Assembly (NCBI RefSeq): GCF_900141895.1
Contig: NZ_FQYT01000010.1
Location: 1 to 64,000, forward strand
Reading direction: 5' to 3'
DNA length: 64,000 bases
Origin: Parasporobacterium paucivorans DSM 15970
GTDB lineage: Bacteria; Bacillota; Clostridia; Lachnospirales; Lachnospiraceae
Within the stretch, counting starts at the first letter, position 1. Every line of letters starts with the position of its first letter. The position numbers and the translations under genes are program-made. Shown one piece after another: positions 1 through 64,000 of the stretch. The notes below the pieces were generated by a model. It saw only the letters and a list, made by a program, of their open reading frames with translations. It was not told the origin of the DNA and made no database searches.

Positions 1-291
1 GGTCCCTATCCGGCGTGGGCGCAGGATATTTGAGAGGAGCTATCCCTAGTACGAGAGGACCGGGATGGACTGACCTCTGGTGCATCTGCTGTCTTGCCAA
101 AGGCATGGCAGAGTAGCCAAGTCGGGACGGGATAAACGCTGAAGGCATCTAAGCGTGAAGCCCCCCTCAAGATGAGATATCCCATGGCACAAGCCAGTAA
201 GACCCCTTGAAGACGACGAGGTTGATAGGTCAGGGGTGTAAGTACAGCAATGTATTCAGCTGACTGATACTAATAGGTCGAGGGCTTGACC
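1..291 (+). rRNA. 23S ribosomal RNA, 3' end (partial)
   Basis: This is the last part of domain VI of 23S rRNA; the gene enters from outside the window. The sarcin-ricin loop core AGTACGAGAGGACC is visible near position 49, and the 3' end reads AATAGGTCGAGGGCTTGACC, the usual end of Bacillota 23S. The exact mature 3' end is inferred by family resemblance and may be off by a few bases. The following 120 bases hold no recognisable 5S rRNA. Confidence 0.95.
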
Positions 292-412
292 AAGAGGTCA
301 TAGGCGGATGTCTGAGTTTCTTCTGTGTGCAGTTTTGAAGGTGCAGTCTTCAGAATTGATAAATCAGCGGCCTTATGCTATATCTGGATAAGGTTTTTAG
401 CATATAATATAA

Positions 413-483
413 AGGGGATTGGTCAAGTGGTATGACAAGGGTCTCCAAAACCTTTAGTGGGAGTTCGATTCTCTCATCCCCTG
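413..483 (+). tRNA. tRNA-Trp (CCA anticodon)
   Basis: A cloverleaf folds with acceptor AGGGGAT/ATCCCCT, a three-pair D stem, anticodon loop CTCCAAA (anticodon CCA) and T arm GGGAG-TTCGATT-CTCTC. The discriminator is G. The 3' CCA is not encoded, so CCA-adding enzyme must complete it. It lies about 120 bp after the 23S gene and just before a strong terminator, so it is probably the last gene of the rRNA operon. Confidence 0.93.
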
Positions 484-489
484 TTTTTA

Positions 490-534
490 AGAAAAACCTC
501 AGAAACCTTATAAAAAGGGTTTTGAGGTTTTTTT
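490..534 (+). terminator. Intrinsic terminator of rRNA/tRNA-Trp unit
   Basis: An AAACCTCA..AAACC strand pairs with GGTTTTGAGGTTT and is followed by a run of seven T. It sits directly after tRNA-Trp and before the stress-protein gene, so it most likely ends the ribosomal transcript. Confidence 0.85.
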
Positions 535-626
535 GTTCAAATTTGTTTACTTATGAAAATATATATTATATATTGAGGTTAAGAGATACAAGGCATCGAT
601 CATTCTTTAATGAGGAGGTCAAAAAA

Positions 627-1046
627 ATGAATAAGAAGATATTGGTTGCTTTAGACGATTCGGATTATGCCAAAAATGTTATGAATCAGGCATTGGAACT
701 GGCAAGGTCTTATCAGGCAGAGCTTTTGGGAGTTTCCGTGATTGACACCAGATACCTGGTAGGAAGTGATGAATCCAACCAGTATCTGATTGGAATTTGG
801 AAAGCCTCCTATCAGGCTTTAATTGATGAATGTGTAAAGCTTGCGAAAAAATCAAATGTAAACTATATTCATGAAATACTCGAGGGAAATCCTTCAGAGG
901 AAATCCTGAAACATGCAGAAAAAAATAACGTCGAGATCATAGTAATGGGAAGCCTTGGTAAAACAGCTGCGGCAGGTATTGCCATAGGCAGTGTGACCCA
1001 GACGATATCAGCCCTTAGCAAGTGTTCTGTTTTTATTGTTAAATAA
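627..1046 (+). CDS. Universal stress protein, UspA family
   Basis: A 139-residue single-domain UspA protein of normal family length. The N-terminus KKILVALDDSDYA has the beta-strand and acidic pair (D10, D11) of the nucleotide site. The C-terminus has the ATP-binding pattern G-2x-G-9x-G(S/T) at G108, G111 and G121-S122, so it is of the ATP-binding type rather than the non-binding UspA type. The start is the ATG at 627, behind AGGAGG at 613-618; a longer frame reaching into the tRNA gene is not credible. It stands alone after the rRNA terminator. Usp proteins generally act in the cytoplasm under starvation or stress; the specific role here is unknown. Confidence 0.9.
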   Translation: MNKKILVALDDSDYAKNVMNQALELARSYQAELLGVSVIDTRYLVGSDESNQYLIGIWKASYQALIDECVKLAKKSNVNYIHEILEGNPSEEILKHAEKNNVEIIVMGSLGKTAAAGIAIGSVTQTISALSKCSVFIVK

Positions 1047-1123
1047 TAGTTAATATAAACACTGAAATGCAGGTTGGGATACAAAGACTTTATGCACAAA
1101 ATATGAAATTGAGAGGTAAAGAG

Positions 1124-1360
1124 ATGATAGTCAAAAGTCAGGATGGAAATAAGATTACAGATAGCAGGACATTTATGGTTTGCCGTGAAGTGAAAGGCCT
1201 AACATCCTCGAAAAAAGAATATTACGTGATATCTGCGATTATCAATTTCGAAGATCGGCTAACGATGGGGATATACGATACAGAAGAAGACGCGAAGAAA
1301 GCATTAGATTCTCTTATGCATGCGCTGGCATCAACAGGAGATGAATGTTATAAAATGTAA
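1124..1360 (+). CDS. Small conserved-type hypothetical protein (78 aa)
   Basis: The protein starts MIVKSQDG and runs to 78 residues. The start at 1124 is chosen because GAGAGG at 1111-1116 gives good spacing. It has a central strand-rich part (YYVISAII) and a helix-like end with DTEEDAKKALDSL. The order resembles small clostridial proteins in which an MIV-x-x-QDG start leads to a tail of the type YxTEExAKxxL; I know no function for them. No signal peptide or membrane segment is seen. It may share a transcript with the UspA gene 77 bp upstream. Confidence 0.65.
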   Translation: MIVKSQDGNKITDSRTFMVCREVKGLTSSKKEYYVISAIINFEDRLTMGIYDTEEDAKKALDSLMHALASTGDECYKM

Positions 1361-1525
1361 ACCCAGCAGAATCGTGAGGAAACAGCACAGAACCACCAGG
1401 GAAAACAGAAGACTTCAAAAATCTTTATCAGGAGTTCGGTTTTCTTTTTCACTGTCAAGTGTATAGAAAAAAGGGCAGTGCCAGGCTTTATCTGCTGAAT
1501 GCGTAAAGTTTTGGAAATATATGGG

Positions 1526-1565
1526 AATCTCCCAAAATCTTTTTATAAGACATTGGGAGATTTTT
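1526..1565 (+). terminator. Intrinsic terminator
   Basis: A perfect 10-bp stem AATCTCCCAA/TTGGGAGATT has a 17-base loop and ends in a T run. It lies in the 279-bp gap between the small hypothetical gene and the acyltransferase gene. The rest of that gap shows no gene; a weaker GAAAAC..GTTTTC-T5 hairpin may occur around 1400-1450. Confidence 0.75.
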
Positions 1566-1639
1566 GGTGTGCCCGGCATGGGCATAATTTATATGCAGAT
1601 AAAATGTGCAAATTTTAAGTTGACAGTATGAGGTAATTT

Positions 1640-2692
1640 ATGACAACAAAATATATTCAACCCAGATCCGGAAGGGTGATGATTTTTGACTATTTGAAGG
1701 CAGTTGCCATATTTCTGGTCATTGCAAATCATACTCCCTGGTCGGATCAGGAGCTAAGGAGTCCGTTCGTTCCATTTCTGATAAACATGGCGGTCCCCAT
1801 ATTTATGATCGTTTCGGGATATACACTGGCACTGACCTCTGAAAGACAATATGACGAGAATATTAGCAGCCTTTATAAACTGCAGATTATGAAAAAGAAA
1901 ATTTCAAGATACCTGCTTCCATATTTCATGATCTTTATTTTGCAGATTTTAGCGGAAGTATTCATAAGAAAAGCCGGTCTGGAATTTAGAGGCGTTTTTT
2001 CATCCTTTATAACAGGAGGGTATGGACCTGGCAGCTATTATATACCGGTCTTTTTTCAGGTCATTCTTCTATATCCATTTATTTTCCGCTTTTTTCTGAA
2101 AGGCAGCCTAAGAGGACTGTTCATCTGCGGCATTCTGAATATTATGTATGAAATAGCCGTTACGATAGTCTTGAACAATTTAGGGGCTTATAGACCGGTC
2201 ATTGGGGAAACCTATCGGCTGATCATGCTGAGATATTTGTTCATGATAGCACTGGGCACCTGGCTTTATTTTAATAAAAACGTCAGAATCAAGAAAAGTA
2301 CACTGGCTATTATGTTTGCGGTCGGGTTGTCCTACCTGCTTTTGCTTCAATACACGGATTTCAGACTGCGTATTTTTAATTTTTGGCAATATACCTGCAT
2401 GATTACAGCATTTTATATTTTTCCGATATTTTATCTGGTTTTCAGGAAATTTCGCAAGATAAGAATGAACAGTTTTGTATCGGACATACTTATGCTGATC
2501 GGAAAAGCTTCTTTCCATATATATCTTGTGCAGATGCTCTATTATCACTATTTTGGATTCAGGATATGGAGGATAATCACGGCAGATAAGGTCATTCAGA
2601 TGCTGATAAATATTCTGATATGCTGCCTGGGAGGCATAGCGCTCCTGAAGCTGGAGCAATTACTCAGAGGTTCGTCTGCAGACCGCAAATAA
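1640..2692 (+). CDS. Acyltransferase 3 family integral membrane protein
   Basis: A 350-residue polytopic membrane protein with about ten hydrophobic segments. The N-terminus (FDYLKAVAIFLVIANHTPW) carries the histidine in the first membrane helix that is conserved in acyltransferase-3 (OafA/YrhL-like) proteins. The family moves acetyl or other acyl groups onto sugars, peptidoglycan or lipids at the membrane; the acceptor here cannot be told from sequence. The ATG at 1640 follows GAGG with slightly tight spacing. It is monocistronic between a terminator and the aminopeptidase gene, 68 bp downstream. No sugar-pathway genes are adjacent. Confidence 0.8.
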   Translation: MTTKYIQPRSGRVMIFDYLKAVAIFLVIANHTPWSDQELRSPFVPFLINMAVPIFMIVSGYTLALTSERQYDENISSLYKLQIMKKKISRYLLPYFMIFILQILAEVFIRKAGLEFRGVFSSFITGGYGPGSYYIPVFFQVILLYPFIFRFFLKGSLRGLFICGILNIMYEIAVTIVLNNLGAYRPVIGETYRLIMLRYLFMIALGTWLYFNKNVRIKKSTLAIMFAVGLSYLLLLQYTDFRLRIFNFWQYTCMITAFYIFPIFYLVFRKFRKIRMNSFVSDILMLIGKASFHIYLVQMLYYHYFGFRIWRIITADKVIQMLINILICCLGGIALLKLEQLLRGSSADRK

Positions 2693-2760
2693 ACTTGATT
2701 TTTGAAGTACCAAAAGCTATAATTGAAGCTATTATGAATAAGACTGGAAAGGATATAAAA

Positions 2761-4143
2761 ATGGATACAAGAAATGCATGGTTAAAATATGACGAAAGCA
2801 AAAGAAATGAAATTTTTGCTTTTTGTGAGGGGTATAAGGAATTTATTTCAAAATGCAAGACAGAAAGGGAATGTGTGGAGGAAATAGTCCGCCTGGCAGA
2901 AAGGGAAGGGTACAGAGATCTGCGCGATCACATTTCGGGAAATATTCCATTGAAATGTGGGGACAAGGTCTATATCAATAATATGGGCAAGGCAGTGGCC
3001 CTTTTTCTGATTGGAGAGAAACCGCTGGAAGACGGCATGAAAATTCTGGGGGCACATGTCGATTCTCCCCGGATTGATGTTAAGCAGGTCCCTCTGTATG
3101 AGGATTCGGAGCTGGCTTTTCTGGACACCCATTATTACGGTGGAATAAAGAAATACCAGTGGGTTACTCTTCCTCTCGCAATTCATGGTATTGTGGTAAA
3201 GAAAGATGGCACCAAAATAAGCCTGGCAATCGGAGAAGAGGAAAAAGATCCTGTTTTTGGCATTTCAGATCTGCTGGTTCATCTTTCCGCAACACAGATG
3301 GTGAAGGAAGCTTCTAAGGTCATTGATGGTGAAGATCTGAATGTACTGGTAGGAAGCATTCCGTTGAAAGGAACAGAAAAGGATGCTACTAAGGCCTTTA
3401 TAAAGTCAATGCTGAAAGAACAGTATGATATTGATGACGAAGATTTCATGTCTGCAGAGTTGGAAATCGTACCTGCCGGAAAAGCCAGGGATTACGGGTT
3501 TGACCGGAGCATGGTAATGGGATACGGACAGGATGACCGGGTATGCGCTTACACGTCTCTGATGGCTCATTTTGAGAATACAGATAATGACCGCACTTGC
3601 GCCTGCATTCTGGTGGACAAAGAGGAAGTGGGGAGCGTAGGAGCGTCAGGGATGCATTCCAGATTCTTTGAGAACACGGTAGCTGAAATAATCAACCTGA
3701 TGACTGAGTATTCCGACATCAAGCTGCGCCGGGCGCTTCAGAATTCTAATATGCTGTCTTCTGACGTCAGTGCTGCCTTTGATCCGAATTATCCGTCTGT
3801 TATGGAAAAGAAAAATGCGGCTTTTTTTGGGAAAGGAATCGTTTTCAATAAATATACTGGTTCCCGGGGCAAATCCGGTTCCAATGATGCGAACGCAGAA
3901 TATATGGCCCGGTTAAGAAAGATTATGGAAGATAACGACGTAACCTATCAGACGGCTGAGCTCGGGAAGGTAGACCAGGGCGGCGGAGGAACCATTGCCT
4001 ATATAATGGGAAATTATAACATGGAGGTTATTGACAGTGGAGTTGCAGTCATGAATATGCACGCGCCATGGGAAATAACCAGCAAATCGGATATATATGA
4101 GACGAAGACAGGATATCTTGCTTTTTTGAAAGATATGAAATAA
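2761..4143 (+). CDS. apeA: M18 family aminopeptidase (zinc)
   Basis: A 460-residue cytoplasmic metallo-aminopeptidase, the usual length of bacterial M18 enzymes. Metal-site motifs are present in order: AHVDSPR (H99, D101), GYGQDDRVCAY (bridging Asp), DKEEVGS (Glu pair), and a C-terminal MHAPWEITSKSD with the last His ligand. M18 enzymes remove N-terminal residues from peptides and form large oligomers. The ATG at 2761 is preferred because GGAAAGG lies 7 bp before it; an in-frame ATG at 2734 is possible. The symbol is by family analogy. A strong hairpin terminator follows immediately. Confidence 0.92.
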   Translation: MDTRNAWLKYDESKRNEIFAFCEGYKEFISKCKTERECVEEIVRLAEREGYRDLRDHISGNIPLKCGDKVYINNMGKAVALFLIGEKPLEDGMKILGAHVDSPRIDVKQVPLYEDSELAFLDTHYYGGIKKYQWVTLPLAIHGIVVKKDGTKISLAIGEEEKDPVFGISDLLVHLSATQMVKEASKVIDGEDLNVLVGSIPLKGTEKDATKAFIKSMLKEQYDIDDEDFMSAELEIVPAGKARDYGFDRSMVMGYGQDDRVCAYTSLMAHFENTDNDRTCACILVDKEEVGSVGASGMHSRFFENTVAEIINLMTEYSDIKLRRALQNSNMLSSDVSAAFDPNYPSVMEKKNAAFFGKGIVFNKYTGSRGKSGSNDANAEYMARLRKIMEDNDVTYQTAELGKVDQGGGGTIAYIMGNYNMEVIDSGVAVMNMHAPWEITSKSDIYETKTGYLAFLKDMK

Positions 4144-4180
4144 AAAACGAACCTCGCCAGATGACGAGGTTCGTTTTTTA
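4142..4180. terminator. Bidirectional intrinsic terminator
   Basis: A perfect stem AAAAAACGAACCTCG/CGAGGTTCGTTTTTT has A and T runs on its two sides, so it can end the aminopeptidase transcript on the plus strand and the tRNA-Pro/helicase side on the minus strand. Confidence 0.9.
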
Positions 4181-4195
4181 TTTAGGCTTTTATAA

Positions 4196-4270
4196 TCGGG
4201 ATGACAGGATTTGAACCTGCGACCTCACGGCCCCCAGCCGTGCGCTCTAGCCAAACTGAGCCACACCCCG
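4196..4270 (-). tRNA. tRNA-Pro (GGG anticodon)
   Basis: On the minus strand a cloverleaf starts CGGGGTG and ends CATCCCG plus discriminator A. The anticodon stem CACGG/CCGTG encloses loop CTGGGGG, giving anticodon GGG. The T arm has GCAGGTTCAAATCCTGT. CCA is not encoded. It lies 44 bp downstream of the DEAD-box gene on the same strand, so it may be cotranscribed or have its own start. Confidence 0.95.
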
Positions 4271-4314
4271 ATATATTCAGGACCTAAGTATTATACAACA
4301 TATTTAACGAAATA

Positions 4315-5904
4315 TCAATTACTTTTGGCAGGTTCAATGTTCACGGACTTGCCTTTAATTTTTGCGTTTTTCATTGCTTTCAGAACATCCTGAGCAAGCT
4401 CTTTAGGTACGTCCACAAATGTATATTTGTCAAAGATGTTGATGGCACCTACCACGTCACCAGGAATGCGGCTTTCGCCAGCAATGGCTCCAAGGATATT
4501 GGCTGGTGTGACTTTCTGGTTCTTACCTATGTTAATAAACAGTCTGGTCATGCCTTCTTCGCCGCCGGTGTTATCGAAGTTATAATCTGAGCTGCTGACA
4601 GAGACAGGCTTCTGCTGTTCTGTATCGCCCAACTCAATCTTGAGGAATGCTGCAGCAATGTCCATGGCGGTAAAATCATTGGAGTTAACTCCAGCATCTA
4701 CCAGGTTCAGCATATCTGTCAGATCTTCGTTTTCGATAATATCGGCAACCTTCTTGAATACATGTTCAATACGTGTATTGCGGATGTCATCCTGGGAAGG
4801 TATCGGAAGTGCCTTGATTTTGGTCTTGCAATATCTTTCGATATCTTTTAATTTATAAATTTCCTTACCGACTACGAAAGAGTAGGCAGCACCGGCTTTT
4901 CCGGCACGTCCTGTTCTGCCGATTCTATGAACGTAATATTCATCATCCTGTGGAAGGTCGTAATTGAATACGGCATCCAGATTATCTACATCGATTCCTC
5001 TGGCAGCAACATCTGTTGCAATCAGAATTTCTGTTTTTCCTTTTCTGAAGCTGTTCATTACCCTGTCACGCTGAGCCTGTTTCATGTCTCCGTGGAGTCC
5101 TTCAGCAAAATATCCTCTTCCTTTAAGCAGGTCCACAAGTTCGTCGACCTTTCTCTTGGTATTACAGAAGATGATGGAAAGCTTAGGGGAATAAATATCT
5201 ATAAGTCTTGTTAAAATTTCGTCTTTATTCTTTGGACGCACTTCAAAATAATACTGCTCGATGTTAGATACAGTAAGCTCTTTTTGCGCCATTTTGATGG
5301 TTGTGGCGTCTTTCTGATATTTTCTTGCAATATCAAGAATTGCCTTTGGCATAGTGGCTGAAAAGAGGAGTGTCTGTCTTTCATCTGGAACTCCCTGCAA
5401 GATAGTCTCGATATCTTCCCGGAAGCCCATGTCAAGCATTTCGTCTGCTTCATCCAGTACAACCATTTTAACGTTGTCAAACTTGATGGTCTTGCGACGC
5501 ATATGATCCATGACTCTGCCTGGAGTACCGATTACAATCTGTGCACCGGATTTCAGAGATTTTATCTGTTTCACGATCTCCTGGCCGCCGTATACAGGCA
5601 GGATTTTGACAGCATGCATGTATTTGCCCAGTCTTCTGATTTCCTCGGATACCTGGATAGCCAGCTCTCTCGTAGGACAAAGAATTATTGCCTGAACAGC
5701 CTTATCTTTTGGGTCGATGGACTCCAGTACCGGTATGCCGAATGCCGTGGTTTTTCCGGTTCCTGTCTGCGCCTGGCCTATAATGTCTTTGCCCTCCATA
5801 ACTAATGGAATGGCCTTACTCTGGATAGGGGATGCTTCTTCAAACCCCATATCTGTTACTGCATGCAGTATCTTTTCGCTAATGTTAAATTCTTCAAACT
5901 TCAA
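4315..5904 (-). CDS. deaD: DEAD-box ATP-dependent RNA helicase with DbpA-type RNA-binding tail
   Basis: A 529-residue RNA helicase of the DeaD/CshA/DbpA group. Motifs in order: Q-motif region (ASPIQSKAIP), Walker A AQTGTGKT (about 48-55), DEAD (VLDEADEMLD), SAT, and HRIGRTGR in the second RecA domain. The last 75 residues (TRLFINIGKNQKVTP through INIFDKYTFVDVP) match the DbpA-type RRM-like domain that targets structured RNA. Expected role: ribosome assembly or RNA decay in the cytoplasm. The start is TTG at 5904, read behind AGAAAGGA; no ATG is available nearby. A promoter and a terminator-like hairpin precede it. The precise subfamily symbol is uncertain. Confidence 0.92.
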   Translation of the reverse strand: MKFEEFNISEKILHAVTDMGFEEASPIQSKAIPLVMEGKDIIGQAQTGTGKTTAFGIPVLESIDPKDKAVQAIILCPTRELAIQVSEEIRRLGKYMHAVKILPVYGGQEIVKQIKSLKSGAQIVIGTPGRVMDHMRRKTIKFDNVKMVVLDEADEMLDMGFREDIETILQGVPDERQTLLFSATMPKAILDIARKYQKDATTIKMAQKELTVSNIEQYYFEVRPKNKDEILTRLIDIYSPKLSIIFCNTKRKVDELVDLLKGRGYFAEGLHGDMKQAQRDRVMNSFRKGKTEILIATDVAARGIDVDNLDAVFNYDLPQDDEYYVHRIGRTGRAGKAGAAYSFVVGKEIYKLKDIERYCKTKIKALPIPSQDDIRNTRIEHVFKKVADIIENEDLTDMLNLVDAGVNSNDFTAMDIAAAFLKIELGDTEQQKPVSVSSSDYNFDNTGGEEGMTRLFINIGKNQKVTPANILGAIAGESRIPGDVVGAINIFDKYTFVDVPKELAQDVLKAMKNAKIKGKSVNIEPAKSN

Positions 5905-5933
5905 TATAATGTATCCTTTCTGGATTCAATCCT

Positions 5934-5960
5934 AAAAAATGCCTTATCTATTGGAAGGCA
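5934..5960 (-). promoter_or_regulatory. Terminator-like hairpin in the deaD leader (possible attenuator)
   Basis: On the minus strand TGCCTT pairs with AAGGCA over a 9-base loop and is followed by six T. It lies between the predicted promoter and the TTG start of the helicase, so it could attenuate or time transcription. The stem is only six pairs, so this may be a weak pause. Confidence 0.45.
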
Positions 5961-5974
5961 CACAAAGTTTAATT

Positions 5975-6003
5975 ATAATATCACACATATCTGATAAATA
6001 CAA
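5975..6003 (-). promoter_or_regulatory. Predicted sigma-A promoter for deaD
   Basis: On the minus strand TTGTAT (6003-5998), a 17-bp spacer and TATTAT (5980-5975) form a promoter. The start site would be near 5968, giving a leader of about 64 bases. Confidence 0.55.
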
Positions 6004-6017
6004 ATAGTTTTTCTTTT

Positions 6018-6047
6018 TTGCTTTACTAATCCGCGAAAATATATTAT
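6018..6047 (+). promoter_or_regulatory. Possible promoter for the isochorismatase-like gene
   Basis: TTGCTT, an 18-bp spacer and TATTAT lie 57 bp before the start codon, divergent from the deaD promoter. The match is moderate. Confidence 0.4.
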
Positions 6048-6103
6048 AAATAGAAGGGTAACTAAAAATGGGCAGAAGTCCATTGTGAGTGAAAGGTGAT
6101 CAG

Positions 6104-6637
6104 ATGAAGAGACTGTTGATTGTCGTTGATATGCAAAACGATTTTATCGATGGCCCCCTTGGAACCAAGCAGGCAAGGGCTGTCGTCAAAAACGTCGTAA
6201 ATAAAATCAGGGAATATGAAGAAACAGGTGAGGAAATTGTATTTACAAAAGACACCCATCTGGATAATTTCCTTGTGACAAAAGAAGGAACCTATCTTCC
6301 GGTGAAACATGCGATGAAAGGAAGCGAGGGATGGGAAATATGTCCCGAAATAGTGGATTCTTTTGATATGAAGAAATATAAAATATATGAAAAATTTTCA
6401 TTTGGATCCAGCGACTTCGCGCAGGATCTCATTAATGGGGTATACCTGCGGACAACGGACTTTGAATTTGCAGGTCTGACCACGAATATGTCGGTGATTT
6501 CAAATGCCCTGATGGTCAAGACATTTCTGACGGAAGCGGAAGTATGGGTGGACCCATCCTGCTGTGCAGGTTCTACTCCAACAGCCCATGAACATGCTCT
6601 TGAAATCATGCAATCCTGTCAGATACATATAAAATAA
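6104..6637 (+). CDS. Isochorismatase/nicotinamidase-like hydrolase with Cys-to-Ser at the nucleophile position
   Basis: A 177-residue cysteine-hydrolase-fold protein. The catalytic Asp region VVDMQNDFIDG (D9) and the catalytic Lys region YEKFSFGS (K97) are present. Where nicotinamidase-type enzymes read T-D-x-C-V, this protein reads LTTNMSVISNA, so Ser130 replaces the nucleophilic Cys. The rest (DPSCCAGSTPTAHEHAL) follows the family closely. It may be an altered or non-hydrolytic homologue; isochorismatases such as PhzD and EntB are known to lack the Cys. The ATG at 6104 lies 5 bp after AAAGGTG; an upstream in-frame GTG at 6089 lacks support. Monocistronic, with its own terminator. Confidence 0.8.
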   Translation: MKRLLIVVDMQNDFIDGPLGTKQARAVVKNVVNKIREYEETGEEIVFTKDTHLDNFLVTKEGTYLPVKHAMKGSEGWEICPEIVDSFDMKKYKIYEKFSFGSSDFAQDLINGVYLRTTDFEFAGLTTNMSVISNALMVKTFLTEAEVWVDPSCCAGSTPTAHEHALEIMQSCQIHIK

Positions 6638-6650
6638 CAGAAAATATTTG

Positions 6651-6682
6651 AAGCCTGCCCGCTTAGACGGACAGGCTTTTTT
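6651..6682 (+). terminator. Intrinsic terminator
   Basis: AAGCCTG-C-CCG and CGG-A-CAGGCTT form a stem with one mismatch, followed by a T run. It ends the isochorismatase-like gene. Confidence 0.85.
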
Positions 6683-6853
6683 ATGTGTCCGGTCAGATCC
6701 CCAGGATTATGGTCGCAAATTCAAAATATATCATTATGAGACAATTCCTGTAAATCCTTGTAAGCAAGGCAGAATAAAGATTTTTAATTCACATATACAA
6801 ACAAAGAAAATATGATATAATATCTCAAATCAATTAAGGAGAGGTGTATCATA

Positions 6854-7699
6854 ATGGACAATGAAAGAAAATGCTCAGATACTGGATGTTCTCAGGGAAG
6901 CTGCGAAGGCTGTTCCCAAAGTGCGCAGCAGGTGAGCCTGCTGGAAGACCTGAATGCCTATAGCCATGTGAAAAAGGTAATTGGTATCGTCAGCGGTAAA
7001 GGTGGAGTCGGCAAATCACTTGTGACCTCTTCTTTAGCTGTGGAATTGCAGAAAAAGGGATATAAGGTAGGGATTCTGGATGCGGACATTACAGGTCCAT
7101 CGATTCCGAAGATGTTTGGTATAACCGGGAAGGCCAAGGGCTCGGAACAGGGTCTTCATCCGGAGGCATCCGTTTCCGGAATAAAAATCATGAGCATCAA
7201 CCTTTTGTTGGAAACCGATGACACTCCGGTAATCTGGAGGGGCCCTGTCATTGCAGGAGTCGTCAAGCAGTTCTGGACAGACGTTGTCTGGGGCGAACTG
7301 GATTATCTTCTGATCGATATGCCTCCGGGGACAGGAGATGTTCCCCTGACCGTATTCCAGTCCATACCCGTGGATGGAATTGTCATCGTGACCTCTCCTC
7401 AGGATTTGGTAAACCTGATTGTCAAAAAGGCGTACAACATGGCGGAGAAAATGAATATTCCTGTCCTGGGTCTGATTGAGAACTACAGTTATCTTATGTG
7501 CCCAGACTGCGGAAAGAAAATCAACATTTTCGGCAAAGGAAAAACAGAAGAGGAAGCTGAAAAGGAAGGGCTGGAAATGCTCGGAAATGTTCCGGTCATG
7601 CCGCATATAGCAGAACTGGCTGATGAGGGAAGATTTGATGAAGCAGAGAACCCCTATATTGCTAAAGCTGTTGATAAAATTGATGGGATGCTTCGATGA
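6854..7699 (+). CDS. mrp: Mrp/NBP35-family iron-sulfur cluster carrier ATPase
   Basis: A 281-residue P-loop ATPase of the Mrp/ApbC group, which loads Fe-S clusters onto target proteins in the cytoplasm. The deviant Walker A GKGGVGKS is at 48-55, with DADITGPSIP and DMPPGTGD after it. The cluster-binding CPDC pair is C216/C219. The N-terminus adds four cysteines (C7, C12, C17, C20) before the ATPase fold, as in many clostridial and Nbp35-like members; they may hold a second cluster. A TATAAT at 6816-6821 lies upstream with no clear -35. The stop overlaps the start of the next gene (ATGA), indicating translational coupling. Confidence 0.93.
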   Translation: MDNERKCSDTGCSQGSCEGCSQSAQQVSLLEDLNAYSHVKKVIGIVSGKGGVGKSLVTSSLAVELQKKGYKVGILDADITGPSIPKMFGITGKAKGSEQGLHPEASVSGIKIMSINLLLETDDTPVIWRGPVIAGVVKQFWTDVVWGELDYLLIDMPPGTGDVPLTVFQSIPVDGIVIVTSPQDLVNLIVKKAYNMAEKMNIPVLGLIENYSYLMCPDCGKKINIFGKGKTEEEAEKEGLEMLGNVPVMPHIAELADEGRFDEAENPYIAKAVDKIDGMLR

Positions 7700-8400
7700 A
7701 TATGATCAGATGGATGATGGGCGGAATATTTGCCCTGGCATTAATAATAGTAACACTAGTGACATCTTTCGAGGCCGCACTTTACAGCGGTCTTGCTTTT
7801 TATGAGCGGGAATACACAAAATATGATGTGGCCCGGGATGTTGACATGGAGATGAAAGACATCCTGTATGTAACCGATGAAATGATGAAATATCTTGTGG
7901 ATGACAGGGACGATTTGATGATTGAAACAGTGATTGCAGGAGAAAAGGGCTATTTCTTTAATGACAGGGAGATCTCCCACATGGAGGATGTTAAGCTGCT
8001 TTTTGCAAAGGGGCTATTGCTTCGGTCTATTTCCCTGATAGTAATGGCGGTCTGCCTGCTTGTACTCGTCCTCCTGAGAAAGAGGCCGGTATTCGTATTG
8101 TCAAGGTGCATAAAATACGGTATAATTACCTTCGCCATTCTCGTGGCGGCTCTGGGAGCTGCCATGTGGGCGGATTTTAATAAAGTGTTTACATTGTTCC
8201 ATAAAATATTTTTCACGAATGATTTATGGATTTTGAACCCTGAAACGGACAGGCTCATCAACATTCTGCCTGAGGGGTTTTTCCTGGATACCGTCGTCCG
8301 AATCGGAATCATATTCGGATGTTCGATGGTCATTATCCTCATTTTGTCAATCGTTGTGGAACGTGTTATAATTGGGAAGAAAAATACGAAAGAACATTAA
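7696..8400 (+). CDS. DUF1461 (TIGR01906-type) integral membrane protein
   Basis: A 234-residue membrane protein with an N-terminal membrane helix, an extracytoplasmic loop of about 70 residues and further helices. The conserved part FHKIFFTNDLWILNP followed by DRLINILPEGFF is typical of the DUF1461/TIGR01906 family, whose function is unknown. It overlaps mrp by 4 bp and is followed 12 bp later by purL, so all three may be one transcript. Association with Mrp or PurL is positional only. Confidence 0.85.
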   Translation: MNMIRWMMGGIFALALIIVTLVTSFEAALYSGLAFYEREYTKYDVARDVDMEMKDILYVTDEMMKYLVDDRDDLMIETVIAGEKGYFFNDREISHMEDVKLLFAKGLLLRSISLIVMAVCLLVLVLLRKRPVFVLSRCIKYGIITFAILVAALGAAMWADFNKVFTLFHKIFFTNDLWILNPETDRLINILPEGFFLDTVVRIGIIFGCSMVIILILSIVVERVIIGKKNTKEH

Positions 8401-8412
8401 CCGGAGGTGCTT

Positions 8413-11400
8413 ATGGGTAAAGTGAAAAGAATTTATGTAGAGAAAAAAACAGAATATGCGGTAGCGGCAGAGCAGCTGAAAGAAGAGCTGGAGAGTTACT
8501 TAAATATAAATAAACTGGAGAAAGTCAGAATATTTGCCAGGTATGATATAGAAAACCTCTCGGAAGATGTTTTTGAACAGGCCGTCCGTATCGTTTTCTC
8601 TGAACCGCCGGTTGATATCTTATACCGTGAAGAATTTCCTCACAATGAATCAGATCATATTTTTTCCGTTGAATACCTTCCTGGCCAGTATGACCAGAGG
8701 GCAGATTCGGCTGAACAGTGTGTCAAGCTGCTGAATGAAGAGGAAGAACCGGTAATACGTACGGCTGTCACATATGTTCTGGAAGGAGATCTGACAGAGC
8801 AGCAATTCAATGCGGTGCGTGAATACTGCATCAATCCGGTCGATTCCAGGGAAAGTGGTTTGAAGAAGCCGGAAACCCTGATCACCGTTTATGATGAGCC
8901 GGGAGATGTCGAGATTCTCCAGGGGTTTGCAGGACTTGATAGAAGCGGGCTTGAGAGCCTGTATAATTGTCTTGGACTTGCCATGACAATAAATGACTTT
9001 CTTCATATTCATAAATATTTTTCCGAAGAAGAGAAGAGAGATCCTTCCATCACAGAAATCAGGGTGCTGGATACCTACTGGTCGGACCACTGCCGCCACA
9101 CTACGTTCCAGACCGAGCTGGTGGATATAGGCTTTGGTGAAGGCTACTATGCAGAACGCATGAAAGAGACCTTTGAGAAATATAAAGAAGACAGAAGAAA
9201 TATATTTGGGGACAGAAAAGATAAATATATCTGTCTTATGGACCTTGCCCTGATGGCTATGAGGAAACTCAAGAAAGAAGGAAAACTGGATGACCAGGAG
9301 GAAAGTGAGGAGATAAATGCCTGCAGCATTGTGATACCAGTCGAAATCGACGGTGAGACCCAGGAATGGCTGCTCAACTTCAAAAATGAGACGCACAACC
9401 ATCCGACAGAGATCGAACCATTCGGAGGGGCTGCCACTTGCCTGGGAGGCGCTATCCGTGATCCGCTGTCTGGAAGGACATATGTGTATCAGGCGATGAG
9501 AGTCACTGGCGCGGCAGATCCGACCGTCCCAGTCGAGGAAACAATGGCAGGGAAGCTTCCCCAGAAAAAAATCGTCAGGGAAGCTGCACACGGCTACAGT
9601 TCCTACGGAAACCAGATTGGCCTCGCGACAGGTATGGTAAAAGAAATATACCATCCTGGTTATGTTGCAAAGAGGATGGAGATTGGAGCTGTGCTGGGGG
9701 CTGCTCCAAGAGCAAATGTAATCCGAGAAACTCCTGATCCAGGCGACATTATAATTCTGCTTGGCGGCCGTACAGGACGCGACGGCTGCGGAGGAGCGAC
9801 CGGATCTTCCAAGGTCCATACGGAGGAATCCATAGAATCCTCCGGTGCAGAGGTCCAAAAAGGAAACGCTCCTACGGAGAGGAAAATACAGCGACTATTC
9901 AGACGCCCGGAAGTAAGCAGTCTGATTAAGAAATGCAATGATTTTGGGGCGGGAGGGGTTTCAGTGGCCATCGGTGAGCTTGCTGACGGCCTCAGAATCA
10001 ATCTGGACAAAGTTCCAAAAAAATACGCAGGTCTGGATGGAACAGAATTGGCAATCTCCGAATCTCAGGAAAGGATGGCCGTTGTTGTCGCACCATCTGA
10101 TACGGACAGATTTCTGGCATTTGCAGCAGAAGAAAACCTGGAGGCGACGGTAGTCGCAGAGGTCACAGAAGACCCGAGGCTGGTGCTGACCTGGAGGGGC
10201 AAAGATGTGGTGAATGTATCCCGGGCTTTCCTGGATACAAACGGGGCACGTCAGGAGGCGCAGGTAAGCGTCAGGATTCCGGACAAAGCCGAAAACTATT
10301 TTACTGCATCAGAAATAGGAGATTTCGAACAAAAATATTACAACAATTTGAAAGATCTGAATGTGTGTTCCCAGAAGGGCCTGGTGGAGAGGTTTGATTC
10401 TTCCATCGGTTCCGGAACAGTTCTTATGCCATATGGCGGAAAACATCAGATGACCGAAATTCAGGCCATGGTTGCGAAAATACCCGTATTAAAAGGAAAC
10501 TGCGATACGGTGTCCATCATGAGTTATGGCTTTGATCCTTATCTTTCAAAATGGAGTCCATATCACGGAGCTGTATATGCGGTTATGGAATCGGTATCGA
10601 AAGTAGTGGCTGCCGGCGGCGATTATGAAAAAATCCGTTTCACCTTCCAGGAATATTTTGGCAAGACTTCGAAGGATGCTTCAAGCTGGAGTGAACCATT
10701 TTCAGCCCTGTTGGGAGCATATGATGCACAGCTCGGGCTGGGTCTTCCTTCCATAGGCGGCAAGGACAGCATGTCGGGCACTTTCAATGAAATCAGCGTA
10801 CCGCCCACACTGGTGTCCTTTGCAGTGGACGTGGCTAAATCGGGAGAAATTATCTCACCAGAGTTTAAAAGGGCAGGAAATAAACTGGTACAGTTCAAGC
10901 TTGCCAGAGATGAATTCGATCTTCCGGATTATGAACAGGCTAAGAAAATTTATACTCAGGTACATAGCCTGATTCTGAATAAGGTAATTGTATCCGCATA
11001 TTCAGTGGATGCATATGGGATATCGGCGGCTGCATCCAAAATGGCCTTCGGGAATCTGCTTGGAGTCCGTTTTGCGGATGATGTAACCGAAGAAGAACTG
11101 TTTTATAAAGAGCTGGGAAGCATAATTGCTGAGGTGGACCAGGATAGGGTGGAGGAACTGAAAGAGTACGGATCATGCAGGATTATCGGAGAACTGATTT
11201 CGGCCAGGATGATTGCCTCCCGTAACAAACAGATTGATCTGGAAGAAGCGGTCGTAGTATGGCAGCATCCACTGGAAAAGGTATTTCCGACCCGTGCTTC
11301 CGTTATATCTTCTCCTGTAAACACCTCCCTGTATACGAGTCCAAATGTTTACACGTGCAGGAATAAGGTTGCAAGACCAAAAGTATTCATACCGGTATTT

Positions 11401-12171
11401 CCAGGCACGAATTGTGAGTTCGACAGTGCAAGAGCCTTTGAAAAGGCAGGTGCCGATGTGGATATCAAGGTGTTCAGAAACTTGAATGCATCAGATATAA
11501 GGGACTCCGTCCAGGAGTTTAAAAAAAGTATTGACCAAGCCCAGATTATTATGTTCCCTGGCGGATTCAGCGGCGGAGATGAACCGGATGGTTCGGCGAA
11601 ATTTTTCGCAACAGCTTTCCGGAACAGCTCCATCAAGGATGCGGTCAACGACCTTCTCAAGGAGAGAGACGGCCTGATCCTGGGTATCTGTAATGGATTT
11701 CAGGCTCTGATTAAGCTTGGGCTGGTGCCTCATGGAGAGATTACTGGCCAGGAAGAAGAGTCGCCGACGCTTACATTCAACACGATCAACCGTCATGTGT
11801 CCAAGATGGTGTACACAAAAGTGGTTTCTGATAAATCACCATGGCTTGCAGCAGCCGGACTTAACGAGACGTACGTAAACCCGGCTTCCCACGGAGAGGG
11901 CAGATTTGTGGCCAGCACAGAATGGCTGCAGAAGCTGTTTGCTGCCGGACAGGTTGCCACACAATACACGGACCTGCTTGGAAAACCTTCAACAGATGAA
12001 GAATGGGATGTGAACGGATCCTTTATGGCCGTGGAAGGTATAACCAGCCCGGACGGAAGGTGTTTTGGCAAGATGCTTCATGTGGAAAGATGTGGAAACG
12101 ATATTGCAAAGAATATTTATGGGAATCAGGATTTGAAAATATTTGAATCCGGTGTAAAATACTTTAAATAA
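8413..12171 (+). CDS. purL: Phosphoribosylformylglycinamidine synthase, single-chain
   Basis: A 1252-residue enzyme that makes FGAM from FGAR, glutamine and ATP in purine synthesis. It is the one-chain clostridial form with PurS-like, PurL and PurQ-like parts. The catalytic core holds YWSDHCRHTTF and the FKNETHNHPTEIEPFGGAATC region. The C-terminal glutaminase begins with FIPVFPGTNCEFD, has the nucleophile in LGICNGFQALIKLGL and ends with SHGEGRF. The ATG at 8413 follows GGAGG at 5 bp. No other pur gene lies in the window, so this purL is separate from any pur cluster. A strong terminator follows. Confidence 0.96.
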   Translation: MGKVKRIYVEKKTEYAVAAEQLKEELESYLNINKLEKVRIFARYDIENLSEDVFEQAVRIVFSEPPVDILYREEFPHNESDHIFSVEYLPGQYDQRADSAEQCVKLLNEEEEPVIRTAVTYVLEGDLTEQQFNAVREYCINPVDSRESGLKKPETLITVYDEPGDVEILQGFAGLDRSGLESLYNCLGLAMTINDFLHIHKYFSEEEKRDPSITEIRVLDTYWSDHCRHTTFQTELVDIGFGEGYYAERMKETFEKYKEDRRNIFGDRKDKYICLMDLALMAMRKLKKEGKLDDQEESEEINACSIVIPVEIDGETQEWLLNFKNETHNHPTEIEPFGGAATCLGGAIRDPLSGRTYVYQAMRVTGAADPTVPVEETMAGKLPQKKIVREAAHGYSSYGNQIGLATGMVKEIYHPGYVAKRMEIGAVLGAAPRANVIRETPDPGDIIILLGGRTGRDGCGGATGSSKVHTEESIESSGAEVQKGNAPTERKIQRLFRRPEVSSLIKKCNDFGAGGVSVAIGELADGLRINLDKVPKKYAGLDGTELAISESQERMAVVVAPSDTDRFLAFAAEENLEATVVAEVTEDPRLVLTWRGKDVVNVSRAFLDTNGARQEAQVSVRIPDKAENYFTASEIGDFEQKYYNNLKDLNVCSQKGLVERFDSSIGSGTVLMPYGGKHQMTEIQAMVAKIPVLKGNCDTVSIMSYGFDPYLSKWSPYHGAVYAVMESVSKVVAAGGDYEKIRFTFQEYFGKTSKDASSWSEPFSALLGAYDAQLGLGLPSIGGKDSMSGTFNEISVPPTLVSFAVDVAKSGEIISPEFKRAGNKLVQFKLARDEFDLPDYEQAKKIYTQVHSLILNKVIVSAYSVDAYGISAAASKMAFGNLLGVRFADDVTEEELFYKELGSIIAEVDQDRVEELKEYGSCRIIGELISARMIASRNKQIDLEEAVVVWQHPLEKVFPTRASVISSPVNTSLYTSPNVYTCRNKVARPKVFIPVFPGTNCEFDSARAFEKAGADVDIKVFRNLNASDIRDSVQEFKKSIDQAQIIMFPGGFSGGDEPDGSAKFFATAFRNSSIKDAVNDLLKERDGLILGICNGFQALIKLGLVPHGEITGQEEESPTLTFNTINRHVSKMVYTKVVSDKSPWLAAAGLNETYVNPASHGEGRFVASTEWLQKLFAAGQVATQYTDLLGKPSTDEEWDVNGSFMAVEGITSPDGRCFGKMLHVERCGNDIAKNIYGNQDLKIFESGVKYFK

Positions 12172-12173
12172 AA

Positions 12174-12214
12174 AAATGCCGCCATCCGGTTTAGGCCGGA
12201 TGGCGGCATTTTTG
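12174..12214. terminator. Bidirectional intrinsic terminator
   Basis: A long near-perfect stem AATGCCGCCATCCGG/CCGGATGGCGGCATT lies between convergent purL and degV and has A/T runs on both sides. It probably serves both genes. Confidence 0.93.
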
Positions 12215-12217
12215 GGA

Positions 12218-13087
12218 TTATCTTGGAGATCCCATGAAAAACAATGCAAGTGTGCCCGGGCCTGAGTGAGCGCCAACGGTAGGGCTGATACAGTTGATGA
12301 TGAATTCCCTGTCTCCGAATCGTTCGCGGACAAGGGAGGCGAGCAGGTCTGCTTCGTCCGGACAATCTCCGTGGGAGATGGCAACCGTATCATTCTGGTC
12401 TTCGTAACCCTTTATGGCTGATTCCATATTGTCGACGAGTTTTGCAATTGCTTTCTTTCTTCCTCTGACGTTTTCCAGTGGCACAAGCTTCCCTTCGTTG
12501 TCGACGTGAAGAATCGGTTTTACGCTGGCAAGGGAACCGATGAGAGCAGCTGTTTTGCTGATACGGCCGCCTCTTGCCAGGTACTTCAGATCGTCCACAG
12601 TAAAGAGATGGCATACATGGAGCTTCTCGTTTTCAATCCACTCTGCGATTTCTTCCATAGTTTTGCCGTCTTTTTGCATTTTGACAGCCTTGCATACTAC
12701 AAGGCCTTCTCCCAGGGAGGCACACAGCGTGTCGATAACAAGTATTTTCCTTTCGGGAAATTCTTCGATGAGCGCCTTTGCTGCGATGACTTCGGAATTG
12801 TAACTGCTGCTGAGGGCAGATGAAAAACTGATATGCAGAATATCCATGCCCTCTTCTAAATGGGCGCGGAGCACGGCCTCAGCTGCATCCGGATTGGCTG
12901 CCATAGTTGTGGCTGCCGATCCGGAGCGCATTTTATCGAAAAATTCCTTTTCACTCATCTGGAATTCTCCGCCGTATATGATATCGTCCATACTGTAGTA
13001 GAGGGGCACGATTTTTACACCGTATTCTTCAAGAAAAGATGCTGGCAGGTCCGCAGTCGAATCGGTGGTTATTACGAAATTTCCCAT
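12218..13087 (-). CDS. DegV family (FakB-like) fatty-acid-binding protein
   Basis: A 289-residue DegV protein. The N-terminal FVITTDSTADLP and the central HISFSSALSSSYNS are the two lipid-head-binding regions of the family, and the second domain has the usual KYLARGGRIS. Characterised DegV/FakB proteins hold a fatty acid for phosphorylation by FakA; no fakA is present here, so the partner is unknown. The ATG at 13087 follows AAAGGAG. A second DegV gene occurs at 29658. It is convergent with purL and divergent from the M16C peptidase. Confidence 0.9.
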   Translation of the reverse strand: MGNFVITTDSTADLPASFLEEYGVKIVPLYYSMDDIIYGGEFQMSEKEFFDKMRSGSAATTMAANPDAAEAVLRAHLEEGMDILHISFSSALSSSYNSEVIAAKALIEEFPERKILVIDTLCASLGEGLVVCKAVKMQKDGKTMEEIAEWIENEKLHVCHLFTVDDLKYLARGGRISKTAALIGSLASVKPILHVDNEGKLVPLENVRGRKKAIAKLVDNMESAIKGYEDQNDTVAISHGDCPDEADLLASLVRERFGDREFIINCISPTVGAHSGPGTLALFFMGSPR

Positions 13088-13159
13088 ATGTATCTCCTTT
13101 CGGCAATTTACATGAATTATAGCATTCGCGGGTAAAAATTGCTACAATAATTGTTTTTA

Positions 13160-13189
13160 TTGTAAGATAAAGGCATCCTGTGATAGTAT
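13160..13189 (+). promoter_or_regulatory. Possible promoter for the M16C-era-recO-glyS run
   Basis: TTGTAA, an 18-bp spacer and TAGTAT lie 33 bp before the M16C start. On the other strand a TATAAT around 13117-13122 could serve degV. Both matches are moderate. Confidence 0.4.
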
Positions 13190-13221
13190 ATATGTAAATG
13201 AAAAGGAAGCAGGAGGACAGG

Positions 13222-16143
13222 ATGGGTATCATTAACACCGATAAATACGACATAATAAAGGAACATGACATCAGGGATCTGAATTCAGAGGGAATTCTTT
13301 TAAAGCATAAAAAAACAGGTGCGAAAATTTTCATTATGAAGAACGATGATGAAAACAAAGTGTTTTATATAGGTTTCAGAACGCCTCCCAAGGATGACAC
13401 TGGACTGCCTCACATTCTGGAACATTCGGTATTATGCGGTTCCAGGAAGTATCCGGCCAAAGATCCCTTTGTGGAGCTGGTGAAGGGATCCCTGAATACT
13501 TTCCTTAATGCCATGACCTACCCGGACAAGACGGTATACCCCGTAGCCAGCTGTAATGATAAGGATTTCCAGAATCTTATGAATGTTTATATGGATGCGG
13601 TTTTTTATCCAAACATTTACGTCAAGGATGAAATATTCCGCCAGGAAGGCTGGAATTACAGCCTGGAGTCCCCGGATGCGGATATCGAATACAACGGTGT
13701 TGTATTTAATGAAATGAAGGGTGCCTTTTCTTCTCCGGAAAGTGTTTTGGAGAGGGAAATTCTGCATTACCTGTATCCGGACACCAGTTATTCCTTTGAA
13801 TCAGGCGGTAACCCCAAGAAAATCCCTGAGCTTAGGTATGAAGATTTTATTGCTTTTCATAAGAAATACTATCATCCTTCCAACAGCTATATTTATCTTT
13901 ATGGGGACATGGATTTCGAGGAAAAACTGGAATGGCTGGACAGAGAGTATCTGAGCAGTTTCACGATGCTGGAGGTCGAATCTGAAATAGCCACCCAGCC
14001 TCCTTTCAGGGAACGCAGAGATATCAGGCTTGAATATCCGGTATCAGAAGCTGAACCGGAAGAAAACAATACTTATATTTCCTTCAATACTTCAGTGGGA
14101 CATGTCCTGGATAAGGAGCTTTATGTTGCCTTTCAGGTCATTGAAAACGCACTTGTAAGTATGCCGGGAGCGCCTGTGAAGAGAGCGCTTACGGATGCGG
14201 GAATCGGAAAAGATATCCTTGGGACATATGATAATGGACTCCTTCAGCCATATTTCTCCATTACAGCCAAAAACACAAACGAGGACAGGAAGGAGGAATT
14301 CCTGGTCATTATCAACGAAGTTCTGGAAAAAACCGTGAAAGAAGGAATCGACAAGGATTCACTGCGGGCCGGACTGAACAGTCTGGAGTTTAAGTACAGG
14401 GAAGCGGATTTTGGGGCTTATCCGAAAGGCCTTATCATCGGGCTGCAGGCTCTGGACAGCTGGCTGTATGATGAATCTGACCCTTTCATGCATATCGAGG
14501 AGCTGCAGACGTTTGCATTTCTTAAAGAACAGATAGGGACAGACTACTATGAAAATTTAATAAAAGAATATATCCTGGGAAATCCGCATACATTGGTTCT
14601 GACCCTTGTGCCTCGGAAGGGACTTTCCGCACAGGAGGATGACCGTACGGCAGAAAGCCTGAAGGCATTTAAAGAAAGTCTTAGTGAAGAACAAATCCAG
14701 GAACTTGTGGACAAAACCGCAGCCCTGGAGGCCTATCAGGACGAACCCTCTACAGAAGAAGAAATCAATTCTATTCCAATCCTGAAACGGGAAGATCTGA
14801 AAATTGAACCTGAGCCGTTCAGCAACAATGTGAAGGAAATAGATGGCGTCAAGGTCATACATCACGAAATGTTTACGAATGGAATTGCATATATTGAGCT
14901 TTTGTTTAATGCAAATGGAATACCGGAGGAACTGATCCCTTACCTGGGACTGCTGCCGTCTATACTGGGCTACATGGATACTGATAAATATCCATATTCT
15001 GAGCTGAACAATGCCGTGAATATCCACACCGGTGGAATTGCAGTGGGCAACTCCATGTATACGAATTCCAAGGACAATACGGACTATCTGATGACATCCG
15101 AAATACGGACAAAAGTATTATATGAGAACATCCCGATGGCTTTATCCCTGATGGAGGAGATTCTGTTCCATACGAAGACGGGGGACGAGAAGCGGCTGTA
15201 TGAAATTGTGGCTCAGTTAAAGTCACGGCTTCAGATGTCGTTGAATTCTTCAGGCCATTCTGCTGCAAGCCTGAGGTCTATGTCCTATTATTCCGTTACG
15301 GCCTATTTGAGGGAGCTTACAAATGGAATTGAATTTTATAAATTCATTGAGAATCTGGAAAAGAATTTTGAGAGTGAAAAGGAAAATGTAATTTCACGGC
15401 TGAATGCCCTGTTATCTCTTCTGAAGTATAAGGAGAATCTGATCGTCAGTGTGACCGGGGACAGTGAAGGGTTTTCCAAAAGTGCCCAACCACTGGGTGA
15501 TTTTATTTCATGTCTGCGGGGGGACAGCCCCGTTATGGAAAAACCGGTCCTGAAGCTTTCGAAAAAGAATGAGGGCTTCAAGACATCAGCCGCCGTGCAG
15601 TACGTAGCGAGGTGCGGGAATTTCGTAGATGCAGGATTTGCCTATACTGGTGTGTTGAAGATATTGAAGGTTATTATGAATTATGAATACCTATGGCAGA
15701 ATATCCGGGTAAAGGGCGGCGCGTACGGCTGTATGAGCAGCTACAGCCGCACGGGGGACACATGCTTTGTTTCCTACCGGGATCCAAATCTGGCAAAGAC
15801 ACTGGAAGTATATAACGGCATCACCGGGTATCTGAGAAGCTTTATGGCTGACGAGAGGGAGATGACCAAGTTCATCATAGGAACCGTGAGTGGTCTGGAC
15901 ACACCTCTGAATCCATCGGACAAAGGATCCAGATCTCTGAATGCATATCTGAGCAATCTGTCTTATGAGGATATCCAGAGGGAAAGGCTGGAAGTAATCC
16001 AGGCCGTGCCGGAGGATATACGCAAGCTGGCAGATATGATTGAGCAGGTATTGCAGCAGAATTACATATGTGCGATAGGAAATGAAAATAAAATCGAACA
16101 GGAAGGTTATCTTTTTGATAACATCCGCAGTCTTTATGAATAG
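13222..16143 (+). CDS. M16C family zinc metallopeptidase (presequence-protease-like)
   Basis: A 973-residue peptidase of the M16C/Cym1/PreP type with two fused M16 halves. The inverted zinc motif HxxEH is seen as GLPHILEHSV (H64, E67, H68), and the downstream metal Glu lies in FNEMKGAFSSPE. The M16C-associated middle domain and a C-terminal inactive half follow. These enzymes degrade peptides inside a closed chamber; no signal peptide is present, so it is probably cytoplasmic. The ATG at 13222 is 5 bp after AGGAGG; an upstream in-frame ATG at 13198 has no site. It starts a tight run with era, recO, a lipoprotein and glyS. Confidence 0.92.
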   Translation: MGIINTDKYDIIKEHDIRDLNSEGILLKHKKTGAKIFIMKNDDENKVFYIGFRTPPKDDTGLPHILEHSVLCGSRKYPAKDPFVELVKGSLNTFLNAMTYPDKTVYPVASCNDKDFQNLMNVYMDAVFYPNIYVKDEIFRQEGWNYSLESPDADIEYNGVVFNEMKGAFSSPESVLEREILHYLYPDTSYSFESGGNPKKIPELRYEDFIAFHKKYYHPSNSYIYLYGDMDFEEKLEWLDREYLSSFTMLEVESEIATQPPFRERRDIRLEYPVSEAEPEENNTYISFNTSVGHVLDKELYVAFQVIENALVSMPGAPVKRALTDAGIGKDILGTYDNGLLQPYFSITAKNTNEDRKEEFLVIINEVLEKTVKEGIDKDSLRAGLNSLEFKYREADFGAYPKGLIIGLQALDSWLYDESDPFMHIEELQTFAFLKEQIGTDYYENLIKEYILGNPHTLVLTLVPRKGLSAQEDDRTAESLKAFKESLSEEQIQELVDKTAALEAYQDEPSTEEEINSIPILKREDLKIEPEPFSNNVKEIDGVKVIHHEMFTNGIAYIELLFNANGIPEELIPYLGLLPSILGYMDTDKYPYSELNNAVNIHTGGIAVGNSMYTNSKDNTDYLMTSEIRTKVLYENIPMALSLMEEILFHTKTGDEKRLYEIVAQLKSRLQMSLNSSGHSAASLRSMSYYSVTAYLRELTNGIEFYKFIENLEKNFESEKENVISRLNALLSLLKYKENLIVSVTGDSEGFSKSAQPLGDFISCLRGDSPVMEKPVLKLSKKNEGFKTSAAVQYVARCGNFVDAGFAYTGVLKILKVIMNYEYLWQNIRVKGGAYGCMSSYSRTGDTCFVSYRDPNLAKTLEVYNGITGYLRSFMADEREMTKFIIGTVSGLDTPLNPSDKGSRSLNAYLSNLSYEDIQRERLEVIQAVPEDIRKLADMIEQVLQQNYICAIGNENKIEQEGYLFDNIRSLYE

Positions 16144-16155
16144 ACAGGAGAAAGA

Positions 16156-17061
16156 ATGGAAAAGAAATTTAAATCAGGATTTGTAACATTAATAGGAAGA
16201 CCGAATGTTGGCAAGTCAACACTTATGAACAGGATGATTGGACAGAAAATTGCGATTACCTCGAACAAGCCCCAGACTACAAGAAACAAAATACAGACCG
16301 TACTTACCAGAGAAGAGGGCCAGATTATCTTCCTGGATACACCGGGAATACATAAGGCAAAGAACAAGCTGGGGGAATATATGGTTGACGTGGCTACTGG
16401 AACCCTGTCCGAAGTGGACGTGATTCTGTGGCTGGTGGAACCGGATACACAGGTGGGACCTGGGGATGAAAAAATTGCCGAAAGACTGCAGGGGTTGAAG
16501 ACACCGGTAATCCTGGTGATCAATAAAACAGATATGGTCAAAAAGGAAGAAATGCTTCCAGTTATTGATGCTTTCAGGAAAATATATGACTTTGCAGAAA
16601 TCGTTCCGATTTCTGCAAAGGAAGGCTTCCATGTCGATGTGTTGACGGATCTGATCTTTGACCATCTGCCGGAGGGACCACAGTTCTATGATGAGGATAC
16701 CATTACCGACCAGCCATTGAGACAGATAGTGGCTGAATTGATCCGGGAAAAAGCCCTTCATGTCCTGAATGAGGAAGTCCCACATGGCATTGCCGTGACC
16801 ATAGAAAGCATGAAATCCCGTCCTAAGGGAGGGATAACAGACATTGAAGCAACCATTGTGTGCGAGAAAGATTCCCACAAAGGAATCATCATTGGGAAAA
16901 AAGGTGAAATGCTGAAGAAAATCGGGACAAATGCCCGGTTTGAGATTGAAAAAACACTTGACCGGAAAGTAAACCTTCAGTTATGGGTTAAAGTCAAAAA
17001 GGATTGGCGCGACAGCGATTTTCTGCTCAAGAATTTCGGCTACAACAAGAAAGATATTTAA
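16156..17061 (+). CDS. era: GTPase Era
   Basis: A 301-residue Era protein with G1 GRPNVGKST, G3 DTPGIH, G4 NKTD and a C-terminal KH RNA-binding domain around IIGKKGEMLKKIG. Era binds the 3' end of 16S rRNA and assists 30S assembly. Length and order are standard. It starts 12 bp after the M16C peptidase and is followed closely by recO, the order common in Bacillota. Confidence 0.97.
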   Translation: MEKKFKSGFVTLIGRPNVGKSTLMNRMIGQKIAITSNKPQTTRNKIQTVLTREEGQIIFLDTPGIHKAKNKLGEYMVDVATGTLSEVDVILWLVEPDTQVGPGDEKIAERLQGLKTPVILVINKTDMVKKEEMLPVIDAFRKIYDFAEIVPISAKEGFHVDVLTDLIFDHLPEGPQFYDEDTITDQPLRQIVAELIREKALHVLNEEVPHGIAVTIESMKSRPKGGITDIEATIVCEKDSHKGIIIGKKGEMLKKIGTNARFEIEKTLDRKVNLQLWVKVKKDWRDSDFLLKNFGYNKKDI

Positions 17062-17085
17062 AAAAGCAAGGTGGTGGCGTTAAGC

Positions 17086-17739
17086 GTGACAGGACAGGTA
17101 ATACTGACAGGTATGGTGCTTAGCGCCATGCCTGTTGGCGAATATGACAGAAGACTGGTCATACTGACGGGTGAAAGAGGAAAAATTTCCGCATTCGCTA
17201 AGGGCGCCAGGAGGCCAAACAGTACTTTCATGGCTGGAAGCAGGCCATTTTGTATGGGGGAGTTTACCTTATATTGCGGAAAAAGTTCCTACAATATTGT
17301 GGGTATGGATATGAAAAATTATTTTTCGGAGATTGCAACCAATCTGAACTGGGTATGTCAGGGTACCTATTTTCTGGAAATGTGTGATTATTTTGGACGT
17401 GAAAATGAAGATTCAAGGGAAATGATAAACCTTCTGTATTATAGTTTGAAGGCCATGACGACCGCTTCCATCGAGGACAGTCTGATACGGAGGATATTCG
17501 AAGTGAGGCTAATGGCAGTGAATGGGCTGTATCCGGATCTCAGACCGGAACGGATCCAGAATATGAATCCCTCCACGGTCTACGCAATGGAATATATAAT
17601 CTCCTCATCAGTGGAAAAACTATACACATTCAGGGTAACGGGACCGGTATTGAGCGAATTGTCTGGAATTGCCGACAAACTTTGCCGGGAACATGTGGAT
17701 AAGAAGATCAAATCCCTTGAAATATTGGAAAAATTATAA
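17086..17739 (+). CDS. recO: DNA repair protein RecO
   Basis: A 217-residue RecO with an N-terminal OB fold (TGMVLSAMPVGEYDRRLVIL, then ERGKISAFAKGARRP) and the helical C-terminal domain. RecO loads RecA at gaps together with RecR. I chose GTG at 17086 because AAGGTGG at 17069-17075 is well spaced; an in-frame GTG at 17071 lacks a site. The four-cysteine zinc module found in the middle of many RecO proteins is absent (NGLYPDLRPERIQNMN runs straight on), and the protein is short. It is cotranscribed with era. Confidence 0.9.
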   Translation: MTGQVILTGMVLSAMPVGEYDRRLVILTGERGKISAFAKGARRPNSTFMAGSRPFCMGEFTLYCGKSSYNIVGMDMKNYFSEIATNLNWVCQGTYFLEMCDYFGRENEDSREMINLLYYSLKAMTTASIEDSLIRRIFEVRLMAVNGLYPDLRPERIQNMNPSTVYAMEYIISSSVEKLYTFRVTGPVLSELSGIADKLCREHVDKKIKSLEILEKL

Positions 17740-17806
17740 TACTGTATTGCCAATCTCTTAATATGAGGGTAAAATGGAACGATATTATTAAAGGTGGGTA
17801 TAAAAA

Positions 17807-18433
17807 ATGAAATATGCAAAAATTTGCCTTATCCTTCTGGGAGTCCTGGTATTCAGTATGGGATGTTCAGGTCTGAAGGGCTATGGGTTCAAAACCGAGG
17901 AAACGCTTACATATATCAAACAGGATGATTCCATAATTTCGATTTTTGTCGAAGATTTTGACAAGAGCGTATACTCCGAAAAAGAGCTGAAAGAAGCGGT
18001 CACAAAAGAAATCGAAGAATACGACCAGACTGCTGCGGAAGGTGCGGGTGTATCAATGGTGGATCTGTATACGTCTGGCGGCTCAGCGTATCTTGAGTTG
18101 CAATATAAAACGGTAGAAGATTACTGCGCATATAATTCAAGGTATACATATAATGGGAAAGCGATTGCCATGTCCCTTTCCAAAGCCAGTGAAATCCAGC
18201 CGGACACATTCCAGCCGGATGAATTGTTCATTGAACATCTGGATGGTGGTGCCATGAAAGATATTTCTTTTGCTGAAATGGACACGTCCGACACCCTTAA
18301 GGTGTTGGTGACCAATGAGGGGATGACGTTCAGAGTAGATGGGAAAATAAGGTATACAAGCAGCAATGTGGCCGTTAATGATGAAGTCATTAAAACTACT
18401 GCCGATGAAAATAATTATATATTTTATGAATAG
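17807..18433 (+). CDS. Putative lipoprotein of unknown function
   Basis: A 208-residue protein with a lipoprotein signal: a basic start (MKYAK), a hydrophobic stretch and lipobox FSMGC with Cys20. The mature part is acidic and strand-rich, with no domain I recognise. It lies between recO and glyS, 67 bp after recO and about 12 bp before glyS, so it is probably cotranscribed with both. Expected on the outer face of the membrane. Confidence 0.75.
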   Translation: MKYAKICLILLGVLVFSMGCSGLKGYGFKTEETLTYIKQDDSIISIFVEDFDKSVYSEKELKEAVTKEIEEYDQTAAEGAGVSMVDLYTSGGSAYLELQYKTVEDYCAYNSRYTYNGKAIAMSLSKASEIQPDTFQPDELFIEHLDGGAMKDISFAEMDTSDTLKVLVTNEGMTFRVDGKIRYTSSNVAVNDEVIKTTADENNYIFYE

Positions 18434-18445
18434 AGAGGTATGACA

Positions 18446-19846
18446 GTGAATGAATCAAAGAAAGTAACTATGGAAAAAATTGTTGCCCTGGCAAAAACCA
18501 GGGGATTTGTATATCCCGGTTCAGAGATTTACGGAGGCCTTGCCAACACCTGGGATTATGGAAATCTAGGTGTAGAACTTAAAAATAACGTTAAGAATGC
18601 CTGGTGGTCCAAGTTCATCCGTCAAAATCCTTACAATGTCGGTGTGGACTGTGCAATTCTTATGAATCCGCAGACATGGGTGGCGTCAGGGCATCTCAGC
18701 GGCTTTTCTGATCCTTTAATGGATTGCAGGGAGTGTCATGAAAGATTCCGGGCAGACAAGCTTATTGAGGATTATATGGCCGAAAGAGGGATTGAGCCTG
18801 AAAGTGGACTGGACGGATGGTCTTCTGAGGAGATGAGCGCCTATATTGACGAACATTCCATCAACTGTCCGACTTGCGGCAAACATAATTTCACGGATAT
18901 ACGTCAGTTCAACCTGATGTTCAAGACCTTTCAGGGAGTTACGGAAGATGCCAAAAATGCAGTATATCTTCGTCCGGAAACGGCACAGGGCATTTTTGTG
19001 AATTTTAAAAATGTCCAGCGTACTTCCAGAAAGAAAATTCCCTTTGGAATCGGACAGATTGGCAAGTCCTTCAGGAATGAGATTACACCGGGAAACTTCA
19101 CCTTCAGAACGAGGGAGTTTGAGCAGATGGAACTGGAATTTTTCTGTGAACCGGACACGGATCTGGAGTGGTTTGCCTATTGGAAAGAGTTCTGTATCAA
19201 GTGGCTCAAAGATCTGGGCGTAAAAGACGATGAGATGCGTGTCAGAGACCATGATGCCGAAGAACTTTCCTTCTATAGTAAGGCGACTTCTGACATCGAA
19301 TTTTTGTTTCCGTTCGGATGGGGTGAGTTATGGGGAATCGCAGACCGTACGGATTACGACCTGACTCAGCATCAGGAAGTATCCAGGGAACCGATGGATT
19401 ATTTTGATGATGAAAAGAAAATCAAATATATACCTTACGTAATTGAGCCCTCCCTGGGGGCGGACAGAGTGACCCTGGCGTTCCTTTGCAGCGCATACGA
19501 CGAGGAAGAGATAGGAGAAGGGGATGTGCGTACCGTGCTTCATTTCCATCCGGCCCTTGCTCCCGTTAAAATCGGAATTTTCCCATTATCAAAGAAACTG
19601 GGAGAGAAAGCCGAAGAGGTATATACCCTTCTTTCCAAGTATTACAACTGCGAATTTGATGACAGGGGAAATATCGGAAAAAGATATAGAAGGCAGGATG
19701 AAATTGGAACCCCTTTCTGTATTACCTATGATTTTGAATCCGAAGCAGACGGTGCCGTAACGATAAGGGACAGAGACACAATGGAGCAAGTCAGGGTAAA
19801 AATTGATGAGTTATTAAATTACTTCCACGATAAATTTGAATTTTAA
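18446..19846 (+). CDS. glyS: Glycyl-tRNA synthetase, single-chain class II
   Basis: An enzyme of about 466 residues of the alpha2 type (eukaryotic/archaeal-like), not the alpha2beta2 GlyQ/GlyS pair. Class II motif regions are visible: [19 protein letters not shown] near the start, [34 protein letters not shown], and the C-terminal anticodon-binding domain. CxxC pairs (CREC, CPTC) in the insertion probably bind zinc. GAGAGG at 18433-18438 is too close to the ATG at 18440 but well placed for the in-frame GTG at 18446, so I prefer 18446; the ATG remains possible. Confidence 0.93.
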
Positions 19847-19920
19847 TCAATAGCTCCTGCCCGGCAGCATGCAGGAGACATATGCACAGCAGAGAGTGGT
19901 AATCTCCAGTAATTAAATAT

Positions 19921-19981
19921 AGATTCCCGGGCTTCGGATATGGTTGTTCAAGAATGATTGTAAGCCGGGAATCTTTTTTTG
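19921..19981 (+). terminator. Intrinsic terminator of the glyS operon
   Basis: AGATTCCCGG-G-CTT pairs with AAG-CCGGGAATCT over a 27-base loop and ends in seven T. Between glyS and this site, CTCCTGC/GCAGGAG (19854-19877) and a competing GGAGA/TCTCC pairing occur. Otherwise the 289-bp gap before ppdK holds no gene. Confidence 0.85.
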
Positions 19982-20025
19982 GTAAAAGAATTGTAAAACC
20001 GAAAATTGAATATGACAACATTTTA

Positions 20026-20068
20026 ACAGGAAAACTTTATTGACTATAAAGTTTTCCTGTGCTACAAT
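20026..20068 (+). promoter_or_regulatory. ppdK promoter inside a 35-bp perfect palindrome
   Basis: The promoter is TTGACT (20040-20045), a 17-bp spacer and TACAAT (20063-20068). The -35 box lies in the centre of a perfect 15-bp inverted repeat, ACAGGAAAACTTTAT (20026-20040) and its complement (20046-20060). Transcription would begin near 20075, downstream of the palindrome, so this is a DNA site rather than an RNA hairpin. Its placement suggests a repressor that blocks RNA polymerase; the regulator is unknown. Confidence 0.75.
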
Positions 20069-20135
20069 CCTAATCACGCTATTAATTAAACGGATAAAAT
20101 ATAATAATTTTATTACCAACAGGAGGGAAATTAAA

Positions 20136-22769
20136 GTGGCTAAATGGGTTTATTTGTTCAAAGAAGGAAATGCAGATATGAAAAACCTTCTTGGTGGAAA
20201 AGGCGCTAATCTTGCCGAAATGACAAACTTAGGGTTGCCAATACCACAGGGCTTTACGGTTACCACAGAAGCGTGTACAGATTATTACGACAAAGGAAAA
20301 CAGATTTCTGACGAAATCAAAGGACAAATTTTTGATGCATTAAAAGTTTTGGAAGAACAGCAGGGTAAAGAATTCGGTAATGTTGATGATCCTTTATTAG
20401 TATCAGTTCGTTCTGGAGCAAGAGCATCCATGCCTGGAATGATGGATACAATCTTAAATTTGGGCTTAAATGACGAATCTGTTGAAGGTTTTGCGAAAAA
20501 AACTGGAAATGCAAGATTCGCATATGATTCTTATAGAAGATTTATTCAAATGTTTTCAGATGTTGTTATGGAAGTTAGCAAATCAAAATTCGAAAAAGTT
20601 TTAGAAGGCATTAAAGAAGCTAAAGGTGTGCATGATGATACAGACCTTGACGCAGACGATTTGAAAGATGTCATTGTGAAATTTAAAGATTTATATAAAA
20701 AAGAATTGGGCACAGATTTTCCACAAAATCCTGTAGATCAGTTAATGGAAGCGGTAAAAGCTGTATTCCGTTCATGGGATAACCCACGTGCCATTGTATA
20801 TAGAAGAATGAATGATATTCCTGGAAACTGGGGTACAGCTGTAAGTGTTCAGGCAATGGTATTTGGCAACATGGGCAATACATCCGGTACAGGCGTTGCG
20901 TTTACACGTAATCCATCAACTGGAGAAAAGGGTATTTTTGGTGAGTACTTAATTAATGCACAAGGTGAAGACGTTGTTGCTGGTATCAGAACTCCGCAGC
21001 CAATTACTCAGTTAGAAAAAGATCTTCCAGAATGTTTTGCGGAATTTATGAAAATCGCAAACAAACTTGAAGAGCATTATAAAGACATGCAGGATATGGA
21101 ATTTACCATTCAGGAAGGTAGATTATTTTTCTTGCAGACACGTAATGGTAAGAGAACAGCTCATGCAGCTATTCACATTGCCTGTGACCTGGTGGATGAA
21201 GGCAAGATCGATGAAAAGACAGCGGTATTGAGAATTGATGCGAAAGCCTTAGATCAGCTGCTCCATCCTACTTTTGATACAGAAGCATTAAAAGCTGGCA
21301 AGGTACTGGGATCTGCCCTTCCTGCATCCCCAGGCGCAGCGGCTGGCCGTGTGTACTTTACTGCGGAAGATGCTAAAAATCATAATGATGCCGGCGAACG
21401 GGTTATTCTTGTGCGTAAAGAAACATCTCCTGAAGATATTGAGGGAATGAGCGCAGCTGAAGGTATCCTGACTGTCCGTGGAGGTATGACTTCGCATGCA
21501 GCGGTAGTTGCCCGTGGCATGGGAACTGCCTGTGTTTCAGGATGCGGTGAAATTAAAATTGATGAAGCGGATAAGTATTTTGAACTTGGCGGTGAGGTTA
21601 TTAAAGAAGGAGATTATATTTCTCTTGATGGATCGACAGGCGATATTTATTTAGGCGATATTCAGACAACGGAAGCATCTATAAGCGGCAACTTCCACAG
21701 ACTTATGGATTGGGCTGACAAATATAGAAAATTAAAGGTAAGAACTAACGCTGACACTCCATCAGATGCTGAAAATGCAATTAAATTAGGGGCTGAAGGT
21801 ATTGGTCTTTGCCGTACAGAGCATATGTTCTTTGAACCAGAAAGAATTCCGAAAATCAGAAGAATGATTCTCTCTAAAACAGTAGAAGACAGAGAGGAAG
21901 CTCTTAACGAGCTGATTCCATACCAAAAGGGTGACTTTAAAGCCATCTATGAAGTTATGGAAGGACATCCTGTTACTATCCGTTTCCTGGATCCTCCGTT
22001 GCATGAATTTCTTCCTACAGAAGAAGAAGATATTATTGCGTTAGCTGAGGATATGGGGATCACGCCAGAAGAGGTTAAAGAAACATGTGAGTCTCTCCAT
22101 GAATTTAATCCGATGATGGGCCATAGAGGATGCCGTTTAGCGGTTACCTATCCGGAAATTGCAAAAATGCAGACCAGGGCAGTTATGGAAGCTGCTATTG
22201 AGGTCAACGCTGAAAAAGGCCTTAACATTGTTCCTGAAATCATGATTCCTTTAGTTGGTGAAAGAAAAGAATTGAAATTTGTTAAGGATATAGTCGTTGA
22301 AACAGCAGAAACCGTTAAGCAGGAAAAAGGTTCAGACATTAAATACATGATCGGTACAATGATTGAAATACCACGTGCTGCACTGCTTGCCGATGAAATT
22401 GCCGCGGAAGCTGAATTCTTCTCCTTTGGAACGAATGACTTAACACAGATGACATTCGGATTCTCCCGCGATGACGCCGGAAAATTTTTGGATGCTTACT
22501 ATAAGAATAAGATTTATGAATCAGACCCATTTGCAAGACTGGATCAAAGCGGTGTTGGTCAGCTTGTTCAGATAGCTGTTGAAAGAGGACGTAAGGGAAG
22601 ACCGGAAATCAAACTGGGAATCTGCGGAGAACATGGCGGAGACCCATCTTCAGTCGAATTCTGCCACCAGGTTGGATTAGACTATGTAAGCTGCTCTCCA
22701 TTCCGTGTTCCTATTGCCAGATTAGCAGCAGCACAGGCTGCAATCAAGCAGGCAGACGCAAAAAAATAA
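20136..22769 (+). CDS. ppdK: Pyruvate, phosphate dikinase
   Basis: An 877-residue PPDK, which interconverts pyruvate, ATP and Pi with PEP, AMP and PPi. The N-terminal ATP-grasp domain starts WVYLFKEGNADMKNLLGGKG. The phosphohistidine domain has GGMTSHAAVVARG with catalytic His454. The PEP/pyruvate TIM-barrel ends with GICGEHGGDP and the catalytic Cys region. Length equals the Clostridium symbiosum type. The start is GTG at 20136 behind AGGAGG. The first third uses many A/T-ending codons compared with the neighbours, which may reflect high expression. It is monocistronic between its own promoter and terminator. Confidence 0.97.
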   Translation: MAKWVYLFKEGNADMKNLLGGKGANLAEMTNLGLPIPQGFTVTTEACTDYYDKGKQISDEIKGQIFDALKVLEEQQGKEFGNVDDPLLVSVRSGARASMPGMMDTILNLGLNDESVEGFAKKTGNARFAYDSYRRFIQMFSDVVMEVSKSKFEKVLEGIKEAKGVHDDTDLDADDLKDVIVKFKDLYKKELGTDFPQNPVDQLMEAVKAVFRSWDNPRAIVYRRMNDIPGNWGTAVSVQAMVFGNMGNTSGTGVAFTRNPSTGEKGIFGEYLINAQGEDVVAGIRTPQPITQLEKDLPECFAEFMKIANKLEEHYKDMQDMEFTIQEGRLFFLQTRNGKRTAHAAIHIACDLVDEGKIDEKTAVLRIDAKALDQLLHPTFDTEALKAGKVLGSALPASPGAAAGRVYFTAEDAKNHNDAGERVILVRKETSPEDIEGMSAAEGILTVRGGMTSHAAVVARGMGTACVSGCGEIKIDEADKYFELGGEVIKEGDYISLDGSTGDIYLGDIQTTEASISGNFHRLMDWADKYRKLKVRTNADTPSDAENAIKLGAEGIGLCRTEHMFFEPERIPKIRRMILSKTVEDREEALNELIPYQKGDFKAIYEVMEGHPVTIRFLDPPLHEFLPTEEEDIIALAEDMGITPEEVKETCESLHEFNPMMGHRGCRLAVTYPEIAKMQTRAVMEAAIEVNAEKGLNIVPEIMIPLVGERKELKFVKDIVVETAETVKQEKGSDIKYMIGTMIEIPRAALLADEIAAEAEFFSFGTNDLTQMTFGFSRDDAGKFLDAYYKNKIYESDPFARLDQSGVGQLVQIAVERGRKGRPEIKLGICGEHGGDPSSVEFCHQVGLDYVSCSPFRVPIARLAAAQAAIKQADAKK

Positions 22770-22788
22770 ACCAGACTGCATCATAAAC

Positions 22789-22828
22789 AAAGAACCTGCC
22801 AATGAAGAAATTCGTTGGCAGGTTCTTT
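22789..22828 (+). terminator. Intrinsic terminator of ppdK
   Basis: A perfect 14-bp stem AAAGAACCTGCCAA/TTGGCAGGTTCTTT with a 12-base loop lies 19 bp after the ppdK stop. The T run is short. Confidence 0.85.
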
Positions 22829-22952
22829 GCGCTCTAATGGTATTTATGCAGCACGAATGGATCGACTTGGAAATTACGAATTCAATTATGTCGGTGGTAT
22901 TGTAGTAATCGAATTTTATCTGGTATGCGGAGCTGCCTTCGTTAAATTTGGT

Positions 22953-23001
22953 GTCATAAAGTCCACTCCCTGTAGATCATCCTGGGAGTGGACTTTATGA
23001 C
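22953..23001. repeat. Perfect inverted repeat 1 (18-bp arms)
   Basis: GTCATAAAGTCCACTCCC (22953-22970) and its exact complement (22984-23001) flank 13 bases. It has no T run and lies between the ppdK terminator and the atp promoter. The 424-bp stretch 22829-23253 holds no convincing gene; small frames here run through the repeat arms. Confidence 0.9.
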
Positions 23002-23020
23002 GGGCAGTGTACCGAAAATG

Positions 23021-23077
23021 CATCCGATTCTGCATCCAATTAAAACCACTAAACCAAATTGGATGCAGAATCGGATG
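23021..23077. repeat. Perfect inverted repeat 2 (21-bp arms)
   Basis: The arms at 23021-23041 (starting CATCCGATTCTGC) and 23057-23077 are exact complements around a 15-base loop. It lies 20 bp after inverted repeat 1 and shares no sequence with it. No T run follows directly. Its role is unknown. Confidence 0.9.
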
Positions 23078-23160
23078 AAGGTATATAGAAAGAAGCATTC
23101 TGCCGTTTTTTTTTTAAATATAAAGATATTATTAAGAGTGTTTCTTCCTATTAAAAAGTG

Positions 23161-23189
23161 TTGACAAATAAAAAATCCAGGACTATACT
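23161..23189 (+). promoter_or_regulatory. Promoter of the ATP synthase operon
   Basis: TTGACA (23161-23166), a 17-bp spacer and TATACT (23184-23189) form a near-consensus vegetative promoter. Transcription should start near 23196, 58 bp before atpB. Confidence 0.85.
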
Positions 23190-23253
23190 GAGAAATATTT
23201 AGCTGAAGGTTCACGGCTGAAATAAATAGTTGCAGGAAGGAAGTGATTTAAGT

Positions 23254-23937
23254 ATGAGTTTCGCGGAACGGCTGGTGGAAGAACTTCAAAATAAGGTCAG
23301 TTTCACGATTCCTGTGTTTGGTGGCATTCCGGTTCCGGAATCAGTTATGAATACCTGGATTATTATGGCTATTTTGCTGGTGGCATCCGTTTGCCTAACC
23401 AAGAACCTGAAGGTTCAGCCGACGAGTAAGATCCAATTAACATTAGAGGTAGTGATTGGATTTCTTTTCGATTTTTTTGAAGGTATGTTGGGAGAAAAAG
23501 GGAAAAGATACGTTCCCTGGCTGTCGTCAGTCATGATTTTTGTTGTTTGCGCAAATATCAGCGGGCTTTTTGGCATGGTGCCACCGACAAAGGATTTAAA
23601 TGTCACGGCAGCGCTTGCTGTAATGAGTATTGTTTTGATTATTTATGCAGGAATTAAGGGGAAAAAATTCAAGGGTTATGCAAAGAGTTTTTTGGAGCCT
23701 ATGCCATTCATGTTGCCGATTAATCTTTTGGAAATCGTTATCAGGCCATTGACTTTGTGCATGCGTCTATTTGGGAATATGTTTGGTGGGTTTACCGTAA
23801 TGGAGCTGGTCAAATTGCTTATACCTGTTATTATTCCCATCCCACTCAGTGTTTATTTTGATATTTTTGACGGGCTTATTCAAGCCTACGTTTTTTGTCT
23901 GTTGACTTCACTATATATTCATGAAGCCATGGAATGA
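23254..23937 (+). CDS. atpB: ATP synthase F0 subunit a
   Basis: A 227-residue polytopic membrane protein, first gene of the atp operon. The conserved region LEIVIRPLTLCMRLFGNMFGG carries the essential stator Arg of the ion channel. About five to six membrane helices are visible. The ATG at 23254 follows AGGAAGGAAG; an upstream in-frame TTG at 23230 is rejected. No atpI or atpZ gene precedes it. Confidence 0.96.
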   Translation: MSFAERLVEELQNKVSFTIPVFGGIPVPESVMNTWIIMAILLVASVCLTKNLKVQPTSKIQLTLEVVIGFLFDFFEGMLGEKGKRYVPWLSSVMIFVVCANISGLFGMVPPTKDLNVTAALAVMSIVLIIYAGIKGKKFKGYAKSFLEPMPFMLPINLLEIVIRPLTLCMRLFGNMFGGFTVMELVKLLIPVIIPIPLSVYFDIFDGLIQAYVFCLLTSLYIHEAME

Positions 23938-23964
23938 TGTTCTTAATTTGAAAGGAGAAAAATT

Positions 23965-24186
23965 ATGCCAGAATTAGTTACGATAGGAGCAGGTTTAGCA
24001 ATTATAGGAGCAGGTGGAGCAGGTATCGGTATCGGTATTGCAACCTCAAAGGCCGTTGAAGCCATAGCCAGACAGCCGGAAGCAGAAAGCAAAATAATGA
24101 AATTGTTAATCATTGGTGCAGCATTAGCTGAGACAACTGCGATTTATGGACTTGTTATTGCCTTGTTGATATTATTCGTAAAATAG
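23965..24186 (+). CDS. atpE: ATP synthase F0 subunit c
   Basis: A 73-residue hairpin of two membrane helices joined by the polar loop ARQPE. The ion-binding Glu is E56 in LAETTAIYG. The first helix has the glycine pattern GAGIGIGIA. Na+-type c subunits carry a Gln in helix 1; at the matching place this protein has Ile23, while Thr57-Thr58 after the Glu resemble Na+ types. I infer H+ coupling, with uncertainty. An AAAGGAG site is present. Confidence 0.96.
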   Translation: MPELVTIGAGLAIIGAGGAGIGIGIATSKAVEAIARQPEAESKIMKLLIIGAALAETTAIYGLVIALLILFVK

Positions 24187-24205
24187 AAAAGAGAGGTGAT
24201 AGCAT

Positions 24206-24685
24206 ATGTTATCATTAGATTTGACCTTTCTTTGGACGATTATCGATTTGATCATATTGTTTCTTATACTTAAAAAATTTTTATTCAAGCCTTTATTGGC
24301 TGTGATTGAAAAAAGGAAGTCTTTAATTGATGATTCTCTGTCGAGTGCAGAAGAAAAAGAGGCTTCTGCATTTGCTTTACAAGAAAAATATGAATACGAG
24401 CTTAATGTGTCTAAAGTAAAGTCTGATGAATTGATTAATGAATCACGGGAAAAAGCGCAGAAGGAATATGAAAGAATTCTTGCTGAGGCAAAATTGGAAG
24501 CGGCCAGAATCATGGAGACAGCTGGGAAAAATATCGAAATGCAAAAGAAATCCGAATTTGAAAAAATGCAGAGTTCGATTGTAGATATTGCGGCTGCAAT
24601 AGCTATGAAAGCTTCCGAAGAGAGCATTGATGAAGAAAAGAGCAGAAAATTGCTAAAAGAATTACTGATGAAAGCTGGTGCATAA
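24206..24685 (+). CDS. atpF: ATP synthase F0 subunit b
   Basis: A 159-residue protein with one N-terminal membrane helix (FLWTIIDLIILFLILKKFLF) and a long charged coiled coil forming the peripheral stalk. Length is normal. It starts behind GAGGTGAT, 19 bp after atpE. Four bases separate its stop from the delta-alpha fusion gene, which has only a weak site, so translational coupling is likely. Confidence 0.95.
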   Translation: MLSLDLTFLWTIIDLIILFLILKKFLFKPLLAVIEKRKSLIDDSLSSAEEKEASAFALQEKYEYELNVSKVKSDELINESREKAQKEYERILAEAKLEAARIMETAGKNIEMQKKSEFEKMQSSIVDIAAAIAMKASEESIDEEKSRKLLKELLMKAGA

Positions 24686-24689
24686 ACAA

Positions 24690-26702
24690 ATGAAAGAAAA
24701 ATCAGCAATATATGGAAAAATGTTATTTGAGCAGGCTGCGGAAGAAACGGACGTTGTAGGAAGTTATAAATTGCTGCAGGATAATACGGACTTGCTTGAT
24801 TGCCTGAGCAGTCCGGCCGTAAAACTATCTGAAAAAGATGAAGTGATTGATAAGCTGTTTCCTGCAACAATGAGGGAGTTTCTTAAGTTGTTGGCTAAAG
24901 AGGATATGTTTTCGAATATCCATGAAGTATATGAAGCATATGATAAAGAATTCAAACGCAATAATAATATTGCTGATGCAGAATTAACCTATGCCATACT
25001 GCCCTCTGAAGAAGAAATTCGTAAAGTGAAAGAATTTGTCGCCGCCGAATACAATGCTGATGAGGTGGTTCTTGAGCTGAAAGAAAACAAAAATCTGATC
25101 GGTGGAAATATTCTACAGGTGGGGGACAAAGTCTACATTAAAAATATCCAGTCTAATTTCGAAAAAATGAGACAGGGATTAAAAGAGGCTCTGAAAAAAG
25201 AGAAAGCAATTACTGCTGAAGAGGTGGTTTCCGTTCTTAAAGAGTGCGTTGAAAATTTTGATACAAAAATGCAGGTTGAAGAGAGTGGTATCGTCACGTA
25301 TATCGGAGATGGAATTGCTACGGTTTTTGGATTGAACAATGCCATGTACGGTGAAATAGTAACGTTCGAGAATGGCGAAAAAGCAATGGTTCAGGACTTA
25401 AGGACAAATGAAGTGGGTTGTATTCTGCTTGGTTCCGACAAGGATTTGGGACAAGGATCTCGAGCATTCAGAACGAAAGAACGTGCAAGCGTGCCTGTTG
25501 GAGACGCGATGCTCGGCAGGGTCGTCAATGCTTTAGGAGAACCAATCGACGGAGAGGGTCCTATTGAGTCCAGCGAATACAGAACCATTGAAAACGAAGC
25601 ACCAGGAATCATTGAAAGACAGACTGTAAATGTGCCTATGGCAACAGGAATCCTTTCCATCGACGCCATGTTTCCTATCGGAAGAGGACAAAGAGAATTA
25701 ATAATCGGAGACAGACAGACGGGCAAAACATCTTTAGCGATAGACACGATATTAAATCAAAAAGGCAACGATGTGGTATGTATTTATGTGGCCATTGGAC
25801 AAAAGGCTTCTACAGTTGCCAAAGTTACTGGCATATTAAAGAAATATGGTGCCATGGAATATTCCATAGTTGTTGCAGCCACAGCTGACAATCTCGCTTC
25901 ACTTCAGTACCTCGCTCCGTACGCGGGAACTTCGATGGCTGAATACTTTATGGAAAAAGGGAAAGATGTGCTGGTTGTTTATGATGATTTATCAAAACAT
26001 GCGGTTGCATACAGGGCACTGTCCCTTCTGCTGGAACGTTCGCCAGGACGTGAAGCATATCCGGGAGATGTTTTCTATCTGCACTCCAGATTGCTGGAAC
26101 GTTCATGTCGTCTGGACGAGGCACATGGTGGCGGTTCGATTACTTCGCTTCCAATTATTGAGACTTTGGCAGGCGATGTTGCTGCATACATTCCGACAAA
26201 TGTTATTTCTATCACGGATGGACAGATATTCCTGGAAAGCAATCTGTTCTTCTCAGGATTTCGTCCCGCTGTCAACGTTGGTTTGTCTGTATCACGAGTA
26301 GGTGGTGCTGCACAGACAAAGGCCATGAAAAAAGCGGCAGGAAGCCTTCGTATCGACCTGGCTCAGTTCCGGGAGATGGAAATCTTCACGCAGTTCAGCT
26401 CCGATTTGGACGAAACAACTAAGGATCAGCTGAAATATGGTCGTTCGCTCATGGAACTCTTGAAACAGCCGTTATATCATCCGAAGAGTCTGTCCGAACA
26501 GATAATCACGCTTTGCATTGCTTCAAATAAAATGCTTGTTGACCTCGAAGTAAATGAGCAAAACATGTTTGTGAAGAATCTTATTGAATATATAAATGAA
26601 AAGCATTCTGAAGTCATCACAGAAATTGAGACAAAGAAGGTGCTTTCCGATGAACTTGTTCAAAAGATATTAGGCATAACTATGGAATATAAAAGTAGGT
26701 GA
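24690..26702 (+). CDS. atpHA: ATP synthase F1 delta-alpha fusion protein
   Basis: One continuous 670-residue frame. Residues 1-168 are a complete delta (OSCP) subunit, from KSAIYGKMLFEQAAEE to LIGGNILQVGDKVYIKNI. From about residue 172 it is a full alpha subunit: the normal alpha N-terminal helix (AEEVVSVLKECVENFDTKM), the crown region, Walker A GDRQTGKT and the C-terminal helices. No stop separates them, and the usual alpha start Met is missing. Internal ATG codons at 25167 and 25269 and a GTG at 25224 have no convincing ribosome site. Alpha occurs three times per F1 and delta once, so the fusion poses a stoichiometry question. The neighbours are otherwise standard. A sequencing error seems unlikely, since no single indel separates the parts. 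Confidence 0.92.
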   Translation: MKEKSAIYGKMLFEQAAEETDVVGSYKLLQDNTDLLDCLSSPAVKLSEKDEVIDKLFPATMREFLKLLAKEDMFSNIHEVYEAYDKEFKRNNNIADAELTYAILPSEEEIRKVKEFVAAEYNADEVVLELKENKNLIGGNILQVGDKVYIKNIQSNFEKMRQGLKEALKKEKAITAEEVVSVLKECVENFDTKMQVEESGIVTYIGDGIATVFGLNNAMYGEIVTFENGEKAMVQDLRTNEVGCILLGSDKDLGQGSRAFRTKERASVPVGDAMLGRVVNALGEPIDGEGPIESSEYRTIENEAPGIIERQTVNVPMATGILSIDAMFPIGRGQRELIIGDRQTGKTSLAIDTILNQKGNDVVCIYVAIGQKASTVAKVTGILKKYGAMEYSIVVAATADNLASLQYLAPYAGTSMAEYFMEKGKDVLVVYDDLSKHAVAYRALSLLLERSPGREAYPGDVFYLHSRLLERSCRLDEAHGGGSITSLPIIETLAGDVAAYIPTNVISITDGQIFLESNLFFSGFRPAVNVGLSVSRVGGAAQTKAMKKAAGSLRIDLAQFREMEIFTQFSSDLDETTKDQLKYGRSLMELLKQPLYHPKSLSEQIITLCIASNKMLVDLEVNEQNMFVKNLIEYINEKHSEVITEIETKKVLSDELVQKILGITMEYKSR

Positions 26703-26706
26703 GAGA

Positions 26707-29003
<2,297 letters not shown>

Positions 29004-29017
29004 ATGGAGGAACGCTT

Positions 29018-29425
29018 ATGAAGAAATTTCAATTGGAAATTTTGGCTAGCGATAAAACCTTTTATAAAGGAGATTCAGAAGAAATTATTCTTCCATCTAT
29101 CAATGGATTAGTGGGTATCTTAGCCGACCATTGGCCGATGGTCGTCGCAGTCAATATAGGTGAAATAAGGTTTAAAGTTGACGGAGAATGGCATAAGGCA
29201 GTTGTCAGCAGCGGAATGGCAGAGGTAATGGATAATAAAGTCATACTGCTGGTGGATACCGCGGAACGCCCTGAAGATATTGATATACGAAGGGCGGAAG
29301 AAGCTAAACAAAGGGCGGAAGAACGGTTGAGTCTGAAGCTCAGTAAAATGGAGTATCACCAGTCCAAAGCTGCACTAGCCCGTGCAATGTCAAGATTAAG
29401 CGTCACAAACAAAAGAGGTCAATAA
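29018..29425 (+). CDS. atpC: ATP synthase F1 subunit epsilon
   Basis: A 135-residue subunit with the N-terminal beta-sandwich (FQLEILASDKTFYKGD, then LPSINGLVGILADHWP) and a two-helix C-terminal regulatory part. It is the last gene of the operon, 14 bp after atpD. Confidence 0.95.
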   Translation: MKKFQLEILASDKTFYKGDSEEIILPSINGLVGILADHWPMVVAVNIGEIRFKVDGEWHKAVVSSGMAEVMDNKVILLVDTAERPEDIDIRRAEEAKQRAEERLSLKLSKMEYHQSKAALARAMSRLSVTNKRGQ

Positions 29426-29436
29426 ATGCCATAGAG

Positions 29437-29475
29437 AGCATCTGATGAAAAACATATCACTCATCAGATGCTTTT
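29437..29475 (+). terminator. Intrinsic terminator of the atp operon
   Basis: AGCATCTGATGA pairs perfectly with TCATCAGATGCT and is followed by TTTTCTT. It lies 11 bp after atpC. Confidence 0.9.
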
Positions 29476-29657
29476 CTTAATATAAAAAAACATTGCATAA
29501 GATGACAGGTGCAGATTATAATGGAAATACGATAGCCCCATCTGCCCAGATGCATCAGATTTTCTTGCATATACAAGCGAGGTATCTTTTGGTATAGTAG
29601 TGAAGGCCGTTTGGGACCATCCGGAAACAATCTTAAAAAAGCAAAGGAAGAAAGATA

Positions 29658-30524
29658 ATGAAAAAAATTGCAGTGGCTACTGACAGCAACAGTGGAATCA
29701 CACAAAACCAGGCAAATATTCTTGGAATTGAAGTATTGCCAATGCCGTTTTATATTGGTGGAAAATTGTATTTTGAGGGAATCAACCTGACACAAGATGA
29801 GTTTTACCTGAAACTGGAGGGGGATTCGGACGTATCTACCTCACAGCCATCCCAGGAGGCAATATTAAAATTGTGGAACAAGGTTCTGAAAAGACATGAT
29901 GAGCTGGTGTACATCCCCATGTCTGCTGGGCTGAGCGAAGCATATGAAACCGCCCGGATGCTGGCCGGTAAATATGAAGGAAAAGTAACCGTCGTTGACA
30001 ACAGAAGGATTTCCATAACACAGCGACAGTCTGTACTAGAGGCATTGGCGATGGCAAGAAAAGGTATGAGCGCCCTGCATATTAAGCAGAAGCTGGAAGA
30101 CCATAAAGACGAGTCCTGTATATTTGTTACAGTTGAAACACTCAAGTATTTAAAGAAGGGCGGGAGGATTACACCGACAGTAGACGCCATTGGAACAGTC
30201 CTGGAGGTCAAACCGATCCTTCAAATACGTGGGGATAAGCTGGATGAATTTTCCAGTTCCAGGGGAAAGAGCCAGGCCCGAAAATTGATGATTAAGGCAA
30301 TTCGCGAGGAAATGAATGCAAAATATGCGGAGGCTTTTGAGAACAGGGATATGAACATCATGGCTGCATATGCCGGCAACGAGGAAGAGGCGTGGGATTG
30401 GAAGGCAGAAATTGAGGATGAGTTTCCTGGATATCCTATACATATGTCACCGGTTTCCCTCAGTGTAGCCTGTCACATCGGTCATGGATCTCTGGCCATA
30501 GCTTGTACAAAAAAATTGAAATAA
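29658..30524 (+). CDS. DegV family (FakB-like) fatty-acid-binding protein
   Basis: A 288-residue second DegV protein. The N-terminal region is ATDSNSGIT rather than the TDSTADL of the other copy; the middle reads VYIPMSAGLSEAYETA, and KYLKKGGRI marks the second domain. The binding-region differences suggest a different lipid preference from the copy at 12218. The start is ATG 29658 behind AAGGAAG. Only 17 bp separate it from the riboflavin-transporter-like gene, so the two are probably cotranscribed. Confidence 0.88.
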   Translation: MKKIAVATDSNSGITQNQANILGIEVLPMPFYIGGKLYFEGINLTQDEFYLKLEGDSDVSTSQPSQEAILKLWNKVLKRHDELVYIPMSAGLSEAYETARMLAGKYEGKVTVVDNRRISITQRQSVLEALAMARKGMSALHIKQKLEDHKDESCIFVTVETLKYLKKGGRITPTVDAIGTVLEVKPILQIRGDKLDEFSSSRGKSQARKLMIKAIREEMNAKYAEAFENRDMNIMAAYAGNEEEAWDWKAEIEDEFPGYPIHMSPVSLSVACHIGHGSLAIACTKKLK

Positions 30525-30541
30525 AAGGATGGAGAACTAAT

Positions 30542-31072
30542 ATGTCAGCAAAAAAACTTACCTTTATGGCAGCTCTTACCGCCATTTCAATCATCCTGGT
30601 GGCCCTGATTCATTTTCCGATATTTCCGGCGGCCGCATATCTGGAATATGATCCGGCGGATATCCCGATTCTGATTGGAACCTTTGCATTTGGACCGATG
30701 GCAGGAATTATGATTACTATTGTCGCGTCTTTAATCCAGGGATTGACGGTCAGCGCAGCAAGCGGGATTTATGGGATTCTCATGCATATCCTGGCGACAG
30801 GAACCTATGTTGTTGTTGCAGGAAATATTTACAAACGCAACAAAAAAAGAAACGGCACTATCCTGGCACTTGTCTGTGGAACCGTTGCAATGGCTGTCAT
30901 GATGTGTGTCGCGAACCTGATTCTGACCCCGATTTTCTATGGTGTCCCTGTTGATGTCATAAAAACTATGATTCTGCCGATTATTCTACCGTTCAATTTG
31001 ATCAAGGCAGGAATTAACGGCCTGGTTACATTTATCATTTATAAGACAGTAGCTAAGTTTATCAAACTTTAG
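30542..31072 (+). CDS. ribU: ECF transporter S component, RibU-like (riboflavin)
   Basis: A 176-residue membrane protein with about six helices. The motif LEYDPADIPILIGTFAFGPMAG closely matches the substrate-side signature of RibU-type S components, which capture flavin and dock to the shared EcfA/A'/T module. That module is not in this window. The start at 30542 follows GGATGGAG. No FMN riboswitch lies upstream, since the gap to degV is 17 bp, so regulation is not by the usual RFN element at this position. Substrate assignment is by resemblance. It overlaps the convergent YhhN-like gene by 11 bp. Confidence 0.8.
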   Translation: MSAKKLTFMAALTAISIILVALIHFPIFPAAAYLEYDPADIPILIGTFAFGPMAGIMITIVASLIQGLTVSAASGIYGILMHILATGTYVVVAGNIYKRNKKRNGTILALVCGTVAMAVMMCVANLILTPIFYGVPVDVIKTMILPIILPFNLIKAGINGLVTFIIYKTVAKFIKL

Positions 31073-31739
31073 GCATGTCTGGAGGGTTTGAACTCAAAGC
31101 AACACAGACAACGGAGGGAAGATACAGGAGCCAGATGATGCTCCCGGATATTCCGGACCAGGTTTCGAAAAAGTTATTATCGAATGAGATATAGCTGTTC
31201 AGATTCCATAGGGCAACGTGAATGTCGCAGAAGAACAGAAGAAGGATTCCGGCAAGGAGAAGCTTCTTTCCAGGTATATTCTGCCGATATATGAACGTGC
31301 CAATATAACCTGCTATATTGAAGACAGACATAGTTCCATAAACGATGGACAGGATAATTACAGGGCCGGCTGGAGAAATGAAGAATCTTTCCGCGGCCAG
31401 GGACAAGAGCAGCAGATACGCCATCACGGGCAAAATCCTTTTTACCGGATGGATGTACAGAAAATAGCAGGACTGAACCAAAATGAAAAGGATGATTCCC
31501 GCACCGCCCTGGCGGGTATACAAAAGATAATAATCAGCCATAAAAGCCAGGAAAAGGGCAGAAGGAATCAGCAGCGCCCGAATAGAAGCGGCGCCTCGCT
31601 TATATGTGCCATAGATGGAATAGATTAGGCAAAGGAATACAGCCAAGTATTTTATGTCCGGCGACTGGTTGCCAATCATCAGGCCGGACAGGATTACTAT
31701 GATACTCAGAAAACTCAGAGTTGCCGGATTGCTGCCCAT
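31062..31739 (-). CDS. YhhN-like polytopic membrane protein
   Basis: A 225-residue protein with about eight membrane helices. Polar residues within helices (FMADYYLLY; FFCDIHVALWNLN) follow the YhhN/TMEM86 pattern, a family that includes lysoplasmalogenases. The match is from hydropathy and these motifs only, so the activity is uncertain. The ATG at 31739 follows GGAGAGC. It is convergent with ribU (11-bp overlap) and divergent from the ThrE pair. Confidence 0.6.
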   Translation of the reverse strand: MGSNPATLSFLSIIVILSGLMIGNQSPDIKYLAVFLCLIYSIYGTYKRGAASIRALLIPSALFLAFMADYYLLYTRQGGAGIILFILVQSCYFLYIHPVKRILPVMAYLLLLSLAAERFFISPAGPVIILSIVYGTMSVFNIAGYIGTFIYRQNIPGKKLLLAGILLLFFCDIHVALWNLNSYISFDNNFFETWSGISGSIIWLLYLPSVVCVALSSNPPDMPKV

Positions 31740-31818
31740 ACGCTCTCCCTAATAAAGTGTTTTCTTTAGTATATCACTTATTTACGGATGCTTACATAAA
31801 AAAATGAGGGCCATAAAA

Positions 31819-32577
31819 ATGCAGTACAGACTTTTATTAAAAACGGCGGTATTGGCGGGTCAGATAATGCTGGAGAGCGGGGGAGAAACTTACCGGGTTG
31901 AGGATACAGTCACCAGGATCCTCCGCATCAGCGGGTTGGAGCATGCGCAGGCCGTCGTTTTGTCCGGAAGCATTATTGCATCCATAGCCGACAGCTCGAT
32001 GGATGCGATGACTGTGGTTCAGGATACAAGAATACGGGCGATTTTTCTGAATCGTATCTATCTCGTAAATGATGTTTCCAGAAAACTTTGTGCCGGTGAA
32101 ATGGATTTGGAGACAGCCTATGAGGAGCTTTGCCGTATCCACCAGATACGTCAGTTCAGGCCTGCGCTTTCAAACATTTGTATTGCCATACTTCCGGCAT
32201 TTTTTCCGCTTCTTCTGGGAGGAGATTATATCGATTGCGTTCTTGGTCTTGCGGCTGGTATTCTGCTTTCAGCCATAACCTACCTCGCCCGCAAGACGGG
32301 AATCAATTCTTTCGTCGGAAATGTAGTCGGAATTGCTTTGGCAACCATTCTGATCCTTCTGACGGACAGATGGAGCGGACATGTTTTTGCAGTAAACACA
32401 ATCATAACGGGGACAATAATGCCTATGGTACCAGGTGTTGCGATTACAAACGCGGTTAGGGATACCCTGATGGGAGATTACATATCCGGAGGGGCCAGGA
32501 CACTGGAAGCTTTTGTGAAGGCCGTGGCAATCTCAATCGGAGTCGCTGTTGGACTTTTGATATTCGGGGGGAATTAA
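31819..32577 (+). CDS. Threonine/serine exporter ThrE-like, large (DUF1212) component
   Basis: A 252-residue protein. The N-terminal cytoplasmic part (LAGQIMLESGGETYRVEDT) is the DUF1212 signature; about five membrane helices follow, including the MPMVPGVAITNAVRD segment. In Bacillota the ThrE exporter is often split into two genes, as here. The ATG at 31819 lies 8 bp after GAGGG; ATG 31804 is less likely. The partner gene starts 5 bp after the stop. Confidence 0.88.
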   Translation: MQYRLLLKTAVLAGQIMLESGGETYRVEDTVTRILRISGLEHAQAVVLSGSIIASIADSSMDAMTVVQDTRIRAIFLNRIYLVNDVSRKLCAGEMDLETAYEELCRIHQIRQFRPALSNICIAILPAFFPLLLGGDYIDCVLGLAAGILLSAITYLARKTGINSFVGNVVGIALATILILLTDRWSGHVFAVNTIITGTIMPMVPGVAITNAVRDTLMGDYISGGARTLEAFVKAVAISIGVAVGLLIFGGN

Positions 32578-32582
32578 ATCTC

Positions 32583-33029
32583 ATGACAATAGACATACTG
32601 GTAGAGATACTGATTTCTTTCTTCGTGGCCTTCGGGTTTGGCATCATATTCGAGGTACCCAAGAAATATTTCCTGCATATGAGTATTATCAGTGCACTGG
32701 GAAGAACCGTATTTATCGTTTTGAATGAAATCTCCGGTTATTCGGTCGTTGTTTCCACCTTTGCGGCCGCTTTCCTGATTGCGGCGCTCTCACATGTCCA
32801 GGCCAGGGTATATAAAGCTCCTGTAACGGTTTTTCTGATTGCGGGCATACTTCCGCTGGTGCCGGGTATGGGAATGTATCAGAGTGTATCTAACTTCATG
32901 GATGGACTGATTCTGGATGCCGTGGTGGAAATGGTCTATACATTCATGACAGCAGGGGCAATTGCAATGGCGATTTTCATAGTGGATTCGGTTTTTAAAG
33001 TCATCAAAGTCAAGTGGCCGGGAATGTAA
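32583..33029 (+). CDS. Threonine/serine exporter ThrE-like, small (DUF3815) component
   Basis: A 148-residue membrane protein with four to five helices. FGIIFEVPKKY near the start and GILPLVPGMGMYQ mark the ThrE C-terminal half. It forms the exporter with the gene just upstream. Confidence 0.88.
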   Translation: MTIDILVEILISFFVAFGFGIIFEVPKKYFLHMSIISALGRTVFIVLNEISGYSVVVSTFAAAFLIAALSHVQARVYKAPVTVFLIAGILPLVPGMGMYQSVSNFMDGLILDAVVEMVYTFMTAGAIAMAIFIVDSVFKVIKVKWPGM

Positions 33030-33041
33030 CAGATTCCGAAC

Positions 33042-33070
33042 TTGAAATAGATGTCTGATTGGTATATAAT
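33042..33070 (+). promoter_or_regulatory. Promoter for gltX
   Basis: TTGAAA (33042-33047), a 17-bp spacer and TATAAT (33065-33070) lie 40 bp before the gltX start. Confidence 0.7.
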
Positions 33071-33109
33071 ACATAAGATTTTTCGAATATTCAGAAAGAG
33101 GCGTAAAGA

Positions 33110-34570
33110 ATGGATAAAAAGATAAGAACCAGATTTGCACCAAGTCCCACAGGGAAGATGCATGTCGGAAATTTAAGGACGGCCTTATATGAATATCTCA
33201 TTGCCAAGCATGAAGGCGGAGATTTCATACTCAGGATTGAAGATACAGACCAGGAGCGCTATGTGGAAGGCGCATTGGAGATTATTTATAATACATTGTC
33301 ATTGGCCGGTCTTGAACACGATGAGGGACCGGATAAGGACGGGGGGAGTGGCCCCTATGTTCAGAGTGAGAGGCAGGCAACCGGCATGTACATGGAGTAT
33401 GCCAAGATGCTTGTGGAAAAGGGAGAGGCATACTATTGCTTCTGTGACCGTGAAAGACTGGACAGCCTTAAACAGGTCATTGAAGGCAAGGAGATATCCA
33501 TTTATGATAAACACTGCCTGGGACTTACCAAAGAAGAAGCTGCGTCAAACCTGGACAAAGGGATTCCATTCGTCATCAGGCAGAACAATCCGAGAGAGGG
33601 CCAGACTACATTTGTAGATGAGATATACGGAGAGATTTCCGTGGACAATTCCGAACTGGATGATATGGTCCTTATGAAATCGGATGGCTATCCCACATAT
33701 AATTTTGCCAATGTGGTGGATGACCACCTGATGAAGATCACCCACGTTGTAAGGGGAAACGAATATCTTTCCTCATCCCCGAAATACAACCGTCTGTACG
33801 CAGCATTCGGCTGGGAAGTTCCGGTATATATTCACCTTCCGTTGATTACCGATTCAGACCACAAAAAACTGAGCAAAAGAAGCGGACATTCTTCCTTTGA
33901 AGATCTGATTGAACAGGGATTTTTAAGCGAAGCGATAGTTAATTATGTGGCCATGCTAGGCTGGAGCCCTGAGGATAACCGGGAAATTTTCTCACTGGAA
34001 GAATTGGCCAGGGATTTCAATTACCACAATATCAGTAAATCGCCGGCGGTATTTGATATAGTCAAATTAAAATGGATGAATGGCGAATATATCAAAGCTA
34101 TGGACAATAAAAGATTTTATGAAATGGCAGAACCGGTTTTGAAAGAAGCCATACACAAAGACCTTGATTCGGGGAAAATTCTTGATCTGGTTAAGACAAG
34201 AATTGAAGTACTCCCTGACATCAGAGAAATGGTGGATTTCCTAGATGATCTTCCAGATTATGATATTGAAATGTATACCCATAAGAAAATGAAGACAAAC
34301 CCGGAAATCGCTCTTGCGATTTTGGAGGAGCTGCTTCCTGTGCTTGAGAAACATGAGGATTACACCGTGTCAAGCCTTCACGATCTGATTATGGACTTTA
34401 TTTCAGTTAAGGGTGTTAAAAATGGAATCGTATTATGGCCCCTGCGGACAGCGGTTTCCGGCAAACAGTCGACACCGGGAGGCGCGTACGAAATAATGGA
34501 GATTCTTGGAAAAGAAGAATCTCTGCAAAGGGTCCGGATTGGAATTGAAAAATTGAGCCAGGAAAAATAG
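33110..34570 (+). CDS. gltX: Glutamyl-tRNA synthetase
   Basis: A 486-residue class I synthetase. The HIGH motif is HVGN (18-21) in [19 protein letters not shown], and the KMSKS equivalent is KKLSKRSG. The C-terminal anticodon-binding region ends with a TPGGAYE motif. Clostridia usually lack GlnRS, so this enzyme may also charge tRNA-Gln (inference). It overlaps nothing; the helicase gene begins 1 bp after its stop, so they are coupled. Confidence 0.96.
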
Positions 34571-34571
34571 C

Positions 34572-36566
34572 ATGAATCTAAATCAATCGCAGACTCTCGC
34601 AGTCAGCCATAACACCGGGCCTATGCTGGTAGCAGCAGGGCCCGGTTCAGGTAAGACATCTGTCATTACTGCCAGGATCCAGAATTTAATAGAAAGGTAC
34701 GGCCTCAATCCATCCAATATTCTTGTGATCACATTCACGAGGGCGGCAGCAGACCAGATGAAGGACCGATTCCGAAAAATCACGGACGGCCTGTACCCGG
34801 CGGTCACATTCGGAACCTTTCATGCCATTTATTTTAATATCATAAAGCATGCGTATAACTTTTCGTCTGCCAATATTCTGCAGGAAGAGCAGAAAAAACA
34901 GTATTTGAGAGAAATCATCATTCAGCAGGGAATAGAGACAGAAGATGAAAACGATTTGATTTCCAGTATTATTTCAGAAATCAGCCTCATCAAAGGTGAA
35001 AGAATCAGCCTGGATCATTATTATTCTCAAAGCTGTTCCGATGATGTGTTCAGAAAAATTTACGGCGAGTATGAGAGCCAGCTTCAATCCATTAATCGGA
35101 TTGATTTCGATGATATTCTGCTGATATGTTATGAATTGTTAAAGGAAAGGAAAGACATCCTGGCAATTTGGCAGAAAAAATACACATATATCCTTATAGA
35201 CGAGTTTCAGGACATCAATAAAATCCAATATGATATCATCAAGATGATAGCATCCGGAAACGACAATATATTTGCAGTGGGTGATGATGACCAGTCTGTT
35301 TATCGGTTCAGAGGCTCAAAGCCTGAAATTATGCTGAATTTCGGTAAAGATTACCCGGATGCAAAAAAGGTTTTTCTGGATATCAATTACCGTTCACTGA
35401 AAAGGATCGTAAAAGCATCTCTGAATCTGATTAAAAATAACAGGTCCAGGTATGAGAAACAGATTATAGCCGTCAGGGAAGAGGGAGGCTATATTGATAT
35501 ACGGAATTTTCCGGGGCAGAAGGAAGAAAATCTCTTCATTACGGAAAAAATCCGGAAGTACATGGAAGATGGCATGGAACCTGGACAGATCGCTGTATTA
35601 TACCGGACCAATATCGGTGCAGGAAAGCTCATTGAAAAGCTTATGGAATATAACATCCCTTTCTATGTCAAGGACACGCTTCCAAATCTATTCAGACACT
35701 GGATATCCCAGAGTATGATTGCCTATATCAGACTTGCACTTGGAGACAGAAGCAGGGAAATGTTCCTGAAAATCATTAACAGGCCGAATCGTTTCGTATC
35801 CAGAGCGATTCTGAATGAAAAAATCATATCATTTGCTGGTTTGAAAAATTCTTATTCTGATAAGATCTGGATGCAGGATCGGATTGAAAAACTGGAGCGG
35901 GATCTGCAGATGCTTTCTGGAATGAATCCGTTTTCTGCAATAAACTACATCAGGAAGGGTATCGGATACGATGAATACCTCCGGGAATATGCCGCACAAA
36001 GGCGTATCAACGAAGAGGAATTGTTTGATGTGCTGGAAGAAATTCAAGAGGGCGCCAAGGAATTTAATACCTTTGATGCCTGGTTTGAACATATAAGGAA
36101 ATATTCGGAAGAACTTTTAAAAAAGCAGGGGAATTCCAGGGAAAAAAAGAATTATGTCCAGATTTCGACCATGCATTCTGCCAAAGGGCTCGAATTCGAG
36201 GCTGTTTTCATTCCAGATGCAGTAGAGGGGATTACTCCGTACCGAAAAGCTGTCTCGGAGGAGGAATTGGAAGAGGAAAGGAGACTGTTTTATGTAGCTG
36301 TCACCAGGACAAAGGACTGCCTTCATATTTACTCGCCGAAAGAGATCCATAACAAAGAAATGAAGGTTTCCCGGTTTGTAGGGGAAATGATCTGCGATTT
36401 TGCAGAACTTATACCTGGAAGATATATAATACATGCCAAGTACGGCGAAGGAATTATTGAGCAATATTCAGAAGGAAAATTGAAGGTACAGTTTCCCGGC
36501 TTGCAAAAACCCCTTCTGTTTGACGCAAAATATGCAGTTTCAAATAATATAATACGAATAAAATAA
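34572..36566 (+). CDS. UvrD/PcrA-like superfamily 1 DNA helicase
   Basis: A 664-residue 3'-5' helicase. Motifs in order: AGPGSGKTSVITARI (Walker A), ITFTRAAADQMKDR (Ia), DEFQDINKIQY (II), GDDDQSVYRFRGS (III), and near the C-terminus TMHSAKGLEFEAVF and VAVTRTKDCLHIY (V-VI). A short tail (HAKYGEGII and following) resembles the Tudor-like end of PcrA. It is shorter than PcrA (about 730), so it is more likely one of the extra clostridial UvrD paralogues. The start at 34572 is preceded by CCAGGA. Confidence 0.9.
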   Translation: MNLNQSQTLAVSHNTGPMLVAAGPGSGKTSVITARIQNLIERYGLNPSNILVITFTRAAADQMKDRFRKITDGLYPAVTFGTFHAIYFNIIKHAYNFSSANILQEEQKKQYLREIIIQQGIETEDENDLISSIISEISLIKGERISLDHYYSQSCSDDVFRKIYGEYESQLQSINRIDFDDILLICYELLKERKDILAIWQKKYTYILIDEFQDINKIQYDIIKMIASGNDNIFAVGDDDQSVYRFRGSKPEIMLNFGKDYPDAKKVFLDINYRSLKRIVKASLNLIKNNRSRYEKQIIAVREEGGYIDIRNFPGQKEENLFITEKIRKYMEDGMEPGQIAVLYRTNIGAGKLIEKLMEYNIPFYVKDTLPNLFRHWISQSMIAYIRLALGDRSREMFLKIINRPNRFVSRAILNEKIISFAGLKNSYSDKIWMQDRIEKLERDLQMLSGMNPFSAINYIRKGIGYDEYLREYAAQRRINEEELFDVLEEIQEGAKEFNTFDAWFEHIRKYSEELLKKQGNSREKKNYVQISTMHSAKGLEFEAVFIPDAVEGITPYRKAVSEEELEEERRLFYVAVTRTKDCLHIYSPKEIHNKEMKVSRFVGEMICDFAELIPGRYIIHAKYGEGIIEQYSEGKLKVQFPGLQKPLLFDAKYAVSNNIIRIK

Positions 36567-36569
36567 AAA

Positions 36570-36594
36570 CGGACGGCACCTGGGGTGCCGTCCG
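36570..36594. terminator. Intrinsic terminator between convergent genes
   Basis: A perfect 11-bp stem CGGACGGCACC/GGTGCCGTCCG with loop TGG. On the minus strand it ends in GTTTTTA, on the plus strand in AAAATATTT, so it fits the DUF1292 gene best. Confidence 0.8.
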
Positions 36595-36604
36595 AAAATA
36601 TTTG

Positions 36605-36952
36605 CTATTCTTCTTCGTCTGTATCTTCGTCCATTTCATCGTATTCCATTTCGTCAAGCATCTCATCGAAAGCATCGGCAACGATTTCATATTCCTCATC
36701 ATCCTCGATATTGGATAATTTGGGCTCTCCATCTTCTGTTTCCTCATATCTGTAGAGGAATACTTCGCCATCTTCGTCATCTGCTTCTGCCAGTGGAACA
36801 AGAGCAATATATTCTTTTTCTCCGGCAGGGAAAATTGACAAAACGCCACATTCGACATCGGTACCATCATCCAGAGAGAGGGTTAACGTAGTTTCAAATT
36901 CTTCATCACAACCGCATCCGCAGTCGCATCCGCAATTCTTATCTTTATCCAT
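36605..36952 (-). CDS. DUF1292 family acidic protein with N-terminal cysteine cluster
   Basis: A 115-residue very acidic protein. The core TTLTLSLDDGTDVECGVLS and EEYEIVADAFDEML is the DUF1292 (YrzB-like) pattern, of unknown function and often found near yrrK/yqgF or cell-growth genes. The first 15 residues carry five alternate cysteines (CGCDCGCGC), which suggests metal binding. The start at 36952 follows AAAGGAG at 5 bp; a longer frame upstream is less likely. Confidence 0.85.
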   Translation of the reverse strand: MDKDKNCGCDCGCGCDEEFETTLTLSLDDGTDVECGVLSIFPAGEKEYIALVPLAEADDEDGEVFLYRYEETEDGEPKLSNIEDDEEYEIVADAFDEMLDEMEYDEMDEDTDEEE

Positions 36953-37006
36953 TAGGTCTCCTTTTCGTTTCAAAATATTTATATACTGACTTTATCAGAA
37001 TATCAC

Positions 37007-37534
37007 TTATATTTCAATACCTTTTCTTGCAGGAATTCCCATGTCGAATGGATGCTTGATTTTTTTGATTTCCGAAACATAATCGGCCAGCTCAATCAAG
37101 GCGTCGGAGGGATTGCGGCCTGTCATGACAACCTCCAGCCCGGGATGTCTGTTTCTCAGCAGGCCCAGCAGCAGCTCGTCATCCACAAAGCCATGGTTGT
37201 TCGTAGCGATGATTTCATCCATGATCAGCAAATCATATTCTTCTGTGTTCGCTTTTTCGAAAGAATCTATAAGCAGATTGGTATACGCGATTTTAGCCTC
37301 CTTTTTCGTTTCCTCGGACATTTTAAAAGTGAACCCGTAATCTTTGTCGAAAGGCATAATAAATACATTCGGAATCTGATTGAGTATACTGAGTTCGCCA
37401 GACTTGTTGTTTTTTAAAAAACGTGCAACCAGGACCCTCAGTCCACTTCCGGCTGCCCGTACACATAATCCGATGGAGGCAGTGGTCTTTCCTTTTCCGT
37501 TTCCGCAGTATATATGAATCAATCCTTTGTTCAT
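37007..37534 (-). CDS. cobO: Cob(I)yrinic acid a,c-diamide adenosyltransferase (BtuR/CobO type)
   Basis: A 175-residue enzyme that adenosylates corrinoids to make the coenzyme B12 form. The P-loop IHIYCGNGKGKTTASIG is at the N-terminus; DLLIMDEI and VMTGRNPSDALIELADYV with the HPFDMGIPARKGIE end are family signatures. It stands alone here with no other cobalamin genes, so it may act in salvage. The ATG at 37534 follows GGAG. Confidence 0.93.
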   Translation of the reverse strand: MNKGLIHIYCGNGKGKTTASIGLCVRAAGSGLRVLVARFLKNNKSGELSILNQIPNVFIMPFDKDYGFTFKMSEETKKEAKIAYTNLLIDSFEKANTEEYDLLIMDEIIATNNHGFVDDELLLGLLRNRHPGLEVVMTGRNPSDALIELADYVSEIKKIKHPFDMGIPARKGIEI

Positions 37535-37625
37535 AAAATTTTCTCCTATAAATATGGTTTTAATTATATTTTACCCCTTTTAATAATTTTGACAAGCTTT
37601 TTACACAAGTAAAGCTAAAAAAACA

Positions 37626-37653
37626 TTGACTTTACGCCAAAATGCTTTAAAAT
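37626..37653 (+). promoter_or_regulatory. Promoter for the repeat-protein gene
   Basis: TTGACT, a 16-bp spacer and TAAAAT lie 38 bp before the GTG start. Confidence 0.6.
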
Positions 37654-37691
37654 ATCACTATATAGCTTCAAATTTAGAAAGGAGTAATTGA

Positions 37692-38606
37692 GTGGTTACA
37701 GGGAATGCTGGAGACGGCCGTAGTAAAGACAATGATAACAGGAATATGGAAGAGAGGAAAGATTACAGGAATAATAACAACTCATATAACAGAAACCCCG
37801 GATCAGCGGATGGAAAACCCGGAGAGTACAAAAAACCGGATTATCGCAAACCGGATGGTCAGAAAACAGACTACCATAAACCTGATGGACAAAGGACGCC
37901 ATACCAGAGGAATGACGGACCAAGAACCGATGGACAGAGGCCGCCGTATCAAAGAAATGACGGACCAAGGACCGACGGACAGAGGCCGACGTATCAGAGG
38001 AACGATGGACCAAGAACCGACGGACAGAGACCGCCGTATCAGAGGAACGACGGACCGAGGACTGACGGACAGAGACCGCCGTATCAGAGGAACGACGGAC
38101 CAAGAACCGACGGACAGAGACCGCCGTATCAGAGGAACGACGGACCAAGAACCGACGGACAGAGACCGCCATACCAGAGGAACGACGGACCGAGGACTGA
38201 CGGGCAGAGACCGCCATATCAAAGGCCAGATGGTCAGAGACCGCCATATCAGAAACCGGATGGTCAAAGATCGGATTATCAGAGATCAGACTATCGGAAA
38301 AAAAGCTACGGGAATCCTTACGATAAAGATAAGGATAGCGATTACGGCAATTCCAAGGATAACAGATCAAAGACACCTGCAACAAAGGATACAAAAAGCA
38401 AAGAACAGCAGATTGCCAAAATGGACATTATAACAAGGCTCGAGAAGGAAAAAAAGGCTGTCCAGAAGAAAAAAACTGATAATTATCGTAAGGATGTCAA
38501 AAGTGTTAAACCTCAGGTAAAGCCTAAGCGGGTTAACAATATTGATTGGAACAAGCAATATGAGAATGACTCATTCGACGATGATGATTTAGATATATAT
38601 TTATAA
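37692..38606 (+). CDS. Low-complexity protein with seven 15-residue tandem repeats
   Basis: A 304-residue, strongly charged and presumably disordered protein. Residues 73-177 are seven copies of RNDGPRTDGQRPPYQ (one copy has T for P), preceded and followed by degenerate KPDGQ/RPDGQ units. The C-terminal third is lysine-rich with a short helix (ITRLEKEKKAVQKKK) and an acidic end DDDDLDIYL, which may be the conserved functional tail. No signal peptide or membrane helix is seen. Arg/Pro/Gln/Tyr-rich repeats suggest RNA binding or scaffold behaviour, but this is inference. GTG at 37692 follows AAAGGAG; this frame is chosen because it alone joins the promoter, the site and the non-repeat ends. I do not recognise the family. 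Confidence 0.8.
   Translation: MVTGNAGDGRSKDNDNRNMEERKDYRNNNNSYNRNPGSADGKPGEYKKPDYRKPDGQKTDYHKPDGQRTPYQRNDGPRTDGQRPPYQRNDGPRTDGQRPTYQRNDGPRTDGQRPPYQRNDGPRTDGQRPPYQRNDGPRTDGQRPPYQRNDGPRTDGQRPPYQRNDGPRTDGQRPPYQRPDGQRPPYQKPDGQRSDYQRSDYRKKSYGNPYDKDKDSDYGNSKDNRSKTPATKDTKSKEQQIAKMDIITRLEKEKKAVQKKKTDNYRKDVKSVKPQVKPKRVNNIDWNKQYENDSFDDDDLDIYL
37908..38222 (+). repeat. Seven 45-bp direct tandem repeats
   Basis: The units begin AGGAAYGAYGGACC and are highly similar at the DNA level, with few silent changes. Because 45 is a multiple of three, long open frames appear in several other frames. Such an array can change copy number by slippage or recombination. Confidence 0.92.
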
Positions 38607-38652
38607 AAACTGGAGCTGGGTTAAATCCCCGGCTCTTTTGAGGAGAATGGCC

Positions 38653-39864
38653 ATGATTCAAAAACTGGAAGATTATGGACAGCAGCATTTGCTGAGGTTT
38701 TACGAGGAACTAGGGAAGGAGCAGAAGGAAAAGCTCCTGAAACAGATTGAAGAGATAGATTTTGGGATTCTGTCATTGGTAAAAAGTAATTCCGAACATA
38801 AAAAAGGGAAAATAGAGCCAATCGAGGCACTGAAAATAGATGAAATAGCACCAAACAGGGTGAAGTATTATCAGACCGGTTTACACACTATCCAGGAAGG
38901 CAGAGTGGCATGTGTGCTTCTTGCAGGGGGGCAGGGAACAAGGCTGGGATTTGATAAGCCCAAGGGAACCCTGAACGTGGGCATTGACAGAGAACTGTAC
39001 CTCTTTGAGATCCTTATAGAGAACCTTATGGAGACAGTAAGGGCCACCGGAGGAACCTGGATTCATCTTTTTGTCATGACAAGCGATATAAATAATGATG
39101 ATACTGTTTCTTTCTTTGAAGAAAATGAATATTTTGGCTACAACAGGGATTACGTGACCTTCTTTATACAGGAGATGACACCTGCTGTAGATTTTGAAGG
39201 GAAAATCTACCTGGAGGAAAAGGGAAAAATTGCCGTTTCACCGAATGGAAATGGAGGATGGTTCACTTCTCTGAAAAAATATGGAATACTTGACCGGAAA
39301 GAGTGTTCCGGCATAGAATGGCTGAACGTTTTTTCGGTAGATAATGTTTTACAGAAAATGGCAGATCCGTATTTTGTGGGAGCGACCGTTGAATCCGGTT
39401 ACCCCTGCGGCTCCAAGGTTATAAAGAAAGCATATCCGGACGAAAAGGTCGGGGTCATGTGCAAGGAAAACGGTAAGCCCTCTATCGTGGAATACTATGA
39501 ATTGACGCCTGAAATGATTTCCGAAAAAGATCCTTCCGGAAATCCAGCCTATAATTACGGAGTTATCCTTAATTATTTATTCCGGCTGAAGGACCTTGAT
39601 GATAAGGTGAACAAAAATCTTCCGGTTCATATTGTTGAAAAAAAGATTCCTTACATAGATGAGAGTGGAACACAGGTAAGACCTGATGTGCCTAATGGCT
39701 ATAAATTCGAGACTCTGGTACTGGACATGATCAACCTGATGGATGACTGTCTTGTGTATGAGGTTGTCAGGGAAGAGGAATTTGCACCGATTAAGAATAA
39801 AGAGGGTCAGGACTCCCTTGATACAGCCAGGAAAATGTTGATCCAAAATGGCAAAAACATTTAA
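38653..39864 (+). CDS. UDPGP family UTP--sugar-1-phosphate uridylyltransferase
   Basis: A 403-residue nucleotidyltransferase of the eukaryotic-like UDPGP type (UDP-GlcNAc/GalNAc pyrophosphorylase group), not the short GalU/GlmU type. The nucleotide loop VLLAGGQGTRLGFDKPKGT is clear, and VSPNGNGGWFTSL and FSVDNVLQKMADP contribute to the sugar site. It provides UDP-sugars in the cytoplasm. The sugar cannot be fixed from sequence. The ATG at 38653 is well spaced from AGGAG, whereas ATG 38647 is too close. argS follows 23 bp later. Confidence 0.88.
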   Translation: MIQKLEDYGQQHLLRFYEELGKEQKEKLLKQIEEIDFGILSLVKSNSEHKKGKIEPIEALKIDEIAPNRVKYYQTGLHTIQEGRVACVLLAGGQGTRLGFDKPKGTLNVGIDRELYLFEILIENLMETVRATGGTWIHLFVMTSDINNDDTVSFFEENEYFGYNRDYVTFFIQEMTPAVDFEGKIYLEEKGKIAVSPNGNGGWFTSLKKYGILDRKECSGIEWLNVFSVDNVLQKMADPYFVGATVESGYPCGSKVIKKAYPDEKVGVMCKENGKPSIVEYYELTPEMISEKDPSGNPAYNYGVILNYLFRLKDLDDKVNKNLPVHIVEKKIPYIDESGTQVRPDVPNGYKFETLVLDMINLMDDCLVYEVVREEEFAPIKNKEGQDSLDTARKMLIQNGKNI

Positions 39865-39887
39865 AGGGATTCGGAACGGAGTAAGAA

Positions 39888-41660
39888 ATGAAAAAAATTA
39901 TAGATTTACTGGAAGAAAAGATATCGAAGGCCTTTGAAGAAAGCGGATATGACAGCAAATATGCTGGAGTAACGATTTCCAACAGACCTGACTTATGTGA
40001 ATACCAATGCAACGGGTCGATGCCAGCTGCGAAACAATACAAAAAAGCCCCCTTTGAAATCGCATCCAGTGTTGTTGAAAAGCTGACGGATAAGACGGTT
40101 TTCAAAGAAATCAATGTGGTGAATCCGGGCTTTATCAATATTATTCTTCATGAAGGCTTTGTTTCAGAATATGTCAATTCCATGAAGGATGAACCCGACA
40201 GAGGAATGGACAAAAGCGAGGAAAAGCTTAAGATAATTATTGATTATGGCGGAGCTAACATTGCAAAACCCCTGCATGTCGGACATCTTCGCTCCGCCAT
40301 TATCGGTGAAAGCATTAAAAGGATCTGCAAATTCATGGGACACGATGTCATTGGGGATGTGCATCTTGGTGATTGGGGCTTGCAGATGGGACTTATAATT
40401 ACGGAACTTAAGGAAAGGCAACCTAAGCTCCCGTATTTTGACGAGAATTTCGAAGGGGAATATCCTCAGGAAGCACCCTTTACCATTGGGGAGCTGGAGG
40501 AAATCTATCCGGCTGCCAACGCGAAATCAAAGACGGATGAAACCTTTAAGGATGCTGCCAGAGTAGCCACCTATGAACTGCAGAGTGGACGAAGGGGATA
40601 TTTTGCCCTCTGGCGTCACATCCTGAATGTGTCGGTTGCTGATCTGAAAGTGAATTATGACAATCTGGATGTTCATTTTGAAGAATGGAAAAAGGAAAGC
40701 GATGCGCAGCCGTATATTCCCGAAATGGTGGAGTATATGAAAAGGGAAGGGTATACCAGAGTGAGCGACGGTGCACTCGTGGTGGATGTCAAAGAAGAGA
40801 CAGACAACAAGGAAATTCCTCCTTGCATGATAATAAAATCAGATGGAGCAACACTGTACAATACCACAGATCTGGCAACGATTGTTGAAAGAAAAAAACT
40901 CTTTGATCCCAACCATATCATTTATGTTGTGGATAAAAGACAGGGTTTGTATTTCGAGCAGATTTTCAGATGCGCAAAAAAAACAAAGCTGGTGGATGAT
41001 AAGACACGCTTCACTTTTATCGGTTTTGGAACCATGAATGGGAAGGATGGCAAACCCTTCAAGACGAGGGATGGCGGCGTAATGCGGCTGGAGGATCTTA
41101 TTACCAGCATAAACGAGGCAGTTTATAATAAGATAATGGAAAACAGGGTTGAGACAGAAGAGGAGGCCAGGCGGGTGGCAGAGATTGTCGGTTTGTCTGC
41201 CTTGAAATATGGTGACTTATCTAATCAGGCAACGAAGGATTACGTGTTTGACATAGACCGTTTCACATCCTTTGAGGGAAACACCGGACCTTATATCCTT
41301 TATACTATTGTTCGAATAAAGTCCATATTGGAGAAATACAAAGAAAGATTTCCGGAATCAGCCGCTAAAGCTGCAGATATTCTGCCTGCAGAACAGATTC
41401 AGGAAAAAAATCTTATGCTTGAACTGCTGAAATATAATGAAGTAATAGAAAGTGCCTACGAGGAGCTGGCTCCCCACAGACTCTGTGCTTATGTATTTGA
41501 TCTTGCCAATGCGTTTAATAAATTCTATCATGAGACAAACATTCTTGCGCAAGAGGATATAGAAAGACAGATGAGTTATGTCAGGCTGATAGTGCTTGTG
41601 AAAGAGATTCTGGAACAATGTATTAATCTGCTGGGTTTTGAGGCTCCTGACAGGATGTAA
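39888..41660 (+). CDS. argS: Arginyl-tRNA synthetase
   Basis: A 590-residue class I synthetase. The N-terminal additional domain (SNRPDLCEYQCNGSM) is followed by the HIGH region NIAKPLHVGHLRSAIIGES. The KMSKS lysine region is degenerate (FKTRDGGVMRLEDL), as is usual for ArgRS. The C-terminal helical anticodon domain ends HETNILAQEDIERQM. The start follows GGAGTAAGAA. Confidence 0.96.
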   Translation: MKKIIDLLEEKISKAFEESGYDSKYAGVTISNRPDLCEYQCNGSMPAAKQYKKAPFEIASSVVEKLTDKTVFKEINVVNPGFINIILHEGFVSEYVNSMKDEPDRGMDKSEEKLKIIIDYGGANIAKPLHVGHLRSAIIGESIKRICKFMGHDVIGDVHLGDWGLQMGLIITELKERQPKLPYFDENFEGEYPQEAPFTIGELEEIYPAANAKSKTDETFKDAARVATYELQSGRRGYFALWRHILNVSVADLKVNYDNLDVHFEEWKKESDAQPYIPEMVEYMKREGYTRVSDGALVVDVKEETDNKEIPPCMIIKSDGATLYNTTDLATIVERKKLFDPNHIIYVVDKRQGLYFEQIFRCAKKTKLVDDKTRFTFIGFGTMNGKDGKPFKTRDGGVMRLEDLITSINEAVYNKIMENRVETEEEARRVAEIVGLSALKYGDLSNQATKDYVFDIDRFTSFEGNTGPYILYTIVRIKSILEKYKERFPESAAKAADILPAEQIQEKNLMLELLKYNEVIESAYEELAPHRLCAYVFDLANAFNKFYHETNILAQEDIERQMSYVRLIVLVKEILEQCINLLGFEAPDRM

Positions 41661-41679
41661 GTCGTATGAAGTGAAGATG

Positions 41680-41710
41680 AAAAGAGGCTGCACATTTTGC
41701 AGCCTCTTTT
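41680..41710. terminator. Bidirectional intrinsic terminator
   Basis: A perfect 13-bp stem AAAAGAGGCTGCA/TGCAGCCTCTTTT with a 5-base loop lies between argS and the small convergent gene, and directly abuts the latter's stop codon. Confidence 0.9.
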
Positions 41711-41875
41711 CTATGCAAGATAATCGTAAACGGACCAGACCAAAAAAGCGATAATGGCGAGGACGATAATGGTAAATATGACTCTCTTCAAGAGCTTAAT
41801 GCGTTTCTGTCTTTTGAGAATTTTTTTTCTGTTTATTTTTTCTGTTTTGTGATGGTCGACCTTCTCCTGGCTCAA
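41711..41875 (-). CDS. Small single-span membrane protein (54 aa)
   Basis: A 54-residue protein too short for usual ORF cut-offs. It has a strongly basic N-terminal half (HHKTEKINRKKILKRQKRIK) and one hydrophobic helix (VIFTIIVLAIIAFLVWSVY) near the end. The start is TTG at 41875 behind a full AAAGGAGG at 7 bp, and it ends at the argS terminator. The positive N-terminus predicts a cytoplasmic N side. Similar basic-then-one-helix proteins occur in related Clostridia as far as I recall, without known function. Confidence 0.75.
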   Translation of the reverse strand: MSQEKVDHHKTEKINRKKILKRQKRIKLLKRVIFTIIVLAIIAFLVWSVYDYLA

Positions 41876-41936
41876 GTAGTTTCCTCCTTTTATATACGAT
41901 GCATTCTAAGGCAATTGTATTACAATAAGATGAAAA

Positions 41937-42245
41937 TCACAAGAGATGAATTGATTCAAACAGGAAGACTGCCAGGATTGCACCTAATGCAACAACGACA
42001 AGGCTTTTGTTGAAATATGCCAACGTAAGTGCGGCCAGAGTTCCGAACATGGCGCTTGCAGTCTGGGTGGTTGAATAAAATATGTCCGGAAAAGTCAGCG
42101 ATGCAAGAACTGCATAGGGCATAAAGTGTAAAAAGGACCGGATATATCTGGAACTTATATTTTTCTTGAGGATGGCTATCGGCAGAACACGGGGCAGATA
42201 CGTAACGGCAGCCATAAGAAATATAGCGATGATGGGTTTTGTCAT
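41937..42245 (-). CDS. azlD: AzlD-type branched-chain amino acid exporter subunit
   Basis: A 102-residue protein with four hydrophobic helices and the family features AAVTYLPRVLPI and LHFMPYAVLASLTFPDI. AzlC/AzlD pairs export branched-chain amino acids or analogues. It overlaps azlC by 4 bp (ATGA), so translation is coupled. Confidence 0.9.
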   Translation of the reverse strand: MTKPIIAIFLMAAVTYLPRVLPIAILKKNISSRYIRSFLHFMPYAVLASLTFPDIFYSTTQTASAMFGTLAALTLAYFNKSLVVVALGAILAVFLFESIHLL

Positions 42246-42958
42246 GATACATCTTCCTCCTGTGGAAAAAACAGGGCACCAAGTGCAGCCGCGCCAAGCG
42301 TCGCAAGAATGACACGGAAACCTGTCGAAATAAAACTGAAAAATGGTATATACCGGATTATACAGCTGATTGCAACTGCAGCTAAAACAACGGTAAGAAC
42401 CGGACGGGATTTAGCGGCAGGGGGAATTATCAGGGCTATGAACATAGCGTACAGAGCAATTCCCATCGCTCCTCCAAGTTCCTTTGGAAGTACTCCGGAG
42501 GCTGTCGCTCCGGCAAAAGTGCCGAGAGCCCATCCGAAATAGGGGGCAGAGATGAGGCCGTAGAAAAAGCGTTTGGAAATAGTTCCGTTTTCCATGGACG
42601 ACACAGCGAAGGTTTCATCCGTTATACCAAATGCAAGGATAAGGCGGTCTGCCAGGCGTACAGCTGGCTCCAATTTTTGGGATAAAGCCAGAGACATCAG
42701 CATGTATCGGATATTTATTATAAAGGTGGTTATAGTGATTTCTAAATAGCCTGCTCCTGCCAGAATCAGATTTGTACCGGCAAATTGCCCGGAACTGGTC
42801 AGGTTTGACATGGATATCAGAACAGTCATCCATACGGGTAGACCGTTGCTGACCGCCATAAACCCAAACGTGAAGGATACAGGTATGTATCCGAGCGCAA
42901 TGGGAAGTCCCTTAAAGAACCCGTCCCTGAAATCGGAGCGGTTGGATGCGTTGTTCAT
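42242..42958 (-). CDS. azlC: AzlC-type branched-chain amino acid exporter subunit
   Basis: A 238-residue membrane protein. The N-terminus FRDGFFKGLPIALGYIPVSFTFG and the helix with SSGQFAGTNLI are AzlC signatures; about six to seven helices follow. The ATG at 42958 follows GGAGG at 7 bp; the longer frame reaching 43027 runs into the promoter and is rejected. Confidence 0.92.
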   Translation of the reverse strand: MNNASNRSDFRDGFFKGLPIALGYIPVSFTFGFMAVSNGLPVWMTVLISMSNLTSSGQFAGTNLILAGAGYLEITITTFIINIRYMLMSLALSQKLEPAVRLADRLILAFGITDETFAVSSMENGTISKRFFYGLISAPYFGWALGTFAGATASGVLPKELGGAMGIALYAMFIALIIPPAAKSRPVLTVVLAAVAISCIIRYIPFFSFISTGFRVILATLGAAALGALFFPQEEDVS

Positions 42959-42998
42959 TACACACCTCCGGAATGTGGATTTTGATACAGATTTAACG

Positions 42999-43027
42999 AT
43001 TATAGCATCGGAAATGCTTAAAATCAA
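42999..43027 (-). promoter_or_regulatory. Promoter for azlCD
   Basis: On the minus strand TTGATT (43027-43022), a 17-bp spacer and TATAAT (43004-42999). It is back to back with the promoter of the CPBP gene. Confidence 0.75.
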
Positions 43028-43042
43028 GCAAAGAAGGATGGA

Positions 43043-43071
43043 TTGACAAAAGATGGCATTGCTTTTATACT
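43043..43071 (+). promoter_or_regulatory. Promoter for the CPBP protease gene
   Basis: TTGACA (43043-43048), a 17-bp spacer and TATACT (43066-43071): near-consensus, 31 bp before the start codon. Confidence 0.85.
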
Positions 43072-43102
43072 AGTAATGTTATCAAAAAAGGGGATATGAA
43101 AG

Positions 43103-43948
43103 ATGTACTATGAGACGGATATCAGAAAATTCTGGAAGGTTATTTCGCCTCCCATATATTATTTTTTAGTTAATGTTCTGGCTACTTATGTATTTTCTTT
43201 TATATACATCAGCAGCCGGCTATCTGCGTTCACGGATCAGGGAAAGATCCTGACGGCGGATAATTATTCAGAATTTTCAAAAGCAGTTCAGGATGCGGTG
43301 TTGAATCAGTCGCTTCTGATAACGTGCGTAGCTGCAATTGCGACATTATTGCTTTATTTTGTCAAGTACAGAAAAAATATCCAGATAGATGTAGAAATGC
43401 AAAAAGTCAATATTAGTTTTGGTTATGCGGCTCTACTTGGGATGATGGCAAGCGTTTCCTTGAGCCGATTGCTTTCTCTGCTTCCAATAGATAATTTGTT
43501 TGGAAATTATGCAGAGGTTCAGAATACACTTTTTGGCGGAAACATTTTCATGGAGATTCTGACTTTAGCTATCATTGTGCCGGTTCTGGAAGAAATTCTT
43601 TTCAGAGGCCTGGTGTATGGGCGTATGTCCCGTTATTCCGGAAGAAGGGCGGCAGCTGTGATATCCTCAATAATATTCGGAATATATCATATGAATTTGC
43701 TTCAGGGAATATATGCATTCATTCTGGGAATGCTTTTGGTGTTTGTATATGAGAAATACCAGAGCATAATGGCGCCAGTCATTCTTCATGCTTTTGCCAA
43801 TGGATTTTCCATATTTTTATTCTATACGGATATAAGCAACAAAATAAGTTCAAATCTTTATTCATACATAATATTTATGCTGGTTGAAGCTGCAATCGCA
43901 TTGTGGATGATAAAAATCATTCAGACAAAATTCAAAAAACTAGTTTAA
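43103..43948 (+). CDS. CPBP (Abi/Rce1-like) intramembrane metalloprotease
   Basis: A 281-residue membrane protein with about eight helices. All three CPBP motifs are present: EEILFRG (E163, E164, R168), FGIYHMN (His196) and the later ILHAFANG (His229). Family members cleave prenylated proteins or peptides, or act in bacteriocin self-immunity; no bacteriocin genes are nearby. It is followed 14 bp later by a glycosyltransferase gene. Confidence 0.9.
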   Translation: MYYETDIRKFWKVISPPIYYFLVNVLATYVFSFIYISSRLSAFTDQGKILTADNYSEFSKAVQDAVLNQSLLITCVAAIATLLLYFVKYRKNIQIDVEMQKVNISFGYAALLGMMASVSLSRLLSLLPIDNLFGNYAEVQNTLFGGNIFMEILTLAIIVPVLEEILFRGLVYGRMSRYSGRRAAAVISSIIFGIYHMNLLQGIYAFILGMLLVFVYEKYQSIMAPVILHAFANGFSIFLFYTDISNKISSNLYSYIIFMLVEAAIALWMIKIIQTKFKKLV

Positions 43949-43962
43949 TAAATGGAGGCAAA

Positions 43963-44979
43963 ATGAAGCTGCTGACTATTACTGTACCTTGTTATAATTC
44001 ACAGGAATATATGAGAAAGTGTATCGACAGCCTGCTGCCTGGCGGCGAAGATGTGGAAATCATCATCGTGGATGATGGATCTACTGATGCAACAGCCCAA
44101 ATCGCGGATGAATACGCTCAAAAATACCCGGACATGATTCGGGTAATCCATCAGAAAAACGGCGGTCATGGTGCCGGTCTGAATACCGGAATCAGGAACG
44201 CAACTGGGCTGTACTTCAAAGTGGTGGATAGTGATGACTGGTTAGAGTCTTCCGCTTATGAAAAACTGCTGAAGCTGATTCGGAAAATGAATAATAAAGA
44301 ACAGACTGCGGATCTGATCGTATGCAATTATGTTTACGAAAATCAAAACTCGATTCATAAAAAGGTGATGAACTGCCGCAGGGCTATGCCAAGAAACAGG
44401 ATGATAACCTGGGAAAACAAGATGCATTTCCGATATACCCAGTATATACTTATGCATTCGGCCATATTCAAGACCCAGGTATTGCGGGATTCCGGCGTTG
44501 TGATGCCAGAACATCAGTTTTATGTGGATAACGTGTTCGTATATGCGCCGCTCCCGTACGTTAAGACACTTTATTATTTGGATGTGGATCTCTACAGATA
44601 TTATATCGGCCGGTCTGATCAGTCCGTGAATGAACAGACAATGATCCGGAGGATCGACCAGCAGATCAATGTAAATAAAATCATCATAGATACATATAAT
44701 AAGACCCAGATGACGAGTGTGGGATTGGAAAAATACATGCGGCATTACCTGACAATCCTGATGGGGATAACATCCCTTTTCCTGGTCCTCTCGGAAAATG
44801 AGGCAGATGCCATCAAAAAAAGGGAATTGTGGGGTTACCTAAAAAAAGAAAACCCAGTCTTATTTAATAAGACCAGGTGGACGTTTATCGGTTTAGGTGT
44901 CAATTTACCTGGAAGAGCCGGACGAAGAATCACTATATTCGGATACAGAATTCTTCAGAAACTTATAGGTTTTAATTAA
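43963..44979 (+). CDS. Family 2 glycosyltransferase
   Basis: A 338-residue GT-A-fold enzyme. The nucleotide-sugar site is seen as ITVPCYNSQEYM and IIVDDGSTDAT, and the metal-binding DxD as KVVDSDDWLE. The remainder lacks a membrane anchor. The sugar and acceptor are unknown. The ATG at 43963 follows GGAGG at 5 bp. Its last 75 bp overlap the 3' end of the convergent PAP2-like gene. Confidence 0.88.
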   Translation: MKLLTITVPCYNSQEYMRKCIDSLLPGGEDVEIIIVDDGSTDATAQIADEYAQKYPDMIRVIHQKNGGHGAGLNTGIRNATGLYFKVVDSDDWLESSAYEKLLKLIRKMNNKEQTADLIVCNYVYENQNSIHKKVMNCRRAMPRNRMITWENKMHFRYTQYILMHSAIFKTQVLRDSGVVMPEHQFYVDNVFVYAPLPYVKTLYYLDVDLYRYYIGRSDQSVNEQTMIRRIDQQINVNKIIIDTYNKTQMTSVGLEKYMRHYLTILMGITSLFLVLSENEADAIKKRELWGYLKKENPVLFNKTRWTFIGLGVNLPGRAGRRITIFGYRILQKLIGFN

Positions 44980-45591
44980 TATTTTTGAATACACGAATGT
45001 ATACATGATTAAAAACAGTGCAAGAGACGCAACAACATCAACGATGGAGTGCTGGTTCAGGAATAAGGTTGAGATACAAATGGCGATCATAAGAATAAGG
45101 GATAAGAAGCGGATGTGCTTTTTGTCCCTTATTATTGCGTTCTTAAGAAGGGCAGTATGACAGACCAGAGAGTTATACACGTGAATACTGGGGCATACAT
45201 TTGTACTGGTATCCGTTTGGTACAGGTGGGCAATAGCCTGGGTGAAAATATTTTTATCTGTATCGATTGCTACCCTCAGAAGCTGGGCATTCGGCCACAG
45301 TGTGTATATAACAAGGCAAACGGTCATGCCGATAAACAGCATCGCCGAATGTTTATAGAAATCTTCCTTTGTGCCTATGAATAAAACAAAAAGAGTCACA
45401 AGCGGGACATAAATGAACCATAAAAAGTAAGGTATGGCAAAGTATTCGCAGAATGGAATATATGCATCGATTCTGGAGGAAATGATTGTGACTTCTGTTG
45501 TGCGCTGTTCAAGCCATAAAAACCATGGAAGATATATAAAGAAATATAAAAGCGTCCATGCCTGACCATATTTTTTAAGTAGAGACTTCAC
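44905..45591 (-). CDS. PAP2-like membrane phosphatase/phosphotransferase
   Basis: A 228-residue protein with about six helices. The PAP2 motifs are altered: CPSIHVYNS stands for PSGH, and STLFLNQHSIVDV for SRxxxxxHxxxD, with Thr in the place of Arg. The His and Asp are kept, as in inositol-phosphotransferase-like PAP2 branches. A hydrophilic Ser-rich tail (SEYSDSSSGSSR) comes from the region overlapping the glycosyltransferase gene. The start is GTG at 45591 with AAAGGT upstream. It probably acts on a lipid or lipid-linked phosphate together with the neighbouring lipid kinase (inference). Confidence 0.75.
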   Translation of the reverse strand: MKSLLKKYGQAWTLLYFFIYLPWFLWLEQRTTEVTIISSRIDAYIPFCEYFAIPYFLWFIYVPLVTLFVLFIGTKEDFYKHSAMLFIGMTVCLVIYTLWPNAQLLRVAIDTDKNIFTQAIAHLYQTDTSTNVCPSIHVYNSLVCHTALLKNAIIRDKKHIRFLSLILMIAICISTLFLNQHSIVDVVASLALFLIMYTFVYSKILIKTYKFLKNSVSEYSDSSSGSSR

Positions 45592-45617
45592 GTGAATTAG
45601 TACCTTTCATATCTGAT

Positions 45618-46538
45618 TTATTTGATTACCATTCTGATCTTTTCATTTGAGCAGAAGGCGGAGAAACTTGTTGCTTTTGCTATCGGCTCCCCATCTGAAT
45701 GGGATGGAATCGGTTCCATAGAATCAATCTGCACATGTTTACACCGGAATATTCGTACGCCCTTTATTAAGTTGTGTTTACCGATAACAGCAAGTAGAAG
45801 GGCGAAGAAAAATTTCAGGCGGGAAATATCAGCAAAAACACAAACATCAAGCAAATCATCCGTACAGTCTGCTTTCGGTGCAAACATGAGGCCGCCTTCA
45901 AAACGGGTGTTATGTATGGAAGCGAAAAGCATATCCCGTACATCGAGCTTCTTTCCACCGTCCAGGATGATTACAGAATCACTGGATTTATAGGTAAGCA
46001 CTAACTTTATTCCGGTTATGATGAAGGCGAGTTTGGACAACCCAAAAAAACTCAGATATTTTGCGAGTCTGGATGTATGCAAGGAACTGTTTACAGCGGC
46101 ATCATACCCAGCTCCGCTGCTTGCCAGAAAACGTCGTTCTTTATTCCCCGTCGTGATTGTTCCCAAATCTATTAATTTATAGGTACCGGGTTTCAAAATG
46201 GCTGACAGGGCCTTTTGGGGATCATTGCTTATTCCTAAAGCACGGGCAAAACCACTTCCGCTTCCAATGGGGATGTATCCCAGGACGATTTCTTCTGAGA
46301 GTGAAATACCATTAATAACTTCATTCAAAGTACCATCATCGCCAACAACAACGATTACCTTGGTTTTATCCGTATGGACAGTCGTGATCTCAAGTGCAAT
46401 ATCAAGGGCATCTGAGGTTTTTCCTATAAAATGTGCAGTATAACGGATGTTTTTCTGATCGAGTATTGTACGCAGTCGCGACCAGACAGACGTCCCCAGT
46501 CCATTTTTGGCAAATGAATTAACGATAAAATGGTACAT
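45618..46538 (-). CDS. Diacylglycerol/lipid kinase family protein (YegS/BmrU-like)
   Basis: A 306-residue DAGK-catalytic-domain protein. The phosphate-binding loop is GDDGTLNEVING (66-77) where most relatives have GGDGT, and the second loop is GSGSGFAR (92-99). Family members phosphorylate lipids such as diacylglycerol or undecaprenol. The Gly-to-Asp change may alter activity. The ATG at 46538 follows GAGGAGG. It is 26 bp upstream of the PAP2-like gene on the same strand. Confidence 0.85.
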   Translation of the reverse strand: MYHFIVNSFAKNGLGTSVWSRLRTILDQKNIRYTAHFIGKTSDALDIALEITTVHTDKTKVIVVVGDDGTLNEVINGISLSEEIVLGYIPIGSGSGFARALGISNDPQKALSAILKPGTYKLIDLGTITTGNKERRFLASSGAGYDAAVNSSLHTSRLAKYLSFFGLSKLAFIITGIKLVLTYKSSDSVIILDGGKKLDVRDMLFASIHNTRFEGGLMFAPKADCTDDLLDVCVFADISRLKFFFALLLAVIGKHNLIKGVRIFRCKHVQIDSMEPIPSHSDGEPIAKATSFSAFCSNEKIRMVIK

Positions 46539-46630
46539 GGAATCCTCCTCAATGTGCTTTCAAAGATATATACAGTATAGCACAATAAAAAAAAATGATA
46601 TAGATGAATTCTGAAAAAAGAAAGTTGCAC

Positions 46631-46659
46631 TTGTGCTGTAAAGTGATAAGGTATATAAT
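46631..46659 (+). promoter_or_regulatory. Promoter for the 50-aa protein and acyl-CoA ligase
   Basis: TTGTGC (46631-46636), a 17-bp spacer and TATAAT (46654-46659) precede the small gene by 28 bp. Confidence 0.6.
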
Positions 46660-46687
46660 AAACAAAAAGTTGCAGGAGGTAAAGCCT

Positions 46688-46840
46688 ATGGAAGCAGTAA
46701 AAAACAAGGTGGATGCCATAAGAGAGCTGGAAAATCAGGGTGTTTTGACAACGGAGGAAGCATGGAAATGTATTCAGATACTGAATGAATCCGGAAATGA
46801 GGCGATTGATTTTGAAGAGGAGCTATTCTTCATTGACTAA
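46688..46840 (+). CDS. Small acidic protein (50 aa), unknown
   Basis: The protein starts MEAVKNKVDAIRELENQG and ends FEEELFFID. It looks like two short helices with a strongly acidic end. The ATG at 46688 follows AGGAGG at good spacing, and a promoter lies upstream, so it is probably real. It precedes the acyl-CoA ligase by 92 bp and may share its transcript. A 12-bp perfect palindrome CGCTTTAAAGCG lies in the gap at 46894-46905. I do not recognise the family. Confidence 0.65.
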   Translation: MEAVKNKVDAIRELENQGVLTTEEAWKCIQILNESGNEAIDFEEELFFID

Positions 46841-46932
46841 AACAGGCAAAACCATCATCAGTCGAGGATTTTTTTTTGACCTCAACACTAACACGCTTTA
46901 AAGCGCCTAATCATTAAAGGAGAAGCAATAAC

Positions 46933-48570
46933 ATGCCGATTACGGAAATTTTAGAACATAATTGCAAAATGTATGGAAACAAAACATGCCTGGTAGAGGT
47001 GAACCCGGAGCTCAAAGAGATGAGAAGGGTTACCTGGAAGGAATTCGAGCTGACTGAGCCCGCTCATACCCATTATTATCGCAGAGAAATAACCTGGAAT
47101 GTGTTCAATGAAAAGGCTAACCGACTGGCTAATATGCTATTGAACATTGGGGTTAAAAAAGGAGATAAGGTTGGGATTCTTCTGATGAACTGTCTGGAGT
47201 GGCTGCCTATCTATTTCGGAATTCTCAAATCAGGGGCGTTGGCTGTTCCACTGAATTTTCGCTATGCGCCGGATGAGATTTTATATTGTGTGAACCTGGC
47301 GGATGTAGATGTCCTTATTTTTGGCGAAGAATTTATCGGACGCGTAGAGGATATTGCAGATTCTGTCAGTCAGAAGAGTCATCTTATATATGTGGGTTCC
47401 GGAGCCTGTCCAACCTTTGCAGATGACTACAGGGAACTCACAGCCAACTGCTCCAGTTCCTCCCCGAATATTGAAATTAATGATGACGACGATGCAGCCA
47501 TCTATTTTTCATCGGGGACCACAGGGTTTCCAAAGGCGATATTGCACAAGCATACCAGCCTGATGCACGCCTGCCGGGTGGAACAGCACCACCATGGCCA
47601 GACAAAAGATGACGTATTTCTCTGCATTCCTCCGCTATATCATACAGGAGCAAAGATGCACTGGTTTGGCAGCTTTCTAGCGGGTGGGAAGGCTGTGCTG
47701 TTAAAGGGAACGAGACCGGAATATATCCTGGATGCCGTATCCAAAGAGAAGTGCACAATTCTTTGGCTGCTTGTTCCATGGGCACAGGACATTTTAAATG
47801 CGCTGGACAGCGGGGAACTAAAAAAAGATGATTACAGGCTGGATCAGTTAAGACTGATGCATATCGGCGCACAGCCAGTGCCTCAAAGCCTTATTAAGCG
47901 ATGGAAGGAATACTTTCCAAATCATGATTATGATACAAATTATGGTCTGAGTGAATCTATCGGTCCTGGATGCGTCCATTTAGGAATTGAAAACATCCAT
48001 AAAGTGGGAGCCATAGGCGTGCCTGGATATGGGTGGGAAGCTAAAATCGTCAATGAGGACAAGGAGACAGTAATTAAAGGCGATGTGGGGGAATTGTGCG
48101 TAAAAGGTCCCGGCCTGATGACCTGTTATTATAAAGATCCAAAGGCAACTGAAGAAGTGCTCAAAGACGGCTGGCTTTTTACCGGTGATGTGGCCATGCA
48201 GGATGAAGACGGATTCATTTTCCTTGTTGACCGAAAGAAAGATGTGATTATAAGCGGAGGGGAGAATATCTACCCTGTCCAGATAGAGGATTTTTTGAGC
48301 GCACATCCGGCCATAAAAGATGCGGCAGTGATTGGTCTGCCCGACGCAAGGCTTGGCGAACAGGCCGTTGCCATCATCGAGATTAAGAAAAACCACACCT
48401 GTTCAGAAGAGGAAATTCTGGAATATTGCAAAAAACTTCCCCGGTTCAAAAGGCCGCAGAAAATCGTGTTTGCGGATGTACCAAGGAACCCGACTGGAAA
48501 AATTGAAAAACCGAAGCTAAGGGCAACGTACGGAGCCTTGAATCTGGTAGACGCACAGAATAAAGCCTGA
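46933..48570 (+). CDS. AMP-dependent acyl-CoA synthetase/ligase
   Basis: A 545-residue class I adenylate-forming enzyme. The AMP-binding motif is YFSSGTTGFPKAILHKH; later GLSESIGPG, GWLFTGDVAMQDEDGF and DRKKDVIISGGENIYP mark the core; the C-terminal catalytic lysine lies in NPTGKIEKPKLR. It activates a carboxylic acid, most likely a fatty or other medium-size acid, to its CoA ester. The substrate is unknown. AAAGGAG precedes the ATG. Confidence 0.92.
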   Translation: MPITEILEHNCKMYGNKTCLVEVNPELKEMRRVTWKEFELTEPAHTHYYRREITWNVFNEKANRLANMLLNIGVKKGDKVGILLMNCLEWLPIYFGILKSGALAVPLNFRYAPDEILYCVNLADVDVLIFGEEFIGRVEDIADSVSQKSHLIYVGSGACPTFADDYRELTANCSSSSPNIEINDDDDAAIYFSSGTTGFPKAILHKHTSLMHACRVEQHHHGQTKDDVFLCIPPLYHTGAKMHWFGSFLAGGKAVLLKGTRPEYILDAVSKEKCTILWLLVPWAQDILNALDSGELKKDDYRLDQLRLMHIGAQPVPQSLIKRWKEYFPNHDYDTNYGLSESIGPGCVHLGIENIHKVGAIGVPGYGWEAKIVNEDKETVIKGDVGELCVKGPGLMTCYYKDPKATEEVLKDGWLFTGDVAMQDEDGFIFLVDRKKDVIISGGENIYPVQIEDFLSAHPAIKDAAVIGLPDARLGEQAVAIIEIKKNHTCSEEEILEYCKKLPRFKRPQKIVFADVPRNPTGKIEKPKLRATYGALNLVDAQNKA

Positions 48571-48659
48571 TATTAAAAGTGGAGCACATCAAATTGATGT
48601 GTTCCTTTATATTTGGGGAAGTATCATTTTAGGCGAGTTTTTTGCTTTATGGTAAAAAG

Positions 48660-48685
48660 AAAAAAGCCCTGAAATTCAAGGCTTT
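48660..48685 (-). terminator. Intrinsic terminator of the tRNA-Val/tRNA-Met unit
   Basis: On the minus strand AAAGCC pairs with GGCTTT over an 11-base loop and is followed by T residues, 8 bp after tRNA-Met. Confidence 0.75.
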
Positions 48686-48692
48686 CTCTTAG

Positions 48693-48766
48693 TAGCGGAA
48701 ATTGGATTTGAACCAACGACACCACGGGTATGAACCGTGTGCTCTAGCCAACTGAGCTATTCCGCC
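48693..48766 (-). tRNA. tRNA-Met (CAT anticodon), elongator type
   Basis: The cloverleaf starts GGCGGAA and ends TTCCGCT plus discriminator A, so pair 1-72 is G-U. The anticodon stem CACGG/CCGTG holds loop TTCATAC. The first pair excludes initiator tRNA. The fold resembles elongator Met of Clostridia rather than lysidine-modified tRNA-Ile2, which cannot be fully excluded. CCA is not encoded. Confidence 0.92.
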
Positions 48767-48786
48767 ATATAAAATTATGTTACTAA

Positions 48787-48859
48787 TGGGACCTATAGGG
48801 CTCGAACCTATGACCCTCTGCTTGTAAGGCAGATGCTCTCCCAGCTGAGCTAAGATCCC
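48787..48859 (-). tRNA. tRNA-Val (TAC anticodon)
   Basis: Acceptor GGGATCT/AGGTCCC, D arm with AGCTCAGCTGGGAGAGC, anticodon loop CTTACAA (TAC) and T arm ATAGGTTCGAGCCCTAT. The discriminator is A; no CCA is encoded. It is first in a two-tRNA unit, 20 bp before tRNA-Met. Confidence 0.95.
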
Positions 48860-48879
48860 TGAGAACCAACTGCTTAAAC

Positions 48880-48908
48880 AGTATATTATCATTCAAAAAA
48901 AAAGTCAA
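48880..48908 (-). promoter_or_regulatory. Promoter of the tRNA-Val/tRNA-Met unit
   Basis: On the minus strand TTGACT (48908-48903), a 17-bp spacer containing a T run, and TATACT (48885-48880). On the plus strand a TATAAT at 48946-48951 may serve ispF. Confidence 0.85.
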
Positions 48909-48982
48909 CCCTTTTTTAAAACTTTTAAACTTAAAAATATTATGATATAATTACATCAAAATTCAGTTGAAAGAGGAATAGT

Positions 48983-50392
48983 ATGAGAGTAGGAATGGGA
49001 TATGATGTCCACAGGCTCGTGGAGGGCAGACGGTTGATTCTGGGTGGCGTGGAGATTCCTTATGAAAGGGGTTTGGAAGGGCATTCGGACGCAGACGTGG
49101 TGACGCATGCCGTTATGGACGCCTTGCTTGGGGCTGCCGGACTAGGGGATATAGGAGAACATTTTCCGGATTCAGATGAGCAGTATAGGAATATTTCCAG
49201 CATACGGTTACTGGAAAAGGTCGGAGATAAGTTGAGAAAGAAATGGTTTCAGATCAGCAATATAGATGCGACCATTATTGCGCAGCATCCTAAATTATCG
49301 CCTTACAAGAAGGCAATGATAAAAAACATCTCGGCAGCCCTCGGAATTCCGGAAAACCAGATTAATATAAAGGCGACCACGGAAGAGGGGATGGGATTTA
49401 CAGGTAATGGAGAAGGGATCTCTGCTCATGCAATTACCCTCCTGACTGAAAACAGCCCGGAGGTTGTTTATGATGAGATCATAAGTGACAGCAGAAGGCT
49501 TCATGAACTGAAATCTGTGGATTATAACATGTTGAAGTGGTACTTTTCCTTACGTCATCCGGGAACCTGTGAGAGTGTCATTTTGGATGCATATCTGTGG
49601 AGACATTATTATAACACCAGATATTATTTTAATGATAAAGGGCTGATGTGGATATTTACAAATAAAGATGAGGTGTTTACCAACATCCCGCTTTGCCGCA
49701 ATGAAGATTTGCAGGAGTGTTTTGAGGATGTCCAGGACTATTTCAACACAAAGCTGGGTATGAAGCTGCGTGTGTATCTTGCTGATGAGGAAGCGGTAGA
49801 TATCCTCAACCTGCCGGAAGATAAATATATTGTGGAAGAGGACAGACGGTATTTCGACTATATTTACGATGCCGAAAGTCTGAGGAATCTTGCGGGCAGG
49901 AAGTTCCACAAGAAAAAGAACCATGTAAATTCTTTCAAAAAGGAATATGAAGGCCGATACGAGTTCAAAAGGCTTGGCTGTGAGAATATTCTGGAAATAT
50001 TGGTTTTTTTAAAGGAATGGAACGCAGAAAGGGATATTGAAGACGAATATAACCGGGTTGATTACGAACTATTGGGGATCGAATCTGTGCTCAAAAATTG
50101 CCAGATTCTGAAATTCAGGATGGGCGGTATTTATCTGGATGGAAAACTGGAGGCTTTTTCTATGGGAAGTTATGCGGATGAAGAAAAAACCGCTTACATT
50201 CATATTGAAAAGGCAAACCCAAGGATTAATGGCCTGTATGCATTCATCAACCAGCAGTTCCTGATAAATCTGTTTCCTGAGGCTGAAAAGGTGAACAGGG
50301 AGGACGATATGGGTCTGGAAGGCCTTAGAAAGGCCAAACTGTCATATCAGCCGATTGCCCTGGTAAAGAAATTCAATATCATACAGAAGTAG
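48983..50392 (+). CDS. ispF: IspF fused to a DUF2156 (aminoacyl-transferase-like GNAT) domain
   Basis: A single 469-residue frame. Residues 1-157 are a complete 2-C-methyl-D-erythritol 2,4-cyclodiphosphate synthase of the MEP isoprenoid pathway: metal ligands D8 and H10 in GYDVHR, H42 in the [18 protein letters not shown] region, and the [16 protein letters not shown] end. From about residue 175 to the end it matches DUF2156, the fold of MprF/FemX-like lysyl transferases ([55 protein letters not shown]). IspF alone is normally about 157 residues. The junction contains a consensus CCCGGAGG with an ATG 6 bp later (49470), but that ATG is out of frame. A GNAT gene follows. Confidence 0.9.
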
Positions 50393-50401
50393 GGAAAAAG
50401 A

Positions 50402-51463
50402 ATGATCAGATATCTGCAGGAAAGTGAAAAACGGCTTTCGCGCCCCCTTTATGAAGAGGTGTTCGGGGATACCGAAAAGTTTACGGATTTTTATTACAAT
50501 ACCAGGGTAGGTGGAAACGCGATACTGGCGGACATGCAGGATGGCAGCGTGGTATCCATGCTGCATCGATGTCCCCGTTCTCTTACAATCAATGGTAAAG
50601 AAGTAGAATCGGAATATGTATTTGCCGTAGCCACAAGCCTGGAGCACCGCAGGAGTGGGCGGATGGGGGCGTTGATGAGAAGGGCTCTCTGCGATATGAA
50701 TAGTGCCGGACTTCCTCTGGCCTATTTGGCGCCGGTGGACTATAAGGTATATCTGCCTTATGGGTTTGCTTGTGTTTACTCTGCCTATGGATGTATGGAA
50801 AAAAACAAATATGTTGAGGCGACGGGATACAATCTGGTAGCGGCCCAAGAGGCCGATATTGAAGAGCTTGTCGGATTTTCGGATAAACTGCTTCACGAAA
50901 ATCTCCGTATGTACTCATCCCGAAATTTTGAATATTACAGTAATATGATTCAGCAGCTGGAGGCGGAAAATGGTTTTCTGGCTATCCTGAAGAATAATCA
51001 GGGCATATGTGCGTACGGCTACCTGAGCAATGATGAATCTCTGCAAATCAGCGAATTTGTGTGCCTGCCTATGGCCAGAGATGCTTATATATCTGCCGTC
51101 TGCAATCGGATGGGCTGCCATGAGATCCGCATCAATGGTGTGCTTTTCCCCTGGGATGGTTGTGAGGACCAGCCAAAGGTCATGGCGCGCGTAATCAGGC
51201 CGGAAGCCTTGACATCATATATAAGGACAAAGGAAAAAATCAACCTGTGCCTCAAACTCAACGATCCTGTCATTCGGGAAAATAACAATACGTTCATTAT
51301 AAAAAGTGACGCCTTTTCCTGCAGTATCAGAAAAAGCGCCAGCAGCCCCGATTTGGAGATGGATATAGAAACTTTTTCAAAATGGCTGACGACCGGATTG
51401 GCAATGGACGGACTCCCGGATCTGGTTGGAAATAAAGGTGTGTTTCTGAATGAAATTGTGTAA
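50402..51463 (+). CDS. GNAT family N-acetyltransferase (Eis-like)
   Basis: A 353-residue protein. The acetyl-CoA loop region reads VFAVATSLEHRRSGRMGALM, followed by YLAPVDYKVYLPYGFACVYS, the pattern of the Eis/large GNAT group with a second GNAT-like part and an SCP2-like tail. The substrate is unknown. It starts 9 bp after the IspF-DUF2156 gene and ends just before the T-box, so it is the last gene of that unit. Confidence 0.8.
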   Translation: MIRYLQESEKRLSRPLYEEVFGDTEKFTDFYYNTRVGGNAILADMQDGSVVSMLHRCPRSLTINGKEVESEYVFAVATSLEHRRSGRMGALMRRALCDMNSAGLPLAYLAPVDYKVYLPYGFACVYSAYGCMEKNKYVEATGYNLVAAQEADIEELVGFSDKLLHENLRMYSSRNFEYYSNMIQQLEAENGFLAILKNNQGICAYGYLSNDESLQISEFVCLPMARDAYISAVCNRMGCHEIRINGVLFPWDGCEDQPKVMARVIRPEALTSYIRTKEKINLCLKLNDPVIRENNNTFIIKSDAFSCSIRKSASSPDLEMDIETFSKWLTTGLAMDGLPDLVGNKGVFLNEIV

Positions 51464-51475
51464 GTGAATAATTGC

Positions 51476-51504
51476 TTGACAAATGAAAGAGAATTGCATA
51501 AACT
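51476..51504 (+). promoter_or_regulatory. Promoter of the cysE-cysS operon
   Basis: TTGACA (51476-51481), a 17-bp spacer and TAAACT (51499-51504). An alternative TTGCAT/TATGAT pair (51494-51523) is also possible. Confidence 0.6.
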
Positions 51505-51519
51505 TATACATATTTGATA

Positions 51520-51765
51520 TGATAGAGGCTGTGAACGGAAAGAGTAGTTTTTATGAAGCTGAAAGAGAAGGATTATCGTCGGCTGAAAGTAATCCTGAGC
51601 TAGTGGAAATGAAGTGCCTCCGGGAGCCTGTTTTGCAAAAGGGGAGTGACCCAAGTAGTGAAGCACGCCTGGCATACGTTACATGCATTGAGTGGAGGGC
51701 AACCTTCATAAGAGTGGAACCACGGAAGATATTTCGTCTCTTGTTTAGAGGCGATTTTTTTTATT
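51520..51765 (+). promoter_or_regulatory. Cysteine-specific T-box leader
   Basis: A T-box riboswitch that reads the charge of tRNA-Cys. Stem I closes with AGGCT/AGCCT; the AGTA of the loop-E motif is in AGAGTAG; the specifier loop has GAA-G-TGC, giving specifier TGC (Cys) at 51615-51617. The T-box AGAGTGGAACCACG is at 51711-51724, and its TGGA would pair with the UCCA end of tRNA-Cys, whose discriminator is U. The terminator stem TCGTCTC/GAGGCGA (51734-51754) with eight T follows. Downstream are cysE and cysS, which fits. Confidence 0.95.
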
Positions 51766-51784
51766 TTACAGGAGAAAACTAAGT

Positions 51785-52441
51785 ATGGGTTTTATAAAAA
51801 ATTTCAAAGATGAACTCAGCGTCATCAGGGAACGTGACCCTGCCATAAAATCACCGTTGGAGGTGCTTCTGTACCCTAGCTTTTGGGCGATTATAAAGTA
51901 CAGGAGAGCCCATAAACTCTATTTAAAGGGGCATTATTTCCTGGCAAGATGGATTTCCCAGAGGACTGCCAGAAAGACGGGGATTGAAATCCATCCCGGT
52001 GCAAAAATCGGAAAAGGCCTATTTATCGATCACGGACATGGTGTTGTCATCGGAGAAACCGCCGAAATTGGCGATAATGTCACTATGTATCAGGGGGTTA
52101 CCCTGGGCGGCACTGGCAAGGAAAAGGGAAAGAGGCATCCAACCATAGGGGACAATGTCATGATTGCCGCAGGGGCGAAAATACTGGGGTCTTTTACGAT
52201 TGGGGATAATTCCAAAATTGGTGCCGGGTCTGTGGTACTGGAGGCCGTGCCGCCTAACTCCACAGTTGTGGGTGTGCCTGGACGAATCGTAAAAATGAAG
52301 AACGAAAAAATTCCCAGAACGGATCTTGATCAGATTCTTCCAGATCCGGTTAAAGCGGATCTTAATCAGTTGATGCGCGAAAATAGGGCGATGAGGGAAG
52401 AGATTAGAAAAATCAAGGAGAAATTGAATGAAAATATATAA
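51785..52441 (+). CDS. cysE: Serine O-acetyltransferase
   Basis: A 218-residue short-type CysE. The left-handed beta-helix is seen in the hexapeptide run from [18 protein letters not shown]; catalytic His lies in [13 protein letters not shown]. It makes O-acetylserine from serine and acetyl-CoA, the first step to cysteine. A charged coiled tail ([16 protein letters not shown]) ends it. It overlaps cysS by 14 bp and is under T-box control. Confidence 0.96.
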
Positions 52442-53837
52442 TACACTGACAAAATCAAAAGAAGAGTTCAAACCAGTCGAAGAAGGAAAGGTAAGGATAT
52501 ATGTATGCGGTCCAACTGTGTACAACCTGATCCATATCGGAAATGCCAGGCCGATGATTGTGTTTGACACAGTAAGAAGATATTTGGAATACAAGGGATA
52601 TGAGGTGAATTTTGTTTCCAATTTCACCGATGTGGACGATAAAATCATAAAAAAAGCGAACGAAGAAGGCGTCTCTTCCAAGGAACTTTCGGAAAGATAC
52701 ATAGCTGAATGCAAGAAAGATATGGAAAACATGAATGTTCTTCCCGCTACTCATACGCCTTTGGCGACAGAGGAAATCGAAGGGATGATAGAAATGATTG
52801 CCATCCTGATTGAAAAAGGCTATGCATATGACGTAAATGGAACCGTTTACTTCAGAACCCGTAAATTTGGAGGATATGGAAAGCTCAGCAAGAAGAATAT
52901 GGAGGATCTGGAAGCCGGACACCGTGAAATCAAAGTGGCCGGCGGTGGGGAGAAGGATGATCCCCTGGACTTTGTTCTCTGGAAGCCGAAGAAAGAAGGG
53001 GAACCATGTTGGGAATCGCCCTGGGGGGACGGAAGACCCGGCTGGCACATTGAGTGCTCGGTTATGTCCAGAAAGTATCTGGGAGACCAAATTGACATTC
53101 ACGCGGGGGGAGAGGACCTGATCTTTCCTCATCATGAAAATGAAATCGCCCAGAGTGAGGCGGCAAACGGAAAGGACTTTGCCAAATACTGGATGCATAA
53201 CGCTTTTCTGAACATTGATAACCGTAAAATGTCCAAATCAGAGGGGAATTTCTTTACCGTCAGGGATGTTGGTGAAAAATACGATCTTCAGGTCCTGCGC
53301 TTCTTTATGCTCAGCGCCCATTACAGGAGCCCTTTAAATTTCAGCGAAGAGCTCATGCAGGCCTCCAAAAACGGTCTTGACAGAATTTTGACGGCTGTTG
53401 AAAATCTGGAATATCTGATTGCAAACGGGGAGAAGGGCAAAGTGGAAACCGAGAAGGAAAAAGAAAGCCTGCGGGATTCAGATACCTTTATTGTAAAATT
53501 TGAAGAGGCGATGGAAGATGATTTCAATACTGCCGATGCAATTGCGGCTGTATTTGAACTGGTGAAATTCACGAATACAGCTGTATCCGAGGAATCCTCT
53601 CCCTCATATCTGGAGGGACTGAAGCAAAGGATTACGAAGCTTTGCGGCATACTTGGAATCATAACGGAAAAAGAAAAAGAGATTCTGGATGAAGAAATCG
53701 AAGGCCTTATAAATGAAAGACAGATAGCCAGAAAAGAGAAGAATTTCAAACGCTCCGACGAAATAAGGGATATGCTTGCTGCTCAGGGGATTATATTGGA
53801 AGATACGCGCGAGGGAGTCAAATGGAAAAGGAGTTAG
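52428..53837 (+). CDS. cysS: Cysteinyl-tRNA synthetase
   Basis: A 469-residue class I synthetase. The zinc-site Cys27 in YVCGPTVYN, the HIGH motif HIGN (36-39), the later WHIECSVMS and [10 protein letters not shown] zinc ligands and [10 protein letters not shown] are all present. Charging of tRNA-Cys is thus coupled with its own T-box control. The end overlaps mrnC by 16 bp. Confidence 0.97.
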
Positions 53838-54271
53838 ACTTTCTGTCACATACCAAAAAAATGTTTCATCTTGGTGAGACGAATCCTTCCTCCTATTCAT
53901 CCCTCAGTCTGGCATTTATCGGAGACGGGGTGTATGAGCTCATTATCAGGACGGTCATCGTAGCAAAATACAATACAGCCGTAAGCAGAATCAATAAGAT
54001 GACAAGTGATTTGGCCAAGGCAGCCAGTCAGGCGCAAATTGCCCGGCAGATTATGGATGAGCTTACACAGGAAGAACTGGGCGTATATAAAAGAGGCAGG
54101 AATGCCAAGTCTGTAACAATGGCAAAAAATGCGACCGTTGCGGATTACAGAATGGCCACGGGACTGGAAGCGTTAGTCGGCTATCTGTATCTGTCCGGAC
54201 AATTTGAAAGAATGATGTACCTTGTTAAAACTGGAATTGAAAAATTCACCAACAATAAAAAGAGGGATTGA
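53822..54271 (+). CDS. mrnC: Mini-ribonuclease III
   Basis: A 149-residue RNase III catalytic domain without a dsRNA-binding domain. The catalytic signatures are LAFIGDGVYELIIR and LEALVGYLYL. It matures 23S rRNA in Bacillota. It lies between cysS and rlmB, the conserved order. Confidence 0.95.
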   Translation: MEKELDFLSHTKKMFHLGETNPSSYSSLSLAFIGDGVYELIIRTVIVAKYNTAVSRINKMTSDLAKAASQAQIARQIMDELTQEELGVYKRGRNAKSVTMAKNATVADYRMATGLEALVGYLYLSGQFERMMYLVKTGIEKFTNNKKRD

Positions 54272-54272
54272 A

Positions 54273-55046
54273 ATGGACATAGACGATAACAATAAATTGG
54301 ATGATGATCTGGAAGTAAGCGTAATTGAAGGAAGAAATGCAGTAATGGAGGCTTTCCGTTCAGGAAAAACCATTGACAAGCTGTTTATCCTGGAAGGCTG
54401 TCATGATGGCCCTCTTAATTCCATATTTCGTCAGGCAAAAAAACAGGGAAGCATAATTAATTTCGTGACCAAGGAACGTCTGGATCAGATGGCCACGACA
54501 GGGAAACACCAGGGAGTCGTTGCGCATGCAGCTGCCTATGAATATTCAACGATGGAAGATATACTGGGTGCTGCAAGAGCTAAAAATGAGGATCCGTTCG
54601 TTATCCTGCTGGACAATATTGAGGATCCACATAACCTGGGGGCCATTATAAGAACAGCCAACACGGCAGGAGCTCACGGCGTCATCATTCCGAAACGTCG
54701 TGCTGTCGGGCTGACGGCAATCGTGGCGAAAACATCCGCCGGTGCAATAAATTATACACCTGTGGCAAAGGTTACGAATCTGTCGACAGCCATAAAAGAA
54801 TTGCAAAAGGAAGGCCTGTGGATTGTGTGTGCAGACATGGATGGAACGCTCATGTATGACCTGAATTTGAAGGGGCCGATCGGGATTGTTATAGGCAATG
54901 AAGGAGAAGGTGTAAGCAGGCTGGTAAGAGAAAACTGTGATCTTATAGCAACCATTCCGAATACTGGACAGATTGACTCATTGAATGCCTCTGTGGCAGC
55001 AGGAGTACTTTCCTATGAAATTGTGAGACAAAGACTAGGGAAATAA
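54273..55046 (+). CDS. rlmB: 23S rRNA (guanosine-2'-O-)-methyltransferase, RlmB/TrmH family
   Basis: A 257-residue SPOUT methylase. The three knot motifs are present: DPHNLGAIIRTAN, IVIGNEGEGVSRLV and SLNASVAAGVLSYE. The ATG at 54273 starts 1 bp after the mrnC stop region, behind AGAGGG; an upstream frame into mrnC is rejected. Confidence 0.94.
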   Translation: MDIDDNNKLDDDLEVSVIEGRNAVMEAFRSGKTIDKLFILEGCHDGPLNSIFRQAKKQGSIINFVTKERLDQMATTGKHQGVVAHAAAYEYSTMEDILGAARAKNEDPFVILLDNIEDPHNLGAIIRTANTAGAHGVIIPKRRAVGLTAIVAKTSAGAINYTPVAKVTNLSTAIKELQKEGLWIVCADMDGTLMYDLNLKGPIGIVIGNEGEGVSRLVRENCDLIATIPNTGQIDSLNASVAAGVLSYEIVRQRLGK

Positions 55047-55060
55047 GTGGGAGGACAGAT

Positions 55061-55675
55061 ATGCCCATAGAAGAAAAGCATAGACAAATGGCCGATGAAA
55101 AATTACTTGAATTATTGCGGATGGGAAATGATGAAATCATGGATTATCTGTTGGAAAAATATAAAAACATGGTCAGGAAGAAAGCCAGAGCCATGTTTCT
55201 GGTCGGAGGGGATACGGACGATTTGATCCAGGAGGGAATGATCGGACTTTACAAGGCTATCCGGGATTTTAGGTCAGATAAGGATGCTTCCTTTTCTAGC
55301 TTCGCCAATTTGTGTATAAACAGGCAGATTTATACAGCCATTAATGCATCTCAGAGAAAAAAGCACGCACCCCTGAATGGTTATATATCATTTGACGGGA
55401 GCGGAAATTTTGAAAAAGATGAAAGCAACTCCATAATGGAAGCCGTATCCCTTTGCAGAATGAGCAATCCTGAAGAAATACTCATTGACAAGGAAAATAC
55501 TGAGCGGATTGAATTGGAAATAGAAAAAAGACTCAGCAGTTTTGAAAAAGAGGTCCTCCGATTATACATGGAAGGCAGCAATTATAATGAAATAGCGGAA
55601 CAGATAGATAAATCCCCGAAATCCATTGACAATGCCCTGCAGAGAATCAAGGCCAAGGTAATGCAGATAATATAG
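55061..55675 (+). CDS. sigH: RNA polymerase sigma-H factor
   Basis: A 204-residue sigma factor of the SigH/Spo0H group. Region 2 is KYKNMVRKKARAMFLVGGDTDDLIQEG with IGLYKAIRDFRSDKDASFSSFA, and region 4 is the HTH around YNEIAEQIDKSPKSIDNALQ. SigH starts sporulation and transition-state transcription in Bacillota, so the host may sporulate. Its place after rlmB is the conserved one. Confidence 0.93.
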   Translation: MPIEEKHRQMADEKLLELLRMGNDEIMDYLLEKYKNMVRKKARAMFLVGGDTDDLIQEGMIGLYKAIRDFRSDKDASFSSFANLCINRQIYTAINASQRKKHAPLNGYISFDGSGNFEKDESNSIMEAVSLCRMSNPEEILIDKENTERIELEIEKRLSSFEKEVLRLYMEGSNYNEIAEQIDKSPKSIDNALQRIKAKVMQII

Positions 55676-55688
55676 AAATTTAAATAGA

Positions 55689-55720
55689 AACGGCGCAGTA
55701 CTTTTTCGTACTGCGCCGTT
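55689..55720. terminator. Hairpin terminator between sigH and pyc
   Basis: A perfect 13-bp stem AACGGCGCAGTAC/GTACTGCGCCGTT with a 6-base loop lies between convergent genes. T runs are short on both strands. Confidence 0.8.
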
Positions 55721-55733
55721 AGTGGTTTATTGT

Positions 55734-58700
55734 TTATGCTTCATCCAATACGAAGGATATCAGCAATTCTTCCTGAGCGACGATATCGCCAGATGAGACA
55801 TAGATCTTGTCTACGATACCGTTTACCTTGGATACGAATGTGGTTTCCATTTTCATGGCTTCCACGGACATAAGGGGCATATTTACGGTAACTTTGTCGC
55901 CTTCCTTAACTGCAACCTGAGATACGGTGCCTGGAATCGTTGAACCGAGGTGGGCAGGATTTGACTTATCTGCCTTGAGTTTTCGGTCTGATTTCACTTC
56001 CAGTGTTTTGTCCAGTACTTTTGTTTCTCGAAGAGAACCGTTTATTTCAAACACCAGATTCACATATCCTTTTTCATCAGGATCGGATCTTTCAAGGAAT
56101 TTGATGATCAGATCTTTACCTTCTCCGATATTGATGATGGTTTCCTCGCCTTTTCTGAGGCCATAGAAATATACGTGGCTATCCAGTTTTGAAACATCAT
56201 TATATGTTTCAGTGTGTTCACAATAATCCTCGTAAACCTTCGGATAGAGGGCATAGCTCAATACCTTTTGTTCCATTTCCTCTTTGGAAAGATCTTTTAA
56301 GTTGAATTTTTCCTTTAAGTGCTTTTCAATCTCTTCGAAGTCAGTATCCGGTAACAGTGTGCCCGGACGAACCGTAATCGGCTCCTGACCCTTCAATACG
56401 ATTTCTTGAAGTTCCTTAGGGAATCCTCCTTCCGGTTGTCCCATCAGTCCCTTGAAGTACTCAACCACAGACTCAGGGTAGGAAAGGTCCTTTCCAGCGG
56501 TCAGAATGTTATCTTTGTTCAGGCCGTTCTTGAACATGAAAATTGCAAAATCACCTACAGCTTTTGAGGATGGGGTAACCTTGATTATATTTCCAAGAAG
56601 GTCATTTGCCTGTTTGTAAAGGGCTTTGATTTCTTCAAAACTGTCTCCCGATCCCATTCCCTTGACCTGAGCAAGAAGGTTGGAGTACTGTCCTCCGGGG
56701 ATTTCGTATTTGTATATTTCTGTATTTGGCGCATTCATTTCGCTCTCGAACTGTTTATATACTTTTCTGACTCCGGCATAGTAACGGCTCAATTCATTCA
56801 AGTCATCAAATTCAAGTCCGGTGTCGCGCTTGGTTCCCTTCAGGGCCTCCACAACTGCATTCATTGATGGCTGGCTGGTAAGGGAACTCATGGATTCGAT
56901 AGCAAGGTCGGCGATATCAACTCCTGCCTCAGCGGCCATAAGCACAGTGCTGACTCCGTTTCCGGTTGAATCGTGGGTATGCAGGTTTACAGGAATCTTC
57001 AGCTCAGATTTAAGAGCCGTAAAAAGTTCTTTGGCAGCATATGGTTTAAGAAGACCAGCCATATCCTTAATTGTGAAAATATGGCATCCCAAGGATTCCA
57101 GTTCTCTAGCTTTCTTAAGGTAGTATTCCAATGTGTATTTCTTCTCGTCAGGATTAAGGATGTCGCCGGTATAACAGATGGCGCCCTCTACAATTTTGCC
57201 GGTCTTCAATGATTCATCGATAGGCATTTTCATGTTTTCAACCCAGTTGAGGCTGTCGAACACCCTGAATACATCCACACCTTTTTCAGCAGATGTCCGG
57301 ATAAACTGTTTCACCAGGTTGTCCGGGTAATTGCTGTATCCAACACAGTTGGATGCGCGAAGAAGCATCTGAATCAGAGTATTAGGCATCAATTCGCTTA
57401 AAAGCTCAAGACGACTCCATGGGGATTCCTTTAAGAAGCGATAGGCAGTGTCGTAGGTAGCTCCACCCCAAGCCTCAACGGAGAAAGCCCCCCGCAGCAG
57501 AGAATTGGTTGCTTTGGCCGCCGCTACAATATCCCTGGTTCTCATGCGTGTTGCCATGAGCGACTGCTGTGCATCTCTCATAGTTGTATCCGTGATGTAA
57601 AGCTTTTCATCATGAAGAATTTTCTGTGTGAAGCCTACCGGCCCCAGTTCTCTAAATAGATCCTTGGATCCTCTGACAGGAAGATTCACATCATATGAAG
57701 GGGGTTTGATTTCATCAAAAAACGGTTTTTCACAGGAAGCCGAATTTTCGTTTACAATTTTATTTCCCAAAAATTCAATGACTTTTGTTGCACGATCTCT
57801 GCTCATGTACAGCTGGAACAGCTCAGGTGTTTCTTCAATAAAAGTCGTATAGCATTTTCCAGCCATAAATGTTTCATGATTCAGTACGTTGATCAGGAAA
57901 GGAATATTGGTCTTGACGCCCCTTATACGCATTTCCTTCAAAGAACGTATGGATTTTCTTATGGCACCTGAAAACTGTCTGTCATGGGAGATGGCCTTTA
58001 CAAGAAGGCTGTCATAATAAGGGGAAATCTCTGCGCCTGTATAGGCTGTGCCACCATCGAGACGGATTCCGTACCCGGAACCAGAACGGTAAACACTCAG
58101 TTTTCCTGTGTCGGGAAGGAAATTATTGGCAGGATCTTCTGTGGTCACCCTGGTCTGGATGGAGTAGCCATTCACTTTTACGGACTCCTGGGAAGGTATG
58201 TCGACCTCCTTTGAGTTCAGCGGGTAGCCCTCTGCGATCAGTATCTGTGATTGAACGATATCAATGCCTGTAATCATTTCTGTTACGGTATGTTCAACCT
58301 GGATTCTAGGGTTCATTTCAATAAAGTACGGATTATTGTCTGCATCAACCAGAAATTCCAGTGTGCCGGCATTTCTGTATCCGACATGATCAATCAGACG
58401 CAGGGCGCTTTTGAAAATAAGGTCCCGCGTTTCCTGTGGAATGCTGAAGGCAGGCGCGACTTCGACTACCTTCTGGTGCCGGCGCTGAACGGAACAATCC
58501 CTGTCAAACAGATGGACCACGTTTCCGTAGTTATCGGCAAGAATCTGAACTTCAATATGTTTCGGGTGTTTGAGATATTTCTCAATAAAAATCTGGTCAT
58601 CGCCGAATGCTTTTTTGGATTCTTCCCTTGCATCGCGGTATTCTCTCTCCAGATCATCATGGTTGCTTACGATACGCATTCCTCGGCCGCCACCGCCATT

Positions 58701-59204
58701 AGAAGCTTTAAGCATGATTGGATAACCAACTTTTTCAGCTACTTTTTTAGCAGTTTCCAAATCTTTTATGGCATAATCCACTCCCGGGATTGTAGGTACG
58801 TCTGCCTCTTCGGCCATTTTCTTGGAAGAGATTTTATCTCCCATGGCATTCATAATTTCCACGGTGGGTCCTATAAATACAATTCCATTGTCCTCGCATG
58901 CCTGCACGAAGTTAGGGTTTTCAGAAAGAAATCCGTATCCCGGATGAATGGCATCTACGCCCTTGGCTTTTGCAATCTTGATGATTCTGTCGATATCCAG
59001 ATATGCATCGATTGGACCTTTTTCTGGGTCCAGCATATATGATTCGTCAGCTTTTGTACGGAATAAAGAGTATTTGTCTTCTTTTGAGAAGATGCACACG
59101 GTAGTTATTCCGAGTTCGCTAAGTGCGCGGAAAATCCTAATGGCAATTTCACCACGATTTGCGACCATTACTTTTTTGAATTTTTTGATATTAGGTTGGT
59201 TCAT
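55734..59204 (-). CDS. pyc: Pyruvate carboxylase
   Basis: A 1156-residue biotin enzyme that makes oxaloacetate from pyruvate, ATP and bicarbonate. Order: biotin carboxylase (VMVANRGEIAIRIFRA; ATP-grasp MLKASNGGGGRGMR; EMNPRIQVEHTVTE), the carboxyltransferase barrel (DTTMRDAQQSLMATRMR; FTIKDMAGLLKP; HTHDSTGNGVST), and the C-terminal biotin domain with biotinyl lysine in SVEAMKMETTF. Length is standard. The ATG at 59204 follows GAAGGAG; a longer frame is less likely. On the minus strand TATAAT at 59263-59258 may be its -10. Confidence 0.97.
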   Translation of the reverse strand: MNQPNIKKFKKVMVANRGEIAIRIFRALSELGITTVCIFSKEDKYSLFRTKADESYMLDPEKGPIDAYLDIDRIIKIAKAKGVDAIHPGYGFLSENPNFVQACEDNGIVFIGPTVEIMNAMGDKISSKKMAEEADVPTIPGVDYAIKDLETAKKVAEKVGYPIMLKASNGGGGRGMRIVSNHDDLEREYRDAREESKKAFGDDQIFIEKYLKHPKHIEVQILADNYGNVVHLFDRDCSVQRRHQKVVEVAPAFSIPQETRDLIFKSALRLIDHVGYRNAGTLEFLVDADNNPYFIEMNPRIQVEHTVTEMITGIDIVQSQILIAEGYPLNSKEVDIPSQESVKVNGYSIQTRVTTEDPANNFLPDTGKLSVYRSGSGYGIRLDGGTAYTGAEISPYYDSLLVKAISHDRQFSGAIRKSIRSLKEMRIRGVKTNIPFLINVLNHETFMAGKCYTTFIEETPELFQLYMSRDRATKVIEFLGNKIVNENSASCEKPFFDEIKPPSYDVNLPVRGSKDLFRELGPVGFTQKILHDEKLYITDTTMRDAQQSLMATRMRTRDIVAAAKATNSLLRGAFSVEAWGGATYDTAYRFLKESPWSRLELLSELMPNTLIQMLLRASNCVGYSNYPDNLVKQFIRTSAEKGVDVFRVFDSLNWVENMKMPIDESLKTGKIVEGAICYTGDILNPDEKKYTLEYYLKKARELESLGCHIFTIKDMAGLLKPYAAKELFTALKSELKIPVNLHTHDSTGNGVSTVLMAAEAGVDIADLAIESMSSLTSQPSMNAVVEALKGTKRDTGLEFDDLNELSRYYAGVRKVYKQFESEMNAPNTEIYKYEIPGGQYSNLLAQVKGMGSGDSFEEIKALYKQANDLLGNIIKVTPSSKAVGDFAIFMFKNGLNKDNILTAGKDLSYPESVVEYFKGLMGQPEGGFPKELQEIVLKGQEPITVRPGTLLPDTDFEEIEKHLKEKFNLKDLSKEEMEQKVLSYALYPKVYEDYCEHTETYNDVSKLDSHVYFYGLRKGEETIINIGEGKDLIIKFLERSDPDEKGYVNLVFEINGSLRETKVLDKTLEVKSDRKLKADKSNPAHLGSTIPGTVSQVAVKEGDKVTVNMPLMSVEAMKMETTFVSKVNGIVDKIYVSSGDIVAQEELLISFVLDEA

Positions 59205-59333
59205 AGCGTACTCCTTCTGTAATAAACTTAAAAAAACAGGCAACATAATCTCTACATATTATAGTGGAAATTTGTCTTACATGATAGTGTATAGGAATTC
59301 AAGTGTTTTTGCAATAATAAATTTTAATTAATG

Positions 59334-59362
59334 TTGTATTTTTATACACCAGAGAATAAAAT
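59334..59362 (+). promoter_or_regulatory. Promoter for the DUF4153 gene
   Basis: TTGTAT (59334-59339), a 17-bp spacer and TAAAAT (59357-59362). Confidence 0.6.
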
Positions 59363-59392
59363 GAAGATAGAAAAAGCAAAGGAGGGAATTAT

Positions 59393-61183
59393 ATGAATGT
59401 TATCAACAGGCTTATTTCAAGGATTACCGGATTCTATGATGTGTTAGGCAGATTTATTCTGACTATATTGTTTCTCATAGCCCTGGCGGTTTGCAACATC
59501 ATCAGTATCAACAGCGAAACAGGGGACTATTCAAGGCTTATTTCCACATGTATTACAGGTGCCCTGTTAGGCGCCCTGGCCCAGGTTGTGTCAGAAAGAT
59601 TTATGGAAGGCACGAAAGGGAGGCTGATAACCATGGCGGCCGCTATTATACTTACGGGTGCTTTTTATCTGTTCATTATTCCGCCGGGAACATCTGTCTA
59701 TGGGACGTGGATGATAAAGACCCTGGTAACAGGCTTTGCCCTTTTTATGGCATTCATTCTGGTTCCATCCATAAAAGGCAGCTTCACGTTCAATCAGACC
59801 TTTATGGCAGCATTCAAAGCGCTTTTTATTGCTGTGTTTTTTGCCAGTATTCTTTTTGGCGGGATATCCCTGATAACCGCCGCAATCAATTCCCTTTTGT
59901 TTCCGGTCGGGAGCAAGTCCTACATGCATAGCGCAAATATAATCTATTCCCTGTTTGCCCCGCTGTATTTCTTTTCGCTTATTCCTTATTATCCAGGGAA
60001 AGGCATGGTCGAAAAAAGAGAAGAGGAAACGAAAAAGCTGGTTTCCTGTCCGAAGCTTTTAGAGATCCTGATTTCTTATATAATAGTCCCTTTGACGGCG
60101 GTTTTTACGCTTATTCTGCTGGCATATATCATTATAAATATTGGAAATGAATTTTGGACGAACAGCCTCCTGGAGCCCATGCTGGTTGCTTATTCTATTG
60201 TTGTCATACTTGTCTACATTCTTACAGGCAGCCTTCAGAATAAATCCGCCGTCCTGTTTAAAAGGATATTTCCGAAGGTACTGATACCGATCGTTCTTTT
60301 GCAGACAATCGCTTCCGCTGTAAAGGTCGGAGACATGGGACTCCCACATACGCGGTATTATGTGATTCTGTATGGCGCTTTCGCAATCATCGCAGGAATA
60401 TTTTTCAGCTTCCTGTCCGTAAAAAAAACCGGGATTGTTATAATTATTCTGATTGTATTGTCCCTCTTGTCGGTAATCCCTCCTGTAGACGCTTTCACGG
60501 TGGGCCGAGGCTATCAGCTCAACCTGCTGAAAAAAACTCTTGTAAGAAACGACATGCTGGTGGAGGGGGAAATTATCAGTAATCCGGGTATTCCGGACAA
60601 GGATAAGGTGCTTATAACGCTCATAACCGATTATGTGTTCAGTCTTGGATACGAGGATGGTATAGACTGGCTGTCGGGTGGAGTCCTTTCTCGCGACAAC
60701 TTCTATAAGACGTTCGGCTTTGAGCAGCAATATTCGCCGAATGGATTTAACGGGGGAGGGTATGAGGGATATTCGGCTTTTCTTTCCTCAGATACTGTAA
60801 TCGATATCTCCGGGTACGACAGGCTGATACCGTTCACATTTGAAGGGGATGATAAAGAGGTAAGAAATCTTACGTTAACTGAGACGGAAGTAGAAGGAAA
60901 ATCCTATACTCTGCGGCTGGAAACGGATGCCGACTCGAAAAGGCTGGTCCTTTATAATGGAGAAATGAAGGAAGTCATTTCTATGAATCTGCAAGAGATT
61001 ATTGATAAAATGTATGAGATGGGAGCAGCAAAAAAAGAATTGACACTGGAAGAGGCGACCTTTACGGAGAGAAATGCAGAAGCTGACTTAAGCCTGATCA
61101 TCAGGACGATGAATTTAGATACCAGCGGCGGGGAGACCGTATATCTGTATGTGGAAAGCATGATCCTTTTTGGCGTGAAATAA
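59393..61183 (+). CDS. DUF4153 integral membrane protein
   Basis: A 596-residue protein whose first 380 residues hold about ten membrane helices; the last 210 residues are soluble and strand-rich and would lie outside or as a cytoplasmic tail. The central order (FNQTFMAAFKALFIAVFFAS; IYSLFAPLYFFSLIP; SYIIVPLTAVFTLILLAYI) fits DUF4153. Function unknown. The ATG follows AAGGAGG. Confidence 0.8.
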   Translation: MNVINRLISRITGFYDVLGRFILTILFLIALAVCNIISINSETGDYSRLISTCITGALLGALAQVVSERFMEGTKGRLITMAAAIILTGAFYLFIIPPGTSVYGTWMIKTLVTGFALFMAFILVPSIKGSFTFNQTFMAAFKALFIAVFFASILFGGISLITAAINSLLFPVGSKSYMHSANIIYSLFAPLYFFSLIPYYPGKGMVEKREEETKKLVSCPKLLEILISYIIVPLTAVFTLILLAYIIINIGNEFWTNSLLEPMLVAYSIVVILVYILTGSLQNKSAVLFKRIFPKVLIPIVLLQTIASAVKVGDMGLPHTRYYVILYGAFAIIAGIFFSFLSVKKTGIVIIILIVLSLLSVIPPVDAFTVGRGYQLNLLKKTLVRNDMLVEGEIISNPGIPDKDKVLITLITDYVFSLGYEDGIDWLSGGVLSRDNFYKTFGFEQQYSPNGFNGGGYEGYSAFLSSDTVIDISGYDRLIPFTFEGDDKEVRNLTLTETEVEGKSYTLRLETDADSKRLVLYNGEMKEVISMNLQEIIDKMYEMGAAKKELTLEEATFTERNAEADLSLIIRTMNLDTSGGETVYLYVESMILFGVK

Positions 61184-61193
61184 CGGAAATATA

Positions 61194-61229
61194 AAAATGC
61201 AGGCGGTCATAGTGCACCGCCTGCATTTT
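61194..61229. terminator. Bidirectional intrinsic terminator
   Basis: A perfect 14-bp stem AAAATGCAGGCGGT/ACCGCCTGCATTTT with an 8-base loop separates the DUF4153 gene from the convergent ABC operon. Confidence 0.92.
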
Positions 61230-61238
61230 CATGTCCTA

Positions 61239-61976
61239 TTATCCCTGCATAAATCTTGATAGAAAATCTTTGGTTTCCTGTCTTAGCGGGTTAACGAAAA
61301 TCTGCTCCGGAGGTCCTTCCTCCCAGATAAGTCCATCATGCATATAGACAACGTGATTCGAAACTTCTTTGGCGAAAGCCATTTCATGAGTTACCACAAT
61401 CATGGTTAGGCCTTCAGCCGCCAGGGTTCGCATAACGGAAAGAACTTCTCCAACCATCTGGGGATCCAGGGCAGAAGTTGGTTCATCAAACAAGAGAACA
61501 TCCGGCTTCATGGCAAGCGCCCGGGCGATGGCCACACGCTGCTTTTGCCCTCCGGACAGCTGACGGGGTTTTGCGTTGATAAACGGAGCCATTCCTACTT
61601 TTTCCAGATAACGTAAAGCTTCTTTTTCAGCATCATTTTTTTTGATTTTGAGTATTTTTCTTAATCCAACTGTGCAGTTGTTCAGGACGGTCAGATTTTC
61701 AAAGAGATTGAAGCTCTGAAATACCATGCCCACCTTTGAACGATACGCAGGGATGTTCCTGGTATCCAGAATGTTTACGCCATTGAAGATGATGGAACCG
61801 CTGGAAGGTATTTCCAGGAGGTTTATGCATCGCAGAAGAGTGGATTTACCGGAGCCGGATGCGCCTATGATACAGGTTACATCACCTTTTGAAACGGTAA
61901 AGTTTATGTCCTTCAATACCTCGTGGCTTCCAAAACTTTTACTTAGATGATTGATTTCTATAATGTTAATACTCAT
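61239..61976 (-). CDS. Polar amino-acid ABC transporter, ATPase
   Basis: A 245-residue GlnQ-like ATPase. Walker A is GASGSGKS, the signature is [15 protein letters not shown], Walker B is [13 protein letters not shown], and the switch is VVTHEM. It drives import with the adjoining permease. It overlaps the permease gene by 4 bp. Confidence 0.95.
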
Positions 61977-62803
61977 TTTCTGCCACCCCGCTTTGTCTGA
62001 AAATGAACCATGCCGCTGGTGTGTGCAAGCGTGTCAGTGGTTGCAAGATTGTAATCGGCAGGCCCCTGCATCTTCTTCTCCACCAATCGTAAAACTTTCG
62101 AGAAGAAAACGGTCATGATGAGATACATAACCATTGCGATTGTGTTTGCCTCAAAGTAAGTATAGTATGTACCTGCTACGGATTTTGTCGCAAAGAAGAG
62201 TTCTACCGTTCCGATTACAGAAAGTACACAGGTGTCCTTGATGTTGATAATCAGATTGTTTCCAATCTGTGGCATAATATTGCGAAGCGCCTGGGGAAGG
62301 ATGACATTTGTCATGGACTGTAGATGCGTCATTCCAATTGCTTTTGCCCCCTCAATCTGACCATTGTCAATGGACAGAATACCTCCACGGACCGTTTCGG
62401 ACATGTAGGCTCCTGTGTTTATCGATACGATTAAAAAAGCAGCAAACCACATGGTCATGTTTATGTCAAACAATACGGCCGACCCGTAATAAATGAACAT
62501 TGCCTGGACCATCATCGGCGTGCCCCGAAAGACTTCTACATAGATGGTCAGAATCCCTTTGACAATCTTCATGATCACTTTCTTTGCCATGGAATCGCGT
62601 TTGGTAACAGGTATGCTTTGGATGATTCCGACAATAAAACCGATAATGCATCCGATTATTGTACCCACAATCGCGATAAGAAGGGTAGTTCCTGCACCCT
62701 GCAATAATGAGCCGCCATAATTCTGCAGGATAAATATGATACGGCCGAAAAAATCGGCAGGAAGTGAACTGCTGTTAAGTACTGAACTGAAATAATCAAT
62801 CAT
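61973..62803 (-). CDS. Polar amino-acid ABC transporter, permease
   Basis: A 276-residue permease of the His/Glu/Gln/Arg type. About five membrane helices are present, with the EAA-loop-like [21 protein letters not shown] that contacts the ATPase. A hydrophilic C-terminal tail follows. It lies 19 bp after the binding-protein gene. Confidence 0.93.
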
Positions 62804-62822
62804 AATGTTCTTCTTTCCTTAT

Positions 62823-63689
62823 TTATTCAGATAAAGGCTGAACAGAAATCGCTTCCTCCATCATGGTTTTAAAATCATCTTCCGTGAGGGTTGCAAGTGC
62901 ACCATTGATCAGTCCGAGCAATTCTGAGTTGCCTTTTTTCAAAGAGATGCCAATATTGATTTCTTCGTCAGAAACTGAAAAATTGTCATCTGTCTGGTTG
63001 AAGTCCAATAAAGTAAAGTTGTCATATACCTGTAATGCTGCGAGGGCTGTCGGCATATCTGTTACAACAAGGTTGACCTTGCCTGAATCAAGAGCTGTCA
63101 TCATAGCAGGGGCCGACTCCATTGCTGCAAGAATATTAGCATCCTTAATTTGAGGAAGGCAATCATTATACCATACCGTACTCAGCTGAGAGGTACAAGT
63201 TGCTCCTGCCAGGTCAGAGAGGCCCTTTGCAGATGCATAGGGGGAATCTTTGGTTGTCAGGGCGACAATGGAGGCATAATAGTAAGGTGTTGAAAAATCA
63301 ACAGTCTGCTGACGCTCTGCTGTGATGGACTGGCCTGCGATAACACAGTCAATAGTACCGGACTGAACGGCTAAAGGGAGGCTGTCCCAATCGATTTTGT
63401 AAATTTCCAAATCGTAACCTATGTAGTCAGCAATATATTTTGCCATCATTACATCGTAACCATATGCATAATTGCTGCTATCCACAATAGGGACTGCGCC
63501 GTTGGAGTCGTCAGACTGGGCCCAGTTGTACGGTGCATAGGCACACTCCATACCAACCCGGAGCACAGGCCTGTCTTTCCCGGATGCCGTTGATGTAGTT
63601 TCGTTACTGCCTGACGCAGATGAGTTTCCACATGCGCCAAGGGTAAGCAGTGTGGTGACCAATAATAAAGCTGTGATAATTTTTTTCAT
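62823..63689 (-). CDS. Polar amino-acid ABC transporter, substrate-binding lipoprotein
   Basis: A 288-residue family 3 solute-binding protein. The lipoprotein signal ends in TLGAC with Cys20, followed by a Ser/Thr linker. The mature part has RVGMECAYAPYNW and TAERQQTVDFSTPYYYA, standard for amino-acid receptors. The substrate cannot be named. It is the first gene of the operon and lies behind a 229-base leader. Confidence 0.94.
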   Translation of the reverse strand: MKKIITALLLVTTLLTLGACGNSSASGSNETTSTASGKDRPVLRVGMECAYAPYNWAQSDDSNGAVPIVDSSNYAYGYDVMMAKYIADYIGYDLEIYKIDWDSLPLAVQSGTIDCVIAGQSITAERQQTVDFSTPYYYASIVALTTKDSPYASAKGLSDLAGATCTSQLSTVWYNDCLPQIKDANILAAMESAPAMMTALDSGKVNLVVTDMPTALAALQVYDNFTLLDFNQTDDNFSVSDEEINIGISLKKGNSELLGLINGALATLTEDDFKTMMEEAISVQPLSE

Positions 63690-63751
63690 GATTTTTCCCG
63701 CCTTTTGTTTTTTTTACATATTATATAGGCATCAGATGATAGAGATAAATG

Positions 63752-63789
63752 AAAAACCTTAAAGACTTTTGAGCAAGCTTTAAGGTTTT
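63752..63789 (-). terminator. Intrinsic terminator in the ABC-operon leader
   Basis: On the minus strand AAAACCTTAAAG pairs perfectly with CTTTAAGGTTTT over 13 bases and runs into five T. It lies between the promoter and the first gene, so it must be controlled or read through for expression. Confidence 0.8.
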
Positions 63790-63820
63790 ATTAATTTAGG
63801 ATAAACTATTCATCAATAAT

Positions 63821-63915
63821 GGTCTCTCAGACAGCGCTTCACAAAAGTGAACGTTCGCTACGCCTCTATCAACGTGACTGGAAATATAAGCCACATCCCT
63901 ATATTATATTGTAAT
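63821..63915 (-). promoter_or_regulatory. Structured leader of the ABC operon, class not recognised
   Basis: The minus-strand leader has GTGGCT/AGTCAC closing a 9-base loop, then GATAGAGGCGTAGCGAAC, a TTCAC-TTTT-GTGAA hairpin and GTCT-GAG-AGAC, followed by the terminator. This order of aptamer-like folds and a terminator suggests a riboswitch or other attenuator. GATAGAGGCG recalls the 5' strand of lysine riboswitches, but the element is far too short and lacks the rest of that core. No T-box motif is present. No gene is seen in 63690-64000. Confidence 0.5.
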
Positions 63916-63924
63916 CGTAGCCCC

Positions 63925-63953
63925 ATTATATAAAAGTGGAATAAAAAAGTCAA
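63925..63953 (-). promoter_or_regulatory. Promoter of the amino-acid ABC operon
   Basis: On the minus strand TTGACT (63953-63948), a 17-bp spacer and a perfect TATAAT (63930-63925). The start site would be near 63918. Confidence 0.85.
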
Positions 63954-64000
63954 CGTGATTTTGGGATAGAGTCTGTCATAAAAAGTTTGAAAATAGAAAA

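Follow-up and report, generated by a model that had tools for sequence, protein, structure and literature searches.

A single open reading frame joins IspF to a DUF2156 domain in Parasporobacterium paucivorans, probably through fusion of neighboring genes

Does a gene that joins IspF, an enzyme of the MEP pathway, to a DUF2156 domain reveal a new metabolic link, or does it reflect an accident of gene order? The question is raised by the first 64,000 nucleotides of contig NZ_FQYT01000010.1 of Parasporobacterium paucivorans DSM 15970 (assembly GCF_900141895.1), hereafter the window, in which a single open reading frame (ORF) runs on the forward strand from an ATG at position 48983 to a stop codon ending at 50392 and encodes 469 amino acids without a stop between the halves. 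The first-pass annotation of this DNA had described a complete IspF at the N terminus joined to a DUF2156 domain, and profile searches upheld both parts of that description. In the Pfam search, YgbB/IspF (PF02542) covered residues 1 to 154 (model positions 1 to 154 of 155, E value of 5.6e-70) and LPG_synthase_C (formerly DUF2156, PF09924) covered residues 203 to 464 in the same frame (E value of 6.4e-39, 134.2 bits against a cut-off of 27.5), while the NCBIfam ispF model TIGR00151 gave 212.5 bits (cut-off of 116.45). Accordingly delimited, the ORF comprises an IspF domain (residues 1 to 157, positions 48983 to 49453, forward strand), a joint (residues 158 to 169, 49454 to 49489), and a DUF2156/LPG_synthase_C domain with a tandem-GNAT fold (residues 170 to 469, 49490 to 50389). 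The presence of an IspF-DUF2156 fused ORF in the sequence is confirmed.

Both halves were well conserved when the sequence from the window was excluded from the reference sets. The IspF half agreed with the 25 other aligned IspFs at all 52 of their invariant columns and showed no departure at the 73 columns conserved in at least 90% of them; D8, H10, S35, H42, D46, D56, T133, and E135, which we take to be the metal and substrate residues of IspF, were all present and invariant across the alignment. The DUF2156 half likewise retained all 29 columns invariant in 27 other aligned DUF2156 proteins, with two conservative departures (K to R and Y to F) at the 45 columns conserved in at least 90%. 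When the full-length protein was modelled (mean pLDDT of 91.4, pTM of 0.68), two confident domains were obtained, with pLDDT below 50 at residues 160 to 168 and in a short stretch at residues 135 to 137 and mostly confident values in the rest of the domains. Reading backward from codon 172, the nearest in-frame ATG, GTG, or TTG was M137, within IspF, and the next in-frame starts downstream of the joint were a GTG at codon 179 and an ATG at codon 183, within the DUF2156 N terminus. Thus, among the start codons scanned around the joint, none was evident from which a full DUF2156 protein could be translated separately in frame.

The genome (2.44 Mb in 52 contigs; completeness, 97.5%) contained one match to PF02542 and one to PF09924, both of them in the fused ORF, and ispG was present on another contig. 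The IspF half is probably needed and functional, because it is the sole PF02542 match in a genome that has ispG. Two tRNA genes lie 5' of the fused gene on the opposite strand, and a promoter-like site at 48924 to 48951 on the forward strand (TTTAAA, a spacing of 16 nt, and TATAAT, with TG before the second hexamer) is a possible promoter of the fused gene by consensus match; such matches numbered 18 within positions 48500 to 52500, compared with 9.0 ± 2.8 in shuffles. On the other side, a GNAT gene at 50402 to 51463 on the forward strand begins 9 nt past the stop of the fused gene, so the first-pass annotation was correct in placing a GNAT gene next to the fusion. Its product combines Acetyltransf_9 and SCP2_2 (Pfam), presumably an Eis-type arrangement, and was matched by the NCBIfam Eis models only below their cut-offs. 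A T-box leader at 51522 to 51744 (Rfam RF00230, 102.1 bits) lies ahead of cysE-cysS. As cysE has this leader of its own, the fused gene and the GNAT gene may form a two-gene unit.

To find other fusions, the window protein was searched against 1,087 genomes (overlapping sets of 61, 397, 392, and 391), and no second stop-free IspF-DUF2156 match was present among the matches listed, although a fusion of highly diverged sequence might have escaped detection. This agrees with the first-pass annotation, whose author knew of no such fusion. The search at the genus level covered the P. paucivorans genome alone. Several candidates were rejected. In one genus, four genomes (G430, G496, G584, and G510) each gave one match spanning both domains but with 1 to 3 stops, indicating tandem genes (ORF lists were read for loci L055 and L058, and L056 and L057 were assessed by script). 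For G429, listed with ispF, DUF2156, and a 531-aa open frame, the DNA at locus L075 showed separate genes. A 598-aa frame in G022 proved to be a DUF2156-GNAT ORF, a 537-aa frame in G076 proved to be an IspF-IspE ORF, and the frame in G578 was, as judged by eye, a separate downstream cysS-like gene. In the open-licence PMC literature, we found no joint mention of DUF2156 with IspF and no description of the fusion, and passages on IspF fusions in two papers named only IspDF. The fusion has so far been seen in one genome only and was not found in the searchable literature.

Known fusions of IspF provide a useful comparison. IspDF fusions are described as common in PMC13001223 and as occasional in PMC10663253. 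Like the fused ORF, IspDF places IspF in a larger polypeptide with another enzyme; however, the partner in IspDF belongs to the MEP pathway, whereas DUF2156 is not a known MEP enzyme, and the IspF region is C-terminal in IspDF (positions 227 to 379 of 387 in the NCBIfam model) but N-terminal in the window. No IspD domain was found in the fused ORF, in which only the IspF part of the NCBIfam IspDF model was matched. In addition, the search recovered the IspF-IspE fusion of about 535 aa in G076 (L118, positions 217 to 1824, reverse strand), with IspF at the N terminus (141.3 bits, cut-off of 116.45) and IspE at the C terminus (181.5 bits, cut-off of 138.7). This genome is placed in the same family as P. 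paucivorans, and its fusion resembles that in the window in giving IspF a C-terminal partner. That partner, however, acts in the MEP pathway, and the IspF is a distant one, with 34% identity to the query IspF with a C-terminal tail described below.

The origin of the fusion was examined through gene order at 59 related DUF2156 loci. These represent 39 genera, have at least 39% identity, and include neither duplicates nor the window itself. Since they are the strongest matches found with the window protein, the fractions given here do not represent an unbiased sample. Left out of the 59 were the window (L001), the duplicates L022, L025, L026, and L027 (of L041, L004, L056, and L057, respectively), the second copies L076 and L079 to L082, and loci fetched for ispF only; loci L028 to L031, with less than 39% identity, also lay outside the set and had neither an ispF nor a GNAT neighbor. 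The proposal that relatives might carry the two as adjacent genes was borne out: in 21 of the 59 loci, representing 14 of the 39 genera, ispF lay directly upstream of DUF2156 on the same strand, separated from it by −14 to 135 nt according to our choice of start. Families f1 (to which the window belongs), f4, f21, and f22 of the order all include loci of this kind. In the closest relative, G148 (64 to 65% identity in DUF2156), ispF, DUF2156, and GNAT are three separate genes; the ATG chosen for DUF2156 lies 17 nt past the ispF stop, and an earlier ATG lies 2 nt past that stop. In the MAG RGIG9121 (58%), ispF and DUF2156 overlap in different frames and are followed by GNAT, cysE, and cysS. The fusion therefore looks like a join of neighbors, and we assign a probability of roughly 0.7 to a lineage-specific fusion of two neighboring co-directional genes.

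The partner most often found with DUF2156 was another gene. A GNAT gene was adjacent to or fused with DUF2156 in 55 of the 59 loci (36 of 39 genera), whereas tblastn at 1e-4 with the window GNAT detected none adjacent in L003, L008, L009, and L039. The usual partner of DUF2156 is thus GNAT, not IspF. In four loci, from 3 of the 39 genera (G028, G245, G339, and G370, all of family f1), DUF2156 and GNAT formed one ORF; reading frames were read for two of these and domains searched for all four. They resemble the window fusion in having a related DUF2156 (48 to 52% identity) in a multidomain chain, but their partner is an Eis-like GNAT at the C terminus, compared with IspF at the N terminus in the window. 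The ORF of G022, with a more distant DUF2156, is a fifth case outside the 59. Single polypeptides combining DUF2156 with GNAT (Acetyltransf_9), of about 600 to 750 aa, were recorded at L007, L037, L040, L054, and L117. Loci L003, L008, and L039 carried ispF-DUF2156 with no adjacent GNAT detected, and in L012, L018, and L019 ispF was followed by a GNAT gene related to that of the window with no DUF2156 between them.

The survey of relatives also revealed a Cys-rich tail on many related IspFs, of about 25 to 40 residues and carrying a Cys motif. Among 30 non-window IspFs remaining after de-duplication, a long tail was present in 17, all with several Cys residues and 16 fitting a C-x-x-C type pattern; the tail was missing in the other 13, including five family f1 relatives with the gene order of the window (G305, G350, G707, G694, and G320). 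In 70 genomes of the family, 55 of 67 matches to a tailed query, its own match included, reached query position 171 or beyond in a count made by eye. A C-x2-C-x1-2-C motif was found in 26 of the 30 loci best matching that query, a set selected for the tail, which favors it, and having several genomes in common with the 30 IspFs. The motif was often CxxCxGC, for instance CAGCQGC. Tailed IspFs were recorded at L002, L003, L008, L012 to L015, L018 to L021, L032, L034, L038, L039, L042, L078, and L088 to L116, comprising many of the family of the window and one of f4 (L008), and the tail was absent from the IspFs read in f6, f21, and f22 and from some of f1. The tail possibly binds a metal or an Fe-S cluster. 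A search of open-licence PMC papers for a Cys-rich IspF C terminus gave only a paper unrelated by its title.

The joint of the fusion carries no Cys motif, yet it resembles the start of such a tail. Residues 155 to 172 resembled the long IspF tails (mean score reached by 6 of 1,000 shuffles), and residues 169 to 183 weakly resembled DUF2156 N termini (32 of 500 shuffles), so the join probably lies near residues 168 to 170. In frame +1, a GGAGG is followed after 6 nt by ATG ATG AGA TCA TAA (49459 to 49484, forward strand; GGAGG-ATG at 49459 to 49472), which may be a relic of a former DUF2156 start or may have arisen by chance.

These details bear on whether an error of assembly or base calling has merged two overlapping or adjacent genes such as those of the relatives. 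The fusion is known from one genome, in 52 contigs, the only one of its genus covered by the search; the gaps and overlaps in relatives can be a few nucleotides (1 nt in G305, −14 nt in G707, and −11 nt in RGIG9121); and the GGAGG-ATG start at the joint would also fit a small indel. However, both sides read in one clean frame, and the Cys tail seen in the G148 and RGIG9121 IspFs is absent at the joint. A single miscalled base would therefore not suffice to hide the arrangement of these two relatives, although it could hide the one found in relatives without the tail, such as G305. We consider an artefact unlikely. A one-base indel as the sole cause of the fusion was likewise not preferred, given that tail-like residues are kept up to about residues 168 to 170 while the Cys motif and the intergenic piece are absent, even though the Cys tail is also missing from certain relatives that share this gene order.

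Under the preferred reading, a fusion of neighboring genes, a change at the joint would have eliminated both the stop of ispF and the start of DUF2156, along with the Cys-rich IspF tail if the ancestor carried one. The five tail-less f1 relatives with the gene order of the window provide a counterpoint: loss of the tail need not be part of the fusion event. The IspF half would still make MEcPP, since it is the sole IspF found and the genome also has ispG, and the DUF2156 half would sit on a flexible linker and keep its own activity.

What that activity might be was considered from structure. The model of the DUF2156 domain alone (pLDDT of 94.7) matched best to 2HQY (BT_3689 of Bacteroides; Z score of 34.5, rmsd of 2.2, 294 aligned residues, 29% identity), which was also the sole PDB sequence match at an E value of 0.01 (E value of 1.4e-36) and by far the strongest in a profile search of the PDB (8.8e-65; next match, 0.27). 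BT_3689 is comparable to the DUF2156 half in fold and length but is freestanding, with about 300 residues and no IspF. By closest sequence and fold, the DUF2156 half is of the BT_3689/HPB8_1270 type, an assignment made by comparison with 2HQY alone; it belongs to the LPG_synthase_C superfamily on the basis of a Pfam score above the cut-off and a tandem-GNAT fold. Next came MprF C-terminal domains (Z scores of 17.5 to 19.4, 10 to 15% identity), then FemX and other tRNA-dependent peptide synthases (about 14 to 16), with acetyl-CoA tandem GNATs below them (13.5 or less). The MprF/FemX fold class suggested by the first-pass annotation was thereby corroborated. The C-terminal domain of MprF/LysPG synthase shares its Pfam family and fold with the DUF2156 half, but the N-terminal membrane flippase domain of MprF had no match in the fused ORF, where Pfam detected YgbB and LPG_synthase_C only.

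Two readings of these data were weighed. That the DUF2156 half is an aminoacyl-tRNA-dependent transferase like MprF or FemX, merely joined to IspF, is consistent with its Pfam family, with the ranking of MprF and FemX above the acetyl-CoA tandem GNATs, and with a review that counts DUF2156 enzymes among the aminoacyl-tRNA transferases acting on lipids (PMC9437257). Against this, PMC10700544 reports that acetyl-CoA is present in BT_3689 (2HQY), by far the nearest solved relative, and gives (lysine) acetyltransferase as the most likely role of HPB8_1270, a DUF2156 protein of H. pylori; moreover, the GNAT partner falls in acetyltransferase Pfam families, and the ORF has no flippase match. We regard the tRNA-dependent reading as possible but doubtful. 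Acetyl transfer by the DUF2156 half appears at least as likely as lipid aminoacylation, because its nearest relative is reported with acetyl-CoA and its partner belongs to an acetyltransferase family. In a fusion of neighboring genes, the DUF2156 half would most likely transfer acyl (acetyl) groups in a CoA-dependent manner, acting with the Eis-like GNAT of the next gene.

The link from isoprenoid synthesis to lipid or peptidoglycan aminoacylation proposed in the first-pass annotation did not hold up, given GNAT as the usual partner, the acetyl-CoA reported in BT_3689, and the acetyltransferase role reported as most likely for HPB8_1270. More generally, the fusion might couple the MEP pathway to DUF2156 activity, by channelling or by acylation that regulates IspF, and the recurrence of ispF beside DUF2156 in four families and the position of DUF2156 in the place of the Cys-rich tail of many related IspFs would fit such coupling. 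However, ispF was not beside DUF2156 in 38 of the 59 loci, 37 of which had GNAT (flanks of 1.5 to 3 kb, shorter in L067 and L073 at a contig start), and nine ispF loci (L012 to L020) had no DUF2156 nearby (flanks of up to 1.5 kb, some shorter). We know of no substrate common to IspF and DUF2156. Coupling is highly improbable, and a functional MEP-lipid link is not supported. In a more specific and very improbable scenario, the Cys tail of the family's IspFs (CxxCxGC) would be a regulatory or docking element, swapped here for the next-door DUF2156, whose acylation with GNAT would act on or couple to the MEP step; if true, this could mean, for example, acetyl-CoA-dependent control of IspF.

The fusion is probably a product of gene order and not the sign of a new pathway link; what its halves have in common is probably a transcript and one polypeptide chain, not a reaction. 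It physically ties a transferase to an enzyme of which no second copy was seen in the genome. For freestanding DUF2156 proteins, the more useful lead is their regular Eis-like GNAT companion, which is sometimes part of the same chain.
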